A stretch of DNA of 64,000 nt. It comes from Emticicia aquatica. GTDB lineage: Bacteria > Bacteroidota > Bacteroidia > Cytophagales > Spirosomataceae. The position numbers were made by a program, and so were the translations under genes. The notes beneath the pieces are model-generated. The model had not been told where the DNA came from. It saw nothing but the letters and a program-made list of their open reading frames with translations, and ran no database searches. Positions within the stretch are counted from its first letter, which is position 1. Each line of letters starts with the position of its first letter. Below, one piece after another: positions 1 through 64,000 of the stretch. The stretch spans positions 1,384,001-1,448,000 of the forward strand of contig NZ_CAKLPY010000001.1 in assembly GCF_923079645.1 (NCBI RefSeq), written 5' to 3'.

Positions 1-2
1 TT

Positions 3-89
3 GCAAAAGTATTTTTACTTGCAGACCATACTTGGAAAGTTGAATTTTTTCAAGAAGATGACCGAACCGATACAATAGATTTGGATTAA
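3..89 (+). CDS. C-terminal end of an unidentified protein (partial)
   Basis: An open frame enters from the left edge and stops with TAA at 87-89, giving a 28-residue acidic tail that ends in DTIDLD. It lies 29 nt upstream of menB on the same strand, so the two may be co-transcribed, possibly with other menaquinone genes to the left. The fragment is too short to identify and no motif is visible. Confidence 0.55.
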   Translation, partial: AKVFLLADHTWKVEFFQEDDRTDTIDLD

Positions 90-118
90 AATAATTGATA
101 AATAATAATTGATAAACA

Positions 119-934
119 ATGTATAATTGGACTACAATTAAGGAATACGAAGACATAAAATTTAGTTTTTATGAAGGTATTGCAAAAATAAGCATCAATC
201 GACCAGAAAAACACAACGCTTTTCGCCCACAAACGGTAAAAGAATTGATTGATGCAATGCACTATTGCAGAGAAGAATCTGCAATTGAAGTCATTATTTT
301 AACTGGAGAAGGCGGAAAAGCTTTTTGTAGTGGTGGCGACCAATCGGTTCGTGGACATGGCGGCTACATTGGAGAAGACCACGTTCCAAGATTAAATGTA
401 TTGGATTTACAAAAAATGATTCGGTCGATTCCGAAAGTTGTCATCGCTGCTGTTGCAGGATATGCCATTGGTGGAGGGCATGTTTTGCATGTTGTTTGTG
501 ACATGACAATTGCCGCTGAAAATGCAAAATTTGGTCAAACAGGCCCAAAAGTTGGAAGTTTTGATGGTGGTTTTGGAGCAAGTTATTTAGCTAGAATTGT
601 TGGACAGAAAAAAGCCCGTGAAATTTGGTTTTTGTGCGAGCAATACGATGCTCAAGAAGCTCTTCAAATGGGACTTGTCAACAAAGTTGTTCCTTTAGAA
701 AAGTTGGAAGAAGCAACCGTTGCTTGGTGTCAAAAAGTGCAGCAAATGTCACCTTTATCAATAAGAATGTTGAAATCTTCATTCAATGCAGAACTTGACG
801 GACAAGCTGGAATTCAAGAATTGGCAGGAAACGCAACTTTGCTTTATTATTTAACAGACGAAGCAAAAGAAGGTTTCAACTCATTTTTAGAAAAACGTAA
901 GCCCGATTTTAGTAAGTTTCCAAAATTTCCTTGA
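119..934 (+). CDS. menB: 1,4-dihydroxy-2-naphthoyl-CoA synthase MenB
   Basis: MenB is a crotonase-family enzyme that closes the naphthoate ring by converting o-succinylbenzoyl-CoA to 1,4-dihydroxy-2-naphthoyl-CoA in cytoplasmic menaquinone synthesis. The 271-residue length is typical. Visible family features are the early [10 protein letters not shown] segment, the oxyanion-hole loop [11 protein letters not shown] near residues 70-80, [11 protein letters not shown], and the MenB-specific active-site stretch [13 protein letters not shown] near residues 141-153. The tail [13 protein letters not shown] is typical of MenB and separates it from generic enoyl-CoA hydratases. The ATG is preceded by AT-rich sequence with no Shine-Dalgarno, as expected in Bacteroidota. 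A strong hairpin follows immediately. The gene implies menaquinone-based respiration. Confidence 0.97.
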
Positions 935-950
935 TAAATATTTAGTTAAA

Positions 951-986
951 AAAAAAGTTTGAAGTTTAAGTACTTCAAACTTTTTT
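951..986. terminator. Bidirectional intrinsic terminator between menB and the M1 peptidase gene
   Basis: Perfect 15-bp inverted repeat: arms 951-965 and 972-986, loop TTAAGT, with A and T runs forming the outer ends. The genes on either side converge, so this one hairpin can end both transcripts. Confidence 0.85.
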
Positions 987-1004
987 TTTAACTTGAAAAT
1001 AAAA

Positions 1005-4000
1005 TTAAACTCCCTCAGCTTTAGTCGCTGGTTTTGTATTATCTTCCGAATGACGGTCGATTAGCTTATTTATTGGGTCGATTCCTGCTTTTTTAGGCTC
1101 TTCTTTTACAATAATCTTAAAAGTATTATCTTTTTTAGTAATATTCTTTTTTTGTAAATAGAGCAATTTGTCTTCTCCTTTTGCATTTTTCCCATAAATT
1201 CCTACATCAATCCAATCATTAATGGCAATCGATTTTTCGTTGCCCGAACTATCAGCTCTAAACTTCTCACTTTTAGTGCTTATGGTGACTTCATAAGTTT
1301 TGTCTTTTAGCTGTTTGTAAAAAACATTTTCAGTTTTATTTTCAAATAATGTAATTGTTTCAAACATATCTGTAATGATGTGTTTCAATGAATCTGGTGT
1401 TTGAGCTTTGAAATATTTGAGTAAATCATTACTTGTTGGGTAACGCTTATTTTTTGAATCTGGCCCTGGATATTGCCAGTCTGCCAAGAAATTACGAAGT
1501 GCTAAATTTACTTTTTCTTCACCAATATAATCTTGCAAAGCATACATTACAACCGAGCCTTTACGGTAATGAATATACCCTTGGCTTTCAACAGCATTGA
1601 GAGGTTGTTCTTTTTTACGCTCACTTGAACGCCCATGTAAATAAGAATTTAATTCATATTTCAGGAATTTTTGCATCAATTCAGGTGTAACAGCATGTTT
1701 CATTACCATCAGTGCCGAATATTGAGCTTGCGTTTCCGAAAGCATTGCATTTCCTTTTACATTTGCTTCTGCAACTTGATGCCCCCACCATTGATGTCCA
1801 AGTTCGTGAGCAGTCACATAAAATGGCATATCCAAATCTTCTTCTGGGTCAGCAATTTTTTGAATAAAACCAATTCCTTCAGAAAATGGAACAGTATTAG
1901 CAAATGACTGGGCAAACTCCGAATATTTTGGAAACTCCATAATTCTCATCTGTCGATATTGATACGGTGTAAAATTTTTGGAGAAATAATCAAATGATGA
2001 CTTCATTGATGACATCATTTTATCCAAATTATATTCGTGACCTTTATTATAATAAATTTCTAAATTTATTGGGCCACCAACTACACCAATCCATTTGTCT
2101 TTTTTAACTTCATATTTTGCCGAAACAATCGAGTAAAAATTACACATAGGTACATCCATTTTGTAATGAAAATACTTGCGATTACCTGCTTCCCAAGTTT
2201 TTTGCAAATAACCTGGAGCAATAGCGGTTTGGTCTTTTTCAGTACCAATTTTCATTTCAAAACGAATGTAATCAGCATCATCTCCAAACAGGCTTTGCGA
2301 CAAGCCAATTGGGTCATTTTGCTCCATCATTCGTTCTTTTTCTTTCAATTTATGTTTTCGACGTGTATCATCATCGCCAATTTCGTAGCCGCTATTATAT
2401 CCAATTGTTGGAAAATAAAGATTGTTGAAGAATGTTCCATTATAAACAACGTCAGTATTTGATTGTCCTGCAACAAAACCTTTGGTCTCAAATTTAGTTT
2501 TGAAAGACATTTTTACTGAATCATTTGGAGCTAGCGGTTTCGATAATGTATAAATTGTATAACCATATTTTTTATACGCATTGTTGGCTGTTGCTCCTCC
2601 GTCAAATTTAAGATAATCCAACTTCATATTGTGCTGAACATCATTTTGAATATGAATATTGGCAATTGGTTGGGTTGTTTTATTTTTTAACCAAAAATAC
2701 CCTTCAGCAGTAAAATCTCTGTCAGTTGGATAAATTTCAACGTTTAGATTTACATCAATAATTTTTGGTTGAGGAATATTTTCAAACTTTTTAAGCGTCT
2801 TTTCGTAATCAACTTGTTTTTCTTCACGTAGTTCACGAGACTCATATTTATTTACTTTATTGGTATTATAAAAAACATAACTTCCTGCACCAACAAAAGC
2901 CAAAAATGAAAAAATACCGAAACTCAAAATTGGACGAGTTAAACGAAGTTTTCCAACTTTCAAACGAGTTTTTAGTAATGCATCTGAACCTCTTACAGAT
3001 AAAATTACTGAAACTACAAATAAGAAAACGACGAACATTAACCAATAAATTTTTAACCACGAAAATGATGTTATAAAATGTCCATATTTATTCATGTCCG
3101 AATAATCTCTTAAACTTCCACTTCCAAACATCATTAAAGGATGCTGAATTCCTGCTGCACCAAGAAAAAAAGTAGTCAAAAAGAAGACAAACATCATCGC
3201 AAAACCAATAAATTTATTATTTGCCATCACTTGAACAAAAAATGAAAGCAACGTATAAAGCACCAAAAATGCTAATGTGCTTGTAAAAAGTGTCTTGAAA
3301 TAAAGCGATAATTCAAAGTTGAAATAGCCATGTGCTGCTTGTACCAAAACACCAGAAAAAATCAGAATCAGCAATAAACCGATATAAACTAACAACATTC
3401 CGATAAACTTTGCCAACAAGTTTACCCAATCAGGCACAGGAGTTGCATCAACAATTAAGTGCATATTTGTAACGCGTTCTTTCCAAATTAATTCGCCAGA
3501 ATAAAAAACAGCAATTATCAGAAAGTACATATCAAATCCATTGAGTAACCCTAATACATTAGCAGTAATTGGATAAGAACTTGTGCCATACATTTTTTGG
3601 AAATAAAATGAACTGACAATTAAATCAATTAAGCCAACGAAAATAATAGCGATAAATGGCACTTCTCGAATAACCATTTTGAAGTAAAAAATGGCTTGTT
3701 TCCAAAGTTGCGATAAATTAGTGGCAAATCCGTCGAATTGATGAACAACAGGAATTTTTACTAATTCAGGGTTAATTTTGTCTTTTTCATCTTTAATAGC
3801 TTTCTTTTTGAATAAACTACTGCGAACAACATTAAAGCTAAATGCAAAATATGTTCCTGCTAAAATCAAAAATCCAAAACCACACCAAGCTAAACGATTC
3901 CAAACTAAAATTCCTTCTAACGGTACAATTTGGCTGTTTTTTTGAGCTGGGGTCCAATATTCAGTAAAAATACTAAAAGCTCTAATTCCAAACGGGTCGA

Positions 4001-4646
4001 GCATTGCAGAAAGTGTTTTATTGTCAATATCCTGCAGCAGCGTATCCGAAACTTGGTAAAGTACAAATAAAATAATCCCTTGTGTGTAAATTACAATCGT
4101 TGAACGGCTCAATGCTCCTGCTGCAAAAAATATGGCCCCTTGAATAAATAAATTGGTCATTCCCCAAACAAAGAACGGTTGAAAATATGCCCAAGCATCG
4201 AAAGGCAACATTGTTTTTTCAATCCAAGATGGGTCCCAAGGCAAATATTTCCCAATTGAAAAACCTGTCATAAATGCCATCCAAATTGAACAATAAATTA
4301 GTACCATTACAATATATGAACCGAAAAATCGACCAAATAAATAATCGAATTTCGACATTGTCGTACTAAACATCAATGATTCTGTTTTATGTTCAAAATC
4401 ACGCAAAACAGCTACTCCCATGATTGCCGAACAAATAAACGTAAAAAAGAAGGTCATTATGATGGTCATAAAAGCCAAATTAAATGGCGAATTTTCTTTG
4501 ATTTGCCCACCAGCAACGCCCCCAATAACAATATATTTTGAAGTAACGGCTGCAAAACATAGCAAAAATAAAATTCCAAAATAGATATAAGTCGCAGGTC
4601 GATTTTTTCGGTATGAAAACTCAAAACCTAATATTTCTTTTAACAT
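1005..4646 (-). CDS. ABC-2 type permease fused to an M1-family metallopeptidase domain
   Basis: This 1213-residue protein joins a polytopic membrane part (about residues 1-590, many hydrophobic helices in two blocks) to a C-terminal M1 aminopeptidase-like domain (about residues 620-1170). The zinc site HELGH lies at residues 947-951, followed by QWWGHQ and the presumed third ligand in MLSETQAQY. By count 19 residues separate HELGH from that Glu, against the classical 18; I recall the same spacing in relatives with this architecture. The ABC ATPase gene ends the intergenic gap just upstream (13 nt), so the pair should form one exporter. The peptidase would face the periplasm if the last helix exits outward. 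The substrate is unknown. The same fused family is common in Bacteroidota. Confidence 0.88.
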   Translation of the reverse strand: MLKEILGFEFSYRKNRPATYIYFGILFLLCFAAVTSKYIVIGGVAGGQIKENSPFNLAFMTIIMTFFFTFICSAIMGVAVLRDFEHKTESLMFSTTMSKFDYLFGRFFGSYIVMVLIYCSIWMAFMTGFSIGKYLPWDPSWIEKTMLPFDAWAYFQPFFVWGMTNLFIQGAIFFAAGALSRSTIVIYTQGIILFVLYQVSDTLLQDIDNKTLSAMLDPFGIRAFSIFTEYWTPAQKNSQIVPLEGILVWNRLAWCGFGFLILAGTYFAFSFNVVRSSLFKKKAIKDEKDKINPELVKIPVVHQFDGFATNLSQLWKQAIFYFKMVIREVPFIAIIFVGLIDLIVSSFYFQKMYGTSSYPITANVLGLLNGFDMYFLIIAVFYSGELIWKERVTNMHLIVDATPVPDWVNLLAKFIGMLLVYIGLLLILIFSGVLVQAAHGYFNFELSLYFKTLFTSTLAFLVLYTLLSFFVQVMANNKFIGFAMMFVFFLTTFFLGAAGIQHPLMMFGSGSLRDYSDMNKYGHFITSFSWLKIYWLMFVVFLFVVSVILSVRGSDALLKTRLKVGKLRLTRPILSFGIFSFLAFVGAGSYVFYNTNKVNKYESRELREEKQVDYEKTLKKFENIPQPKIIDVNLNVEIYPTDRDFTAEGYFWLKNKTTQPIANIHIQNDVQHNMKLDYLKFDGGATANNAYKKYGYTIYTLSKPLAPNDSVKMSFKTKFETKGFVAGQSNTDVVYNGTFFNNLYFPTIGYNSGYEIGDDDTRRKHKLKEKERMMEQNDPIGLSQSLFGDDADYIRFEMKIGTEKDQTAIAPGYLQKTWEAGNRKYFHYKMDVPMCNFYSIVSAKYEVKKDKWIGVVGGPINLEIYYNKGHEYNLDKMMSSMKSSFDYFSKNFTPYQYRQMRIMEFPKYSEFAQSFANTVPFSEGIGFIQKIADPEEDLDMPFYVTAHELGHQWWGHQVAEANVKGNAMLSETQAQYSALMVMKHAVTPELMQKFLKYELNSYLHGRSSERKKEQPLNAVESQGYIHYRKGSVVMYALQDYIGEEKVNLALRNFLADWQYPGPDSKNKRYPTSNDLLKYFKAQTPDSLKHIITDMFETITLFENKTENVFYKQLKDKTYEVTISTKSEKFRADSSGNEKSIAINDWIDVGIYGKNAKGEDKLLYLQKKNITKKDNTFKIIVKEEPKKAGIDPINKLIDRHSEDNTKPATKAEGV

Positions 4647-4659
4647 AGTTTCTTAGGTT

Positions 4660-5532
4660 TTAAGCGTTGGCAAATATTTTTGAGAAATAAACATCTTCTA
4701 AATCACCAGTTACAGCTTCAAAAGTTCCGTCTGGATTGGTATCTGATAAAACATGAATAATTGGATTTCCGCCAATAAGTTTTTCAGAAATAACTTTGAA
4801 ATTTTGTTTAAAATCACTCAACTCAGCTTTATTGATGCGTTTTTGCCAAATTTTGCCTACAATTTCATTTAAAGCTTCATCAGGGCTGCCTTTAAATAAA
4901 ACCTCTCCTTTATTAAAAATGGCCATGTCCGAACATAATTCTTTCACATCCTCTACAATATGCGTCGATAAAATAACAACTGTATTTTCTCCTAATTCAG
5001 ACAAAAGATTCAAAAAACGGTTACGCTCTGCAGGGTCAAGTCCTGCCGTTGGTTCGTCCACAATAATTAATTTGGGATTAGCTAAAAGTGCTTGTGCAAT
5101 GCCAAAGCGTTGCTTCATTCCACCCGAATAACCACCCAAATTTTTCTTACGAGCATCCCAAAGATTCGTTTTTTGTAATAAGGCTTCAACTACAGATTTA
5201 CGCTCGCTTGCATTTGTAATTCCCTTTAAAACAGCTAAATGATTCAACAAAGTGGTTGCATCAACCTTTGGATAAACACCAAATTCTTGGGGCAAATAAC
5301 CCAAAGTTTTCCGAACCTCATCCTTTTGAGTTAAAACATTGATTTCTCCCAACAAAATCGAGCCACTATCTGGTTCTTGCAATGTTGCAATTGTTCTCAT
5401 CAATGATGATTTTCCAGCACCATTTGGTCCCAAAAGACCAAACATTCCTTGATTTATTGTGAGATTTACGTCCTTTAAAGCCTGAACGCCGTTACTATAC
5501 GTTTTGTTAAGATTGGAAATAATTAGCTGCAT
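4660..5532 (-). CDS. ABC transporter ATP-binding protein
   Basis: Cytoplasmic ATPase of 290 residues that should power the permease-peptidase encoded 13 nt downstream. All nucleotide-binding motifs are present in order: Walker A GPNGAGKSS near residues 35-43, a Q-loop in LPQEFG, the signature GGYSGGMKQR, Walker B LIIVDEPTAGLD, and the switch His in LSTHIVED. A C-terminal extension of about 80 residues resembles those of ABC-2/bacitracin-type ATPases. The two genes read as an operon. The transported substrate cannot be inferred from the sequence. Confidence 0.93.
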   Translation of the reverse strand: MQLIISNLNKTYSNGVQALKDVNLTINQGMFGLLGPNGAGKSSLMRTIATLQEPDSGSILLGEINVLTQKDEVRKTLGYLPQEFGVYPKVDATTLLNHLAVLKGITNASERKSVVEALLQKTNLWDARKKNLGGYSGGMKQRFGIAQALLANPKLIIVDEPTAGLDPAERNRFLNLLSELGENTVVILSTHIVEDVKELCSDMAIFNKGEVLFKGSPDEALNEIVGKIWQKRINKAELSDFKQNFKVISEKLIGGNPIIHVLSDTNPDGTFEAVTGDLEDVYFSKIFANA

Positions 5533-5740
5533 AAGGGTTTAAGTTTGATGGTTTTATAAGCAATTGAGAAAAAAATCAAGTTTTAAGAAGTAAATAAATC
5601 TAAATAAGTTTGGGCAAAGTGAAGTATTGCCAAATTTTACATAATTCAAAGTTAAATTTATACAAATTTTATAACAATAAAATGTTATGAAAGGAATATA
5701 AGAAGGGATAAACTGCAATAAATATGTGATGAAGATATAA

Positions 5741-5776
5741 TATTTAAAAAGCCGAGTAAACTCGGCTTTTTAAATA
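5741..5776 (-). terminator. Intrinsic terminator after the PIG-L deacetylase gene
   Basis: Perfect 16-bp stem (5741-5756 with 5761-5776) and a TAAA tetraloop, core GCCGAG/CTCGGC flanked by A and T runs. It lies 45 nt past the stop of the minus-strand gene ending at 5822. The rest of the gap (5533-5740) is plain AT-rich upstream sequence of the ABC ATPase gene, and I see nothing else in it. Confidence 0.85.
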
Positions 5777-5821
5777 TTTAGTATGGTATTTTATAGTTTT
5801 GACTTGTTACAGAAATAAAAA

Positions 5822-8293
5822 TTATTTTTTACCTACAGAAATCATATTGGCAAATAATCGGTAAGCACCAGGAACGCCCGCTGGCAATTGTCTGAAAAAT
5901 GCTAAACCTGTAAATATAAAATTGCCTTTTCCATATTTTGTGTAAAGCACACTTCCTTCTTGTTCGGTTTCATTTGCATCATTTATTGCAAAAATAGTTT
6001 CGTATTTATCACTCCATTTATCGGCAAAATATAAACCTCGCTCTTGTACCCATCCTTCAAAATCTTTAGACGTAATTTTATTTGGAAAATTTAACAGTGG
6101 ATGTTCTGGTTTCACTATTTTCATTGTTGCCGTTTCATCAGTAACCCTCCCACGACCAATTCCCAAAGGAAACGGTCCAATTTCTTTCACTTTTGAAACG
6201 CCGTAAAAAGCGTTAGTTTGATATTGTGTTACTACATTTCCACCATTATTTACGTATTCCATTAGTTTTTCTTGAAAATACTTTAAATGTTCTTCTGTAT
6301 TATATGCACGAACACCAATAATAATTGCATCAAATTGATTCAAATCTTTTGCTAGTTCAACTGGTGTAAGCATCGTTACTTGGTAACCAATTTGTTGCAA
6401 AGCGGCAGGAACTTCATCTCCCGCTCCAGCAATATATCCAATTTTGGTACCCTTCTTTTTTAAATCTATGCGTAAAGCTTTGGCTTCAGCAAATGGAAAA
6501 AGTGTTAAAGTTGGTATATGTTTGTATTCTATCGAGGCAATACCTCTTTCATAAGAACCACTTGTTGTTTGGGCAACTGCCTTTAAAGTAATTTCAGAAG
6601 CCGAAGCTGACGGAAATACTTTAAATGTCACTTTCTTTTCTTCGTATTTATCCTTTAATTCAAAGCCAATTGTAGCAGGTTCTACCTTCCAAGTAGTTGG
6701 TACTTCTAAAGAAACTGAGCCATTTATGCTTTTTTTTCCTGCTTTCAAAGTTACGACTACATCTTTGGGTGAATTATCAGCAAATGAATAAACTTTCTCG
6801 CCAATAGTTGCTGTAACTTCTGGACGTACTTCAAAATAACGATAAATTTCTCCATCAGAAGGTTCAACAAATTTGTAAGTCAAAGGAGTTTGAAATGTAA
6901 AAGATTTTCCTTCAATATTAATGGTAAACTCACAAACTAAATCTGCTGGTTTCATTGGCAAACCACGTAAAAGTTGGTCATTTACTTTATAAAAACCCTT
7001 TTCTTTCTTTTCTACTAACCAATATGGTTGAGTAATCGGCTGATTAGCTGGAATTTGTAAATCAACGTTAATATTCAGTCCATCATTATAAACCAATTTT
7101 TTATTAATAATTGTATCTTGTTTTGTACCTTTAAAGGTCAGTTTTTCAAGTGTAATATTCGCATTACTTCTGCTTACAACATTGACATTTACTTTGATTT
7201 TATCGTTAGGAGAAACTGAATAATCACTAGGATTTGCTTCAAACCAAAGGCCTGCACAAGCTAGAATCAATTCTTTTACTTCGTTTTTCTTATAACTTGT
7301 CCAAACATTTTCCTCTAAAGTTGCAATCGAATTATAAATTTCAATTAATGCAGGAACTGAGGCTGAAGGATTTTGTGCTTTAAAATTTGAAAGAGCGTCA
7401 TTAATCATTTTCTCAATTTTTTCGCCACCACTAATTCTTTTCCACGAAACATCAATCCCATCAAACAAATCATTTTTTGCTTCCTCACCTGCTTTATGCA
7501 AAGCATAATCTGAGCGTTGATTTTTAGTTTTTGCTGAGCCAAATCCTTGACTTTTGTGCATACTTCTAGCTTCTGCAGCAATTTCTGTATAAGATTTGCC
7601 TAATAAAGGATTATAATCTCCTAGTGGAATTTTTACGTAACTTCCTTCTGGCTGATTATTTTGAAAATTTGGTGAAAAAGAATTCCAAACCAAACGTTTG
7701 GCTTGCCAAGTTTTAACAAAAGCTAATTGTTCAGGAAAACGATTTGGGTCTGCAGCAGCCTTAAAAGCTTCTTCAGCCAAAACCGCAGAAGCTGAATGAT
7801 GCCCGTGTCCTGCACGAGCGTCTGGTGGAAAACGTGTTACCATTACATCTGGCTGAAAATTACGAATTCGCCAAACTAAATCCGCCAAAATTTGTTCTTT
7901 CCCCCAAAAAGCTAACGCTTCATCGGTAGTTTTTGAAAAACCAAAATCGTTTGCACGTGTAAAATATTGTTCGCCTCCATCTATACTTCTTGCACCTAAA
8001 AGTTCGTGTGTACGTAAAAGCCCAACATATTCTCCTTGTTCGGGCCCAACTAAATTTTGTCCGCCATCACCACGTGTCATGGCAATATATCCTGCACGAA
8101 CCATTTTTTCTTTAGAAAGCCAAGTAATAAATAGCGTATTTTCATCATCAGGATGAGCAGCAATGTATAATACATTGCCAACAACATTGAGTCGTTTCAT
8201 GGCTTGCAGGATTTCTCCCGTACTCATCTGCTTAGTTTGGGCAAAATTTGAAAACGATAAAATTGTTAGAAAAAGCGTTATTGTTTTTTTCAT
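5822..8293 (-). CDS. Secreted PIG-L/LmbE family deacetylase with C-terminal amidotransferase-like domain
   Basis: An 823-residue exported protein with a signal peptide over residues 1-18. The N-terminal PIG-L domain shows the zinc/catalytic motif AAHPDDEN near residues 45-52, TRGDGGQN, and a late HGHHSAS that supplies a further metal-binding His. The family removes acetyl groups from N-acetylglucosamine-like substrates. The middle is beta-rich, probably Ig-like. The C-terminus (about 640-823) contains IIIGVRAYN and GGNVVTQYQTN, which resemble the class I amidotransferase/ThuA-like fold seen in large Bacteroidota PIG-L proteins. It stands alone, with a terminator behind it. The substrate is probably an extracellular glycan or glycoconjugate, which is inference. 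Confidence 0.85.
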   Translation of the reverse strand: MKKTITLFLTILSFSNFAQTKQMSTGEILQAMKRLNVVGNVLYIAAHPDDENTLFITWLSKEKMVRAGYIAMTRGDGGQNLVGPEQGEYVGLLRTHELLGARSIDGGEQYFTRANDFGFSKTTDEALAFWGKEQILADLVWRIRNFQPDVMVTRFPPDARAGHGHHSASAVLAEEAFKAAADPNRFPEQLAFVKTWQAKRLVWNSFSPNFQNNQPEGSYVKIPLGDYNPLLGKSYTEIAAEARSMHKSQGFGSAKTKNQRSDYALHKAGEEAKNDLFDGIDVSWKRISGGEKIEKMINDALSNFKAQNPSASVPALIEIYNSIATLEENVWTSYKKNEVKELILACAGLWFEANPSDYSVSPNDKIKVNVNVVSRSNANITLEKLTFKGTKQDTIINKKLVYNDGLNINVDLQIPANQPITQPYWLVEKKEKGFYKVNDQLLRGLPMKPADLVCEFTINIEGKSFTFQTPLTYKFVEPSDGEIYRYFEVRPEVTATIGEKVYSFADNSPKDVVVTLKAGKKSINGSVSLEVPTTWKVEPATIGFELKDKYEEKKVTFKVFPSASASEITLKAVAQTTSGSYERGIASIEYKHIPTLTLFPFAEAKALRIDLKKKGTKIGYIAGAGDEVPAALQQIGYQVTMLTPVELAKDLNQFDAIIIGVRAYNTEEHLKYFQEKLMEYVNNGGNVVTQYQTNAFYGVSKVKEIGPFPLGIGRGRVTDETATMKIVKPEHPLLNFPNKITSKDFEGWVQERGLYFADKWSDKYETIFAINDANETEQEGSVLYTKYGKGNFIFTGLAFFRQLPAGVPGAYRLFANMISVGKK

Positions 8294-8580
8294 TGGTAGT
8301 TTTTTAATACTTAAATATAAAATTTAGGGTTGAAATGAATCATAAACCGAAAATACTGTAAAACCATCAAACCTACAAAGTATAAGTAAATTAAAAGATT
8401 GAAAGACCGTTTCTCTGCCTTTTTGTTAATTTAAAATTACAGTCTTAATTATTATGAGAAAAAATATACTATTCTATTATAATAAATGAGTTTTAGTCAA
8501 TTTTTAAAAGATAAATTAATGTTTTATATCAAAAAAGTACTAAAATTCTATTAAGGCTTTTTTAAACAAATCAATTATCG

Positions 8581-8588
8581 TAAATTTG
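8581..8588 (+). promoter_or_regulatory. Candidate -7 box of the hppA promoter
   Basis: TAAATTTG matches the Bacteroidota -7 consensus TAnnTTTG, 46 nt before the hppA ATG. No clear TTTG -33 element is seen at the expected distance. The remainder of the 340-nt gap (8294-8633), shared by two divergent genes, is AT-rich and shows no gene or hairpin. Confidence 0.45.
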
Positions 8589-8633
8589 CAAACTTTTCAA
8601 AAACAGTAATAACTAAACTCAAATAGACGACTT

Positions 8634-11261
8634 ATGGATTCTATGATTATTTACCTTGTTCCGCTTTGTGGACTTATTGGCTTACTTTACACTGCTTGGC
8701 GATTCAATTGGGTATCAAAACAACCTGCTGGAGATGCTAACATGCAAAAACTTTCAGGCTATATTGCCGATGGAGCGATTGCATTCTTAAAAGCAGAATG
8801 GAAAATTCTTGCTTATTTTGCCATACCAACGGCTATTTTATTAGCTTGGTTAGGCTCTTCAACTGACAAATCTTCATGGATTATCTCAATTGCATTTTTA
8901 ATCGGTGCATTGTTTTCTGCTTTTGCTGGTTATGTTGGAATGAAAATCGCAACAAAAGCTAACGTTCGGACGGCTCAAGCAGCTCGTACTTCATTGGCAC
9001 AAGCCCTTAAAGTTTCATTTACTGGTGGTTCAGTTATGGGAATGGGTGTTGCTGGTTTAGCAGTTTTAGGATTGAGTTTATTATTTATTATTTTCTATAA
9101 TTATTTTGCTAAAGGTGAAGCTTTAACTTCAGAAAATATGAGAATTGCCATCGAAGTTTTGGCTGGTTTCTCATTAGGAGCTGAATCAATTGCTCTTTTT
9201 GCTCGTGTTGGTGGTGGTATTTATACGAAAGCTGCTGATGTTGGTGCTGACTTAGTTGGTAAAGTTGAGGCTGGAATTCCAGAAGATGATGTTCGTAATC
9301 CAGCTACAATCGCTGATAATGTTGGAGATAACGTTGGTGACGTAGCGGGTATGGGTGCCGATTTATTTGGTTCTTACGTGGCTACAATTTTGGCAACGAT
9401 GGTTTTGGGTCAAGAAATAAATGTTACAGATAATTTTGGTGGATTTTCTCCAGTTTTATTACCAATGGTTATTGCTGGTGTTGGTCTTTTGGCATCTTTG
9501 GTTTCTACATTTTTTGTTAGAATTAAATCTGAAACATCATCTGTTCAAGCTGCGTTGAATATTGGTAACTGGGCTTCAATTATCATTACTTTTATTGCTT
9601 CGTATTTCTTAGTAAAACATATTTTACCAGAAACACTTTCACTTCGTGGACATGAATTTACATCAAATGGTGTATTTATGGCAATCGTTGTTGGTTTGAT
9701 TGTTGGTGCGTTGATGTCAATCATCACAGAATATTATACTGCAATGGGAAAACGTCCAGTTTTGTCAATTATTGAAAAATCTGGTACTGGACACGCTACC
9801 AATATCATTGGTGGATTAGCCGTTGGTATGGAATCAACAGTATTACCTATTTTGACTTTAGCTGCTGGTATCATTATGTCATACTATTTTGCTGGTCTTT
9901 ATGGAGTTTCAATCGCTGCTGCAGGTATGATGGCAACAACGGCTATGCAATTAGCTATTGATGCTTTCGGACCAATTGCTGATAATGCTGGTGGTATTGC
10001 TGAAATGTCACAATTACCTCCTGAAGTTCGTGAGCGTACAGATAATTTGGATGCTGTTGGAAACACAACTGCTGCAACTGGTAAAGGTTTTGCAATTGCC
10101 TCAGCTGCTTTAACTTCATTGGCATTATTCGCTGCATTTGTTGGTATTGCTGGAATTAGTGCAATTGATATTTATAAAGCCCCAGTTTTGGCTGGTTTAT
10201 TTGTAGGTGGAATGATTCCATTTATTTTCAGTGCCTTGTGTATTTCGGCAGTAGGTAAAGCTGCAATGGAAATGGTAAATGAAGTTCGTCGTCAATTCCG
10301 TGAAATTCCTGGAATCATGGAATACAAAACTGAGCCAGAATATGAAAAATGTGTGGCAATTTCAACAGAGGCTTCAATTAAACAAATGATTTTACCAGGA
10401 GCGATTGCTTTAGTAACGCCTGTTTTGGTTGGATTTGGCTTTAAAGGTGTTTTTGCTGATACATCTTCACCTGAAATTTTAGGTGGTTTACTTGCAGGTG
10501 TAACTGTTTCAGGTGTATTGATGGGAATTTTCCAATCAAATGCTGGTGGTGCATGGGATAATGCTAAAAAATCTTTTGAAAAAGGCGTGGTAATTGATGG
10601 TCAAACTTATTACAAAAAATCTGAGCCACATAAAGCATCCGTAACTGGTGATACTGTTGGTGACCCATTTAAAGATACTTCTGGCCCATCAATGAACATT
10701 TTGATTAAATTGATGTCAATTGTTTCTCTTGTTATTGCTCCTTATATTGCTGTTACTTCAAATACGGAAGTGGCTGAAAAAACAGAAATCGTTGAAGCTG
10801 CAATGCCAGTTAGTATTAATAAATCATTGTCATCAGGCGTTACATTAAACTTCTTGGAAGGTGGAATTGAAGACCAAGTTATCAAATTTATCGAATCAGA
10901 TGTTGAAGCTGGAAAAGATAATTGGTTCAACTTCAAAGCCTTGAATTTCAATTCTGGAAGTAATGCAATTGATTCAACTTCGATGAACGAAGTAAAAAAT
11001 ATCGCTGAAATCTTGAAAGCGTTTCCAACAGTTAACATCAAAGTTGGTGGTTATACAGATAATGAAGGAAATGACGCTGCAAATTTGAAACTTTCTAGCG
11101 AACGTGCTGCTGCTGTAAAAGCTGCTTTAGTGGCTATTGGAATCGATGCATCTCGTTTAGAATCTGAAGGTTATGGAGAGCAACATGCAGTTGCTTCTAA
11201 TGATACAGAAGAAGGTCGCTCGCAAAACCGCAGAATTGCTGTGAGTGTTAGAAAGAAATAA
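8634..11261 (+). CDS. hppA: K+-dependent membrane pyrophosphatase with C-terminal OmpA-like domain
   Basis: Residues 1-715 are a complete ion-pumping pyrophosphatase, which couples PPi hydrolysis to H+ and/or Na+ export. Substrate-binding motifs are [11 protein letters not shown] at residue 202 and DNVGDNVGD at residue 228. The [10 protein letters not shown] segment has Ala480 and Gly483 where K+-independent enzymes carry Lys and Thr, so a K+-dependent type is predicted; the ion cannot be settled by eye. Unusually, a linker and an OmpA-like peptidoglycan-binding domain follow (about 762-875), with [25 protein letters not shown] and GRSQNRRI. Known M-PPases place their C-terminus on the outer face, so this domain would be periplasmic. 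The frame is continuous with no sign of an assembly join. Confidence 0.95.
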
Positions 11262-11291
11262 TTTTGTTAGAAATTTTTCTTTTAAATTCAT

Positions 11292-11333
11292 AAAAACAAA
11301 GCTCTTTTCAGATTTGAAAAGAGCTTTGTTTTT
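11292..11333. terminator. Bidirectional terminator between hppA and a sugar dehydrogenase gene
   Basis: Perfect 19-bp stem (11292-11310 with 11315-11333), loop GATT, outer A and T runs continuing past the stem on the plus strand. It separates two convergent genes. Confidence 0.88.
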
Positions 11334-11399
11334 TTATACTATTCTTGAAAATATCTAATTTATTGTCTTTTTAATTGCAAATTTCTGTTTTAAAAAAGT

Positions 11400-12713
11400 T
11401 TATCGACAACCAATAATTTGTGCGGTAAATGTAACTCCGCTATCAGTTTTAAAACCTGCATTCAGCTCAATTTTATTAGTTGCACTAAAAATCACTCTCG
11501 CTGCATTAGAAATTTGAGCCGCACTCTCAATAGCATTTAAAGCCGAAAAATAACTTGTTGAAGTGATTGAAGAATTTAACGTAAGATTTTGTTCAATTCC
11601 ACAAGCTGAAATTTGATATATTTTATCGAAAGTTGCTACAAATAATTCACCATTTCTATCTTCTCCAAAAGTAATAGGATTTGTCATCAAAACTCCCTTT
11701 AAATCGTTAGTAATTTGACCATTAGGCAACCTTTTCAAAAGCCAAAACTTTCCTGAATTATAATCAGCATAACAGTAATATCCATTCAATTCGGGATATT
11801 TACTACCACGATAAACAAAGCCTCCTATAACCGAAGCAGGTTGATTGCCATTAAAATTATACCCCTCAAAAGTAATAATTGGAAACACAAAATTATTTGT
11901 ATTAATGGAACAATTTTGAGTCAGATGTAGCATATTTCCTTCATAACAACTCCAACCATAGTTTTTATTTTCAAAAGTGCCAGCAGCCACAAAATCAACC
12001 TCTTCAAAACTATCCTGTCCCACATCACCAATCCAAATATCGCCCGTCAATCTATCGAATGAAAATTTCCATGGATTTCTTAATCCAAAACCAATAATTT
12101 CATCTGGAATTCCATCTCCAAGTGTTTGAAATGGATTTGTAGCTGGTATATAACTTGGCGAATCGACATCAAATCTCAACATTTTACCTTTAACTGTTGT
12201 TAAGTTTTGTGCATTTCCAAACTCATCACCAAGCGTGCCTCTTACTCCAGATGCACCATCTCCTGTTGTTGTGTACAAATAACCATCTTTAGCAAATTCT
12301 AAATCGCCCCCTTCATGTCCATCATTATTAAGGTAACTAAACAAAATTAGTTCTGAATTTATCTCTGCTAAATTTTCATCAAACAAAGATTTTGAAAACC
12401 TCGAAATAACACAACTTGCATCATTTGCTTTATATTTTACATAGAAGTAGCCATTTTCAAGGTAATTTGGATGAAATGCAACCGCCATTATCCATGTCAC
12501 TTGATTTGTCAAATCTAAAAATGGAGTCATTAATACCTGACCATTTGAAAGAATTTTAATCTGATTTCCATCAACAATAAACAATCTATCATCGCCAGCA
12601 GTCGTAATATCTACAACGGAAGAAAAGCCTTCGGCTACTAAATTTAATTTTATTTCTGGAGATTGAGCAAAAGATAAAACAGGAATGACTAGTAGGATTA
12701 GAAAAAATTTCAT
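11400..12713 (-). CDS. Secreted PQQ-dependent sugar dehydrogenase-like beta-propeller protein
   Basis: A 437-residue exported protein (signal peptide about 1-16) of the glucose/sorbosone dehydrogenase family. Propeller landmarks are VVDITTAGDDRLFIVD, VAFHPNYLENGYFYV, DGYLYTTTGDGASG, RNPWKFSFDRLTG and DIWIGDVGQDSFEEVD. Family members are soluble aldose sugar dehydrogenases that use PQQ, or structural relatives that lost the cofactor; binding is not testable by eye. The last 60 residues, ending NAGFKTDSGVTFTAQIIGC plus Arg, are a separate small beta tail that also occurs in the repeat protein at 24660-26186. It is monocistronic, between two terminators. Confidence 0.83.
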   Translation of the reverse strand: MKFFLILLVIPVLSFAQSPEIKLNLVAEGFSSVVDITTAGDDRLFIVDGNQIKILSNGQVLMTPFLDLTNQVTWIMAVAFHPNYLENGYFYVKYKANDASCVISRFSKSLFDENLAEINSELILFSYLNNDGHEGGDLEFAKDGYLYTTTGDGASGVRGTLGDEFGNAQNLTTVKGKMLRFDVDSPSYIPATNPFQTLGDGIPDEIIGFGLRNPWKFSFDRLTGDIWIGDVGQDSFEEVDFVAAGTFENKNYGWSCYEGNMLHLTQNCSINTNNFVFPIITFEGYNFNGNQPASVIGGFVYRGSKYPELNGYYCYADYNSGKFWLLKRLPNGQITNDLKGVLMTNPITFGEDRNGELFVATFDKIYQISACGIEQNLTLNSSITSTSYFSALNAIESAAQISNAARVIFSATNKIELNAGFKTDSGVTFTAQIIGCR

Positions 12714-12832
12714 TGTAAAATATAATGTATATTTTGGGTCTTTAAACGTAAAGTTACAAAAACAATTTCCGAAATAAAATTAGGTAAGATTTAATGGTCA
12801 CGATTAGTTTTAAAAGTAAGTAATAAAAAAAA

Positions 12833-12860
12833 GGCCTCGAAAGAAAAATCTTTCGAGGCT
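12833..12860 (-). terminator. Intrinsic terminator after leuS
   Basis: Stem CCTCGAAAGA/TCTTTCGAGG (12835-12844 with 12849-12858), extended by G-C and G-U pairs, loop AAAA, preceded on the plus strand by an A run that is the T run of the minus transcript. It lies about 22 nt past the leuS stop. Confidence 0.8.
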
Positions 12861-12882
12861 TTTATGAATCTATAATTCAAAA

Positions 12883-15663
12883 CTATGCAACCACATTAAC
12901 AATTCGCTTTGGAACTACAATAATCTTCTTCGGCGTTGCTCCTTCTAACCATTTCAGAACCAATTCATTTTCTAAAACTAGCTTCTCAATTTCTTCTTTA
13001 CTCATATCGGCAGGAAAATTGAGTGTTGCCCGCACTTTACCGTTTATCTGAATCGGATATTCAAATGAATCTTCAATCAGATGTTTGGCATCAAATATTG
13101 GAAATTCTTGAATCGTAATACTTTCAGAATTCCCTAAAATTTGCCATAATTCCTCAGTTACGTGTGGTGCATAAGGAGATAAAATCACAACTAATTTCTC
13201 AAGAATTGATTTTTTATGACATTTCAAGTCTGATAATTCATTCACACAAATCATAAATGAACTTACGGAAGTATTGAATGAAAATGCTTCAATATCTTCC
13301 GAAACTTTCTTGATGGTTTTGTGTAAAGCCTTCAATTCATCTTTTGTAGGTTCAGCATCTATAACCAAATATTTACCATTTTGGTCAAAAAACAAACGCC
13401 AAAGTTTACGAACAAAACGATAAGTTCCTTCAATTCCACGCGTATCCCAAGGCTTACTTTCAGTCAATGGCCCCAAAAACATTTCATAAAGACGAAATGT
13501 ATCTGCTCCATATTTCTCAACAATTGTATCAGGATTTACTACATTATACTTAGATTTTGACATTTTCTCAACTTCAGAGCCACAAACATATTTGCCATCT
13601 TCTAAGATAAATTGTGGGTCATCACCAATATCATTTCTTGTTGATTTGAATTTTTCTACATCTAAAATATCATTTTCAACAATGTTTACATCAACATGAA
13701 GTTTAGTTGTCTCATAATTATCTTTCAAATTATATGACACAAAAGTAACTTTCTCTGCATCTTTAACTCTATAAACAAAACTCGAACGCCCCATAATCAT
13801 CCCTTGATTGATGAGTTTCATAGCATATTCCTCTTGTGGAACATACCCTCGGTCTTTCAAGAATTTATTCCAAAAACGACTGTACAACAAATGTCCAGTT
13901 GCATGTTCGGTTCCTCCTAAATATAAGTCAACATTTTGCCAATAATCAATCGCTTCTTTTGAGGCAAATTCTTCATCATTATGAGCATCCATGTATCTAA
14001 ACCAATACCAGCTACTTCCCGCCCAACCAGGCATTGTTGAAAGTTCGTATTCATTCCCTTTATAATTCCAACCTTCTGCTCTACCTAAAGGTGGTTCTCC
14101 ATCTTCAGTAGGCAAATACTTGTCAATTTCAGGTAAAACTAAAGGTAAATCTTGGCTATCAATCAAATACGGTAAACCATCTTTAAAATAAACAGGAACA
14201 GGCTCTCCCCAATATCTTTGACGAGCAAAAACCGCATCACGCAAACGATAATTCACTTTTCCCTTTCCAATGCTTCTTTCTTCCAGCCAAGCAATCAATT
14301 TTGCCGTTGCTTCCTTATAACCCAACCCATTAATCATACCTGAATTAATGTATTTCCCTTCTTTTGTAGCATCAGCTTGTGTTTCTATTCCAACTTGACC
14401 ATCAAGTATTTGCACGATTGGTAACCCAAAATGCGTTGCAAAATTCCAGTCACGTTGGTCACCAGAAGGTACGCCCATTACCGCACCAGTTCCATAACCA
14501 GCCAAAACGTAATCTGCAATCCAAATTGGCACTTTTTCACCACTAAATGGATTGATACAATAGCTTCCAGTAAATGCACCCGAAACCGTTCTTACATCAG
14601 ACATTCGATCTAACTCTGAGCGTTTTTGTGTTTCTGAAATATAATTTTCAATATTTTCCTTTTGTTCTAGTGTGGTTAATGAAGCAACTAATTCGTGTTC
14701 TGGAGCTAAAACCATGAATGACACTCCATAAATTGTATCTACACGAGTGGTGAAAACTTCAATAATTGTTGTTGGTTTGTCTTCAACTGCAAATTTAACC
14801 ATTGCTCCGACTGAGCGGCCAATCCAATTTTTTTGTTGTTCTTTCAAAGAATCAGACCAATCAACCAAATCCAAACCATTAATTAAACGATCAGCATAAG
14901 CCGTGATTCTCATCATCCATTGTTGCATTTTTTTCTGAATCACAGGATAACCACCACGTTCAGAAACACTGTCTTTCACTTCATCATTCGACAACACCAT
15001 CCCCAACGCTGGACAAAAATTTACAACCGCATCAGATAAATAAGTCAACCGATAATCTAATGAAATTTTATATTTTTCAGATTCTGAAAAACTATTCCAT
15101 TCATCCGCAGAAAAACTCAATACATCATCACCACAAACCGCTTTCACTCCAGTAGTTCCATTTACTGCAAATTTAGCATACAATGTTTCGATGGCTTCCG
15201 CTTGATTTGACTCATTATTGTACCAAGAATTAAACAATTCCATGAAAATCCATTGCGTCCATTTATAATATTTTGCATCAGATGTACGCACCTCTCTACT
15301 CCAATCGTAACAAAAACCAATTTTTTTCAATTGGCTAATATATGTTGTAATGTTATTTTCAGTAGTTATGGCTGGATGTTGCCCAGTTTGTATAGCATAT
15401 TGTTCAGCAGGAAGTCCAAATGAATCAAAGCCCATTGGATGAAGCACATTGAAACCTTTCAGACGTTTGTATCTTGAATAAATATCAGTTGCAATATAGC
15501 CCAGTGGATGACCTACGTGTAAACCTGCACCAGACGGGTAAGGAAACATATCAAGCACGTAAAATTTGGGCTTTGAATGGTCTATTTCTACTTTGTATGT
15601 TTGGTTTTCTTCCCAAACTTGCTGCCATTTTTTTTCAATCTCTCGATGGTTGAACTCCGACAT
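12883..15663 (-). CDS. leuS: Leucyl-tRNA synthetase
   Basis: Class I aminoacyl-tRNA synthetase that charges tRNA-Leu. The HIGH-type motif appears as PYPSGAGLHVGHPLGY close to the N-terminus, and the KMSKS loop as EKMSKSKYNVVNPDT. Between them lie an editing domain (TTRVDTIYGVSFMVLAPEH and GTGAVMGVPSGDQRDW) and a long insert around the QGMIMGRSSF segment. I place the start at the ATG whose first base is 15663 (protein MSEFNHREIEKKW...), which is the conserved N-terminus, rather than an in-frame ATG 51 nt upstream. The latter falls on a promoter-like box. With this start the enzyme has 926 residues. It appears monocistronic. Confidence 0.96.
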   Translation of the reverse strand: MSEFNHREIEKKWQQVWEENQTYKVEIDHSKPKFYVLDMFPYPSGAGLHVGHPLGYIATDIYSRYKRLKGFNVLHPMGFDSFGLPAEQYAIQTGQHPAITTENNITTYISQLKKIGFCYDWSREVRTSDAKYYKWTQWIFMELFNSWYNNESNQAEAIETLYAKFAVNGTTGVKAVCGDDVLSFSADEWNSFSESEKYKISLDYRLTYLSDAVVNFCPALGMVLSNDEVKDSVSERGGYPVIQKKMQQWMMRITAYADRLINGLDLVDWSDSLKEQQKNWIGRSVGAMVKFAVEDKPTTIIEVFTTRVDTIYGVSFMVLAPEHELVASLTTLEQKENIENYISETQKRSELDRMSDVRTVSGAFTGSYCINPFSGEKVPIWIADYVLAGYGTGAVMGVPSGDQRDWNFATHFGLPIVQILDGQVGIETQADATKEGKYINSGMINGLGYKEATAKLIAWLEERSIGKGKVNYRLRDAVFARQRYWGEPVPVYFKDGLPYLIDSQDLPLVLPEIDKYLPTEDGEPPLGRAEGWNYKGNEYELSTMPGWAGSSWYWFRYMDAHNDEEFASKEAIDYWQNVDLYLGGTEHATGHLLYSRFWNKFLKDRGYVPQEEYAMKLINQGMIMGRSSFVYRVKDAEKVTFVSYNLKDNYETTKLHVDVNIVENDILDVEKFKSTRNDIGDDPQFILEDGKYVCGSEVEKMSKSKYNVVNPDTIVEKYGADTFRLYEMFLGPLTESKPWDTRGIEGTYRFVRKLWRLFFDQNGKYLVIDAEPTKDELKALHKTIKKVSEDIEAFSFNTSVSSFMICVNELSDLKCHKKSILEKLVVILSPYAPHVTEELWQILGNSESITIQEFPIFDAKHLIEDSFEYPIQINGKVRATLNFPADMSKEEIEKLVLENELVLKWLEGATPKKIIVVPKRIVNVVA

Positions 15664-15713
15664 TTGCGATTTGTTGTAATGAATGAAATATTTTGAAGTC
15701 AATAATTTTAGCA

Positions 15714-15721
15714 CAAAAATA
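15714..15721 (-). promoter_or_regulatory. Candidate -7 box of the leuS promoter
   Basis: On the minus strand the box reads TATTTTTG, matching TAnnTTTG, about 51 nt upstream of the chosen leuS ATG. It overlaps the alternative upstream start, which argues against that start. No clear -33 element was found. Confidence 0.4.
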
Positions 15722-15821
15722 CAATTTTAAGTGCGTAACGTTATTATTTTTATTGAATTTATATCAATAACTTTCACTTTACCATGAAAACAATTAATTT
15801 AAATATACACGAAAAAACAAA

Positions 15822-15851
15822 AAAGCTGACTCAACGAATTGAATCAGCTTT
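15822..15851 (-). terminator. Intrinsic terminator after infC
   Basis: A 13-bp stem with one mismatch (15822-15834 with 15839-15851), loop CGAA, flanked by an A run that becomes the U run of the minus transcript. It lies about 20 nt after the infC stop and seals the gene off from any downstream ribosomal-protein genes. Confidence 0.75.
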
Positions 15852-15872
15852 AAATATTTTAAAGGAAATTGT

Positions 15873-16430
15873 TTATTTTTTGGGTTTTGGAGCAAGAAAA
15901 ACAATCATTCTCTTACCTTCTAACTTCAACTCTCCTTCTGGCTTGCCGTATTCTTCTAATCCTGCAATAAATCTTTTTAATAATGCAACACCCTGGTCTT
16001 TGAATACAATTTGTCTTCCAACAAAATGTACGTAGGCTTTAACTTTTGCATTTTCTTTTAAGAAACCAATTGCGTGTTTTAATTTGAAATCAAAATCATG
16101 GTCATCTGTTTGAGGGCCGAATCTGATTTCTTTGATAACAGTTTTTGCAGCTTTGGCTTTTATTTCCTTTTGCTTCTTCTTTTGGTCGTACTTAAACTTA
16201 GAATAATCTACAACTCGACAAACAGGCGGTGTAGCAGTCGGAACAATCTCAACTAAATCAAGACTTTGTGCTTGTGCCATCGCAAGAGCTTGTGCAGTAT
16301 CAAAAATACCTTGCTCTACATTATCCCCTACTAAACGAACCTGAGCGGCACGAATCCTTTGATTGATTCGGTGTTCGTCTTCCTTTTGTACTGGTCTTCT
16401 GAAATTACGATTGAATGGTTGTTGTGCCAT
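15873..16430 (-). CDS. infC: Translation initiation factor IF-3
   Basis: IF-3 (185 residues) binds the 30S subunit, prevents premature subunit joining and proofreads initiator tRNA selection. The N-domain shows HRINQRIRAAQVRLVGD, the linker is Lys-rich (KYDQKKKQKEIKAKA), and the C-domain shows KEIRFGPQTDDHDFDFKLKH and VHFVGRQIVFKDQG. It starts with an ordinary ATG rather than the rare AUU of enteric infC. It lies 113 nt downstream of thrS, the usual order, but rpmI and rplT, which normally follow, are absent: a terminator and leuS come next. Confidence 0.96.
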   Translation of the reverse strand: MAQQPFNRNFRRPVQKEDEHRINQRIRAAQVRLVGDNVEQGIFDTAQALAMAQAQSLDLVEIVPTATPPVCRVVDYSKFKYDQKKKQKEIKAKAAKTVIKEIRFGPQTDDHDFDFKLKHAIGFLKENAKVKAYVHFVGRQIVFKDQGVALLKRFIAGLEEYGKPEGELKLEGKRMIVFLAPKPKK

Positions 16431-16466
16431 TTAACGATTTTAAGGTTTCTAAAAAATTGAATTTTA

Positions 16467-16528
16467 CGAAAGTACTAATTATTTTATTAAAAACAAATAA
16501 TAAATCGCTTATAAATACTAATTATTTT
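16467..16528 (-). promoter_or_regulatory. Candidate infC promoter and a 13-bp direct repeat
   Basis: On the minus strand a TTTG (16494-16497), 19 nt and TACTTTCG (16467-16474, one mismatch to TAnnTTTG) form a promoter-like pair 37 nt before the infC ATG. The 13-mer TACTAATTATTTT occurs twice in direct orientation on the plus strand (16473-16485 and 16516-16528), 43 bp apart. The AT-richness makes chance repeats easy. Confidence 0.4.
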
Positions 16529-16543
16529 GTAAAGTAAATCAAA

Positions 16544-18490
16544 TTATTGACGAAACTGAGGAATATTTTTATTTATTTCAGTTTTTGCATAAATTATAAA
16601 TTCTTCGATTGTCATTGAGCCTAAATCACCCTCACCTTTTCTACGAACAGAAACCCTCCCTTCTTCAGCTTCTTTTTCTCCAACAATTAACATTAACGGC
16701 AATTTGTTCACTTCAGCATCACGAATTTTTCTACCAATTTTTTCGTCACGATGGTCAACAAAACCTCTAATATCTTGCTCTTGAAGTGTTAAGAATAGCT
16801 CATTTGCATAGTCTTCATATTTCTCTGAAATAGGCAAAATTGCAATTTGGTCTGGTGAAAGCCACAATGGAAAATTACCTGCTGTATTTTCAATTAAAAT
16901 GGCAATAAATCTTTCCATTGAGCCAAATGGAGCTCTATGAATCATTACAGGACGGTGTTTTTGATTATCCGAACCAATATACTCAAGTTCAAAACGGTCT
17001 GGTAATTGATAATCGACTTGAATTGTTCCAAGCTGCCACTTACGTCCAAGAGCATCTTTCACCATAAAGTCTAATTTTGGTCCGTAAAAAGCTGCTTCAC
17101 CCAATTCTTCAACAGTTTTCAATCCTTTTTCAGCAGCTGCACGACGAATGGCATTTTCGGCCTTATCCCAAGCTTCATCTGAGCCAAAATACTTAGTTTT
17201 ATTTTCTGGGTCACGAAGCGAAACTTGAGCAGAGAAATCTTCAAAGCCAAGCGATTTGAAAACATACAAAACTAAATCAATTACTTTTTTGAATTCTTCC
17301 TCAACTTGGTCGCCAGTGCAAAAAATATGGGCATCATCTTGCGTGAATCCTCTTACACGAGTCAATCCATGCAATTCACCACTTTGTTCGTAACGATAAA
17401 CTGTTCCAAATTCTGCCAATCTCAAAGGTAATTCACGATAACTTCTAGGTCTAGCACGAAATATTTCGCAATGATGTGGGCAATTCATCGGTTTCAACAA
17501 AAACTCTTCGCCTTCTTCGGGAGTTGTTATTGGCTGAAACGAATCTTTACCATATTTTTCCCAGTGACCAGAAGTCAAATACAATTGTTTACTACCAATA
17601 TGTGGTGTCACAACTTGCTGATAACCAGCTTTTACTTGTGCCTTACGCAAAAAATTCTCCAACCTTTCACGAAGCATTGCACCTTTTGGCAACCACAATG
17701 GCAGACCTTTTCCTACTTTTTCTGAAAAAGTAAATAAATCTAGTTCTTGTCCTAATTTTCGGTGGTCACGACGTTTTGCTTCTTCTAAAAGTTGCAAATA
17801 ATCATCTAATTCTTTTTGTTTAGGGAAAGTTACACCATAAATACGGGTTAACATTTTATTATTTTGGTCACCTTTAAAATACGCCCCAGCTACATTCATT
17901 ATTTTTGCAGCTTTAATAAAACCCGTATTTGGAATATGTGGCCCACGACATAAATCCGTAAAGTTTCCTTGGCGATAAAATGTTATCGAACCATCCTCTA
18001 GTCCTGAAAGCAAGTCTAATTTATATTCGTCACCCTTTTCTTCAAAGTATTTAATGGCATCAGCCTTGGCCATTGGAATTCGGACATATTCGTTTTTCTG
18101 ACGTGCTAGTTCCAGCATTTTGTTTTCAATTTTCTTGAAATCATCATGTGAAATCGCTTCTCCATTTGTATCAACGTCATAATAAAAACCATTTTCGAGT
18201 GGTGGGCCGACCCAAAACTTAACATTAGGATACAATGATTCCAATGCTTCTGCCATTAAATGGGCTGATGAATGCCAAAATGTAGATTTTCCGTCCGTAT
18301 CATTCCAAGTCAAAAGTTGAACAGTTGAGTTTTCTTCAATTGGCAGATTAGCATCTTGAACTTTTCCATTCACTTTTGCTGCCAGTACATTCCTTGCCAA
18401 TCCTTCACTAATGGAAAGAGCAATATCATAACTCGAACTCCCTTTTGGATATTCTCTTTCGCTTCCGTCCGGTAAAGTAATTTTAATCAT
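16544..18490 (-). CDS. thrS: Threonyl-tRNA synthetase
   Basis: Class II synthetase that charges tRNA-Thr. Domains in order: N-terminal TGS domain ([17 protein letters not shown] onward), editing domain with the [11 protein letters not shown] zinc motif, and the catalytic core with zinc Cys/His in [10 protein letters not shown], motif 2 [21 protein letters not shown] and motif 3 [11 protein letters not shown]. The C-terminal anticodon-binding domain includes [12 protein letters not shown]. The chosen ATG (18490) starts directly at the TGS domain; an in-frame ATG lies 18 nt upstream. The gene sits between a TPR lipoprotein gene (50 nt upstream) and infC, probably in one transcription unit. Confidence 0.96.
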
Positions 18491-18540
18491 AAAAATATCA
18501 GTCAACAATTACTTATTATATAATATACTTTTTAAAAAAT

Positions 18541-19764
18541 TTAGAACCTCAATCGTCTTGAAGAGTCTGTTTTAATATTTACTTTTTTCTTTGGTGCAAT
18601 AATATTCACTTTTATCCTTGCTGTATCTAATAATTTTCTTGGTTCTTCAACAACTGGCTTCACAGCAGGCTCAACTTTTTTCTTAGTTGGCACAGGAATT
18701 GGGGCAGTATAAACGCCCAAAGCTGAATTAATTTGCCCCGAAACTCTATTCAATGCGATAATTGCTTGGGTATTATTTGGGTCTCTTTCAACTTCAGCTT
18801 TCAAAAACTCTTCAGCTTTTGTTAATAAACCCAATTGTTCGAGTGTCAATGCAATTGAATAATTAATATTTGGAATTTCAGGATTTGCTTCCAACACTTT
18901 TTCGTAATATTCCAAAGCTTTGTTATAATTTTTCCAACGGAAATAAATCGTTGCCGAATAAAGCATAGCATCTGTTCTTCCAGGCTCAATAGATGTGGCT
19001 TTATCATAGTAAACCAACGCACTATCTAACCTACCAAACTTACTAAATACTAATCCTCTATCAATATAAAACTCAGGATTTCTTGGAAATTGCAAAATTG
19101 CACTTTTATTAACAGCTAAAGCTGAATCGTATAGTCTTTTATTTTTTAAAATTTCCGTTAGCTTTGAATAGCCAAGTTTGAAAGAAGGTTTCATTTCAAT
19201 TGCTTTATTCATTTTCAAAATAGCAGTTGAAGTATCTCCTTTTCGAGCAGCCAATGTGCCTTGATAGAAATAAGTTTCGCCATCAAAAGGTGCAATTTGC
19301 AAGGATTTTGCTAGATATTGTTCTGCAATTGCTAAGTCGTTTCGTTGCTGGGACAAATCTCCAAGTAGTGTATAAAGTTCTGGAGTTTCTACATTTAAAA
19401 TTTCTGCACTTTGGGCAAATGCAAATGCTTCTCTGAATTGTTTCAAGTCTCGTAATATTAGAGCTTTCACAAAAAGATATTTCCCTGTATTTTGTTTCAA
19501 ACGGTCAGCTCGGTTTATATCTTCCAAAGCCTTTTTTGAATCACCCATTTTATGCAAGATAATTGCACGTTTGAAATAATTTTCGGCTACACTCGGATTA
19601 CTTCTAATAGCATCTGTTAATGCTTCTAAGGAAGCAATATTCTGAATATTTTCAGCCTGAAATGGTGTTGGCGGAATTTTAGAACGTTCTCGATTTCCTT
19701 GTCCGCACGCATACAAGAGAATCGAAACTAGCAACAAAAAGAAAATGTTATTTTTATTCGACAT
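18541..19764 (-). CDS. TPR-repeat lipoprotein
   Basis: A 407-residue exported lipoprotein: a hydrophobic signal is followed by the lipobox LLYAC-G near residue 20. Between about residues 45 and 345 there are roughly eight tetratricopeptide repeats, for example AENYFKRAIILHKMGDSKKA and YSATIYFRWKNYNKALEYYE. The C-terminal 60 residues are Pro/Lys-rich and end in SRRLRF. TPR arrays mediate protein contacts, so a scaffold role in the envelope is likely. The specific partner is unknown. It ends 50 nt before thrS and may share its transcript. Confidence 0.8.
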   Translation of the reverse strand: MSNKNNIFFLLLVSILLYACGQGNRERSKIPPTPFQAENIQNIASLEALTDAIRSNPSVAENYFKRAIILHKMGDSKKALEDINRADRLKQNTGKYLFVKALILRDLKQFREAFAFAQSAEILNVETPELYTLLGDLSQQRNDLAIAEQYLAKSLQIAPFDGETYFYQGTLAARKGDTSTAILKMNKAIEMKPSFKLGYSKLTEILKNKRLYDSALAVNKSAILQFPRNPEFYIDRGLVFSKFGRLDSALVYYDKATSIEPGRTDAMLYSATIYFRWKNYNKALEYYEKVLEANPEIPNINYSIALTLEQLGLLTKAEEFLKAEVERDPNNTQAIIALNRVSGQINSALGVYTAPIPVPTKKKVEPAVKPVVEEPRKLLDTARIKVNIIAPKKKVNIKTDSSRRLRF

Positions 19765-19983
19765 CAGATTTAATTCACAAATTTGAAAGCAAATTCGTTT
19801 TTATCAAAAACAAAAAATGACCAATTGTGAGATATTTTTCACAAAAATCCGAATTTTTTCTTATAATAAAAACGATTAATAGAATTATGAGTAGTGATAT
19901 AATTACTTTAGTACATTTTATTCAAATTTAATGCGGCTAAATCACTAAAAATTAAGGTTTTACAAATTTACAAATTCTGATTA

Positions 19984-20898
19984 TCACACCGTACTAAATC
20001 GATAGAAGACGCCTAAAGGCAACTTTTTTTGAAAAGAATCTTCTAAAACCAGTTCTCCCATTTCTGGGTTTTGAATATCTGTCTTATTTTGTCTAATAAT
20101 CGTTTCGGCAATCACTGCCGAAAAGCCCATTGAATATAAATTCAGTATAAAAAAATGGTGATTTTCATCCAATAATTCTAAGCAGTTTTTTAATAATTCG
20201 TTTAATCCTTCTTCCAAAACCCACTTTTCACCATCAGGGCCTCGACCGTATGCAGGTGGGTCAAGAATGATTCCGTTATATTTTTTTCCACGTTTAACTT
20301 CTCTTTTCACAAACTTTAAAGCATCTTCAATTACCCAGCGAATATCGGTCAAATTACTTGCCTCCATATTTTCTCTAGACCAAGAAATTACTTGTTTCAC
20401 AGAGTCAACATGTGTAATATCTGCCCCATTCGCCTTTGCAACCAATGATGCTCCACCTGTGTAAGCAAACAAATTTAATACTTTTGGTGCTTGTTGAAGA
20501 GCGTTTTTCCCGTCTTTCATCAAACTAATTTTTTCCTCAATATAACGCCAATTGGCTGCTTGTTCAGGAAAAATCCCGACGTGTTTGAATGAAGAAAGTG
20601 AAAGTTTGAATTTCAACTTTGTTTTACCTTGTTCATAATTCATCAACCACTTTTCGGGCATTTTCTTAATATTATGCCATTCACCTCGCTCTTCGGGACT
20701 TAATTGGTCACGTCCTTTGGTTTTTTTAAAAATAGCCGAAGCTTTTTTTTGCCAAATTTCATCAGAAAGTGATTTATCCCAAACTGCTTGTGGTTCGGGG
20801 CGGGCTAGAATATATTCGCCAAAGCGTTCTAGTTTTTCATAATTGCCCGAATCGAGCAATTCATAAGAAGCAATATTCGGAGTAAGTAAATTATACAA
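19984..20898 (-). CDS. Class I SAM-dependent methyltransferase, RlmI/RlmK-like
   Basis: A 304-residue cytoplasmic methyltransferase. The SAM-binding motif I is VLNLFAYTGGASLVAKANGA (about residues 143-162), motif II carries the acidic HVDSVK, and the catalytic-type motif reads LDPPAYGRGPDGE, as in rRNA and DNA base methylases of the RlmI group. The start appears to be TTG (first base 20898): no in-frame ATG lies near, and the first residues (YELLDSGNYEKLERFGEYIL) already match the conserved beginning of the family. The target base, probably in 23S rRNA, is inferred from family only. Confidence 0.85.
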   Translation of the reverse strand: MYNLLTPNIASYELLDSGNYEKLERFGEYILARPEPQAVWDKSLSDEIWQKKASAIFKKTKGRDQLSPEERGEWHNIKKMPEKWLMNYEQGKTKLKFKLSLSSFKHVGIFPEQAANWRYIEEKISLMKDGKNALQQAPKVLNLFAYTGGASLVAKANGADITHVDSVKQVISWSRENMEASNLTDIRWVIEDALKFVKREVKRGKKYNGIILDPPAYGRGPDGEKWVLEEGLNELLKNCLELLDENHHFFILNLYSMGFSAVIAETIIRQNKTDIQNPEMGELVLEDSFQKKLPLGVFYRFSTV

Positions 20899-20944
20899 GT
20901 TAACAGTTTTTTTGGCGAAGATAATAGGTTTAAAGATAAAAAGC

Positions 20945-22513
20945 TTAATAAAACTCTGAACTCCTCACTTTGCTTAGATAAATAATTTTTTTAATATTAG
21001 TTTCTGGAAGCTGTTGTTGACCTTTTTTGCGTTTGGATGGCTTTTCTTTTGGGGCGTTTTTATCTTTCAAAACTTCAAATTTTATACGGCTGCCATTTGC
21101 AATAAAATAGTTTTCATACCAATTTCGTACACCTTGATAAGTTGGTATGTATTGTGCATTTTTCACATCTCCTTCTTCGTCTGAAAGCTTAAATGTTTTT
21201 GCATTTGTAAATCCTAAATTATTTCCAATCAATAAATTGCCTTTGACACACGTTACAACCGATTTATTGCTAGAAATTGCCAATGCAACATCTAATTGAG
21301 GAGAAAGTTGACTCAAATCAACTCTTGATTGAGACATCAAATTTCCTTCTAAATCAAAATTTGCTACCAGTCCATTCAAATAACTATATCCTTTAAAAAC
21401 TTGCTTAGACTGTGAATGTGGATTATTAAAGTTAGCATTCAAAAACAAGGGATTATTGGCAGTATATGGGTTAGAATTGTTATAAAAAGGCGAGCTACTT
21501 GAAACAACTTGATAAATTGACTTATAAAATGTTCCTCCCAAAGAAATTACATTGTTATCAATTGAAACTTCTGACGGTGAAAAAATGTGGCTATTAGCAA
21601 TTTTTTTTACTATTTCGTCATCAATATTTGGCGTTCCTTTGAGTAAGATTCTATAATCATAAAATTTTGTTAAAGTTGTTTTATCGGCATCAATTTTAGA
21701 AAAAAACAGACCTTTATTTCCTGTATTTGATTGATACGTACCTGTAATTATTTTCGTTACGGAATCAATTTTGGTTAAAGAAGCAGTTAATGGAAAATTT
21801 CCAGCACTCGAATGAATAATATTTTTTTGTATCAATTTACCAGTTGTGTCATACTTAGCAAAAACGACGAAAGCATCTTTAATAAACTCTCCCTTTTTTT
21901 TCTTTTCATTAGTGTACCCTAACACTTTAACTGACCATAAACTTTCTATGATATTTTTTTCAGGCAAATATTTAAAATATTGAACCTTAGTTTTGCCTCT
22001 CAATCCTGCTGAAATCAGTTCTCCTACATCTGCTTTAAAATTATACTTATAAAAACTAGCTCCATTTTCATTTAATCCAGCCATTAAGATTTGATTATCA
22101 AAATAAATATAATTTTGATCTTGAAAATACTCTCTTAGTTCAAAACCCATATTTTCAAATTTCCCGTCGTCCAAATCAATTCTAAAAAGTTGATAATACA
22201 TTCCTTGATTCTCGCTAAACATAAATGTAACAAACTTATTATCAAGCGAATAGAAAGAAGGTTCTCCTTCTACATCAAGGAAAACTTCTGTTTCCCAGAC
22301 TTTTTTTAAATTTGTATCAAAACGTATAGCTAAGGCCTTCGTAATATCCTTTTTGGCGAAAAGTAAAACGCCGTTTTTACCTAATGGGATAATTTTTTGC
22401 CAAGTTGGTCGTCCACTTATTTCAATTTCTATCGTCTGCAAAATGCCGCTAATCTGAGCTTGGGCAAAAAAACAAACATTTATTAAAAATATTGTTACTA
22501 TTATTTTTCTCAT
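20945..22513 (-). CDS. Secreted protein of unknown function, paralog of the gene upstream
   Basis: An exported protein of about 522 residues with a clear signal peptide (MRKIIVTIFLINVCFFAQA). I chose the ATG at 22513 because it starts the signal peptide; an ATG 39 nt upstream would overlap the previous gene. The sequence alternates short beta strands with turns, as in a beta-propeller. It shares an N-terminal pattern (a -IIPLGKNGVLLFAK- type segment) and a C-terminal W-x-ENYF motif with the gene at 22542-24143, 28 nt upstream. A basic stretch KPSKRKKGQQQ lies near the end. No enzyme motif is visible. Confidence 0.7.
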   Translation of the reverse strand: MRKIIVTIFLINVCFFAQAQISGILQTIEIEISGRPTWQKIIPLGKNGVLLFAKKDITKALAIRFDTNLKKVWETEVFLDVEGEPSFYSLDNKFVTFMFSENQGMYYQLFRIDLDDGKFENMGFELREYFQDQNYIYFDNQILMAGLNENGASFYKYNFKADVGELISAGLRGKTKVQYFKYLPEKNIIESLWSVKVLGYTNEKKKKGEFIKDAFVVFAKYDTTGKLIQKNIIHSSAGNFPLTASLTKIDSVTKIITGTYQSNTGNKGLFFSKIDADKTTLTKFYDYRILLKGTPNIDDEIVKKIANSHIFSPSEVSIDNNVISLGGTFYKSIYQVVSSSSPFYNNSNPYTANNPLFLNANFNNPHSQSKQVFKGYSYLNGLVANFDLEGNLMSQSRVDLSQLSPQLDVALAISSNKSVVTCVKGNLLIGNNLGFTNAKTFKLSDEEGDVKNAQYIPTYQGVRNWYENYFIANGSRIKFEVLKDKNAPKEKPSKRKKGQQQLPETNIKKIIYLSKVRSSEFY

Positions 22514-22541
22514 CCAAAATTTAATTCGTGAAATAAGCTTG

Positions 22542-24143
22542 TTAAAAAGCAATTTTATTTAAATAAAACACTCTTCTTCCTCCTTCATTTTTATTCATAA
22601 TTCTTTGATAACCCCAAGCCAAATAGTAGTTTTCGTGCCAATATTCGATGTCATCTGTGGCAGTGTCACGAACTTTATCACCTTCTTTTTGTGTATCAAT
22701 ATCAATCGTTTTGACTCCTTCGACAACTTCTCTTCCTTTAACAATTTTACTTGATAATTTACCTTTATTGCTATAAACTAAGGCAATATCATTGTTCTCA
22801 AGACGAATTTTGACTTTTTCTTTTAAATCCATGCTTTTTACATTGTCAAAGCTAAAACTATTATCCCAGAGCAAATTTCCGTTCAAATCAAAACCTGCAA
22901 CGACCGCATGTGTATATTTGAAGCCATCAAACATTTGATTATTATTTCCATAATTTGAATACATCCAAGGATTCCACGCCCATGAATTTAAACCATAATA
23001 TCGTGAAAATCTCAATGCGTTTATCGAGCTATATCCGTACCCAAATGGTGAGCCAAAAGTGCTTCCATAAAAGGGAGAACCATAATTATTATATGTTTTG
23101 AACTCTGGATAAAACACTTCTGCCACCAAAATATATTGATTGTCCTTTTTAATAATATCATGTACCAAAACTCTATAATTGAGCTTTAAGTCATCGCCTC
23201 TTCCCTTTTTCTTTTTAATCTTTTTCTCAATTTTTTCTTGTTGTTTTAGGCTTAAAAACTTGAAAAAATTACTAAAATCAGTAAAACTGTGCATTTTCAA
23301 ATATTCTGGATTTTCACCATCAACTTTACTAATGTACAAACCTTGTGACATCGGCACTCCATTTGATTGATAGCCATTATAGCCATAATTTCCAATCATC
23401 AGTTGAGTTCCATCATTCAACGAAAATAATTTTCCAGTCAGTAAGCCAAAATCGTCCTCAGGCTCAACCGTTAATTGCTCAACAATTTTACCATTAGGAT
23501 TAATTCTTTTTACAGCCATGTAACTAGAACGACCCTTTTTTACTGAATAAGAAACAACTAATAAATCATTGGCATCATCAAAATCGATTGATGAAATACT
23601 TGCAGTTCCTTTTATTCCGCCAGCCAAAATACGAGGTTGCATTTTGTTCAAATTTACGCTCATTAAAACGGGTTCATCTTTAACCATTCCCGCCAAATAA
23701 GCATTTTCGTTGTGTACTTTAAACTCAGAAATCTCAAATCGTTTGATATTTTCAAAGAAAAACTTTTGCATAATTCCAATTCCAGTAGATACTTTGATGA
23801 TCTGGTACAAATCAGAATTGTATTTACTAAACAAAAAATATACATCACGACCATCATGGTAATAATCTACGAAAGATTGATTTTCGTCTAATTCACCGTT
23901 GACAGCCCAAGTTTGCTGTAATTGCGAATCAAATTTGATAATCGAGAATGACGTTTTACCAGTTTTCGATAATAACAATACGCCTTCCTCGCCTAAAGTA
24001 ATTACTTGATAAGCTTGGTCGTCGCTTCGAGTTGGGATTTCAATTCTTCTTACACTTTGAGCGTAAGAAATATTATTTTTAAACCCAAAAAAAATCACTA
24101 ATAACAAACTTAATAAAACCTTTTTTTGATGATTAATTTTCAT
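22542..24143 (-). CDS. Secreted protein of unknown function, paralog of the gene downstream
   Basis: Predicted exported protein of 533 residues starting at ATG 24143 (signal peptide ending near NISYAQS). It shows the same layout as the downstream paralog: an early ITLGEEGVLLLSKTG segment matching IIPLGKNGVLLFAK, many beta-type segments, and a closing WHENYYLAWGYQRI that corresponds to WYENYFIANG. A Gly/Tyr/Ser/Phe-rich low-complexity stretch (about residues 365-395) and a Lys-rich segment QEKIEKKIKKKKGRG are particular to this copy. Its start overlaps the end of the EVE-domain gene by 11 nt, so the three genes are probably translated from one message. Confidence 0.7.
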   Translation of the reverse strand: MKINHQKKVLLSLLLVIFFGFKNNISYAQSVRRIEIPTRSDDQAYQVITLGEEGVLLLSKTGKTSFSIIKFDSQLQQTWAVNGELDENQSFVDYYHDGRDVYFLFSKYNSDLYQIIKVSTGIGIMQKFFFENIKRFEISEFKVHNENAYLAGMVKDEPVLMSVNLNKMQPRILAGGIKGTASISSIDFDDANDLLVVSYSVKKGRSSYMAVKRINPNGKIVEQLTVEPEDDFGLLTGKLFSLNDGTQLMIGNYGYNGYQSNGVPMSQGLYISKVDGENPEYLKMHSFTDFSNFFKFLSLKQQEKIEKKIKKKKGRGDDLKLNYRVLVHDIIKKDNQYILVAEVFYPEFKTYNNYGSPFYGSTFGSPFGYGYSSINALRFSRYYGLNSWAWNPWMYSNYGNNNQMFDGFKYTHAVVAGFDLNGNLLWDNSFSFDNVKSMDLKEKVKIRLENNDIALVYSNKGKLSSKIVKGREVVEGVKTIDIDTQKEGDKVRDTATDDIEYWHENYYLAWGYQRIMNKNEGGRRVFYLNKIAF

Positions 24144-24543
24144 ACGCTTTTGAAACAATTATGTCAAATTCTTCTTTTTTGAGCTGCTGAACCGAAAGCC
24201 TTGATTGACGAATCAAAGAAACATCCTGCAAACGTACATCAGCCTTAATTGATTGTAAAGTAACCGTTTTGGGTAGTTTTTCAACAGGTGTTAAGTCAAC
24301 AACAACCCAGCGTGTGTCGTCTGTTGTTGGGTCTTGATAAGCTTCTTTAACAATTTTAGCAATTCCAACCACTTCGACTCCTTCATTGGAATGATAGAAT
24401 AAAACCAAATCATCAATTTTCATCGCTGCCAAATTGTTACGGGCTTGATAATTTCTGACGCCATCCCAAGTTCCTACGCCTTGTTTAACGAAATCGTCCC
24501 AAGAATATTTGAATGGTTCTGATTTAACGAGCCAATAATTCAT
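24133..24543 (-). CDS. EVE domain-containing protein
   Basis: A small 136-residue cytoplasmic protein that is almost entirely an EVE domain (PUA-like fold). Landmarks are the start MNYWLVKSEPFKYSWDDF, the WDGVRNYQARNN segment, LVLFYHSNEG and VVGIAKIVKEAYQDPT, the usual modified-base pocket region. EVE and YTH domains read modified cytosine or adenine in nucleic acids. Here it leads an operon with two secreted paralogs, which does not suggest a restriction role. The target is unknown. Confidence 0.88.
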   Translation of the reverse strand: MNYWLVKSEPFKYSWDDFVKQGVGTWDGVRNYQARNNLAAMKIDDLVLFYHSNEGVEVVGIAKIVKEAYQDPTTDDTRWVVVDLTPVEKLPKTVTLQSIKADVRLQDVSLIRQSRLSVQQLKKEEFDIIVSKAYEN

Positions 24544-24659
24544 CGTTTTCTGATTAAAATTTAATTAAAGTCTAAACAAAGATTTCTTATGAACAAAAAT
24601 ACGCTAATTTTAATAATTAGTCACGTTTTCATCTAGTTAACTTAATGATTTAAAATCTC

Positions 24660-26186
24660 ATGCAATATAAAAACATACATATTATATTAACCCATTTTCT
24701 ATTCTTTCTTGCATACACAGATGTTAACGCTCAAACTCCATCCATTTTATGGCAAAAAAATTATGGTGGTAGTTTATATGACAAAGCTGAGTCAATCATT
24801 GAAACAAAAGATGGCAATTATGTCATTGCTGGTCATTCACAATCTAATGATTTTGACCTTACTTTTAATCATGGGAATTACGATTGCTGGGTCGTTAAAA
24901 TCAATAATATTGGAAATATTGTTTGGAAAAAGTCTTTTGGTGGCTCAAATAACGATTTTTTTAGAACAATCATTCAGACTCCTGATGATGGTTTTTTGTG
25001 TATCGGTGAAACCAATTCTAGTGATGGTGACATCAATCATCCAATCGGTCAAATTGACTTGTGGGTCGTAAAACTCAATAACTTAGGCAATATTATTTGG
25101 CAAAAAAATTATGGTGGCAATTCAAATGATATAGGTTTCTCAGCGTGTTTATCAACTGATGGAAACTATATTGTTGCAGGAAATGAAGAATCAAATAATC
25201 CATACATTCCTGATAATAAAGGTCTTATGGATTTTTGGGTATTAAAAATTGATACGCTAGGAAATATCATTTGGCAAAAAAATTTCGGCGGTAGTGAGAA
25301 TGAATACCTAAGATCCATCAAAAATACCACTGATGGAGGATTCATTTTATCTGGCAATTCTAAATCCACTGATGGCAACATTAGTAATAATTTTGGGGGA
25401 CTTGATATTTGGGTTTTGAAAGTTGATAATAGCGGAAATTTACTTTGGCAAAATAATTTTGGGGGAACTAAAGATGACTATTCAAAGAATATTATTGAAG
25501 ATAAAGATGGCAATTTTGTTGTTGTTGGTGAAACCTTTTCATTCGATAATGACTCAGAAGAAAATCATAGTGCTGCTCAAGAAAGAGACTTTTTAGTAGT
25601 AAAAATCAATAATTTAGGTCAAAAAATTTGGAGTAGATGCTTTGGTGGTAGCGGAAATGAATACGCTCGTTCAGTGCTTCAATCCAATGATGGACAATTC
25701 ATCGTTGTTGGCGAGTCTTACTCTAACGACGGGCAAGCACCCAATAATCATGGAGATGCCGATTTTTGGCTAATTAAAATCAATCAATTAGATGGAAATT
25801 TAGTTTGGCAAAAAACTTTTGGAGGCAAAGGACATGATGAACCAAATTCAATAGTTGAGACTTTTGATAACAGCCTTATTATTGTGGGAAACTCAGCTCA
25901 ACCAATCGGTAACGGAGATGTAACTCAAAACTATGGTGATGATGATTTTTGGGTGATTAAATTAAAAAATAATGAGTGTTCAAATAATCTAAGTTTCGAG
26001 AAAAACATTCCGTTTGGAGAATATAATTTCAAATCGCAAGAAAACATCAATTCTAAAGTCAAAATACTAAGTAATTCTTCAAAAGTAATTTATTCATCTG
26101 GTAAAAGTATTCAATTGAACAACGGCTTTTCAACAACAAATGGTTCAGTATTTGAAGCTAAAATTGAAGGTTGTTTCAACGAATAA
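24660..26186 (+). CDS. Secreted seven-repeat beta-propeller-like protein with Cys-containing C-terminal tail
   Basis: A 508-residue exported protein (signal about 1-24). Seven tandem repeats of about 55-65 residues follow the pattern W-Q-K-N-Y-G-G-S...D-G...G-x-S...D-x-W-V-V-K-I-N; the GGS/GGT/GGN blocks GGSLYDKA, GGSNNDFF, GGNSNDIG, GGSENEYL, GGTKDDYS, GGSGNEYA and GGKGHDEP mark each unit. Seven units would close a seven-bladed propeller. Residues 440-508 form a tail, with GKSIQLNNGFSTTNGSVFEA and a Cys near the end, like that of the sugar dehydrogenase at 11400-12713. No catalytic motif is visible, so a surface binding role is likely. Confidence 0.78.
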   Translation: MQYKNIHIILTHFLFFLAYTDVNAQTPSILWQKNYGGSLYDKAESIIETKDGNYVIAGHSQSNDFDLTFNHGNYDCWVVKINNIGNIVWKKSFGGSNNDFFRTIIQTPDDGFLCIGETNSSDGDINHPIGQIDLWVVKLNNLGNIIWQKNYGGNSNDIGFSACLSTDGNYIVAGNEESNNPYIPDNKGLMDFWVLKIDTLGNIIWQKNFGGSENEYLRSIKNTTDGGFILSGNSKSTDGNISNNFGGLDIWVLKVDNSGNLLWQNNFGGTKDDYSKNIIEDKDGNFVVVGETFSFDNDSEENHSAAQERDFLVVKINNLGQKIWSRCFGGSGNEYARSVLQSNDGQFIVVGESYSNDGQAPNNHGDADFWLIKINQLDGNLVWQKTFGGKGHDEPNSIVETFDNSLIIVGNSAQPIGNGDVTQNYGDDDFWVIKLKNNECSNNLSFEKNIPFGEYNFKSQENINSKVKILSNSSKVIYSSGKSIQLNNGFSTTNGSVFEAKIEGCFNE

Positions 26187-26195
26187 TAAAAAAAA

Positions 26196-26220
26196 TAACG
26201 GACTGATTATCAGTCCGTTA
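26196..26220 (-). terminator. Hairpin terminator between convergent genes, stronger for rplY
   Basis: Perfect 11-bp stem (26196-26206 with 26210-26220), loop TTA. The A run at 26188-26195 provides a U run only for the minus transcript (rplY); on the plus strand no T run follows. Confidence 0.7.
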
Positions 26221-26250
26221 AATCTATTAGCAACAAGTAAAATCAAATTA

Positions 26251-26811
26251 TTATTGACCACGCAATGCACGAGGAATTGCAATTACAGCTACTGGATTGC
26301 TCGCAGAATCTAAAATTTTAACACCTTCGATTTGAGCAATAGCCGAAACCTTAACTGATTTACCTAAATCTAAATCTTTGATATCAATATTGATATAATC
26401 AGGGATATTTTTTGCTGGTCCTTGGATATGCAATTTTTGCATTTTTTGAACCAATTTACCCCCTTTCTTTTGACCTTCTGATGGGCCATGTAATTTGATT
26501 GGCACTTTCACTTTGATAACTTTATCAGGCGTAATTTCCAAGAAATCAGCGTGGATAATTTCATCATTTGTTGGATGGAATTGAGAATCCTGTAAAATTC
26601 CAGTATATTCTTTTCCTTCAATGTTGATATTTACTTCATAAACATCAGGCGTAAAAAGCAACGCACGGAATAAATAAGTTGGTACGTAGAATGATACTTG
26701 TTCAGCACCTCCATACAACACACATGGAACCATTCCTTGACCACGTAATTCCTGCGAAGCAGTGCGGCCGAGATTCGCTCTGTTATACCCTACAATCTCA
26801 GTTTTTTTCAT
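26251..26811 (-). CDS. rplY: Ribosomal protein bL25 of the Ctc (long) type
   Basis: 5S rRNA-binding ribosomal protein, in the long two-domain Ctc form (186 residues from the chosen ATG). The N-domain begins MKKTEIVGYNRANLG and contains VPCVLYGGAEQVSFYV; the C-terminal TL5-like domain contains KVPIKLHGPSEGQKKGGKL. An ATG 24 nt upstream gives the less plausible MRVVEKKN leader. It follows prs by 85 nt in the same orientation, the arrangement usual in Bacteroidota. Confidence 0.93.
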   Translation of the reverse strand: MKKTEIVGYNRANLGRTASQELRGQGMVPCVLYGGAEQVSFYVPTYLFRALLFTPDVYEVNINIEGKEYTGILQDSQFHPTNDEIIHADFLEITPDKVIKVKVPIKLHGPSEGQKKGGKLVQKMQKLHIQGPAKNIPDYINIDIKDLDLGKSVKVSAIAQIEGVKILDSASNPVAVIAIPRALRGQ

Positions 26812-26896
26812 ATTTTTTTTCTCCACAACTCTCAAACAGGAGTATTTTAAGTGTAAATTATACCTAGAGAGTTTATTATAAGTATAATTATTAGGC

Positions 26897-27847
26897 TTAA
26901 AGGCCTAAAATTTGTTGGTTATTTATAAATAAAGTGCTAATAGACCCATTGTCACGAATTCTGCCAATAGCTTTTCCGAATAATTCGGCAACTGACAGAA
27001 CTTTGATTTTTTCATTGATTTGACGCAAAGGAATTGAATCGGTAACGACTAATTCGGTCAAAACTGAATTTGAAATATTTTCGTTGGCTTTACCTGACAA
27101 AACTGGATGTGTACAAAACGCTCTTACTGATTTTGCTCCTTTAGCTAAAATCAATTCAGCCGCTTTACAAATCGTCCCACCTGTATCAATTAAATCATCA
27201 ACTAAAATAACGTCTGCTCCTTCAACATCACCAATCAACTGCATTGATGCAATTTCATTAGCTTTCTTACGATGTTTGTCACAAATAACAATATCAGCAT
27301 CAAAATACGAGGCAAATTTTCGACAACGTGAAACACCTCCAACATCGGGAGATGCAAATTTGATATTTTGTAGATTTTGAGCTTTTAAATAAGGAACAAA
27401 AACCGAAATACCTTCTAGATGGTCAACTGGAATATCGAAAAATCCTTGAATTTGCCCTGCATGTAAATCCATTGTCATGACTCTGTCCGCTCCTGCGGCT
27501 GTGAGCATATTGGCAATTAATTTAGCTGCAATCCCAACTCTTGGCTTGTCTTTTCTGTCTTGGCGAGCATATCCGAAATATGGAATTACTGCACAAACAT
27601 AATGGGCCGAAGCACGACGAGCAGCATCAATGAGCATCAAAAGCTCCATGATATTATCGCTCGGTGGGAAAGTTGATTGAACGATGAAAACATCGCAGCC
27701 ACGTACGGACTCATCAAAACTGACTGAAATTTCACTGTCGGCAAAACGGTTGATGCTCACACCTCCCAAATCCTTACCGTAATAATCTGCAACTCGGCTT
27801 GCCAAATAATTTGATGACGTGCCTGAAAATATCTTAACTTCTGCCAT
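26897..27847 (-). CDS. prs: Ribose-phosphate pyrophosphokinase
   Basis: Makes PRPP from ribose 5-phosphate and ATP for purine, pyrimidine, His, Trp and NAD synthesis. The 316-residue product from ATG 27847 begins MAEVKIFSGTSSNYLA, the normal N-terminus. The divalent-metal site is VMTMDLHAGQIQGFFDIPVDHL, and the PRPP loop is VILVDDLIDTGGTICKAA. A longer frame opens 102 nt upstream but is rejected: its extra residues are not conserved and the promoter box at 27877-27884 lies inside it. It is transcribed together with rplY. Confidence 0.96.
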   Translation of the reverse strand: MAEVKIFSGTSSNYLASRVADYYGKDLGGVSINRFADSEISVSFDESVRGCDVFIVQSTFPPSDNIMELLMLIDAARRASAHYVCAVIPYFGYARQDRKDKPRVGIAAKLIANMLTAAGADRVMTMDLHAGQIQGFFDIPVDHLEGISVFVPYLKAQNLQNIKFASPDVGGVSRCRKFASYFDADIVICDKHRKKANEIASMQLIGDVEGADVILVDDLIDTGGTICKAAELILAKGAKSVRAFCTHPVLSGKANENISNSVLTELVVTDSIPLRQINEKIKVLSVAELFGKAIGRIRDNGSISTLFINNQQILGL

Positions 27848-27876
27848 GTTATTGGTTATGTCTCGAAAAGAAAGTG

Positions 27877-27884
27877 CAAAGGTA
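27877..27884 (-). promoter_or_regulatory. Candidate -7 box of the prs-rplY promoter
   Basis: Minus-strand TACCTTTG matches TAnnTTTG exactly, 29 nt before the prs ATG at 27847, implying a short leader. The -33 region is T-rich without a clean TTTG. Confidence 0.5.
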
Positions 27885-27977
27885 CTCTTTTTGCTTAAAA
27901 AAACATACTTAACCTTGAATATTTTCTGATTTTTTACATAGATTTGCAATATTCATGGATTTATAATCTCTTTCACC

Positions 27978-28364
27978 ATGATCAATAAAAGATTAAAGCT
28001 GATGCAATTGTCGTTAGTGGACGAAGTTCCAGAGTTAAATAAAATATTCTTTTTAGATGTTTTTGCCGAATCATATTTTGATTCGAGTAAAAAAAGAATG
28101 CGTCTTAATACCATAAATGGACAAAATATTCCGTGTAATTTGAAAGTTAGTTGTCCAACAAAATTAGTTTCCAATTACCCTGAAGGAACAATTTTCAAAT
28201 TAGACGCAAGGCTGGTTCGTAGAGGAGAAGGGCATCATCCCTACTTTATTGCGGTCAATCGCAACAATATGCAAAGAGCTTTGGAGTTTTTTGATTATAA
28301 TTTAAAAGTGCAAAATGGGTTTGATTATATCATGACTAAAAAGAAAAAAAAGGCTTCCAAATAA
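27978..28364 (+). CDS. Hypothetical cytoplasmic protein
   Basis: Basic protein of 128 residues without signal peptide or membrane segment, divergent from prs. It contains NTINGQNIPCNLKVSCPTKL, LDARLVRRGEGHHPYFIAV and a Lys-rich tail (KKKKKASK). I do not recognise the family. The compact beta-rich look with two Cys and a His pair is compatible with a small nucleic-acid-binding or metal-binding protein, but nothing proves this. The codon use looks like its neighbours. Confidence 0.6.
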   Translation: MINKRLKLMQLSLVDEVPELNKIFFLDVFAESYFDSSKKRMRLNTINGQNIPCNLKVSCPTKLVSNYPEGTIFKLDARLVRRGEGHHPYFIAVNRNNMQRALEFFDYNLKVQNGFDYIMTKKKKKASK

Positions 28365-28422
28365 TTGTAAAAAAGGATTATCGATTAAATATTTTAGCCT
28401 TACTTTTACCAATACACGCTTC

Positions 28423-28962
28423 ATGAAAAAACTTTTCTCTTTGATTTTTCTTTCAATAACTTTACTTAAAATTGGTGGCTTTATTGCCATTTTAAGCATT
28501 GAAAGAGAAATTATCAGAGAAAAAGCCTTATCAAAAATTGCAAACGAAATACCTTCTAAAGATTTAACTTGCATTGTTGCCAATGCTCAAAATCAACATA
28601 AGTTTGAATGGGAAGAGGATGAAAAAGAATTTTGGTTTGAAGGACAATTATTTGATATTGTTGAAATCAAAGTAAAGAATGGTATAAAATCTTACTACTG
28701 TATTGCTGACAAAAATGAGCAATTAATCATTGCTAAAATCGAGAAACTAAGTGCAGGATTTGGGTCAAATTCACCAATAAACAACTCTACAAAAGATTTT
28801 TTATTGGTTCTTTTTCAACCTACAATTGTTAACAGTCCATATTCTCCTAATTTTAATATTTTTTTTTATTCTTCATTGATTAAATTCGATAAAAAGAACA
28901 GTTTTTATTCTTCTTCCCATATTTTCAAATTGCTTGAGCCGCCTCAAAGTTTTATGATTTAA
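28423..28962 (+). CDS. Hypothetical protein with an N-terminal signal or anchor, upstream of the TonB receptor gene
   Basis: A 179-residue protein with a hydrophobic N-terminus (residues 4-25) followed by a charged stretch. The middle contains KFEWEEDEKEFWFEGQLFDI and SYYCIADKNEQLIIAKIEKL; the end is Ser/Tyr/Phe-rich. I recall small exported proteins of this shape directly upstream of TonB-dependent receptors in other Bacteroidota, where a role in the same uptake system is suspected. No enzymatic motif is visible. The gap to the receptor gene is 102 nt. Confidence 0.6.
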   Translation: MKKLFSLIFLSITLLKIGGFIAILSIEREIIREKALSKIANEIPSKDLTCIVANAQNQHKFEWEEDEKEFWFEGQLFDIVEIKVKNGIKSYYCIADKNEQLIIAKIEKLSAGFGSNSPINNSTKDFLLVLFQPTIVNSPYSPNFNIFFYSSLIKFDKKNSFYSSSHIFKLLEPPQSFMI

Positions 28963-29011
28963 TGAACTAAAATATTTCTCATTCAATATTTTGAATTGAG
29001 TGTATTTTTAT

Positions 29012-29028
29012 TCCGTATTGGCTACGGA
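29012..29028 (+). repeat. Short GC-containing inverted repeat before the TonB receptor gene
   Basis: TCCGTA (29012-29017) and TACGGA (29023-29028) around TTGGC form a 6-bp stem 37 nt before the receptor ATG. A second imperfect hairpin lies just upstream (about 28978-29000). Either could be an operator for a metal-responsive regulator or the end of the preceding transcript; neither can be decided here. Confidence 0.3.
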
Positions 29029-29064
29029 GATGTTTCTTTATTGTAAAAATCAAACAATATTTTC

Positions 29065-31236
29065 ATGAAAAAAATAATTATTTTAATATATCTATGTTCA
29101 ATTGCCGCATTTTCTTTCGCTCAAGAAAACACTAAAAATCTTGATGAAGTAATTGTAAAAGAAAAAAGAAAAACGGCAAAAGAAAGAAGTGAGTTTAAAA
29201 GACACGCTCAAACGGTGGAAGCACTAACTGAAGAAGAATTAAACAGGAATAATCCAGCTTTTATCGAACAAAGTTTAGGAACAATGGCTGGTGTTCAGGT
29301 TGATAAAAGAACGCAGTTAGGTGGACAACGTATTGTCATTCGTGGTTATGGTAACGACCAAAAATTTAATAACTGGGGCATAAAAGCCTATTATAATGGC
29401 ATTCCGATTTCGACAGCCGATGGTGTTACAATTTTAGATGATATTGATTTTTCTTCGGTTAATAACATCGAAGTTATTAAAGGACCTGCTGCAACGATGT
29501 ACGGCGGCGGCGTTGGCGGAGTTGCTCGTTTTTATCTTAAACCATCCGATGAAAAAGGAGTTTCGTTGACCGAAAAAGCTGTGGTTGGTTCTTTTGGTCT
29601 TTTACAATCAAATACTCGAATTGACATTGTCAATGATAGTTCAGCTATGTTTCTTAGTTATGGACATTTACAATCAAATGGATATAGACCTCGTGGGAAT
29701 AGTTTGAAAAATAATTTGACATACATGGGCGAATTTAAACTCACAAAGAAACAAACCATAATTGCATATTTGAGTCATAATTACTCACACGAAGGAGTGA
29801 CTGGTCAAATATCTTATGCGGATTATTACGCAGGAATTGACAATGGAAATCCAGCCTATGCTAAAAAGAATGCAAGAAATGATATTTTAGCAACTCGATT
29901 TGCGTTAACGCATCAATACGCTTTTTCAAATAAATTTAGTAATAATACTTCAATTTTTTACTCAAATCAAGATTTTAAAAGAGTTGCGGCGGGTGCAGAT
30001 GAATCTAGTTTAAATCCAAATTTTGGTTTAAGGTCAGTTTTCAATATTAAATCAAAAGTTAACGAAAATTCTAACAACGAACTGAATATTGGAACTGAAA
30101 TTCAGCAATCTAGGTCACTAATCTCAAATTATCGTTTTTTAGGAACTGATGATGCCAATCCTTTAAAAGTACAGGATATTTCAAAAGGCTCATATTTCAA
30201 ATATATTACTAATCAGAATTCATTTTTTGTACATAATCGAACAAATTTCAATAAATACGATTTAGCTTTAATTTTGGGCGTAAGTGCCAATCACCTAGAT
30301 TATAATCGTACTGATTTATTAGCTCCACTTGGTTTAGTAACGGGTTATAATAAAGATTTATCGTTTACAAAATCTTTTACAACCTCAATAAACCCTCATA
30401 TTGCATTGCAAAAAACAATAAAAAAACAAATTATTAATTTAAGCTACAGCGAAGGTTACAACGCCCCAACCGCTAGTACAGCATTTATTGGAACAATCAA
30501 TAAAGCTAATGATGATTTGTTACCAGAAAAAGCTCGTATGTGGGATTTAGGAATGCAAGGTCTTTTGTTAAACAACAAATTAGATTATCAAGTATCGTTG
30601 TTTAATATTGACATTACCAATAAACTTACGCAACTTTCTGGTGTTATTCCTACTGGTGGTACCTACACGTATTTTGCGAATACAGGAAATCAACGTAATA
30701 GGGGATTAGAATTAAGTTTAGGTTATTTAATTATTCCAGGAAATGGTGAAGGAGTAATTAAAAAAATTGAACCTTTCTTAAATCTTTCAAGCTATAACTT
30801 TAGATACACCGATTTCAAAACAAAATTTGGTAGTAATATTGTAGATTATTCTGATAAAAATGTCGTGGGAGTGCCAAAAACCAAATACACCGCTGGTCTA
30901 GATATTGTGTTAAAATCTGGATTGTATCTCAATAATACTTTCAATTTCATGGGTGATGTTTATACTGATTTTGCAAACGCCAATAAAGTAAAAAGTTATT
31001 CGCTTCTAAATAGTAAACTCGGATATAGACATGTTACTCCAAAAGTAGATTTTGATATTTATTTTGCAGGAAATAACCTGACTAATCAAGTGAATTATAC
31101 TTTCTTGTTTTTAGGAAATAATATCAGTGACGTTGACCCAGGTAATGGCTATCCAGCAAACGTAACAACAGATGTTAATCCTGGACCAAGTAAAGCTTAT
31201 TATTTTGGAGGAATAACTGTGAAATACAAGTTTTAA
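29065..31236 (+). CDS. TonB-dependent outer-membrane receptor
   Basis: A 723-residue outer-membrane beta-barrel receptor with a signal peptide (about 1-19) and a TonB-box-like LDEVIVKEKR at residues 25-34. The plug domain is well formed: QSLGTMAGVQVDKRTQLGGQ, IRGYGNDQKFNNWGIKAYYN, VEVIKG-type NIEVIKGPAATMYGGGVGG. The barrel ends in aromatic TVKYKF. There is no carboxypeptidase-like N-terminal domain and no adjacent SusD, so it is a siderophore or small-metal-complex type rather than a glycan SusC. The substrate is not deducible. The next genes, an ECF sigma factor and its membrane partner, may control it. Confidence 0.93.
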   Translation: MKKIIILIYLCSIAAFSFAQENTKNLDEVIVKEKRKTAKERSEFKRHAQTVEALTEEELNRNNPAFIEQSLGTMAGVQVDKRTQLGGQRIVIRGYGNDQKFNNWGIKAYYNGIPISTADGVTILDDIDFSSVNNIEVIKGPAATMYGGGVGGVARFYLKPSDEKGVSLTEKAVVGSFGLLQSNTRIDIVNDSSAMFLSYGHLQSNGYRPRGNSLKNNLTYMGEFKLTKKQTIIAYLSHNYSHEGVTGQISYADYYAGIDNGNPAYAKKNARNDILATRFALTHQYAFSNKFSNNTSIFYSNQDFKRVAAGADESSLNPNFGLRSVFNIKSKVNENSNNELNIGTEIQQSRSLISNYRFLGTDDANPLKVQDISKGSYFKYITNQNSFFVHNRTNFNKYDLALILGVSANHLDYNRTDLLAPLGLVTGYNKDLSFTKSFTTSINPHIALQKTIKKQIINLSYSEGYNAPTASTAFIGTINKANDDLLPEKARMWDLGMQGLLLNNKLDYQVSLFNIDITNKLTQLSGVIPTGGTYTYFANTGNQRNRGLELSLGYLIIPGNGEGVIKKIEPFLNLSSYNFRYTDFKTKFGSNIVDYSDKNVVGVPKTKYTAGLDIVLKSGLYLNNTFNFMGDVYTDFANANKVKSYSLLNSKLGYRHVTPKVDFDIYFAGNNLTNQVNYTFLFLGNNISDVDPGNGYPANVTTDVNPGPSKAYYFGGITVKYKF

Positions 31237-31267
31237 GATTAACACCAAGTTTAGTCAAAGTGTTTTG

Positions 31268-31275
31268 TACTTTTG
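31268..31275 (+). promoter_or_regulatory. Candidate -7 box upstream of the ECF sigma gene
   Basis: TACTTTTG matches TAnnTTTG exactly, just past the receptor gene. Initiation near 31282 would place the inverted repeat at 31313-31363 inside the leader of the sigma message. The -33 element is not convincing. Confidence 0.4.
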
Positions 31276-31312
31276 GCTTTGCTAGAAATTATATAATTTT
31301 AACAGCGTTTTA

Positions 31313-31363
31313 ACGGAAAATTTACGTCATGGTGATAAAGTTCATCAAACGTAAATTTTCCGT
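31313..31363. repeat. 15-bp perfect inverted repeat in the leader of the sigma factor gene
   Basis: Arms 31313-31327 (ACGGAAAATTTACGT) and 31349-31363 (ACGTAAATTTTCCGT) are exact reverse complements separated by 21 nt. No T run follows, so this is not a standard terminator. An in-frame ATG of the sigma gene (31329) lies inside the loop. It may be a regulatory leader hairpin or an operator for a dimeric protein. Confidence 0.65.
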
Positions 31364-31433
31364 GATTACAGCAACTACCGAAATTTACTTCAAAACCTTA
31401 ACTAGAAAGCAGCTATTGACCGCAAATAGTTTG

Positions 31434-31952
31434 ATGGAAGTTATCGCCGATTGCCTAAAAGGCAAAGAAAGTGCCATGAAAAAATTCTATGAGCATTTTC
31501 ACGGATATGCTTTGTCGGTATGTTTGAGTTATTGCGAAAATAGAGATGATGCTTTAGAAATAATGAACGATGGCTTTCTGAAAATTTTCAAAAACTTAGA
31601 TAAAATTGAAAATATTGACAGAATAAAACCTTGGCTAAGGCGAATAATGGTTAATGTAGCAATCGACCATTTTCGTAAGAATGTTAAAAATCAAACTAGC
31701 CAACTCCCAGAAAATATTATTGAATCAAATTTTGGTGATGTATCTGTTTATGCAAAACTTTCTTCGGAAGATATTATGCAGGCAGTACAAAGTTTACCAA
31801 CAAATTACCGATTAGTTTTTAATCTCTATGCTATTGAAGGTTATTCGCACAAAGAAATTGGAGAAATGCTCAAAATTGCTGAAAGTACTTCTCGTGCAAA
31901 CTTATCTTTAGCTAATGGAATGCTTCGTGAGAAGCTAAAAAAAATGTTGTAA
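31434..31952 (+). CDS. ECF-type RNA polymerase sigma factor
   Basis: Sigma-70 family factor with only regions 2 and 4. Region 2 runs through MEVIADCLKGKESAMKKFYE, CENRDDALEIMNDGFLKIFKNL and KPWLRRIMVNVAIDHFRKN; region 4 has the helix-turn-helix GYSHKEIGEMLKIAESTSRA. I chose the ATG at 31434 because the region-2 homology begins there. A longer frame opens at 31329, inside the loop of the inverted repeat, and would add 35 unconserved residues. Its TAA overlaps the next ATG (TAATG), a typical sigma/anti-sigma coupling. The receptor gene lies just upstream. Confidence 0.9.
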   Translation: MEVIADCLKGKESAMKKFYEHFHGYALSVCLSYCENRDDALEIMNDGFLKIFKNLDKIENIDRIKPWLRRIMVNVAIDHFRKNVKNQTSQLPENIIESNFGDVSVYAKLSSEDIMQAVQSLPTNYRLVFNLYAIEGYSHKEIGEMLKIAESTSRANLSLANGMLREKLKKML

Positions 31953-33160
31953 TGAAGCAAGAAGAAGAAAATTTCCATCGATTAATTAGGGAAAAACTTG
32001 AGGGTTTTAGTCCTAAAAAATCTCCTGATGATTGGAAGAGTATGAGGCGTAAAATGTTAATTAACAAAACTTTACGCTACCTCTACCCTACTTTAGGCTT
32101 GCTTGCATTAAGTTTAGTATTCGTTATCTTGAATGATTCTCCAGTTGTAGAATATTATATGAGTGGAAGGCCTATTTCCCTGAATAAAAAAGATAACATA
32201 ACTGAAACGAAAGTTACAAATACAGATAAATCAAAAGAAAAAAAATCTATCTCTTTGAAAGAAGAATTAATAGAACCTAATAAGATTAAAAATGAGAATC
32301 CTGTTTTTCCCGAACTATTTAATGAAGCACAAGATTACAATCAAAATGACATAACTGAGGTAAAACTCGCAAAAATCACTAATAAAAGACTCATATTTAA
32401 GGAAACACACAGCCAAGATTTAGCTGAAAAAGAAATCAGGTTTATGTCTTCTAGTGCGGTTTCAATGAGTGATAAAATTTCGAGAGTGCGAGAATTGGGC
32501 AAAACTTACGAATTAACATCATACGATGCTCTTGATAGAAATATTGATAAATGGAAAAATATCGTCATTGTGTGTGATATTACATCAAGCATGTTTCCAT
32601 ACACAACGCAGGTATTCGATTGGATGAATGAAAATACAGAAAACACATCCATTAAAGGCATTGTGTTTTTTACTGATTGTGATAGTCTAGGCCGTCAAAC
32701 AAGAGGAAAAATTCCAGGAAAAATGTTTTCTGTAAGAAAAAGAGATGAACTTCTGCTTTGGGATACCATGTTTGCTGCTATTAATAATACTGAAAACAAC
32801 AAAGACAAGCCAGAAAATAATATTGAAGCGTTACTTTACGCACAAAAGCATTTTCCTGATGCTGATGAATTTGTTTTAATTGCGGACAATAGCAGTCAAG
32901 TAAAAGATATGCGTTTGTTATCAAAAGTTAAGAAGAAGGTACACGTAATTCTTTGTGGAGAAACCTATGAAAAAAACTTAGCTTTTCAGTCTGATTATGT
33001 TCAAATTGTTAAGAAAACGAATGGTTCAATTCATACTTTAGAAGATGACATCGAAAATATTTCAAAAGTTAAAGAAATGAGCCTCGTACGTGTTGGAAAT
33101 ATATATTTCCGTTTTCATAAGGGTAAATTTTATACAACCAAGTTTTTAACCCGACCTTAA
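31952..33160 (+). CDS. Membrane-anchored anti-sigma-like protein with extracytoplasmic vWA-like domain
   Basis: A 402-residue protein translationally coupled to the sigma factor. Residues 1-37 are charged and cytoplasmic in style (REKLEGFSPKKSPDDWKSM, like the N-termini of Bacteroidota anti-sigma factors), residues 38-60 form one membrane helix, and the rest should be periplasmic. From about residue 203 a von Willebrand A-like fold is suggested by NIVIVCDITSSMFPYTTQV, where DITSS (from about residue 209) resembles the DxSxS metal site with Thr for Ser, followed by GIVFFTDCDSLG and EFVLIADNSSQVKD. The role as anti-sigma factor is inferred from position and topology. It overlaps the convergent subtilase gene by 4 nt. 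Confidence 0.75.
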   Translation: MKQEEENFHRLIREKLEGFSPKKSPDDWKSMRRKMLINKTLRYLYPTLGLLALSLVFVILNDSPVVEYYMSGRPISLNKKDNITETKVTNTDKSKEKKSISLKEELIEPNKIKNENPVFPELFNEAQDYNQNDITEVKLAKITNKRLIFKETHSQDLAEKEIRFMSSSAVSMSDKISRVRELGKTYELTSYDALDRNIDKWKNIVIVCDITSSMFPYTTQVFDWMNENTENTSIKGIVFFTDCDSLGRQTRGKIPGKMFSVRKRDELLLWDTMFAAINNTENNKDKPENNIEALLYAQKHFPDADEFVLIADNSSQVKDMRLLSKVKKKVHVILCGETYEKNLAFQSDYVQIVKKTNGSIHTLEDDIENISKVKEMSLVRVGNIYFRFHKGKFYTTKFLTRP

Positions 33161-34716
33161 TTTGACGTTTTCCAAATAACTTCGACGACCTCATCATGCG
33201 TTATAACGGTCGTTTGTTTCACTTGAGCATTACGTTTTAAGACAATAAAGTTATATTTTGCTTTCATAGACTCCTGAGAAACGACAATCGAGGGAGTTTT
33301 TTTATTAAAAACAACGGCAATTTCTCCAATAGTCATTGGTATTTCAATTTGTTTTTCACTTTCAGAAACTTCGATTGTTCTTGTTTGACTTTCACTTTCT
33401 TTCTTGCTAATTAAATTCAATGCTTTTCTTGCACTAGGCACACCAAAACCAATAAAATTATTGCCAAAAGGATATAAATTTCCTGATTTTTCAAGAATAT
33501 TTCTAATATCTTTATTTGATATATTTGGATTAGATTGCATCAAACAAGCTACAAAACCTGTAATTACTGGTGCTGCAAGCGATGTCCCGAATAATGAAAA
33601 ACAAGAAATATTAGGTTTTAAATAAGTCAAAAATTCAGGACCTATGCTGCTATATCCCATCTTCATTCCTAACTCGTTGGTTGCTCCAATCGCAATTACG
33701 CCATCAACATCTGCTGGAGTTGAAACTATTTTCCAACTGTTATCATCCCCCTCATTTCCTGCCGAAACAACCAAAACAATACCTTTTTCATCAACCGCCA
33801 TTTTGGCAGCTCTGGCAATAACACTTGTTTTTCCATCCATTTGCTCAGGAGTATAACTTTCTTTAGGATTGGAGAATCCTTTTGCATACCCCAAAGAAGT
33901 ATTAATCAGACGTACGCCGAGGCTGTCCATCCACTCCATTGCAGCCATCCAATTATCTTCTTCACCTCTAAATTCACGATTTCCACTATCGGTTCGAGCC
34001 AAATAAAAATTTGCATGAGTGGCCAATCCTAATTGATAATTTTCTTTGTAATGACGTCCCGTTATCGCATTCATAACTTCCGTTCCATGAAAATCGGAAG
34101 AAGTTTCTCTTTCTCCAAAAAAATCCATTTTCTTTGGGTTTACATAGTCTTTTGTTCCTAAAACAAGATTTTTCTCAAATAAATGACTCAATGTTTGTGT
34201 TTCTTTTGCACCATAAAAGCCTGCATCAATAACACCAATTGTAACTCCTTTCCCATTCAATCCCGCTTCCAAAAAATATTCGATTCCTATTTGTTTCATC
34301 ACAAAATCAACCTTTAAATCATCAAAATTTGAATGCTTCAAATTTGTTTTTGATAAAACTAATTTGCTCTCAATTGGAATAACCTCTTTCACAAAACTAA
34401 GATTTTGCAATTGCTTTATTTGTTCAATATTCAGATTTGCAGAAATTGCATTCAACCATTTAGATTTTATAATCGGCTGAATATCAATATTCTGCAAAAA
34501 AACAATGTAGTTTTTATTTAAAGGCAAATCTGAAATTTGATGCTCGGATAAACCTAAGTTTCTACGATTTTGCTTGCATTTTTCGGAGATTTCTGCCTTT
34601 TCAGATAAGTTTTTATCCGTAAATATTATCCAGTATTTGCTTTTTTGAGCGTACGAATTCAATGAAAAAAAAGTAATAATAATTAAATTCGTTAAAATTA
34701 GTCTGATTCGTATCAT
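33157..34716 (-). CDS. Secreted subtilisin-like serine protease (S8)
   Basis: An exported 519-residue protease with a signal peptide (about 1-24) and a propeptide-like region to about residue 150. The catalytic triad is intact: Asp164 in GVIDAGFYG, His210 in DFHGTEV, Ser379 in FGTSLAAPV, with the oxyanion Asn321 in VSAGNEG. After the catalytic domain (to about 420) is a short 80-residue beta tail with SESEKQIEIPMTIGEIAVVF. It ends without the Cys tail seen in other secreted proteins here. It is divergent from pepP and overlaps the stop of the vWA-like gene. The substrate is unknown. Confidence 0.93.
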   Translation of the reverse strand: MIRIRLILTNLIIITFFSLNSYAQKSKYWIIFTDKNLSEKAEISEKCKQNRRNLGLSEHQISDLPLNKNYIVFLQNIDIQPIIKSKWLNAISANLNIEQIKQLQNLSFVKEVIPIESKLVLSKTNLKHSNFDDLKVDFVMKQIGIEYFLEAGLNGKGVTIGVIDAGFYGAKETQTLSHLFEKNLVLGTKDYVNPKKMDFFGERETSSDFHGTEVMNAITGRHYKENYQLGLATHANFYLARTDSGNREFRGEEDNWMAAMEWMDSLGVRLINTSLGYAKGFSNPKESYTPEQMDGKTSVIARAAKMAVDEKGIVLVVSAGNEGDDNSWKIVSTPADVDGVIAIGATNELGMKMGYSSIGPEFLTYLKPNISCFSLFGTSLAAPVITGFVACLMQSNPNISNKDIRNILEKSGNLYPFGNNFIGFGVPSARKALNLISKKESESQTRTIEVSESEKQIEIPMTIGEIAVVFNKKTPSIVVSQESMKAKYNFIVLKRNAQVKQTTVITHDEVVEVIWKTSN

Positions 34717-34774
34717 TCGAGTGCTATAATTTATAATTTCGCAAATATTCCAAAAAACTATTAAAAAAACGACG

Positions 34775-36061
34775 ATGCGTTACGAAAAAATTGATTCGCA
34801 TTTATTTATTTCTAATCGTGAAAGATTGTGTACATTGTTGAAACCCAATTCAATGGTGATTGTACATTCAAATGATGTTTTGCCTTCAAATGCTGATGGG
34901 ACTTTGGGTTTCCGTCAAAATAACGATATTTTTTATTTAACAGGTATTGACCAAGAGGAAAGTATGTTAGTACTTTTCCCAGATTTTCCAGATGAAAAAT
35001 TCAGAGAAATTCTATTTATTCGTGAAACAAGTGAACACATTAAAATTTGGGAAGGTGAAAAACTTTCAAAACGAGAAGCGAGTGCAACTTCGGGTATCGA
35101 AAAAATAGTTTGGATAAGCAATTTTGAAGCAATTTTACGAAAATTGATTTTTTTAGCCGAACAAGTTTACTTAAACCTCAATGAGCACGATGGAGGTGAT
35201 TGGAGTTTTCAAAGTCGAGAACGTAGATTTATAAATGAGTTTAAACACAAATTTCCACTTCACAAAATTGAAAGATTAGCCCCTTTAATGCATCAACTCA
35301 GGGTGATAAAACAGCCAATAGAAATCGAATTGATTAAAAAAGCAATTGAGATTACAGGCAAAGGTTTTGTCAGAATGGCAAAATATTTAAAGCCAAACAT
35401 TGCAGAATTTGAGTTAGAAGCTGAACTAACACACGAATTTTTAATGAATCGTTCGAGAGGGCATGCTTTTGCACCTATTTTAGCTTCGGGCGAAAGTGCC
35501 TGCGTTTTACATTATGTAACAAATAATAATCAATGTCAAAATGGTGATGTAATTTTGATGGATTTTGGTGCAGAATATGCCAATTACAATGCTGACATTA
35601 CTCGATGTTTGCCTGTTAATGGTCACTTTTCTGTTCGACAAAAACAAGTTTATCAGGCGGTTTTGAATGTAATGAAAGCTGCAAAAACAATGCTTGTTGT
35701 AGGAAATACGATGGAAAATCTAAGAAAATCGACTGGAAAGGTGATGGAAATAGAACTGATAAAACTCGGTTTATTGACACAAAATGAAGTTGATAATCAA
35801 CTCGAAGATGCTCCTCATTATAAAAAATATTTTCCTCATGGAATTTCACATCATTTAGGACTTGATGTGCATGATGTTGGCAATCGTTATGAAGTTTTCA
35901 AGGCTGGAATGGTTTTTACTTGCGAACCTGGCATTTATATCGAAGAAGAAAAGCTTGGAATTAGACTTGAAAATGACATTTTAATTACTGAAAATGGTAA
36001 TATTGATTTAATGTCAAATATTCCGATTGAAGTGAATGAAATTGAGCTTTTAATGCATTGA
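34775..36061 (+). CDS. pepP: Aminopeptidase P (Xaa-Pro aminopeptidase, M24B)
   Basis: Cytoplasmic metallopeptidase that removes an N-terminal residue preceding proline. The N-terminal domain (about 1-165) has FRQNNDIFYLTGIDQEESML. The pita-bread catalytic domain has all metal ligands: Asp263 and Asp274 in MDFGAEYANYNADITR, His in HGISHHLGLDVHDVG, and Glu in TCEPGIYIEEE and GIRLENDILIT. The length of 428 residues is normal. Only 58 nt separate it from the divergent subtilase gene, so the promoters must overlap. Confidence 0.95.
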   Translation: MRYEKIDSHLFISNRERLCTLLKPNSMVIVHSNDVLPSNADGTLGFRQNNDIFYLTGIDQEESMLVLFPDFPDEKFREILFIRETSEHIKIWEGEKLSKREASATSGIEKIVWISNFEAILRKLIFLAEQVYLNLNEHDGGDWSFQSRERRFINEFKHKFPLHKIERLAPLMHQLRVIKQPIEIELIKKAIEITGKGFVRMAKYLKPNIAEFELEAELTHEFLMNRSRGHAFAPILASGESACVLHYVTNNNQCQNGDVILMDFGAEYANYNADITRCLPVNGHFSVRQKQVYQAVLNVMKAAKTMLVVGNTMENLRKSTGKVMEIELIKLGLLTQNEVDNQLEDAPHYKKYFPHGISHHLGLDVHDVGNRYEVFKAGMVFTCEPGIYIEEEKLGIRLENDILITENGNIDLMSNIPIEVNEIELLMH

Positions 36062-36215
36062 AAAATAATAGGAAAGGTTATCATTAATCTATATAAATTT
36101 CGTTTACTTTGCAAAATTGGTTGAACAATGAGCAAATTTCAATCAGATTATACAATAATATTTTATCTAATTTTATTGTATAATCTCTTTTGGATAATAA
36201 ATAAAGCCTTTTCTA

Positions 36216-37034
36216 ATGAATAAATCAGTTAAAAGTATCATTTTCTTTTTTATAATTATTACCAATTCGTTTGCACAAAATGCCGATGAATTAGTTTTTG
36301 CACAAAAAATAAAACTGTCTAAAAGAGATTCAAAAGCACAAACAGCAATGATTATTGCTAAAAGTTTTATCGGTCAACCATATAAAGCTGGGACATTAGA
36401 TGCCAATTCAAAAGAGCAATTAGTTTGTAATTTAAGAGATTTTGATTGTTGGACTTTTGTTGAAAATGTTACCGCAATGACATTAGTTCGACATGGAGAA
36501 AAACCAACTTACGAAAAATTTAATGAGCAATTAAAAAATTTGAGATACCGAAAAGGGGAAATAAATGGTTATGCATCTAGATTACATTATTTCAAAGAAT
36601 GGATGATTCAAACTGAAGATAACAATATTGCTCAGGAAATGACCCAATTGCTTGGTGGTATTGAGTCGAATGGTGGCATTAATTTTATGACTATTCATCG
36701 AGAACTTTATTCAAAACTTAAAGATAACGAAACCTTCTCTGCCATTGAAAAAGCCCAAAAGAAGTTAAATGAATATGATTTTTTCTATATTCCGAAAAAT
36801 AAAGTAGCCAAAATTGAGTCTGAAATACAAGATGGTGATATCATCGGAATAACTTCGGCTGTTGATGGTTTAGACTTTAATCATGAAGGTTTTGCAATCA
36901 AACAAAATGGAAGAATTCATCTTCTTCATGCTTCATATGAACAAAAAAAAGTAATAATTTCTCCAGAACCACTAACTGATTATCTAAATCGAATTAAAAA
37001 ACATGCTGGAATAACTGTTTTGAGATTACTTTAA
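36216..37034 (+). CDS. Secreted DUF1460 (N-acetylmuramoyl-L-alanine amidase-like) protein
   Basis: A 272-residue exported protein (signal about 1-20). The family has a NlpC/P60-like cysteine-peptidase fold. The presumed nucleophile lies in RDFDCWTFVENVTAMTL (Cys near residue 87) and the His in RIHLLHASYEQKKVII. GYASRLHYFKEWM and DGDIIGITS are further family landmarks. Activity on peptidoglycan is suggested by structural relatives. Its stop overlaps the convergent amidohydrolase gene by 9 nt. Confidence 0.85.
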   Translation: MNKSVKSIIFFFIIITNSFAQNADELVFAQKIKLSKRDSKAQTAMIIAKSFIGQPYKAGTLDANSKEQLVCNLRDFDCWTFVENVTAMTLVRHGEKPTYEKFNEQLKNLRYRKGEINGYASRLHYFKEWMIQTEDNNIAQEMTQLLGGIESNGGINFMTIHRELYSKLKDNETFSAIEKAQKKLNEYDFFYIPKNKVAKIESEIQDGDIIGITSAVDGLDFNHEGFAIKQNGRIHLLHASYEQKKVIISPEPLTDYLNRIKKHAGITVLRLL

Positions 37035-38288
37035 TTCAACTAAAATCCCATTTTTATAAACTTTTTTAACATTCCGAATATCAGAAATTGTTTGTGCTGG
37101 ATTTCCTTCTACAATTAATAAATCTGCTAATAATCCTTTTTTTAGTCTTCCAACTTCATTATTGATATGAAAAGCATCCGCGTTGATACTTGTTGCAGTT
37201 TTCAAGGCGTCAATTGGCTGCATTCCATAATCAACTAACATTTCTAGTTCACGGGCATTATCGCCGTGAGCAAAAACGCCAACATCTCCACCAAAACAAA
37301 TCTTAACTCCAGCTTCAGTAGCTTGTTTAAAAGACAATCTCTTTTTGGTTATACGCTCTGGCTCTTGTTCAAATCCTTTTTTCCAACCTCGATACTGACT
37401 AATTGCATCACCAGCCGCCAATGTTGGACAAAGACAAACATTATTTTCTACCATTAATTTCCATATTTCTGGCGTCCCGTTATCGCCATGTTCAATCGTT
37501 TCAACACCTCCTAAAATTGCCCTTCTCATTCCTTCCGCAGTTGAAGCATGAGCAACAGTTGGGCGGCCAGCACTTTTGGCAGTTTCAACAATCAATTTTA
37601 TCTCTTCAATCGAAAAAGTTGGAGCTGCTTCACCTCTTAATCCCCAACGATAATCGGCATAAATTTTAATTACATCTGCCCCTCTTCCAATCTGATTTCT
37701 AACCTTTTTAATCAAATCATCGTGTCCATCAGCCTCCTCCGCTCCTTGCGGGACTTTTATATCTGGCGAAAAGTTTTTAGGTGCGTAGCTTCCCGTTGCA
37801 ATCAAAGCTTTGGTAGCAATTAATAATTTAGGACCTAAAATAAGGCCATCATCTATTGCTTTTTTCAAGCCAACATCATCAAATTCGGCACCTTCTGTAC
37901 CCAAATCACGGGCAGTTGTAAAACCAGCTTTTAGTGTTTTTTCAGCATGGACAACCGCTCTAGCGGTTCGATAAGAACGGGCTTCTTTCAGCACTTGGTC
38001 GTCCCAAGGGGTTTCGTTATAAGGATGCAAAAAAAGATGGGTATGACCTTCTATCAAACCTGGTAAAAGAGTACAGTTTTTTAGCTCAACAATTTTCGCA
38101 TCTTTAGTGATATTTTTATCGATAATCGACTGACTATCAATCAATTCTATTTTATTTTCTTTTATTAAAACACCATATTTTTCTAAAATTTTTTCTCCAT
38201 CAAAAACCCTTTCTGGACGTAAATAAGTAATATTTTGAGCTATCAAAACATTGGATATTAAAACAAAAAAAACAATCAAAAAACGCAT
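37026..38288 (-). CDS. Secreted amidohydrolase (imidazolonepropionase/prolidase-like)
   Basis: An exported 420-residue metal-dependent hydrolase with signal peptide 1-17. Metal ligands appear in order: HTH in LIEGHTHLFLHPY, Lys in DVIKIYADYRW, His in PTVAHASTAEGM and VETIEHGDNGT, and Asp in KICFGGDVGVFAHG. The C-terminal ADLLIVEGNPA strand is standard. Relatives hydrolyse dipeptides, often Xaa-Pro, or cyclic amides; an extracytoplasmic peptidase role fits the signal peptide. A tiny membrane-protein gene lies 10 nt upstream in the same direction. Confidence 0.9.
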   Translation of the reverse strand: MRFLIVFFVLISNVLIAQNITYLRPERVFDGEKILEKYGVLIKENKIELIDSQSIIDKNITKDAKIVELKNCTLLPGLIEGHTHLFLHPYNETPWDDQVLKEARSYRTARAVVHAEKTLKAGFTTARDLGTEGAEFDDVGLKKAIDDGLILGPKLLIATKALIATGSYAPKNFSPDIKVPQGAEEADGHDDLIKKVRNQIGRGADVIKIYADYRWGLRGEAAPTFSIEEIKLIVETAKSAGRPTVAHASTAEGMRRAILGGVETIEHGDNGTPEIWKLMVENNVCLCPTLAAGDAISQYRGWKKGFEQEPERITKKRLSFKQATEAGVKICFGGDVGVFAHGDNARELEMLVDYGMQPIDALKTATSINADAFHINNEVGRLKKGLLADLLIVEGNPAQTISDIRNVKKVYKNGILVELK

Positions 38289-38298
38289 ATTTTATCAA

Positions 38299-38469
38299 TT
38301 AACTATTCTTAAATCTTTTTAAGCCCACAATTCCAATAACAATAAATAATAAACCCATTACAGTATTTACTGTTGAAACTCCTTGTGAAAACAATTTCAT
38401 CACCAATAGCAAAATTCCACATGCAATTGCTACATAACTAGAATAAAATGAAAGTTTATTTTTATCCAT
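38299..38469 (-). CDS. Small two-helix membrane protein
   Basis: A 56-residue frame beginning MDKNKLSFYSSYVAIACG and ending KRFKNS. Two hydrophobic segments (about residues 10-26 and 33-50) are separated by a short polar loop. It lies 10 nt upstream of the amidohydrolase, probably in the same message. The function is unknown. Coding status is supported by the ATG, the sensible membrane pattern and the tight spacing, not by recognised homology. Confidence 0.55.
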   Translation of the reverse strand: MDKNKLSFYSSYVAIACGILLLVMKLFSQGVSTVNTVMGLLFIVIGIVGLKRFKNS

Positions 38470-38571
38470 TTTTTAAGGTTTTTTATATTTTGACATAAAT
38501 ATAATCAAATTTATTTTTCTTTGTAACAGAATTACCCATTTGCAAAAGGCATAATTTATTTAAAAAACAGC

Positions 38572-39078
38572 ATGATTATTGGAATAGGTGGCGTTAGTCG
38601 TTCAGGAAAAAGTACATTGGCCAATTTATTGGTAACACATTTTCGTAAAAATGGAAAAAAGGCAATTATTTTCCATCAGGATGATTTTGTTTTTCCTGAA
38701 ACTCAAATTCCAAAAATAAAAAATAAAACCGACTGGGAATCGCCACAATCAATTGATTTTGAGCTTTATAAAGAAGTGGTAGAATTGTTCAAAACTCGAT
38801 TTGACGTAGTGATTGCAGAAGGATTATTTGCTTTTTATGACGATAATATGAATGAATTATATGATAAAAAATTTCATGTAAAAATTTCAAAACGTACTTT
38901 TTTAATTCGTCGAGCAATGGATATTCGTTGGGGCTACGAACCTACTTGGTTTATCGACCATGTGTGGCAATCATTTTTAAAATATGGCAAACCCAAAAAA
39001 GAACTAAAAAAAGTTGTTTCAGTAAGTGGTGAAGATGAATTTGATATGGAAAAAGTAATCAAAACTCTTAACCATTAA
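38572..39078 (+). CDS. P-loop kinase of the uridine kinase/nicotinamide riboside kinase type
   Basis: A small cytoplasmic kinase of 168 residues. The P-loop is GIGGVSRSGKST (residues 4-15), followed by HQDDF, NKTDWESPQSIDF, and a VVIAEGLFAF strand. The late segment EPTWFIDHVWQSFLKY resembles the GYFDGHVWPMYLKY region of human NRK1, which supports a nicotinamide riboside kinase-like call over plain uridine kinase. Substrate use remains a family inference. It is a single gene, 94 nt before folD. Confidence 0.78.
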   Translation: MIIGIGGVSRSGKSTLANLLVTHFRKNGKKAIIFHQDDFVFPETQIPKIKNKTDWESPQSIDFELYKEVVELFKTRFDVVIAEGLFAFYDDNMNELYDKKFHVKISKRTFLIRRAMDIRWGYEPTWFIDHVWQSFLKYGKPKKELKKVVSVSGEDEFDMEKVIKTLNH

Positions 39079-39172
39079 GCAAAAACATTGAGATTAATAA
39101 TGAATATTTCATTTCTTATTTGACTTTTGTCAAAATTAGCAGACCTTTGTGTTTTCATCAAAATATTTCTCC

Positions 39173-40051
39173 ATGACAATCATAGATGGCAAATTAATTT
39201 CGGCTCAAGTAAAACAAGAATTAAAGCTAGAAGTTGAAAAACAAAAAGCAAATGGCGGAAAAATACCACATTTAGCTGCAATTTTGGTCGGTGACAATGG
39301 TGCAAGCGAAACTTATGTGGCTAGCAAAATTAAGTCTTGCGAAGAAATTGGTTTTAAATCAACGCTCATTCGTCGAGATTCAAGTACAACTGAAGAAGAA
39401 ATATTAGAAATAATCGAACAACTCAATCATGACGATGATATTGATGGATTTATTGTTCAACTACCGTTACCGCAACAAATCAATGTTGATAAAGTAATTG
39501 AAGCCATTGACCCAAGAAAAGACGTTGATGGTTTTCATCCAATCAATATTGGTCGAATGGCAAAAGGACTTCCTGCTTATATTTCAGCAACCCCTTTTGG
39601 CGTTTTAGAACTTATCAAACGATACAATATCGAAACTGCAGGAAAACACTGTGTGGTAGTTGGAAGAAGTCAAATAGTAGGTTTACCAATGAGTATTTTG
39701 ATGCAAAGAAATACTTATCCAGGAAACTGTACAGTTTCATTGGTGCATAGCAAAACCAAGAATTTAGCCGAAATAACGCGTCAAGCAGATATTTTGATTG
39801 CTGCCTTAGGAAAACCAGAATTTATTACAGCAGAAATGGTCAAAGATGGAGCAGTTGTAATTGATGTGGGTTTGACAAGAGTAGTTGATTCAAGCAAAAA
39901 AAGTGGGTTTGCTCTAAAAGGAGATGTAAAATTTGATGAAGTTGCACCAAAATGCAGTTTCATTACGCCAGTTCCTGGTGGAGTTGGTTTAATGACTGTT
40001 GCTGCTTTAATGTATAATACCTTGCTTTCTGCAAGAAGAGAAATTTATTAA
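39173..40051 (+). CDS. folD: Bifunctional methylenetetrahydrofolate dehydrogenase/cyclohydrolase
   Basis: FolD interconverts 5,10-methylene-, methenyl- and 10-formyl-tetrahydrofolate using NADP. Motifs are the Y-x-x-x-K catalytic pair in [16 protein letters not shown], the loop [30 protein letters not shown], the nucleotide site [14 protein letters not shown], and the C-terminal [13 protein letters not shown]. The start is the ATG at 39173 ([14 protein letters not shown]), the conserved N-terminus; an in-frame GTG 24 nt upstream is rejected. A strong hairpin follows the stop. Confidence 0.96.
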
Positions 40052-40053
40052 TT

Positions 40054-40092
40054 ATATGATTGGTGGTATGAAATTCATACCACCAATCATAT
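40054..40092. terminator. Bidirectional hairpin after folD
   Basis: Perfect 17-bp stem (40054-40070 with 40076-40092), loop AAATT, starting 3 nt past the folD stop. The last base also belongs to the stop codon of the small minus-strand gene. Flanks are AT-rich without a long T run. Confidence 0.72.
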
Positions 40093-40280
40093 TAATTATT
40101 TATACAAAATTGATGCGTAATTGCTTTTCCTTGAGGTAATTCTAACTCAACGTAATAAATCCCGCCTTTAAGTTTTTCTACATCAAAACCATGCTGTGAA
40201 CTTGCTTCTAAGTTTAGCATTTGAAGCACTTGCCCTTGTGCATCTTTCAAATATATTTTAGTTTTTATTTCAGGTATCAT
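40092..40280 (-). CDS. Stand-alone T9SS sorting-domain-like small protein
   Basis: A 62-residue frame from ATG 40280. The sequence KIYLKDAQGQVLQML, FDVEKLKGGIYYVELELPQG and HQFCINN follows the beta-strand pattern of type IX secretion C-terminal sorting domains (a strand, a D-x-x-G-x turn, then L-x-x-G-x-Y). There is no passenger domain and no signal peptide; an ATG 30 nt upstream adds FKTHLKFLIM, which is only weakly signal-like. It may be a gene remnant, a domain re-used on its own, or an unrelated beta protein. The promoter region looks intact. Confidence 0.5.
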   Translation of the reverse strand: MIPEIKTKIYLKDAQGQVLQMLNLEASSQHGFDVEKLKGGIYYVELELPQGKAITHQFCINN

Positions 40281-40377
40281 AATTAGGAATTTCAAATGTG
40301 TTTTAAACAAAAGACGAAACTTAGACCCAAAGATGTTGCATAAGTTTAGTTAAAATAAAAAATATTTGGGTATTTCT

Positions 40378-41847
40378 TTACCATTTTTTGATGATAGAAA
40401 CATAACTACCATAATTATCTTTTATCAAATCGCCGTGATCTACAGAAACATTTACGTTTAAATCTGCTTTCAAACGTTTTAATGGAATAATTGTATTAAC
40501 TGAATAGGAAACTTGGTCAACAGGAATAATCACTTTTCCTAATAGACTTGTATTTCCAAAATTTCTACTATACGATAATCTATTTGAAAAAGTAATTATA
40601 CCAATTTGGTTTAAAGTGGCTGCATAAAATGCCCAAATTCTATTATTATTAATAAAAACATTATCGTTTCCAAGTTTATTTTCACTCCGAATGTTTTGTT
40701 CAGGAGTTAAAAATGGTGTTCCAATTGTACGTCTATTATAAGACCAACCATCAAAATATTGTTGGTGATTAAACAAAAAACTTTCTTCGTTCGGGTGTCT
40801 ATCAGGCAAACCAAGCAATCGTCCCGCAGCAGCAACATAACGCCCTTGATTCTTTGTAAATAGATATTCAAACACAATTTTTTTAAATGACGATTCTGGT
40901 TTTGGCGTGAAACTCATTCCATACAGGCCATCATCCGTGTTGGTTAAGCCAAATAATTGCCCGTCGTCAAATAAAAATTGCCTATATAGTAACAATTTGC
41001 TTTTGGCAAATTTAAACTCTGCGGCTGCATCAACCGAACCAAGTTGATTGCCAAAATGATTGGTTGTCTCAAAAGAATTGTACTTTGCATAGTTAGAAGA
41101 ATTTTTCCATAAACCTTTGAATGGAAAAACAACATTTCCATAGACAAACCAATCGGCAGGAAATTTTCCATTTAATAGTCTGTTATCGTCTGGTAATAAG
41201 TTGTTTTTGGGTTCTCCACCCCACGTTACATGATGAATTATTCCTCCATAAAGATTAACTTTAGAAGTTGGTTTTCCGAGTCTTAGAAACAAAGATTTTT
41301 GATGAAGATAATAATCTTTAGCATATTTTTGATTGCCAAACCAACCATGAGAAAAAGTTGCCTTATAACTCAACCATTTAAAAAAAAGCTTTGAATAATT
41401 TGGCATTCCAATTTGAACTTTTGGAATTGGCATAGAGTTTCCAGACCAAGAAACTGACCCCGAAGAAAGCATTGTGTCAATCAAACCAAAAATTTCTTTT
41501 CTTCTACCCATATAAACTTCAAATTTCCCCAATTTTGTACATAAAAAAGCTTCTGGCAATAGAAATAGCGGTTGTTTACCAAGAATAGTTACTACCTCAA
41601 AACCATAATCAAACTTGAAAAATCTGTTGAGGGTATCTTTTTGTGTTTTAATACTTTGGCGGCACAAGAAAGCAGGAAGGTCAGTTGGTATGCTTCCATA
41701 TTGATTGGCACTTTGCCAAAACGGCAATTTGTTATTGATTGAAAAATAGCTTCCTACTTCAAAACGGTAATCAAATTTTTTAGGTGGATTTTGTTGAGCA
41801 TTGACTTTTATTGTCAAACAAATCAACAGCATATATACGATTTTCAT
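40378..41847 (-). CDS. Capsule assembly Wzi family outer-membrane protein
   Basis: A 489-residue exported protein (signal about 1-17) predicted to form an outer-membrane beta-barrel. It has the alternating aromatic pattern of a barrel plus Wzi-family landmarks such as LPFWQSANQYGSIP, FEVYMGRRKEIFG, SNSMPIPKV-type GNSMPIPKVQIGMP, and HHVTWGG. Wzi anchors group 1 capsule at the surface in Enterobacteria; in Bacteroidota the family is common, usually without a known partner. No capsule export genes are adjacent. Confidence 0.85.
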   Translation of the reverse strand: MKIVYMLLICLTIKVNAQQNPPKKFDYRFEVGSYFSINNKLPFWQSANQYGSIPTDLPAFLCRQSIKTQKDTLNRFFKFDYGFEVVTILGKQPLFLLPEAFLCTKLGKFEVYMGRRKEIFGLIDTMLSSGSVSWSGNSMPIPKVQIGMPNYSKLFFKWLSYKATFSHGWFGNQKYAKDYYLHQKSLFLRLGKPTSKVNLYGGIIHHVTWGGEPKNNLLPDDNRLLNGKFPADWFVYGNVVFPFKGLWKNSSNYAKYNSFETTNHFGNQLGSVDAAAEFKFAKSKLLLYRQFLFDDGQLFGLTNTDDGLYGMSFTPKPESSFKKIVFEYLFTKNQGRYVAAAGRLLGLPDRHPNEESFLFNHQQYFDGWSYNRRTIGTPFLTPEQNIRSENKLGNDNVFINNNRIWAFYAATLNQIGIITFSNRLSYSRNFGNTSLLGKVIIPVDQVSYSVNTIIPLKRLKADLNVNVSVDHGDLIKDNYGSYVSIIKKW

Positions 41848-41887
41848 AATTGCTCAATTTTGAATGTAAAACAAGCAAAAACAATGC

Positions 41888-43126
41888 CTAAGTAGAAAGC
41901 CACTGCATCATTAGCCCCGTTAAATAACCACAATATGTGCCTATTGCGTTTCCGAGAATCGCTAATAACACACCAATTGGAGCCAAGGAAGGGTTAAAAG
42001 CAGCCGCCACAACTGAGGCTGAAGCAACACCTCCAACATTGGCTTGTGAACCAACCGCTGTAAAGAAAAATGGTGCTTTTACGAGATAGGAAGCAATTAT
42101 TGTAAAAATTGCATGAGTAAGAATCCAAATCAAACCAACTAAAAACAACATCGGATTTTTAAACGCTTCGAAAATATGTAGCTGCATACCAATCGTTGCA
42201 ATTAGAAAATATAAAAATAACGTTCCGATTTTTGAGCCACCAAATTTTTCAAGACTACGCACTTTCGTATTTGAAAGTATAAAACCCGATAACGAAGCAA
42301 CTGTTACAATCCAAAAAGATTTTGATGCCAAACTATAAGCTTTCAAATTTGGATAATTGCTTTCAATATATGGAGCTACATTATCTGCCACCAAATGTGA
42401 TAAACCAGTAATACCAAAACCGACTGCTAATAATAAAAACAACTCTTGAAAAGAAGGATTTTTTTGTTTTCCAGTTTCAAATTCGACTCTATCTTGAATT
42501 GCTTTAATAACGCTTGCATCAGCTTTCATTTTTTTATCAATAATGGCGGCCTTTCCAACAAAATAAAGTAATAAACCTAGCCAAAGTTCAGCAAAAAGTA
42601 CATCTATAACACTTGTTTGAGCAAAAACTGCTGGTGAAGGTTGAAATATTTCTTTTAAAGCTAATTGGTTGGCATTTCCTCCAGTCCAACTTCCTGCAAT
42701 TGTTGCCAATCCACGCCATATTTCTTCTCCATTTTGTCCTAAAAAACTAGGGTCAATCAATTTACCAATCCAAATCCCTAGCGGGCCACCAACCATCACA
42801 CCTAATGCTCCAGCAAAAAAAACAAAAAGTGCTTTTCCACCCAATTGCTTAATTGATTGAATATCAATGCTTAATGTAAAAAAAACGAGACAGGTTGGTA
42901 GAAAATATCGAGAAGCTGTTTCATCCAATTGAGAATCTGCCGCAGAAATAATATTAAAAGAGCTTAATAATCCAGGAATAAAAAAACAGAGTAGAATGGA
43001 AGGAACTATTTTATAAAATTTTTCAAATGATTTGAGTGATGTAGAATAAAAAATCAGAGCTAATGTAGCCATCAAAATACCTAAAACTACGGCATCATTT
43101 GTAAAAAAAGCGGTTTCGGGAGTCAT
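41888..43126 (-). CDS. DUF819 family integral membrane protein
   Basis: A 412-residue inner-membrane protein with about ten hydrophobic helices. Family signatures are the paired segments TIAGSWTGGNANQLA (about residue 145) and AVGSQANVGGVASASVVAAAF (about residue 365), which resemble the inverted-repeat substrate sites of secondary transporters. The substrate is unknown; relatives are called YjcL-like. ATG 43126 is chosen over a TTG 9 nt upstream. It lies downstream of two minus-strand terminators that should isolate it from the RNA gene at 43366. Confidence 0.86.
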   Translation of the reverse strand: MTPETAFFTNDAVVLGILMATLALIFYSTSLKSFEKFYKIVPSILLCFFIPGLLSSFNIISAADSQLDETASRYFLPTCLVFFTLSIDIQSIKQLGGKALFVFFAGALGVMVGGPLGIWIGKLIDPSFLGQNGEEIWRGLATIAGSWTGGNANQLALKEIFQPSPAVFAQTSVIDVLFAELWLGLLLYFVGKAAIIDKKMKADASVIKAIQDRVEFETGKQKNPSFQELFLLLAVGFGITGLSHLVADNVAPYIESNYPNLKAYSLASKSFWIVTVASLSGFILSNTKVRSLEKFGGSKIGTLFLYFLIATIGMQLHIFEAFKNPMLFLVGLIWILTHAIFTIIASYLVKAPFFFTAVGSQANVGGVASASVVAAAFNPSLAPIGVLLAILGNAIGTYCGYLTGLMMQWLST

Positions 43127-43211
43127 TATTTGCAATTAGAATTTGTATAGATTACAAAGTAAAGAATTCTGAAGAGCAAACAAAATTTAACGTAAATATT
43201 AGACAAAAAAA

Positions 43212-43241
43212 ACACGCAAACCTCAATTTGGGATTGCGTGT
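43212..43241 (-). terminator. Second terminator of the minus-strand RNA unit
   Basis: Stem ACACGCAA/TTGCGTGT (43212-43219 with 43234-43241) with an inner CC/GG pair, followed on the minus strand by a run of eight T (complement of 43205-43212). Confidence 0.7.
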
Positions 43242-43303
43242 CGCAATTACACTTCATCAACAAACTAAAAACCAAATAATATTTTTACTAAGCAAAAATA
43301 CTC

Positions 43304-43353
43304 AAAAAAAAAGTATGAAAGAAATTTATTAAGTAAAATATTCTTTCACACTT
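43304..43353 (-). terminator. First terminator of the minus-strand RNA unit
   Basis: A 13-bp stem (43311-43323 with 43341-43353, one G-U pair) followed on the minus strand by nine T (complement of 43304-43312). It begins 13 nt beyond the end of the tRNA-like structure. Confidence 0.8.
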
Positions 43354-43365
43354 TTAAATTGTATG

Positions 43366-43526
43366 CTGTAAGAGGGGGAGTCGAACCGCCCACGGTGTAG
43401 TTAGCCACAGTACAAATTTGGTGGTCAATCCCAGTCGACTAGAAAAGTCCGGCATTATGCTGCGTTTATCCTATATTCACCACCCCCGAGACAGGAGGGC
43501 ATGGCTGCCAATTTCATCACCTTACA
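43366..43526 (-). ncRNA. tRNA-like RNA with anticodon GUC and a 92-nt insertion at the variable arm
   Basis: Read on the minus strand, the ends pair as a 7-bp acceptor stem (43520-43526 with 43367-43373) followed by G at the discriminator place (43366); CCA is not encoded. Positions 8-9 are TG, and the D-arm has a 3-bp stem and an 11-nt loop with GG (43501-43517), as in class II tRNAs. The anticodon arm (43483-43499) has 5 bp, U33 and anticodon GUC. The T-loop is TTCGACT (43379-43385) on a 5-bp stem with a C-C mismatch. Between the anticodon and T arms lie 92 nt (43391-43482) instead of 4-24. They form an 8-bp helix with one mismatch (43475-43482 with 43422-43429) and two small hairpins. GC is far above the surroundings. 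Whether it is charged, spliced or a mimic is unknown. Confidence 0.6.
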
Positions 43527-43584
43527 ATGAGAATCAAAACAAAAAATTAAATTGTTGAACTGTCCTTCTCTTATTTTGATGCTA

Positions 43585-43617
43585 CAAAGTTAATACAAAA
43601 AACATATACATTGCAAA
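43585..43617 (-). promoter_or_regulatory. Promoter of the tRNA-like RNA
   Basis: On the minus strand TTTG (43614-43617), 21 nt and TAACTTTG (43585-43592) match the Bacteroidota -33/-7 consensus. Transcription would start near 43578, giving about a 50-nt leader before the tRNA-like fold. Confidence 0.65.
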
Positions 43618-43619
43618 TA

Positions 43620-43687
43620 TTTCATAAAAAATTAATAATATTTACATATTTCATAATTTATGTGTATATTTATTATTATTTTCATAA
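43620..43687 (+). promoter_or_regulatory. Three TTTCATAA repeats upstream of the Lrp/AsnC gene
   Basis: TTTCATAA occurs at 43620-43627, 43649-43656 and 43680-43687, all in the same orientation, with 29- and 31-bp periods (about three helical turns). This suits an Lrp-type multimer that wraps DNA. The first copy borders the promoter of the tRNA-like RNA. Auto-regulation is inference. Confidence 0.5.
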
Positions 43688-43702
43688 TATTACACATTTA
43701 AA

Positions 43703-44167
43703 ATGGAGAAAAATTTAGAAATTGATAAAACCGATTTGAAAATTTTATCATTGCTCATGCAAGATGCGAAAATGCCATATACAGCAATTGGCGAAAAAAT
43801 CTTTGTTTCGGGAGGAACGGTTCACGTCAGAATGAATAAAATGGAAGAAATGGGCGTTGTTAAAGGTTCACAACTTATTATTGACCCCATAAAACTTGGC
43901 TGGGATATTAGTGCTTTTTTAGGGATTTACCTTGATAAAAGTGAATTGTATGATACAGTTGCAGACCAATTGGAAGGAATTCCAGAAGTTGTAAGTATAA
44001 ACTATACAACGGGACAATATAGTATTTTTGTCAAAATCGTTTGCCGAGATACGCAACACCTACGAGAAGTACTTCATGATAAAATTCAAAAAGTTGGTGG
44101 TATTCAAAGGACAGAAACATTCATTTCGCTCGAAGAAAGATTTAATAGACCAATACCACTGATTTAG
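43703..44167 (+). CDS. Lrp/AsnC family transcriptional regulator
   Basis: A 154-residue DNA-binding protein with an N-terminal winged helix (DLKILSLLMQDAKMPYTAIG, GGTVHVRMNKMEEMGVV) and a C-terminal RAM/AsnC ligand domain (DQLEGIPEVVSINYTTGQYSIFVKI). It acts as an oligomer that usually senses amino acids. It is divergent from the tRNA-like RNA, with three regularly spaced repeats between. The ligand is unknown; the closest named type may be AsnC. The convergent DUF5694 gene follows after 30 nt without an obvious hairpin. Confidence 0.92.
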   Translation: MEKNLEIDKTDLKILSLLMQDAKMPYTAIGEKIFVSGGTVHVRMNKMEEMGVVKGSQLIIDPIKLGWDISAFLGIYLDKSELYDTVADQLEGIPEVVSINYTTGQYSIFVKIVCRDTQHLREVLHDKIQKVGGIQRTETFISLEERFNRPIPLI

Positions 44168-44197
44168 TTTTTTTGTAATTTCTGATTAGACCTATTG

Positions 44198-45061
44198 CTA
44201 TTTTTCCAAAATTGTTTTAATATCTACCACCTCAAAATATGGATGAGTTTTAATCATATCTTTCAAGATTTGTACATGGCCTCCACCAATGATAACTAAT
44301 AATTTTCGGTCATAAGGACTTACACTTGTAAGAATATTCTGCAATATTTTGGTATTTCTGAAATACTCTTTGGAAGTAAATTCAGCACCAAAACCGTTGG
44401 TGTTAGTATCCATCCAGCCAGTAATATTGAAATAATGCAAAGTGGAAATACTTTGCTCAGAATTTAAGTTTATTAAATGTTCTTTAAAAGGTAGTTTTTT
44501 CCAGTTTTCATAATTTGCTAAATATGTTTTGAAAGCTCTATTTACACTTGGATTTTTTGCAAAATAATCATCATAAGATGGTCGTTTTCGTTCTAATTCA
44601 TGTGAAAAGAATGTCAAAAGCGTATCTATTTTATTTCGTGCAATACGCATTCCTATATTCAAATCTGGTTGAACATAGTTTACGCAAGTTACACCATTAG
44701 GATTATTTATTTTCTTGGCTAACTTTATTCCAATCTGAAAAATTTCATTGAATTCACTACTTTTTTCTTTTGGTTTAAAGCCATTCAAATAATTTTTATA
44801 AACATTGTTCCAATATGGTTGAGTATCAGGTGTATTTTCTACAAAAATTTTATCAGGCTTAAATTTTGCTAAGGCATCAACTACTTCTTGAACTTGATTT
44901 TGACGTTCAGCAGAAAGTAAATCATCAAAACCCCCTTTAACATAATCTGGCGTTTCACCCATGTGAAACACGCCCAAAAATGCTATTTGTACCCTCCCAC
45001 TCTGTCCGAATGAAAGGAAAACATAAAAGAAGAAAATAACTGTAAGAGAAACTTTTTTCAT
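44198..45061 (-). CDS. Secreted DUF5694 protein (TraB/ChaN-like fold suspected)
   Basis: A 287-residue exported protein (signal about 1-19). The motif IAFLGVFHMGETPD near the mature N-terminus and LLVIIGGGHVQILKDMIKTH near the C-terminus match the family pattern (a G-x-F-H strand and a late G-G-G-H). A FVENTPD segment adds an acidic residue. These His/Glu residues recall the metal-type active site of TraB/TIKI and erythromycin-esterase-like proteins, but no activity has been shown that I know of. It lies 80 nt after sufB, beyond a terminator. Confidence 0.78.
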   Translation of the reverse strand: MKKVSLTVIFFFYVFLSFGQSGRVQIAFLGVFHMGETPDYVKGGFDDLLSAERQNQVQEVVDALAKFKPDKIFVENTPDTQPYWNNVYKNYLNGFKPKEKSSEFNEIFQIGIKLAKKINNPNGVTCVNYVQPDLNIGMRIARNKIDTLLTFFSHELERKRPSYDDYFAKNPSVNRAFKTYLANYENWKKLPFKEHLINLNSEQSISTLHYFNITGWMDTNTNGFGAEFTSKEYFRNTKILQNILTSVSPYDRKLLVIIGGGHVQILKDMIKTHPYFEVVDIKTILEK

Positions 45062-45089
45062 TGGTTAGGAATTTAATCAAATATAAACA

Positions 45090-45116
45090 AAAAAGCTGCC
45101 AATAAAGCAGCTTTTT
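45090..45116 (-). terminator. Intrinsic terminator after sufB
   Basis: A 10-bp stem (45090-45099 with 45107-45116), loop CAATAAA, with A/T flanks giving a U run on the minus transcript. It ends 25 nt from the sufB stop. Confidence 0.78.
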
Positions 45117-45141
45117 CAATCAATCGTACAAATATTTTTAG

Positions 45142-46587
45142 TTAACCTACACTACCTTCTAACGAAATTTCGAGTAGTTTTTGAGCTTCAACGGCAAACT
45201 CCATAGGTAATTGGTTTAACACCTCTTTTACATATCCATTAACAATTAAAGCAACGGCTTGCTCAGTTGGAATTCCCCTCTGATTACAGTAAAACAATTG
45301 GTCTTCGCCAATTTTAGAAGTTGTTGCCTCATGTTCAACTGAAGCTGAAGAGTTTTTTACCTCAATGTAAGGAAACGTATGAGCTCCACATCTATCTCCT
45401 AAAAGTAGAGAATCGCATTGCGAGAAATTACGGGCATTTTCAGCACGTTTTGAAATATCAACTAATCCACGGTAAGAGTTTTGACTTCTTCCAGCCGAAA
45501 TACCTTTTGAAACGATTCTACTTTTGGTATTTTTCCCGATGTGAACCATTTTAGTACCAGTATCTGCTTGCTGCATATTATTAGTAACGGCAACAGAATA
45601 AAATTCACCAATCGAATTATCTCCACGTAGAATAACTGAAGGATATTTCCAAGTAATTGCTGAACCAGTTTCTACTTGAGTCCAAGATATTTTTGAATTA
45701 TCTCCAAAACACAAACCACGTTTTGTAACAAAGTTATAAATTCCTCCTTTGCCATCTTTATCGCCTGGATACCAGTTCTGAACAGTTGAATATTTAACTT
45801 CGGCTCTTTCGTGAGCAAAAATTTCTACAACTGCTGCATGTAATTGGTTTTCATCTCGCATCGGAGCAGTACAACCTTCCAGATAACTTACATAAGAACC
45901 TTCATCTGCAACAATTAATGTACGCTCAAATTGACCAGTTCCCGCAGCATTTATTCTAAAATAAGTTGATAATTCCATTGGACAACGAACGCCTTTTGGA
46001 ATATAACAAAATGAACCATCAGAAAAAACTGCTGCATTTAATGCGGCATAGTAATTATCTTTTACAGGAACAACTGAGCCCAAATATTTTTTTATTAATT
46101 CAGGATGTTCGTGAATCGCTTCAGAAATCGAACTAAAAATGATTCCTAACTCACCTAGTTTGACCTTAAAAGTGGTTGCAACTGAAACTGAGTCGATTAC
46201 GGCATCAACAGCTACGCCTGAAAGGCGTTCTTGCTCTTTTAATGAAATCCCCAAACGTTCAAAAGTTCGACGTAGTTCGGGGTCAATTTCATCCAAGCTA
46301 TTGATCACTTTTTGCTGTTTCGGTGCAGAATAATATTTAATACTCTGCAAATCTACTGGCTTATAGGAAACATTAGGCCAAGTTGGTTCGGTCATTGTTT
46401 GCCAAACTCTGAATGCACTCAAACGATATTCGAGCATCCATTCTGGCTCATTTTTTTTTGCAGAAAGCAATCGTATTACATCTTCATTCAAGCCCGCAGG
46501 AATTTCGTCTGCTTCAATATCAGTGTAAAATCCGTATTTGTATTCGGACGTTGTTAATTCTTCTAATAATTCTAAATCTTTGCTCAT
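45142..46587 (-). CDS. sufB: Fe-S cluster assembly scaffold SufB
   Basis: Core subunit of the SufBC2D complex, on which iron-sulfur clusters are built in the cytoplasm. The 481-residue length is typical. Landmarks are [55 protein letters not shown], the repeated beta-helix, and [20 protein letters not shown]. The C-terminus has [23 protein letters not shown]. Normally sufC, sufD and sufS follow; here a terminator and an unrelated gene come next, so those partners must be elsewhere. Confidence 0.96.
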
Positions 46588-46716
46588 GCTATTGTTTTGC
46601 TTGATTTACTCTCTTATTTCTAACAAAGGAATATCAGTAAATGTTCGCAAATTTAGACTTAATATAAATAAGTTTTAAACAATTTTTAATTTTTGCTTAT
46701 TTTGAAGCATAAATAT

Positions 46717-47208
46717 TTACTTAACTGGTTCAAATGTAGCTGCAAATTGATACGTAACTCCGTTAACCGCAAGCGTTGTTTTTCCTACAAAAATATTTTC
46801 TGTAAGCTCAACAATATCAAATGTTGTATTGTTATATTCTTTACCAAGAAACGAAATTTTATCAATTGTAAATTGTGTTTCAGTGGCATTGAAACTCCAA
46901 TTTGCTTTCAAAAGTAAATCTGGGTCTGCAGGATTACATTTTGTAGCACCTTCACGGAATTCGTATATTTTATTTGGAAAGAAAATAATTAAATTATCTA
47001 CAATACATATTGGCTGGCTAATCACTAAGTCAATTGATAGACCTTGTGCGTTGGTCGCTTGTGCTTTGGTGTTTTTCCAAGTTTTTGAAACTGTACCTGC
47101 TAAAAGTTCAGTTTTAGTTTTCGGTGTCACTACTGTTTCACTTTTTTTGCATGAAAAAACGAAAGTGAGTGTTAATATTAAAGCAATTGATAAATTTTGA
47201 ATTTTCAT
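46717..47208 (-). CDS. Lipoprotein with lipocalin-like domain
   Basis: A 163-residue lipoprotein from ATG 47208: signal MKIQNLSIALILTLTFVFS followed by lipobox Cys and KK. The mature part resembles Bacteroidota lipocalin-like lipoproteins (KTELLAGTVSKTWKN at the start, IIFFPNKIYEFREGATKCNP, then ANWSFNATETQFTI and a late VNGVTYQFAATFEPV). Such proteins are surface or periplasmic with unknown ligands. An upstream in-frame start would overlap lpxB and is rejected. The gene is 13 nt downstream of lpxB. Confidence 0.75.
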   Translation of the reverse strand: MKIQNLSIALILTLTFVFSCKKSETVVTPKTKTELLAGTVSKTWKNTKAQATNAQGLSIDLVISQPICIVDNLIIFFPNKIYEFREGATKCNPADPDLLLKANWSFNATETQFTIDKISFLGKEYNNTTFDIVELTENIFVGKTTLAVNGVTYQFAATFEPVK

Positions 47209-47221
47209 TTTTGTACAATTT

Positions 47222-48334
47222 TTATTTATAATTTTGAAGTATCTCCACAATACGTTTTCCTGTTTTTTCGGATGCACCAACAGTTCCTAAACTTTTCCTA
47301 ACTTGGCTATAATCTTGCAAAACTTTGGTTCTTTTTTCAGAATCATCAATAATTAACGTTAATTCTTTGATTAAATTTTCTTTATTTAATTCATCTTGAA
47401 TCAATTCTTTGACCACCTCTTTCTGAGCAACTAAATTGACTAATGAAATATACGGCACTTTGATTAATCTTTTGGCAATTTGAAAAGACAAATTGCTCGT
47501 TTTATAACAAACCACTTGCGGAACATCAAAAAGTGCGGTTTCTAAAGTTGCCGTTCCAGAAGTAACAAATGCAGCTTTACTAATTGATAGTAAATCATAC
47601 GTTTGGTCAATTACTAAACGGATGTCATTCGCTAAAAATTGGCTATAAAAATCTATTGGCAAATTACTCACACCAGCAATAACATATTGATAATCAGGAA
47701 ATTGCTTTTTAGTTGAAACCATTAAATTAAGCATTTTCTCTACTTCTTGCTTTCTACTTCCAGGTAAAAGGGCTATTATCTTTTTTCCTACTAACAGATT
47801 ATTTTTCAAAAAATCGGCATTGGGTTGGAAAGAAGCAATAGCATCAAAAAGTGGATTTCCTACAAATTCAACCTCAAAATCAAATTTTTTAAAGAAGTCG
47901 ACTTCAAATGGAAATATGACAAAAAGACGTTCGAGGTTTTTCTTCAAACTCCAAGCACGATTCTGATTCCACGCCCAAACTTTTGGTGAAATATAGTAAA
48001 AAACCTTATAGTTTTTCTTTTTGGCCCACTTCGCAATTCGCATATTAAAACCAGCATAATCAATCAAAACAATTGCATCTGGCTTGAGTAATTCAATTTC
48101 TCTCTGGCATTCTGAAATAAACCCTAAAATTTTTGTTAGATTTTTTATGACTTCCCAAAACCCCATAAAAGCAAGTTCACGGTAATGTTTGGTTATTTCA
48201 GCACCAGATTCTTGCATATAATCTCCACCCCAAGCTTTTATAACTGCCTGTGAATCAGCTTTTTTAATCGCTTTAATTAAATTCGATCCATGCAAATCAC
48301 CAGAACGTTCACCCGCAATTATGAAGTATTTCAT
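47222..48334 (-). CDS. lpxB: Lipid-A-disaccharide synthase
   Basis: GT19 glycosyltransferase that joins UDP-2,3-diacylglucosamine and lipid X to make the lipid A disaccharide at the inner membrane. Signature stretches are IIAGERSGDLHGSNLIKAIK at the N-terminus, ELAFMGFWEVIKNL, DAIVLIDYAGFNMRIA, YYISPKVWAWNQNRA, VEFVGNPLFDAI and LLPGSRKQEVEKML. The 370-residue length is normal. It is followed by the lipoprotein gene in the same direction, and queD lies upstream. Confidence 0.96.
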   Translation of the reverse strand: MKYFIIAGERSGDLHGSNLIKAIKKADSQAVIKAWGGDYMQESGAEITKHYRELAFMGFWEVIKNLTKILGFISECQREIELLKPDAIVLIDYAGFNMRIAKWAKKKNYKVFYYISPKVWAWNQNRAWSLKKNLERLFVIFPFEVDFFKKFDFEVEFVGNPLFDAIASFQPNADFLKNNLLVGKKIIALLPGSRKQEVEKMLNLMVSTKKQFPDYQYVIAGVSNLPIDFYSQFLANDIRLVIDQTYDLLSISKAAFVTSGTATLETALFDVPQVVCYKTSNLSFQIAKRLIKVPYISLVNLVAQKEVVKELIQDELNKENLIKELTLIIDDSEKRTKVLQDYSQVRKSLGTVGASEKTGKRIVEILQNYK

Positions 48335-48400
48335 CTTGTAATATTTGAATAATTACGATGCTAAAAATTAAAAAATATTCTATCATCTAAAATTCATTGA

Positions 48401-48814
48401 TTAATTTTCACCAAAATACTCAACGAAATGATTGGCCGTTTCAACCAATTTTATTTTGTGCAATGTTCCATTACAATAATTTGGTACTATTGGATGTAAA
48501 ATTTTCCAAATTTCGATGGCAAAATTCTCAGTACTAGGCAATTTATCTTTCAAAAAAGGAACATCAGTATTCAAAAAAGTATGGTCAACTTTATCAACAA
48601 TTTCATTTTTCATGATTTTGCTAAGGTCTTTCAAATCCATCACAAAGCCAGTTTCTTCATTAATTTTGCCTTTTACAGTCACATAAAGTTCCCAATTGTG
48701 ACCATGAATATTTGAGCAAAGACCAAATACTTCTCTATTTTTTTCCTTTGTCCATTTTGGATTATATAGTTGATGAGCTGCGTTAAAAGTCTCTCTTCTG
48801 GTAATGTAAATCAT
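48401..48814 (-). CDS. queD: 6-carboxy-tetrahydropterin synthase (QueD/PTPS family)
   Basis: Zinc enzyme that converts dihydroneopterin triphosphate to 6-carboxytetrahydropterin on the path to queuosine. The chosen ATG at 48814 (MIYITRRETFNAAHQLYN) gives 137 residues; an ATG 54 nt upstream gives an unconserved leader. Zinc ligands are in FNAAHQL and the HGHNWELYV pair, with the catalytic Cys in CSNIHGH. Further landmarks are MDLKDLSKIMKNEIVDKVDH and the late VETANHFVEY. It is a single gene, 67 nt upstream of lpxB. Confidence 0.92.
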   Translation of the reverse strand: MIYITRRETFNAAHQLYNPKWTKEKNREVFGLCSNIHGHNWELYVTVKGKINEETGFVMDLKDLSKIMKNEIVDKVDHTFLNTDVPFLKDKLPSTENFAIEIWKILHPIVPNYCNGTLHKIKLVETANHFVEYFGEN

Positions 48815-48939
48815 CCTTTTATTTATATTTTTCACAAATTTACCAACAAAATACTTCAAGTTGTTCAAATATGGGCTTTTTCTTAAAAAAGTACAATTTA
48901 ATCAAAGTTTAGTGTATGGATTTGTATTGAGCAATGTTC

Positions 48940-48947
48940 TAATTTTG
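48940..48947 (+). promoter_or_regulatory. Candidate -7 box of the hldD promoter
   Basis: TAATTTTG matches TAnnTTTG, 29 nt before the hldD ATG. A TTTG at 48921-48924 is 15 nt upstream, shorter than the usual spacing. Confidence 0.45.
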
Positions 48948-48975
48948 CAGACTATTTTTTCAATAGCATATATCT

Positions 48976-49941
48976 ATGATAATTGTAACAGGTGCAGCAG
49001 GTTTTATTGGAAGTTGCTTGATTCAAAGATTGAATCAAGATAACTTTAATTTCATTATTGCAGTGGATGATTTCTCTAATCCTTTGAAAATGAGAAACTT
49101 AGCTGACAAGAAAATTCAAGAATTTGTTCATCGAGATAATTTCTTTGAATGGTTAGAAAAAAACCAAGCTGAAGTAGAATTCTGTTTTCATATTGGTGCC
49201 AGAACTGATACAACCGAATTTGACACCGAAATTTTCGACCGATTAAATCTAAATTATTCTAAGAAAATTTGGAAAAAATGCCATGAATTCCAAATTCCAT
49301 TGGTTTATGCTTCATCAGCGGCAACTTATGGTGCAGGTGAATTAGGTTACGATGATAACGAATTATTGATTCCGAACTTAAAACCGTTAAATCCTTACGG
49401 TGATTCAAAGAATGACTTTGATAAATGGGCTTTGCTACAAAAAGATGCTCCATTTTTTTGGGCTGGATTGAAGTTTTTCAACGTTTATGGGCCAAATGAA
49501 TACCATAAAGGACGTATGGCTTCGGTTATTTTCCATTCTTTTAATCAAATCAATAAAAATGGAAATATTAAACTTTTCAAATCTCATCGCCCAGACTACA
49601 AAGATGGTGAGCAAATGAGAGATTTTATTTATGTCAAAGATTTGGTGGATGTTTGTATTTTCTTGATGCACTCTCGCCGAAATTCTGGCATTTATAACTT
49701 AGGAACTGGAAAAGCCCGCACTTTTCTTGACCTTGCAAAAGCCACATTTACTGCCCTTAATTTAGCCCCAAATATTGATTTTATTGATACTCCCGAAGAC
49801 ATTCGTGACAAATATCAATATTATACGCAAGCTAATATGAGTAAATTACGCATGATTGGTTATAAAAAACCATTTACAAGCCTCGAAGATGCTGTAAATG
49901 ATTATGTGACAAATTATTTAGTTGGCGAAAAATATCTTTAA
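48976..49941 (+). CDS. hldD: ADP-glyceromanno-heptose 6-epimerase
   Basis: Short-chain-dehydrogenase-type epimerase that converts ADP-D-glycero- to ADP-L-glycero-manno-heptose for the lipopolysaccharide core. The NAD fold is VTGAAGFIGSCL near residues 4-15, the acidic residue is in VDDFSNPLK, and the Y-x-x-x-K pair is in LNPYGDSKNDFDKW. FFNVYGPNEYHKGRMASV is the HldD-specific segment that separates it from GalE. At 321 residues it is complete. The L-glycero-heptose path, together with lpxB nearby, points to a heptose-containing LPS core. Confidence 0.95.
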   Translation: MIIVTGAAGFIGSCLIQRLNQDNFNFIIAVDDFSNPLKMRNLADKKIQEFVHRDNFFEWLEKNQAEVEFCFHIGARTDTTEFDTEIFDRLNLNYSKKIWKKCHEFQIPLVYASSAATYGAGELGYDDNELLIPNLKPLNPYGDSKNDFDKWALLQKDAPFFWAGLKFFNVYGPNEYHKGRMASVIFHSFNQINKNGNIKLFKSHRPDYKDGEQMRDFIYVKDLVDVCIFLMHSRRNSGIYNLGTGKARTFLDLAKATFTALNLAPNIDFIDTPEDIRDKYQYYTQANMSKLRMIGYKKPFTSLEDAVNDYVTNYLVGEKYL

Positions 49942-49996
49942 AAATCTGCCTTTTTCTTTCTATTTTTGCAAAAATCAATAACAAATTGTTTGTTTG

Positions 49997-50075
49997 ACAG
50001 GTTTTTAGCCTGTTGGGGCTTTATGTTGCCATTCAAAACAATCAAAATTTGTCAACAAACAGGTTCAAACCTGTT
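49997..50075. repeat. Palindromic intergenic repeat pair between hldD and lepA
   Basis: Two related hairpins: ACAGG/CCTGT around a 7-nt loop (49997-50013) and AACAGGTT/AACCTGTT around CA (50058-50075). Both share the ACAGG...CCTGT core, 44 nt apart, with neither a T run nor an ORF. The form resembles REP-type palindromic elements. One copy lies 17 nt before the lepA ATG. Confidence 0.5.
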
Positions 50076-50092
50076 GTACATATAGGTACTTA

Positions 50093-51883
50093 ATGAAAAA
50101 TATTCGTAATTTTTGCATCATTGCACACATTGACCACGGTAAAAGTACACTTGCCGACCGTCTATTACAATTTACAGGTACAGTTTCAGGCCGTGATATG
50201 CAAGCCCAAGTGCTTGATGATATGGATTTAGAGCGTGAAAGAGGTATCACAATCAAAAGTCACGCAATCCAAATGAATTATCAATTTGAAGGACAAGAAT
50301 ATGTTCTAAACTTAATTGATACGCCTGGTCACGTTGATTTTAGTTATGAAGTTTCTCGTTCGATTGCAGCCTGTGAAGGTGCTTTGTTAGTTGTTGATGC
50401 TGCTCAAGGTATTGAAGCACAAACAATTAGTAATTTATTTTTGGCATTAGAACACGACCTCGAAATTATTCCCGTTTTGAATAAAATTGACTTACCAGGT
50501 GCAATGCCCGAAGAAGTTAAAGACCAAATCGTGGACTTAATAGGTTGTGACCGTGACTCAATTATACCTGCAAGTGCCAAAGAAGGAATTGGTATCAACG
50601 AAATATTAGCTGCAATTATACATAGAATTAAAGCTCCTGTAGGAAACCCTGCAGCAGAACTTCAAGCCCTAATTTTTGATTCAACATTTAATTCATTTCG
50701 AGGAATTGAAGTTATTTTCCGAGTAAAAAACGGGAGAATTAATAAAGGAGACAAAGTAAAATTTGTGGCAACGGGCAAAGAATATTTTGCTGATGAAGTT
50801 GGAATTTTACGTTTAACAAAAGAACCTCGTGATTATGTCGATTGTGGCGATGTAGGTTATATTATTTCAGGAATTAAAGTTGCTAAAGAAGTTAAAGTTG
50901 GTGATACAATTACCAATGCCTTGTTTCCAACCAAAGAAATGATTAAGGGTTTCCAAGAAGTAAAACCAATGGTTTTTGCTGGAATTTACCCAGTTGATAC
51001 GACAGAATTTGAAGATTTGCGTGATGCCATGGAAAAGTTGCAACTCAATGATGCAGCTCTAATTTGGGAACCAGAAACATCGGCTGCTTTGGGCTTTGGA
51101 TTCCGCTGTGGTTTTTTGGGAATGCTTCACATGGAAATTGTGCAAGAACGACTCGAAAGAGAGTTTGATATGACTGTTTTGACGACAGTTCCATCTGTAA
51201 AATTCCATGTTATAGACAAGAAAAGTGAATTGTTGGAAGTTTCTGCACCGTCAGAAATGCCCGACCCAAATGTTATTAATTGGATTGAAGAACCTTTTAT
51301 TAATGCTCAAATCATAACTGCAGCCGATTATGTTGGGCCAATCATTGGTTTATGTATGGATAAACGTGGTCTTTTGAAAAACCAAGTTTATTTGACTGCC
51401 ACACGGGTTGAATTAACATTTGAATTACCACTTTCGGAAGTTGTGTTTGATTTCTTTGATAAATTAAAAACTATTTCACGTGGCTATGCTTCTCTTGATT
51501 ATCATTTAATTGGTTATCGAGAATCTTCATTAGTTAAACTTGATATTTTATTAAATGGTGAGCCTGTTGATGCACTTTCAGCCATTGTTCACCGTGATAA
51601 AGCTTACGATTGGGGCAAGAAATTATGCGAGAAATTAAGAGAATTACTTCCTCGTCAACAATTTGATATTGCTATTCAAGCCGCTATCGGTGCAAAAATT
51701 ATTTCAAGAGAAACTGTAAAAGCATTAAGAAAAGACGTAACAGCCAAATGTTACGGTGGTGATATTTCTCGTAAAAGAAAATTATTGGAAAAACAAAAGA
51801 AAGGCAAAAAACGTATGCGTCAAATCGGAACGGTAGAAGTTCCTCAAGATGCATTTATGGCTATTTTGAAAATAAATAATTAA
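50093..51883 (+). CDS. lepA: Elongation factor 4 (LepA)
   Basis: Ribosome-associated GTPase that back-translocates or affects initiation. The GTPase motifs are AHIDHGKST (residues 10-18), [18 protein letters not shown], and NKIDLP. The LepA-specific C-terminus has [40 protein letters not shown], and the [12 protein letters not shown] finish. It is 596 residues long, as usual. A bidirectional terminator follows. Confidence 0.97.
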
Positions 51884-51897
51884 ATTTATCTCCCATC

Positions 51898-51942
51898 AAA
51901 AACTAAAGGCATGGAAAATAACATTCCAGGCCTTTAGTTTTT
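51898..51942. terminator. Bidirectional terminator between lepA and a GT2 gene
   Basis: A 13-bp outer stem (51898-51910 with 51930-51942) is followed inward by a mismatch and 5 more pairs; the loop is AATAACA. A and T runs sit at both ends. The genes on either side converge. Confidence 0.85.
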
Positions 51943-51973
51943 TACAATCACAGGATAATCTTTTTTTAATCAG

Positions 51974-52687
51974 TCAAAAACCATATTTTAAGATACAATA
52001 CAAGGCTCTAAAACCATCTTTCCAATTTATTTTTTTTCCTTCTTCATAGGTTCTTCCATAATACGAAATCCCTACTTCATAAATACGAATTCTCGGAATT
52101 TTAGCAATTTTGGCAGTTACTTCTGGCTCAAATCCAAATCTTTTTTCTCTCAATTCAAGGCTTTGAACCATCTTGGTATTAAACAATTTATAACAAGTTT
52201 CCATGTCTGTTAGGTTTAAATTATTAAACATATTGGAAAAAAATGTCAACAATTTATTCCCTATTGTATGCCAAAAAAACAGGATTCTATGTGGATTTCC
52301 ACCCATAAATCGAGAGCCAAAAACTACATCTGCATGTCCATCAAGTACAGGTTTGAGTAAAATATTAAACTCCTCAGGGTCATATTCTAGGTCTGCATCT
52401 TGAACAATCAAAAATTCACCACTTGCAACCTTAATTCCTGTGTGAAGAGATGATCCTTTGCCTTTATTTATCTCATGTTTAAGGTAAATAATAGTTGTTG
52501 TTGAGTTACTTTTAAATCTTAAAATTTCGCTTTCGGTATCATCAGACGAACAATCGTTAACGACAATTATTTCTTTTTCAATTCCACCTATCAATTGTAC
52601 TTCTGAAACTTTTTGTAAAACACTCTGAATGGTTTTCTCTTCATTATAGGCAGGAATAATGATTGATAATTTCTTAATTAGTGGCAT
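51974..52687 (-). CDS. Family 2 glycosyltransferase (dolichyl-phosphate mannosyltransferase-like)
   Basis: A 237-residue cytoplasmic/peripheral GT-A enzyme. Landmarks are [14 protein letters not shown] at residues 8-21, [11 protein letters not shown], the DXD-type [15 protein letters not shown], and [14 protein letters not shown]. Relatives load a sugar onto a lipid phosphate carrier, and the next gene, 7 nt away, is a multi-span protein that could use such a donor. The sugar is unknown. Confidence 0.9.
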
Positions 52688-52694
52688 TTAGTTT

Positions 52695-54584
52695 TTAGTG
52701 CTTATTTATATTTTTTAAAGGTGTAAAAATAAATAAATCTGAACTATTAATGACGTTTTTTTTGTAATTATTAACTATTTTTAATGTGTCTGGAGGCGTA
52801 GAAGTGAAAAATAGGACTGCATCAAAATTCATATTTGTACTATCTAAAGATTTAGTTTGATTAAACATTTGTACTGGATAAAATTTTGATTTATGTCTCA
52901 AATTATACATAATCGGATACAAAATATCATTGCCATATTTTTCTTCAGATTTCACAGCAATTGTTTTAAAATTCTTCTTCTGTAAATATTTTATTACTGC
53001 CTGCATTTGATTGCCTTTTTCTTCTTGCATTGTATAAAATTGAGCTATCCTAGATTCTGAAAAATAAACATTCGATGTTAATGGTGGAAATTTAATAATG
53101 GGTCGATTAAAACAAAACAATGAAAAAGTTATTGCTGAAATACCTATGAGTAAAACAATTGGCTTTGAAAACTTATATTGTTCGATAAAAAAAGCAATCG
53201 GAATACTCATTAACAAAAATACTGGAATATGAAGCCTTGAATGCCATAATTGCCACTTAATCTGAAAGCAAAAAAGTAAAAATGAAAAAATCCCAAAAAA
53301 AGTAATGGCTTTTAAAGTTGTATTTCTTGATTTAAACACAAAAGTCAATGCAGGAATTATGAGAAGAATATGTAATAAATTGCCAGCATTATCTTCTGTC
53401 ATTCCAAGCATCGGTAAATCGAAAGGACAAAAAGATGTAGCTGGGTCATTTACACTTACATTCAAAATGCTTTGATGTAAAAAATAGATTATTTTTTCTG
53501 CTATCAAATGAATTCCAGGAAATGTAAAATGTAAACTTAGATTTCTAAATACTACCGATAAAAAACTTGAAATAGTATGCGATTGATTGTTATAAACGTA
53601 AAATAATTCTTTAGAAACCCCCAATGGTGAACCAATTAATACGTAATTCCTATAATAAAATGATAAACAAATTGTTAAAAATGGGATAACAAGAAGCATT
53701 AAAAATTTCAATTGTTGAATAAACTTTACTTCCTTATTATAGATTTTTATCAATTTCATTATTCCCCAAAACATACAAATAGGAAACAAAAAAACGTAAG
53801 CTGTGCCTTTTGTCAGGATTGCTTCACCAATTGAGATTCCGCTCAAAAAGGCTGATGTTGATTTATTTTCTTTAAGGTTTTTTAGTAAATGTAAAGCCGT
53901 CATAATAATAAAAAAAGCAACAACAACATCATTCTGAGTTGAAGAAGATTGCAAAATTAGCATAGGAATAGTTCCTGCAATAAATAAACTTAGCTGCTGA
54001 ACTTTCTTATTTGCACCTGCAATTTCCGCTAATAAACTAACGCCTAAACACGCCCCAATAGCAAATAACCATTGAATAATAAAGCTGAAAGTATCAGAAT
54101 CTTTAAGCAGCCTAAACTGCAAAATCATATATTCTGCTAGCGGCGGTTGGTATAGCATTCGGTCTGTTTGTGTTGCAAAATAATTTACATTTTTATGTTG
54201 CAACCAAAATTCAATCCGAGTAAGATGATAAACTGTCGAGTCGATAGTGTTTGGAGCATAAAGAATTCCAGACAAGAAAGTAAATAAAAAAACACTACCC
54301 AAAAGAACAATAGTTGGCTGAATTTTTAGGTTAACAAACTCAATTTTAGGTAGTTTTTTTCTATTATTGAAAAGATAAAAAATTGAAAATAAAGTGGGAA
54401 ATAGCCAAAAAATAAAGCATACATACCATGCAATCGCATCGAAAAAACCAAACAATTCAACAAAAAACCAGCTTAAGAAAGCAAACAATTGCAAAGACAA
54501 ACAAAACGACAAACGCCAAGAGTAATTCGTAAAGATTTTTATTGATAAAAAAAAATTGAATAAAAAGAAGATTAATAGCAACAT
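52695..54584 (-). CDS. Multi-span membrane protein, GT-C-type glycosyltransferase suspected
   Basis: A 629-residue protein with about twelve membrane helices and a C-terminal soluble segment of about 100 residues. The first large loop contains NTIDSTVYHLTRIEFWLQHK and YQPPLAEYMILQF, an arrangement like the acidic catalytic loop of lipid-sugar-dependent GT-C enzymes. It ends 7 nt from the GT2 gene, so the pair likely supplies and uses a lipid-linked sugar at the periplasmic face. This coupling is inference from order only. Confidence 0.68.
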   Translation of the reverse strand: MLLLIFFLFNFFLSIKIFTNYSWRLSFCLSLQLFAFLSWFFVELFGFFDAIAWYVCFIFWLFPTLFSIFYLFNNRKKLPKIEFVNLKIQPTIVLLGSVFLFTFLSGILYAPNTIDSTVYHLTRIEFWLQHKNVNYFATQTDRMLYQPPLAEYMILQFRLLKDSDTFSFIIQWLFAIGACLGVSLLAEIAGANKKVQQLSLFIAGTIPMLILQSSSTQNDVVVAFFIIMTALHLLKNLKENKSTSAFLSGISIGEAILTKGTAYVFLFPICMFWGIMKLIKIYNKEVKFIQQLKFLMLLVIPFLTICLSFYYRNYVLIGSPLGVSKELFYVYNNQSHTISSFLSVVFRNLSLHFTFPGIHLIAEKIIYFLHQSILNVSVNDPATSFCPFDLPMLGMTEDNAGNLLHILLIIPALTFVFKSRNTTLKAITFFGIFSFLLFCFQIKWQLWHSRLHIPVFLLMSIPIAFFIEQYKFSKPIVLLIGISAITFSLFCFNRPIIKFPPLTSNVYFSESRIAQFYTMQEEKGNQMQAVIKYLQKKNFKTIAVKSEEKYGNDILYPIMYNLRHKSKFYPVQMFNQTKSLDSTNMNFDAVLFFTSTPPDTLKIVNNYKKNVINSSDLFIFTPLKNINKH

Positions 54585-54683
54585 AGTTGGTGTTTTTTTG
54601 ATTATTTATGGGTAAAAAAAGGCAAAATAAAACTTATTACAAACTTTCTTATTAGTTTTTTAAGGACATACAAAACTTTGTTA

Positions 54684-54691
54684 TAATTTTG
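54684..54691 (+). promoter_or_regulatory. Candidate -7 box of the E2 gene promoter
   Basis: TAATTTTG matches TAnnTTTG. Initiation near 54697 gives a leader of about 100 nt that contains the GC-rich hairpin at 54731-54758. Confidence 0.45.
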
Positions 54692-54730
54692 AGGATTGAA
54701 GCGGGAAGTCTCTCATCGAAACTCCGTCCA

Positions 54731-54758
54731 GCGGTATTGCCGCCAAGCGGAATACCGC
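54731..54758 (+). repeat. GC-rich hairpin in the leader of the E2 gene
   Basis: GCGGTATT pairs with AATACCGC and an inner CCGC with GCGG (one bulged G, loop CAA), giving a 12-bp near-perfect stem in an otherwise AT-rich genome. The block 54700-54760 as a whole is much richer in G+C than the coding sequence around it. It may be a leader regulatory structure or a mobile palindromic unit. Confidence 0.55.
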
Positions 54759-54798
54759 CCATAATGATACTATCCAAAATCTAAGCAAATTTTTAAAA

Positions 54799-56400
54799 AT
54801 GGCAGAAGTAATCAGAATGCCCAAAATGAGTGACACCATGACTGAGGGTGTTATTGCGGCATGGAACAAAAAAGTTGGTGATGTTGTAAAATCAGGTGAT
54901 ATTTTAGCAGAAGTTGAAACTGATAAGGCTACAATGGATATGGAGTCTTATTATGACGGTACGCTACTTTATATAGGCGTTGAAAAAGGGCAGTCAGTTC
55001 CTGTAGATGCAATCATGGCAGTAATTGGAAAACCAGGCGAAGATTTTCAAGGTCTGCTTAATGGCGTTTCTGCTGCTACTGTAACAGAAGCTGCTCCAGT
55101 AGTTCAGGAAACACCGCCAGTGGCTACTGCTCCAGCAGTTGACACTTCTAACATTAAAGCAAAAGTTGTTACAATGCCTCTTTTGAGTGATACCATGACT
55201 GAAGGTGTTATTCATACATGGCTAAAGAAAGTTGGTGATAAAATTAAATCTGGTGATATTTTGGCTGAAATCGAAACTGATAAAGCCACTATGGAATTGG
55301 AAGCATACGAAGATGGCACTTTATTATATGTAGGTGTAGAAGCGGGTCAGGCCGCTAAAATAAATGCTGTCATTGCAGTTATTGGTGAGGAAGGTGCTAA
55401 TTATCAAGCTTTGCTTAATGGTTCTGCTGCTCCAACTACAGCTCCTGCTAAAGAAACGGTCGCTGCACAAGCACCAGTAGCAACAGAAGCCCCCAAAGCA
55501 GCACCAGTACAAGTCTCAAGCAGTAATTCAAGAATATTAGCTTCCCCATTAGCTAAGAAAATTGCCGAAGAAAAAGGCGTTCAATTGGCCGACATTAATG
55601 GTAGTGGTGAAGGTGGTAGAATTATCAAATCTGACGTTGACAATTTCAAACCAAAAGCCAAAGAATCAGCATCGAGTACTGCTGCTGCAATTACTACTGC
55701 TGCCGCAGGTGTTGAAAGTTACGAGGAAATAGGCTTAACTCAAATGCGTAAAGCAATTGCAAGAAGCTTAGCTGAGTCACAATCTACTGCTGTTGATTTC
55801 CAATTAACAATGGAAATTTGCATGGATAAAGCTATTCAAGCAAGAGAAGTGATGAATGAAGTCTCACCAGTGAAAATTTCATTCAACGATATGGTTTTGA
55901 AAGCCTGTGGCGTTGCATTAAAGAAACATCCAAACGTAAACTCTTCTTGGAGAGAAGACCATATTAGACGCAATCATCATGTGCATATCGGTATGGCAGT
56001 TGCTATTCCAGAAGGATTAGTAGTTCCAGTTATTCGTTTTGCAGATACGTTGCCTTTATCAGTTTTGGCAGCAACTACTAAAGATTTAGGTGGAAAAGCT
56101 AAAAATGGCAAACTTCAACCAAAAGACTGGGAAGGAAATACTTTCACGGTCAGTAATCTTGGAATGTTTGGTATTGAACAATTTACTTCAATTATTAACA
56201 ATCCGAAAAATGAATCTTGCATTCTTTCTGTTGGCGGAATCAAAGAAATTGTAGCAGTTAAAAACGGTCAATTCTATGCAACTAATGTGATGAAAGTAAC
56301 ACTTACTTGCGACCATCGTGTTGTAGATGGTGCCACAGGTGCTGCTTTCTTGGTAACCCTTAAACAGTTACTTGAAGAACCTTATAAATTATTGGTTTAG
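54799..56400 (+). CDS. pdhC: Dihydrolipoamide acetyltransferase (E2) of the pyruvate dehydrogenase complex, two lipoyl domains
   Basis: E2 core subunit that passes acetyl groups from lipoamide to CoA. Two lipoyl domains are present, with Lys43 and Lys162 in ETDKATMD/ETDKATME, joined by Ala/Pro-rich linkers. Next come a peripheral-subunit-binding domain (SPLAKKIAEEKGVQLADING) and the catalytic domain with His506 in CDHRVVDGATG. At 533 residues it is typical of the two-lipoyl form. E1 and E3 are not adjacent. The leader has a GC-rich hairpin that could regulate it. Confidence 0.95.
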   Translation: MAEVIRMPKMSDTMTEGVIAAWNKKVGDVVKSGDILAEVETDKATMDMESYYDGTLLYIGVEKGQSVPVDAIMAVIGKPGEDFQGLLNGVSAATVTEAAPVVQETPPVATAPAVDTSNIKAKVVTMPLLSDTMTEGVIHTWLKKVGDKIKSGDILAEIETDKATMELEAYEDGTLLYVGVEAGQAAKINAVIAVIGEEGANYQALLNGSAAPTTAPAKETVAAQAPVATEAPKAAPVQVSSSNSRILASPLAKKIAEEKGVQLADINGSGEGGRIIKSDVDNFKPKAKESASSTAAAITTAAAGVESYEEIGLTQMRKAIARSLAESQSTAVDFQLTMEICMDKAIQAREVMNEVSPVKISFNDMVLKACGVALKKHPNVNSSWREDHIRRNHHVHIGMAVAIPEGLVVPVIRFADTLPLSVLAATTKDLGGKAKNGKLQPKDWEGNTFTVSNLGMFGIEQFTSIINNPKNESCILSVGGIKEIVAVKNGQFYATNVMKVTLTCDHRVVDGATGAAFLVTLKQLLEEPYKLLV

Positions 56401-56415
56401 AATTAAAATACATTC

Positions 56416-56967
56416 ATGAAAAATATAAATCCTCCGTATAGTTGGTTAACAATCTCTCTATGGGGGATTTGTTTTATCTCATATTTTGCTGTTTCTGCTC
56501 AGATAAAAGAAACGCCGAAACAACGTTTAACAGCTTTTATAACTTGGTATGGAAAAACTGACCAAGTTCCATTTGAAGGTGATTGTTTTGAAGCAGATGG
56601 GGTTGATATTACAAAAATTGATATGAAATGTATTCAAAAATATATTCAATCAATTGAGAAAACTGGCCTTTTTTCAAGTCTTTATATTAAAGGACTACAG
56701 CAAGAATTTATTGCAAAACAGGCCCAAATTAAGAAAAATGGTTATGCAGAAGGAATTGATTATGATAGATATACACTTTCGCAAGACCCACCAAGTGATA
56801 AAGATTTGCAGTATGCTTTGAATAATAATTCTTTTACGACCATAAGCAACACAAAAGCCAAAGTAACAATTAACGTCAAAAAGCCCTACAAAATTACTTA
56901 TATCTACTCAATGGATTTGGAAAGTAATGTTTGGAAAATAACTAAAATAGAATCGAAGGAAAAATAA
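56416..56967 (+). CDS. Exported protein of unknown function
   Basis: A 183-residue protein with an N-terminal hydrophobic segment (about 10-27), probably a signal peptide ending near VSAQ. The mature part has QRLTAFITWYGKTDQVPF, IQKYIQSIEKTGLFSSLYI, and a late KVTINVKKPYKITYIYSM followed by VWKITKIES; this last pattern resembles NTF2-like or DUF3828 domains. No active site is visible. It begins 16 nt after the E2 stop, and its TAA is immediately followed by the hslV ATG, so it is in the same operon. Confidence 0.6.
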   Translation: MKNINPPYSWLTISLWGICFISYFAVSAQIKETPKQRLTAFITWYGKTDQVPFEGDCFEADGVDITKIDMKCIQKYIQSIEKTGLFSSLYIKGLQQEFIAKQAQIKKNGYAEGIDYDRYTLSQDPPSDKDLQYALNNNSFTTISNTKAKVTINVKKPYKITYIYSMDLESNVWKITKIESKEK

Positions 56968-57504
56968 ATGCAAAAAATACACGCAACCACCGTTCTTGGT
57001 GTGATTCATAATGGTAAAGTTGCTCTTGGTGCTGATGGACAAGCAACAATGGGAAATACAGTTGCTAAAAGCAATGTACGTAAAGTAAGAAAACTATATG
57101 GTGGTAAAATATTAGCAGGATTTGCTGGGTCAACAGCAGATGCATTTACATTGATTGAAAGGTTTGAAGAAAAACTCAATGCCTACGGAGGAAATATGAA
57201 ACGAGCTGCCATTGAGTTAGCAAAAGATTGGCGGACTGACCGTTTTTTACGGAAATTAGAAGCAATGTTGATAGTGGCAAATGAAAGCGAAATGCTTATC
57301 ATTTCAGGCACAGGTGATGTTTTAGAACCCGACAATCAAATTGCTTCTATTGGCTCTGGAAGTATGTATGCTCAATCGGCGGCAATTGCATTAAAAAGAC
57401 ACGCAGATACATTAACAGCCGAGCAAATTGTGCAAGAAGGTTTGAATATTGCAGCCGATATTTGTATTTATACTAATCACAATATTATTATAGAAACGCT
57501 CTAA
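56968..57504 (+). CDS. hslV: ATP-dependent protease peptidase subunit HslV
   Basis: Proteolytic chamber of the HslUV (ClpQY) complex. The catalytic Thr lies in [20 protein letters not shown]; five residues after the Met suggest a short propeptide (MQKIHA) cleaved before Thr, as in ClpQ-type members. Further landmarks are [50 protein letters not shown], and the closing [12 protein letters not shown]. It has no adjacent hslU. A strong palindrome follows. Confidence 0.95.
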
Positions 57505-57526
57505 TTATAAGATTGTTAATTCTATA

Positions 57527-57560
57527 AAAAAGCCGAATGAAAATTTTCATTCGGCTTTTT
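57527..57560. terminator. Bidirectional terminator after hslV
   Basis: A perfect 17-bp palindrome (57527-57543 with 57544-57560), with a small AATT turn expected and A/T ends. It separates hslV from the convergent cupin gene. Confidence 0.85.
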
Positions 57561-57569
57561 AGTTGTCAT

Positions 57570-57950
57570 TTATGAGTTGACTAAAGTTTCATACTTTTCA
57601 TAAATATAGTCTTCTTTTTCATAAAATCTATCGGAAAGAACCAATAATACGGCATTTTCAGAAAAATCATACATTGAATGCCAATCTTTCGGTTCTAATA
57701 AAAGACATTTTTCAGGTGAATCAAGTTCGAAAGTTTGCTCTTCAACTCCATCGTGAATATAAACTTTACAAGTACCATTCACACAAGTCAATGCATTGTA
57801 AGCAAGTTTATGACGATGCCCCCCTCTAATTTGGTTTTCAGCATTATAAATATAGAAAATCCTTTTTATTCCATTTTCAAGAATTTTTTCAAAAACTGTT
57901 AAACTTCCTTTTTCGGATAAAAATGTTTGTAGTTGTAGTAGTTTGGCCAT
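57570..57950 (-). CDS. FdtA/QdtA-like (WxcM-type) cupin, sugar 3,4-ketoisomerase family
   Basis: A 126-residue single-domain cupin. The signature stretches are NQIRGGHRHKLAYNALTCVNG, CLLLEPKDWHSMYDFSENAV, and the closing LSDRFYEKEDYI. Relatives isomerise dTDP-4-keto-6-deoxyglucose to the 3-keto sugar for surface polysaccharides. The two His in GGHRHK and the late DWH are the active-site region. No rmlAB or aminotransferase is adjacent; the next gene is a membrane glycosyltransferase-like protein. Confidence 0.82.
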   Translation of the reverse strand: MAKLLQLQTFLSEKGSLTVFEKILENGIKRIFYIYNAENQIRGGHRHKLAYNALTCVNGTCKVYIHDGVEEQTFELDSPEKCLLLEPKDWHSMYDFSENAVLLVLSDRFYEKEDYIYEKYETLVNS

Positions 57951-57998
57951 ATTATATTGGGTAAGGTATTTTATTGGGCTATTTTATAAAACTAATAA

Positions 57999-59864
57999 TC
58001 AGCAACCGCATGGATAATGTATGAGTTTTGCTTTTGAGGCATTCATAAGCTTCTCCCAACCTTTCGGGCGAGGAATAAAAACTACTTTCCCTGCACCAGG
58101 ATATACTGTTGAATGGGTTGGTTTACCGATATTTTCAATAATTTGTTGATACATTTCTTTTGGTATTAAATCAACACAAACGTTTATACCAACAAAATCA
58201 TTGTATTGAAAATACTTAACAAAATGCTCAAGTTGTTGACTATCAAATGTATTTATGATTTTTGAAGCAAATTGCCAACTATTTGTATCAGGCTTCATCC
58301 AATTACCAATACCTCCGTTTACAAATCCTTTGATTGCCGACTCATGTACATGGCTATAATAACCGCCAATAACTTTCTTTTCATGAAATCTTCTGAGTGC
58401 GTAAACATTACAAGTTTTTGTAAAAATTGGACATAAATTCTCTTTTAAACCAGTGCCATCGCCGCCAACGATACAAAAAGGAAAATCCATTATTGCTTCT
58501 CCTTTTTGCTCTTTTATATGATGCATATATGCAAAAAAATCTTTATCAAACTCAAAAGGTTTTTGGCTAAATCTAAATTTATAAACTACTGACACTTCTA
58601 ACACTAAAATAGTTGTAATAAGGAAGAAAAAAAGTTTTTTAAACGGTATTGTTTTAAAGTTAATTGGCAGAAAAAAGCAACTAAAAATAACTGGTAAAAT
58701 TGAGGTAAACCTCGAAGGAACCCGATTATATGCCCCCCACGGAAATATTTTTAATGTTGGAATTTTATTGGGATGGTAAAAAGTTGAAATGATTAAAAGT
58801 ATAATCAACGGCAGAAAAACCAACCAATATTTTTTACGATTTCTGAAAAATCCAACTATTCCCAAGAATAAACAAAACCATCCTGGACTTCCAGAACCTA
58901 ATCCTTCGGGCATATCTTTCAGAAATTCAATCAGAGGATTAGGCAATGCACTAAAATACGGAAAATATGGCAAAAGCATTCGTAATGGATGACTCCAAAA
59001 ATGGGGAGCATTGGCTTCGTCAAGATGAAAAGTTTTTGCCTCAAAATAAATTTGAAGTACTAAAGGCAAGTAAAAAAACAATAAAATAATAAATGGAATA
59101 GCAAGAATAAAGAACAACAATGGTGCCTGCTTAAGCTCCTTTATCCAAGCGAATAGGTAGTTTTTCAGCTGAAAATCACTCTTAATATACCGTTTTATGA
59201 AAACAATTAATACAAAAACAAAACTTATTACAAAGCTATTAAGTGCAAATCCACAAATATAACCAAGATTCATTCCGAGTGTTGTAATCAATAAAAAAGC
59301 TTTTAGAAAAACCCATTTTAGAGAAATACTTTCATTGAAAATTATACGCTTTACAAGAATAAAATCAGTAAATAGGCTCAAAATAGCCCAATGAATCGTA
59401 CTATGATTGAAATGATGCGGATACTTATTTAAAGCATAAAAGTTTAAAAATGTAACAACAAAACCCACAAAAAAGGCTTTATATTCACCAAATTCTTTCT
59501 TCAAAAGTATAAATGTGCCTAAAAAAGAGACAATTAAACTAAGAATATAGTATAAGTTTAACCATGGCCCATGTCCAAAAAATTTATAAAAAAAAGCAAA
59601 CCAATAATTGCTTTCTAATGACCAATCAGAAAAAACTTGTGTTGTTCCAAATGGATAGAATGTTTGATTATGATTGAAGATTAGTTGTGGAAATGGCTTA
59701 AAACTAATATTTTCTGACAAATAATAGCCAACATATTCCCATTCATCTACATCTCCTCCACCAGACAATGGCATCGTGAAGTTCCGAATAAAAAAAACTC
59801 CATAAAGAATTGGGAGTAAAATGCAAAGAGCGACAAATATATAATTTACTTTTTTTGAATTCAT
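57999..59864 (-). CDS. Multi-span membrane protein, glycosyltransferase-like, with soluble C-terminal domain
   Basis: A 621-residue protein with about eleven membrane helices (residues 8-425) and a soluble C-terminal part of about 190 residues ending HYPCGC. The first loop has acidic GGGDVDEWEYVGYYLSENI, similar in place to the catalytic loop of GT-C enzymes. The C-terminal region has DFPFCIVGGDGTGLKENLCP. It lies between the cupin and nagB-like genes, with 48 and 19 nt spacing, and all point the same way. The function as a GT-C enzyme is suspected, not shown. Confidence 0.62.
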   Translation of the reverse strand: MNSKKVNYIFVALCILLPILYGVFFIRNFTMPLSGGGDVDEWEYVGYYLSENISFKPFPQLIFNHNQTFYPFGTTQVFSDWSLESNYWFAFFYKFFGHGPWLNLYYILSLIVSFLGTFILLKKEFGEYKAFFVGFVVTFLNFYALNKYPHHFNHSTIHWAILSLFTDFILVKRIIFNESISLKWVFLKAFLLITTLGMNLGYICGFALNSFVISFVFVLIVFIKRYIKSDFQLKNYLFAWIKELKQAPLLFFILAIPFIILLFFYLPLVLQIYFEAKTFHLDEANAPHFWSHPLRMLLPYFPYFSALPNPLIEFLKDMPEGLGSGSPGWFCLFLGIVGFFRNRKKYWLVFLPLIILLIISTFYHPNKIPTLKIFPWGAYNRVPSRFTSILPVIFSCFFLPINFKTIPFKKLFFFLITTILVLEVSVVYKFRFSQKPFEFDKDFFAYMHHIKEQKGEAIMDFPFCIVGGDGTGLKENLCPIFTKTCNVYALRRFHEKKVIGGYYSHVHESAIKGFVNGGIGNWMKPDTNSWQFASKIINTFDSQQLEHFVKYFQYNDFVGINVCVDLIPKEMYQQIIENIGKPTHSTVYPGAGKVVFIPRPKGWEKLMNASKAKLIHYPCGC

Positions 59865-59883
59865 GGACTAGACATTGCTGTTT

Positions 59884-60600
59884 TTAGAGTAAACTTGCTG
59901 CAGGTTCGTCAATCCAAACAAATGCATTTTTATGTAATTTAAAAATCGTTGCTGGCAAATCTACATTTGGTTCTGTTTGGTTCATTTGTTTCAAAACTTC
60001 AGCTTTTCTTTCACCAGTTGCAATCAAAATAGCTATTTTTGCTTCCAATAAATGTTTCAAACCAATCGTAATACCATGTGTAAGTGTAGTATTTTCGGTG
60101 AAATATTTTTGTCCTACTGTAACCGTAATTTCGGCAAGTTCAGAGACGTGACAATAATTATCAAAACTTGTTCCAGGTTCATTTAAGCCAATGTGACCAT
60201 TTACTCCAACACCAACAATTATTAAATCGGCTCCACCTTTTTCAAATAATAGGTCATCTACTCTTTTACATTCAGCTTGTAAATTATCCGTAATAGAATC
60301 AAAAAAAGTATATTGATTGGGATTAATTTTTAATGGTTTTAATAAATTTTCTTCCACAATAAACCTACAACTGCCCACACTTGTAGCTGGAATTCCAACC
60401 CATTCATCAAGACCAACAATCGTAACTTGTTCAAAATCAGCAGGATTGGCCAGTTCAACTATTTTTTTGTAGGTCAAAACTGGCGTATCACCTGAGGTCA
60501 GTATAAGTGTAGCATCTGGCTTGCTTTTTACTAAATTAATGATAAAATTAGCCGTATGAATCGCTAATTGCTCAGAATTCTGAAAAGTTTCTATTTGCAT
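59884..60600 (-). CDS. nagB: Glucosamine-6-phosphate deaminase-like protein (NagB family)
   Basis: A 238-residue cytoplasmic isomerase-like enzyme. Landmarks are LILTSGDTPVLTYKKIVELA, VTIVGLDEWVGIP with the acidic residues of the family active site, VGVGVNGHIGLNEPGTSF, and the late TLTHGITIGLKHLLEAK. This suits amino-sugar phosphate deamination more than 6-phosphogluconolactonase, but the two share a fold. It is the first gene of the three-gene minus-strand group with the GT-like and cupin genes. Confidence 0.82.
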   Translation of the reverse strand: MQIETFQNSEQLAIHTANFIINLVKSKPDATLILTSGDTPVLTYKKIVELANPADFEQVTIVGLDEWVGIPATSVGSCRFIVEENLLKPLKINPNQYTFFDSITDNLQAECKRVDDLLFEKGGADLIIVGVGVNGHIGLNEPGTSFDNYCHVSELAEITVTVGQKYFTENTTLTHGITIGLKHLLEAKIAILIATGERKAEVLKQMNQTEPNVDLPATIFKLHKNAFVWIDEPAASLL

Positions 60601-60722
60601 AAAATGTTAGTTATAAATTGCTAAATGACAAATTAGGATGATTTGGATTTGTAAATTTCAAAAATAAATAATAAAATTAGCAACTTTTATTCATGTACAA
60701 TTCATTAAAAGTTTACAATGCT

Positions 60723-60866
60723 ATGAAAAAATTCACTTTTATTCTAATTTTTCTTGCTTTTGGAGTATTCTCCTGTCAAGATGAAGCAAATGTAAAACCT
60801 AAAACAAATGCTTCAGGTAAACAAGGTGATACAGTAAATCATATCAATGATGGTCCAGGTAGTTGA
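60723..60866 (+). CDS. Tiny lipoprotein (47 residues)
   Basis: An ATG frame of 47 residues beginning MKKFTFILIFLAFGVFSCQD, an ordinary signal with lipobox Cys18. The mature peptide is just 30 residues, polar, and ends NHINDGPGS. It is followed 18 nt later by a strong terminator, so it is transcribed as its own unit. The function is unknown. Confidence 0.68.
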   Translation: MKKFTFILIFLAFGVFSCQDEANVKPKTNASGKQGDTVNHINDGPGS

Positions 60867-60884
60867 ACTAAAAATGTAAATGCG

Positions 60885-60915
60885 AAACCCTTGTCAATAT
60901 TATTGACAAGGGTTT
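60885..60915 (+). terminator. Intrinsic terminator after the tiny lipoprotein gene
   Basis: Perfect 15-bp stem (60885-60899 with 60901-60915) around a single T, followed by TTTTGTGTTTT on the plus strand. Confidence 0.85.
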
Positions 60916-61052
60916 TGTGTTTTATTGAAATTCACACATCAAAGTCATTTCTTTTATAATATCGCTACTATATTCCATGAGTTAAACAACTGATTATCAA
61001 TTATTTGAATTAAAAAATACAATAAAACCTTGTTTATTAATTTATTATAGTC

Positions 61053-62930
61053 ATGAAAAAAATAATCTGTTTAATTCTATGCCTACTGACTATTGATATT
61101 TTTGGCGAAGTCCCCAAAAGCCTTGATTCGCTTGAGAAATACATAAAAACTATGCCCAAAGATAGTAATATGATTTTGGCATGGAAAAATACAGCATTTT
61201 TATATATCAATAATGCTCAATATCAACGGGCTGATTCGTTGGCTAATTTAGTAGAAAATTTAGCTCAAAAAATTAATTATCCCAAAGGAATATATTATTC
61301 TTTAATTATTAGAGGTAGTATAGCCACTATAAATTCTGAGATAGAAAAATCTCTGAATTTATATTTAAAAAGCAATGAAATTGCCGAAAAAAGTCTTTCA
61401 AAAGATTTTATAGTGACATCTCTTTCAGACATTGCTCTCGCCTATCGGAATTTAGGAAATAAAGATAAAACCATGCAATATGCTCTAAAAGCCATTGAAA
61501 TTCAAGAAAAGGCCAATTTGAAAAAATTAAACGAAAGCCCTTATGGCCTAGTTGCTTCTGTATTAAAAGGCTATAAAAAACTGCCAGAAGCAATAAAATA
61601 TGCCACAAAAGCCTTAGAAATTAGTACTAAAAACAAGAATTTGAAAGGTATGGGCATTCAAGAAAATCGTTTAGGAAATATTTATGACGACATGGACAGC
61701 CTTCATAAAGCCCTTTCTCATTATTTGAAAGGTTTAGATTACGCAAGGAAAGCAAACTATTTACTTCTTCAAACTGATTTATTGGTAAATGTCGGGCGTA
61801 CTTATTCAAATCTTGGAAATCCCAAAAAAGGTGAGCCTTATTTATTAGAAAATGAACAATTATGTATTAAGTTAAAATCTCCAGTTGGGTTACAAACTGC
61901 TTATGGAGTTTTAGGTGAGTATTATTGGGAACTAAAGGATTTATCGAATGCAAAAAAATATCTAAACGAAGCTTACAAATTGAATTCAGAAGTTGATAAT
62001 ATATCTGAAAAAATTTATTCAACCGAAATATTAGCTAATTATTATGCCGATATAAATGACTATAAAAATGCTTTTAAGTTAATACAGGAATCGAATGTAC
62101 TAAAAGATTCAAGTGCAAAAATAGAATCTGAAGAACTTTCAAGGGATTTACTTACAAAGTATGAAACTGAAAAGAAAGAAACGCAAATAAAGTTGTTGAA
62201 TGAAGAAACTAAAAATGCAAATTTTCAAAAAAACGCTTACTTAATTGGTGGACTTTTCACTATAATATTGGCTGGATTTATAGTTTTTTCACTACAAAAT
62301 AGAAATAAGTTAAAGTATTTCGAAGCACAACAAAATTTAAGAAACCGAATAGCTGCCGACCTCCACGATGAAATCGGTAGTACTTTGAGCAGTATTTCAA
62401 TTTTGTCAGAAATTGTGGCATTTCAACAAAAAAAGAAAGAATATAAACCTGAAATTATGCTGCAAGTAAGTAATGACGCCCGTGATGTAATTGATAAAAT
62501 GGACGATATTATTTGGACAATAAATCCTGAGAATGATGACTTTTATAACCTTGAAACTCGAATAAAGTCTTTTTCCATTCCTTTGTTTGAATCGAAGGAC
62601 ATTGATTTTAAATTTGATTTTTCTCCAGAATTGGAAACAATTAAAATTGACATGGGTAAACGTCGGGATATTTATTTGATTTTGAAAGAAGCTATCAATA
62701 ATTTGGTTAAGTATAGTCAATGCAAAAATGCAACGATTAAGGGTTCATTTGTAGATAACAAGCTGATAATAAGCACAATAGATGATGGAATTGGTTTTGA
62801 AACAAATATTGAATCATTAAGAAACGGACAAAAAAACATGAGCGTTAGAGCTAGTAAAATTGGGGCTGACTTTAAAATTGAAAGTAAGATTGGTCATGGA
62901 ACAACTGTAAATTTGGAAATTATTTTATGA
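61053..62930 (+). CDS. TPR-containing sensor histidine kinase
   Basis: A 625-residue kinase with signal (about 1-18), about seven periplasmic TPR repeats (residues 40-360), a coiled stretch, one membrane helix (about 395-415), and a cytoplasmic HisKA_3/HATPase core. The phospho-acceptor is His438 in AADLHDEIGSTLSSI. The ATPase motifs are DDIIWTINPEND, the N-box LKEAINNLVKYSQC, and DDGIGFE. This type usually pairs with a NarL/LuxR or LytTR regulator. None lies inside the window. Its stop overlaps the start of the next gene (ATGA). Confidence 0.9.
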   Translation: MKKIICLILCLLTIDIFGEVPKSLDSLEKYIKTMPKDSNMILAWKNTAFLYINNAQYQRADSLANLVENLAQKINYPKGIYYSLIIRGSIATINSEIEKSLNLYLKSNEIAEKSLSKDFIVTSLSDIALAYRNLGNKDKTMQYALKAIEIQEKANLKKLNESPYGLVASVLKGYKKLPEAIKYATKALEISTKNKNLKGMGIQENRLGNIYDDMDSLHKALSHYLKGLDYARKANYLLLQTDLLVNVGRTYSNLGNPKKGEPYLLENEQLCIKLKSPVGLQTAYGVLGEYYWELKDLSNAKKYLNEAYKLNSEVDNISEKIYSTEILANYYADINDYKNAFKLIQESNVLKDSSAKIESEELSRDLLTKYETEKKETQIKLLNEETKNANFQKNAYLIGGLFTIILAGFIVFSLQNRNKLKYFEAQQNLRNRIAADLHDEIGSTLSSISILSEIVAFQQKKKEYKPEIMLQVSNDARDVIDKMDDIIWTINPENDDFYNLETRIKSFSIPLFESKDIDFKFDFSPELETIKIDMGKRRDIYLILKEAINNLVKYSQCKNATIKGSFVDNKLIISTIDDGIGFETNIESLRNGQKNMSVRASKIGADFKIESKIGHGTTVNLEIIL

Positions 62931-64000
62931 ATGGTCAAGCTCTGAAAAAACAATTAAAGATAAGTAATATCAAAAAGATTATTACTTTTTTCATTATCCT
63001 TCTATCCAATGCTACTATTTGTTGGGCAAATAGTCAATCAGATTCTCTAAATACGCTTCTGAAAAAAATGCCTAAAGACACTAATTATGTTAGGACAGCA
63101 GAACGATACGTATGGCAACTAATGAACCCTTTGGATGATGTAAAAAAAGCGGACTCTGTTATTAAGGAAACAGAAAAGCTTGCTCTAAAAATAAAAGATT
63201 ATGAGGGTTATGCACGCTTGCATTGGTACGCTGGATTATTGAAATACCGAAATATAGAACCTTATGAGGCACTAAAATACATTGAGAAAGTTGAAGTAAT
63301 GATTAATAAATATCATCTTTCTAATCATCTTTTACAAAAAGTTTATACATTATATGGTTCGTGTTACAATCATATTAATGAATTTGAGAAAGCCTTGAAA
63401 TACTATTATAAAGCAATAGAATTGACAGAAAAATACAATCTGCGTGAATATATCACACAAGCATATTTAGGTGTCTATGAAATTTATCAAATTTCAGATA
63501 TGGCAAAAGCACTTACCTACATTAAAAAAATTCAAGAAGCAACCTATAAAGACACCGACTATTCGATGCGGTTTTTAGGTGAACATGCACTCTTCAACTA
63601 TGGAATAATTATAAAAGATTTTAACTATGCACTTGAGCATTTAAAAAAATCAGAACACTTTGCCATCAAGTATTGTCGAAAATCAATGATTATTAATTGC
63701 TGGGTGGGTTATGGACATCTCTATGCTTATTTAAACAATCTTGACGAGGGTTTAGTATATTTATATAAAGCAAAAAAACTGGCTGAAGAATTAAATATAG
63801 ATGTTAGAAAGGCCCAAGTGTATGGTGGACTGGGTCACTACTTTTTGCTACAAAAAAAATATAAAGAATCAGAAATGTATTTCTTAAAAATGCTTGAATT
63901 AAGTAAAAAAGACAATTTTGGTTTAGGACAAAAGGAAGTTTATGAAGTACTCAGTGAAATTGCCGTAAAAACAAATAATTATCGTAAAGCCTATAATTAT
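62927..64000 (+). CDS. TPR protein, tandem paralog of the preceding kinase (runs off the window)
   Basis: A frame from ATG 62927 stays open to the right edge (358 codons). The signal peptide ends near CWANSQ. The early SDSLNTLLKKMPKDTNYVRTA matches SLDSLEKYIKTMPKDSNMIL of the preceding kinase, and TPR repeats follow, such as LEHLKKSEHFAIKY and EGLVYLYKAKKLAEEL. The kinase core is expected beyond the edge but is not seen. It is translationally coupled to the upstream kinase by a 4-nt overlap. Confidence 0.82.
   Translation, partial: MNGQALKKQLKISNIKKIITFFIILLSNATICWANSQSDSLNTLLKKMPKDTNYVRTAERYVWQLMNPLDDVKKADSVIKETEKLALKIKDYEGYARLHWYAGLLKYRNIEPYEALKYIEKVEVMINKYHLSNHLLQKVYTLYGSCYNHINEFEKALKYYYKAIELTEKYNLREYITQAYLGVYEIYQISDMAKALTYIKKIQEATYKDTDYSMRFLGEHALFNYGIIIKDFNYALEHLKKSEHFAIKYCRKSMIINCWVGYGHLYAYLNNLDEGLVYLYKAKKLAEELNIDVRKAQVYGGLGHYFLLQKKYKESEMYFLKMLELSKKDNFGLGQKEVYEVLSEIAVKTNNYRKAYNY

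Follow-up and report, generated by a model that had tools for sequence, protein, structure and literature searches.

What does an RNA do that is built from the parts of a tRNA, bears an aspartate-type anticodon loop and holds 92 extra nucleotides in its variable region? Such an RNA lies on the minus strand at 43366–43526 of the window (the whole stretch of DNA analysed, 64,000 nucleotides in length), where an earlier note had proposed it from the letters alone. The core of that proposal, an Asp-type tRNA-like RNA, has held and the RNA is real; the accompanying suggestions of a split or intron-bearing tRNA and of a mismatched T stem have not.

A class II tRNA-like RNA and its variable arm

Working along the 161 nt of the RNA, we find every element of a class II tRNA, including each of those that had been named for it: the acceptor stem (TGTAAGG/TCTTACA), U8, G18G19, the TTCGACT T loop and G73 (Table 1). 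The D stem is of 3 bp (ATG/CAT), and the anticodon arm (CCCTC-CTGTCTC-GGGGG) presents a GUC anticodon followed by U37 and C38. In the T stem, a bulged C (GGG-C-GG/CCCCC) is a better reading than the supposed C-C mismatch; most relatives have a plain 5-bp stem. Relatives from the window's own family carry a bulge there, of C or T or, in L033 and L040, of two bases.

The extra nucleotides are themselves real, but what had been taken for an insertion is an extended class II variable arm. From its base upwards this consists of a 4-bp stem (GGTG/CACC), a 3-bp stem (TAG/CTA), a conserved internal loop (GATAAA/GCTAA in the window, GATAAA/CTAA across the family), a further stem (CGCAG/CTGTG) and an apical part that ranges from a small hairpin to a 90-nt domain, as in the window RNA; the covarying arm is kept in RNAs of every length, from 108 to 199 nt. 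A split or intron-bearing tRNA does not fit with such an arm, nor with the presence of two ordinary tRNA-Asp(GUC) genes in the genome. The class II tRNA-Leu(GAG) of the same genome shares a long variable arm and a similar D arm (GGTGATGAAATTGGCAGCCATGC in the RNA, GGTGGTGAAATTGGTAGACACGC in tRNA-Leu); the RNA differs from it in having G73 instead of A73, an Asp-type loop and a much longer arm.

Table 1. Features of the locus, as positions in the window except for the last row
Feature	Position	Strand	Details and basis
tRNA-like RNA, positions 1 to 73	43366..43526	-	sequence, BLAST, covariation
Acceptor stem, 5' strand	43520..43526	-	TGTAAGG; U1, G2, U3 near-invariant in family
D arm	43501..43517	-	ATGAAATTGGCAGCCAT; Leu-type D loop, G18G19 then C-A
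Anticodon arm	43483..43499	-	loop CTGTCTC (GUC, U37, C38) at 43488-43494
Variable arm, 5' side	43460..43481	-	GGTG, bulge, TAG, GATAAA (43465-43470), CGCAG
Variable arm, apical part	43411..43459	-	hairpin and conserved TGACCAC; long type, lacking in short types
Variable arm, 3' side	43394..43410	-	CTGTG, GCTAA (43401-43405), CTA, CACC
T arm	43374..43393	-	TTCGACT loop, bulged C; GT (U48) just before
Acceptor stem, 3' strand, and discriminator	43366..43373	-	TCTTACA and G73; encoded C74 next
Predicted -7 promoter element	43585..43592	-	TAACTTTG, TAnnTTTG type; aligned in relatives
Predicted -33 element	43611..43617	-	TTTGCAA; predicted from sequence
Probable terminator	43304..43353	-	hairpin and T run; seen in sequence
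AsnC/Lrp-type regulator	43703..44167	+	divergent from RNA; co-occurs with RNA across phylum
gatB::aspS fusion loci	L296 3754-7059 (-); L297 2953-6270 (+); L298/L299		three RNA-less relatives

Support for this structure comes only from comparison, since the minimum-energy fold of the single sequence gave none (z = +1.5; 190 of 200 shuffled sequences fold as well). In 79 sequences aligned with MAFFT, on which 28 pairs were drawn by hand, pairing stands at 98.0% in the cloverleaf and variable-arm stems, double changes occur in 16 of the 28 pairs and covariation is 0.391, against 0.186 shuffled and 0.105–0.118 slid. For 131 distinct sequences fitted to a covariance model, an alignment biased towards the structure, 98.4% of cells pair, 19 of the 28 pairs show double changes and covariation reaches 0.427 (0.191 shuffled, 0.096–0.119 slid). 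The paired positions, on whose conservation in relatives the earlier note had staked its reading, are therefore conserved, and because the stems of the variable arm covary, decay and interruption of the gene are both ruled out. An RNAalifold consensus of 23 long-type sequences supports the acceptor, variable-arm and T stems, and draws the D and anticodon region differently.

Standard tools pass the RNA by: ARAGORN called no tRNA in the window, the RNA is not among the 34 RF00005 matches of the genome, and an Rfam search of 43100–43800 at E ≤ 10 gave no match named tRNA. The Y RNA (YrlA) and intron readings once considered for the RNA gained no match from it. The tmRNA model (RF00023) reached 6.6 bits over 11 positions against a cut-off of 47. 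Like tmRNA, the RNA joins a tRNA-like domain to an extra domain but, unlike it, has an anticodon arm; a tmRNA identity was rejected, the genome having a separate tmRNA gene (114 bits).

Distribution and invariant bases

Homologues of the RNA were found by BLAST (E ≤ 1.2e-9) in 42 of 58 genomes, and the RNA thus recurs beyond chance. A pattern scan of named genomes returned at least 119 stretches, and all 80 titles among the matches listed are of Bacteroidota; the matches listed include Cytophagales (Dyadobacter, Spirosoma, Runella, Algoriphagus, Cyclobacterium and Flammeovirga among them), Saprospiraceae, Chitinophagales and a few labelled Flavobacteriales. BLAST against plasmids (with the window copy) and against phages (with a different copy, L048) gave no match, and we found no paper on such an RNA among open-licence full texts. 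We extracted 191 copies, 170 of them distinct, copies without findable ends and copies with N being excluded before counts were made. With the covariance model, copies scoring at least 85 bits are present in 40 of the 395 genomes of a phylum sample, the best eight candidates per genome having been scored; we set this cut-off within the empty interval from 88.8 down to 69.9 bits, and matches at or below the latter are 82–87 nt long, the length of ordinary class II tRNAs. These counts, like the structure, the invariant bases and the gene co-occurrences given below, were computed directly: this is a conserved, structured and new RNA family, absent from Rfam 15. Even should the mechanism proposed below be wrong, a family of this size missing from Rfam 15 is an annotation gap for the phylum.

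The determinants given for bacterial AspRS are G73, G10, G34, U35, C36 and C38, with G1-C72 strictly conserved in bacterial tRNAAsp (PMC9976931). U35, C36, C38 and G73 are invariant among the 131 distinct copies, the Asp identity set being complete at these bases; G34 is kept in 124 (otherwise A in four, C in two and U in one), and G2-C71, U3, A70 and A72 are again found in 131/131. The GUC, C38, G73 and G2-C71 that had been singled out as Asp identity elements are, then, near or fully invariant. Two members of the set are lacking: position 10 is A in 92 copies, U in 34 and G in just 5, and the pair 1-72 is U-A in 130 of the 131. In place of the G1-C72 of tRNAAsp, the first pair is thus the GatCAB signal, U1-A72 being reported to direct amidation of Asp-tRNAAsn (PMC9976931; see also PMC4206432), and G1-C72 and U20a of tRNAAsp to block it (PMC9976931). 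U20a is itself missing from the RNA, which has C-A after G18G19 in 130/131 copies.

The body of the tRNA is equally well kept. U8, G9, A14, A15, U48 and the T-loop sequence TTCGA occur in all 131 copies, so that the elbow is retained along with the tertiary contacts of a tRNA (U8, A14, G18G19, TTCGA), and C74 is encoded in 190 of the 190 copies for which a following base is available; the bases beyond it vary, and tRNAs of the same genome follow this pattern too. The anticodon loop is less uniform. A decoding tRNA-Asp would have U33 and a purine at 37; here U33 is found in 117 copies and lost in 14, and base 37 is T in 127 (including the window RNA, where a U at this position had already been remarked upon), C in two and G in two, never A. 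Set against the invariant U35, C36, C38 and G73, this variation at 33 and 37 indicates a loop that keeps the bases read by AspRS and loosens the needs of decoding; judged by these positions, the RNA is probably not a decoding tRNA.

Genes that accompany the RNA

The RNA and the divergent regulator gene are flanked by genes for a DUF819 membrane protein (41888–43135, minus strand) and a DUF5694 protein (44198–45061, minus strand). The regulator has a PF01037 domain and an AsnC-type HTH; its best sequence match in the PDB is E. coli AsnC (2cg4, E = 1.3e-31), and it scores 157 bits against an AsnC equivalog cut-off of 227. Orthologs (E ≤ 1e-45) occur in 44 of the 395 genomes, namely in 40/40 of those with the RNA and 4/355 of those without (Fisher p 1e-50, phylogeny being left out of account). 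In a second set, 34 genomes in size, the ortholog is found in 19 of 20 RNA-positive and 1 of 13 RNA-negative genomes, with G046 left out of the table and G048 scored RNA-positive from two contig-end pieces of less than 85 bits. Leaving aside 14 loci with under 400 bp upstream, the gene is divergent and 122–281 bp away in 95 of 143 loci; other neighbours vary between clades. In the Algoriphagus-like G131 and G166 it is the RNA that has relocated, AsnC staying, by eye, beside SUF-operon-like genes.

The association has its exceptions. AsnC occurs without the RNA in five genomes (G046, G059, G177, G413 and G050); three of these (G059, G177 and G413) have no RNA of at least 85 bits, none seen next to AsnC, and no GatB match. 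Two genomes hold altered copies: G046 (L234/L254), which has AsnC, encodes a reduced form of 76 nt with the tRNA core kept and the variable arm lost, and G040 (L277/L289), the only RNA-positive genome of the second set without an AsnC ortholog, has a decayed RNA in which the GATAAA/CTAA loop of the arm is gone. The latter hints that arm and AsnC go together; G046 points the opposite way.

E. coli AsnC is described as an activator of asnA (asparagine synthetase) that is damped by asparagine, and members of its family as often regulating a divergent neighbour (PMC8707732). The present arrangement resembles the E. coli asnC-asnA pair in that an AsnC-type gene diverges from a gene here proposed to make asparagine, and differs in that the partner is an RNA gene and not an enzyme. 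About 60–90 nt upstream of the RNA we read from the sequence a predicted Bacteroidota-type promoter (TAnnTTTG/TTTGCAA). In looking for an AsnC operator upstream of the RNA, we retained 50 AsnC-linked and 48 unlinked promoters, near-duplicates and copies without a TAnnTTTG box being dropped. An A at -50, in an A+T-rich region, is found in 50/50 linked, 46/48 unlinked and 14/23 tRNA promoters of the window genome, and T[ACG]TAAA near -50 in 48%, 54% and 4%, respectively; this shared -50 region may be a UP element, and in linked loci it overlaps the AsnC promoter.

At class level or nearer (98 genomes, counted by hand from the covariance-model listing), GatB (TIGR00133) is present in 37/37 RNA-positive and 4/61 RNA-negative genomes, phylogeny being ignored here as in every co-occurrence count. 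The four are G046, with its decayed RNA, G098, G209 and G257, the GatB scores of the last two being lower, like those of a fused form described below. Outside the class, GatB is found in 273 of 297 genomes and the RNA in three (f66 genomes), all with GatB, so that this search, on GatB, finds it wherever the RNA occurs among the 395 (40 genomes). In a closer set, of 24, GatB is present in 14/14 genomes with the RNA and 8/10 without (five unfused): GatB is expected where the RNA is, not the reverse.

Other routes to asparagine were also surveyed. AsnA is absent from 23 of the 24 genomes tested (present in 1/14 RNA-positive, 0/10 RNA-negative). The window genome has GatB, no asnA match and no TIGR01536 match at E ≤ 1e-60. 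Our prediction that RNA-positive genomes lack AsnB failed in general: AsnB-like genes (TIGR01536, E ≤ 1e-60, best three candidates scored, paralogues pooled) occur in 35 of the 40, and at class level in 32/37 RNA-positive against 57/61 RNA-negative genomes. Most carriers of the RNA may therefore have another route to asparagine, and in these the RNA may provide a second or conditional route, or be regulatory, or a scaffold. The ordinary tRNA-Asn of the window genome also carries U1-A72 and could thus itself be a substrate of GatCAB.

A conserved element of 27 nt, GGTTTTTAGTTTGTTGATGAAGTGTAA, lies just downstream of the RNA (43205–43273 of the window, minus strand), and behind it come a hairpin and a T run. 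The element has no Rfam match, is found with at most three mismatches in 36 of 56 genomes (34 of the 35 of the window's family), including genomes without the RNA, and is possibly a second small RNA or a leader. In three members of the window's family (G024, G029 and G031) both the RNA and the AsnC ortholog are missing and the element is kept. Directly upstream of it, G029 and G031 have a gatC-gatA-gatB::aspS operon, the parts of which are found on two contig ends in G024; the fused GatB::AspRS protein is of 1101–1105 aa in G031 and G029 (GatB ~12–475, AspRS ~513–1100, by NCBIfam). A DUF819-like gene comes next, as in the window, in G029 and G024 and not in G031 (by eye). The fused operon probably represents one evolutionary event.

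A possible carrier for asparagine synthesis

Taken together, the conserved bases and gene partners suggest that the RNA carries aspartate during its conversion to asparagine. We consider it somewhat probable (roughly 0.55) that it is a dedicated, AsnC-controlled, non-decoding carrier on which AspRS and GatCAB synthesise asparagine, and we infer expression, processing, charging, amidation, asparagine release, AsnC control and the role of the variable arm as follows. The RNA would have a promoter of its own, controlled by the divergent AsnC-type regulator, and its transcript would be trimmed and given CCA as a tRNA is. AspRS would place aspartate on it by way of G73 and the GUC...C38 anticodon loop, and GatCAB, reading U1-A72, would amidate Asp-RNA to Asn-RNA. 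With its altered anticodon loop and its large variable arm, the RNA would stay off the ribosome, so that asparagine would not be placed at Asp codons, and deacylation of Asn-RNA would yield asparagine. The variable arm may hold AspRS and GatCAB together, or may exclude EF-Tu and the ribosome.

Against a carrier speak the lack of G10 and of G1-C72, the AsnB-like genes of most carriers, the failure of GatB to track the RNA in the closer set, the five genomes with AsnC and no RNA, the decayed RNA of G040 without AsnC, and the armless form of G046. The candidate carrier has in common with tRNA-dependent asparagine synthesis (AspRS with GatCAB, in a transamidosome) the AspRS-type anticodon loop, G73, U1-A72 and the presence of GatB in all RNA-positive genomes tested; it departs from it in that the carrier known there is the decoding tRNA-Asn (GUU), and a non-discriminating AspRS is stated to be required (PMC4206432). 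Unlike tRNA-Asn, the candidate has an Asp loop (GUC), a class II body, a variable arm of 30–120 nt and a regulator gene of its own. Bacillus cereus tRNAOther and the peptidoglycan tRNA-Gly likewise use a tRNA fold outside translation, in a different phylum and with a different anticodon. tRNAOther has no comparable variable-arm domain, the tRNA-Gly is not known to have one, and no link between pseudo- or non-decoding tRNAs and AsnC or GatCAB is known.

More tentatively, at a little short of even odds, we would put forward the wider picture of a dedicated RNA cofactor for the synthesis of a free amino acid, in which an asparagine-responsive regulator controls, in place of an enzyme, a tRNA-derived RNA where AspRS and GatCAB make asparagine, with the variable arm as a docking domain, and in which some relatives have replaced the RNA by a GatB-AspRS fusion.

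Chief among the alternatives, although we judge it unlikely, is that the RNA is a regulator or sensor: a tRNA mimic under AsnC control that binds AspRS or AsnC and reports or buffers the supply of Asp or Asn, and is not a biosynthetic intermediate. The near-perfect co-occurrence with a regulator gene and the large variable-arm domain with its conserved internal loop would suit such a role, and regulatory pseudo-tRNAs exist, such as tRNAOther of B. cereus, described as poorly aminoacylated and not on polysomes (PMC3399842). In calling the RNA possibly a new regulatory RNA, the earlier note was right in direction, in that the RNA forms a new family and a regulator gene co-occurs with it; a purely regulatory role leaves unexplained, however, why U1-A72 replaces G1-C72, why GatB is distributed as it is at class level, and what the gatB::aspS locus signifies.

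Rather less likely again is a transamidosome scaffold, the RNA holding AspRS and GatCAB together and ordinary tRNA-Asn being the substrate amidated. The recognition elements of both proteins are present, the window genome's tRNA-Asn has the U1-A72 pair, the RNA's loss is accompanied by a physical fusion of GatB to AspRS, and complexes of AspRS, tRNA and AdT are on record (PMC9976931). A pure scaffold would need no intact acceptor end, yet U1-A72, G2-C71, U3-A70 and G73 stand at 130/131 or above and C74 at 190/190. We think it very unlikely that the RNA donates an aminoacyl group outside the ribosome, in the modification of a lipid, the cell wall or a peptide: peptidoglycan synthesis does employ non-decoding tRNAs (PMC3399842), but no transferase gene consistently adjoins the RNA, its neighbours other than AsnC differing by clade. 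Least credible of all, despite the cloverleaf and GUC anticodon, is that the RNA is a normal tRNA-Asp that decodes and has an unusual variable arm, or that its gene is decayed, split or interrupted by an intron, given the two ordinary tRNA-Asp(GUC) genes already in the genome, the loss of U33 in 14/131, a base 37 that is never A, a G34 changed in seven copies, and variable-arm stems that covary.

Should the carrier reading prove true, an RNA gene would do the job that is left to asparagine synthetase in other bacteria, and central metabolism would include, as a permanent component, a non-decoding descendant of tRNA under a regulator of its own. How tRNA identity elements came to be reused outside translation would then be open to test, as would the reasons for which many Bacteroidota retain GatCAB and the function of large variable-arm domains.

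The RNA also occurs in tandem. More than one copy is found in 30 of 157 loci (L099, L227, L228, L034 and L035 among them), with three copies each in L227 and L228 and five, about 197 bp apart, in L099 of Flammeovirga pacifica.
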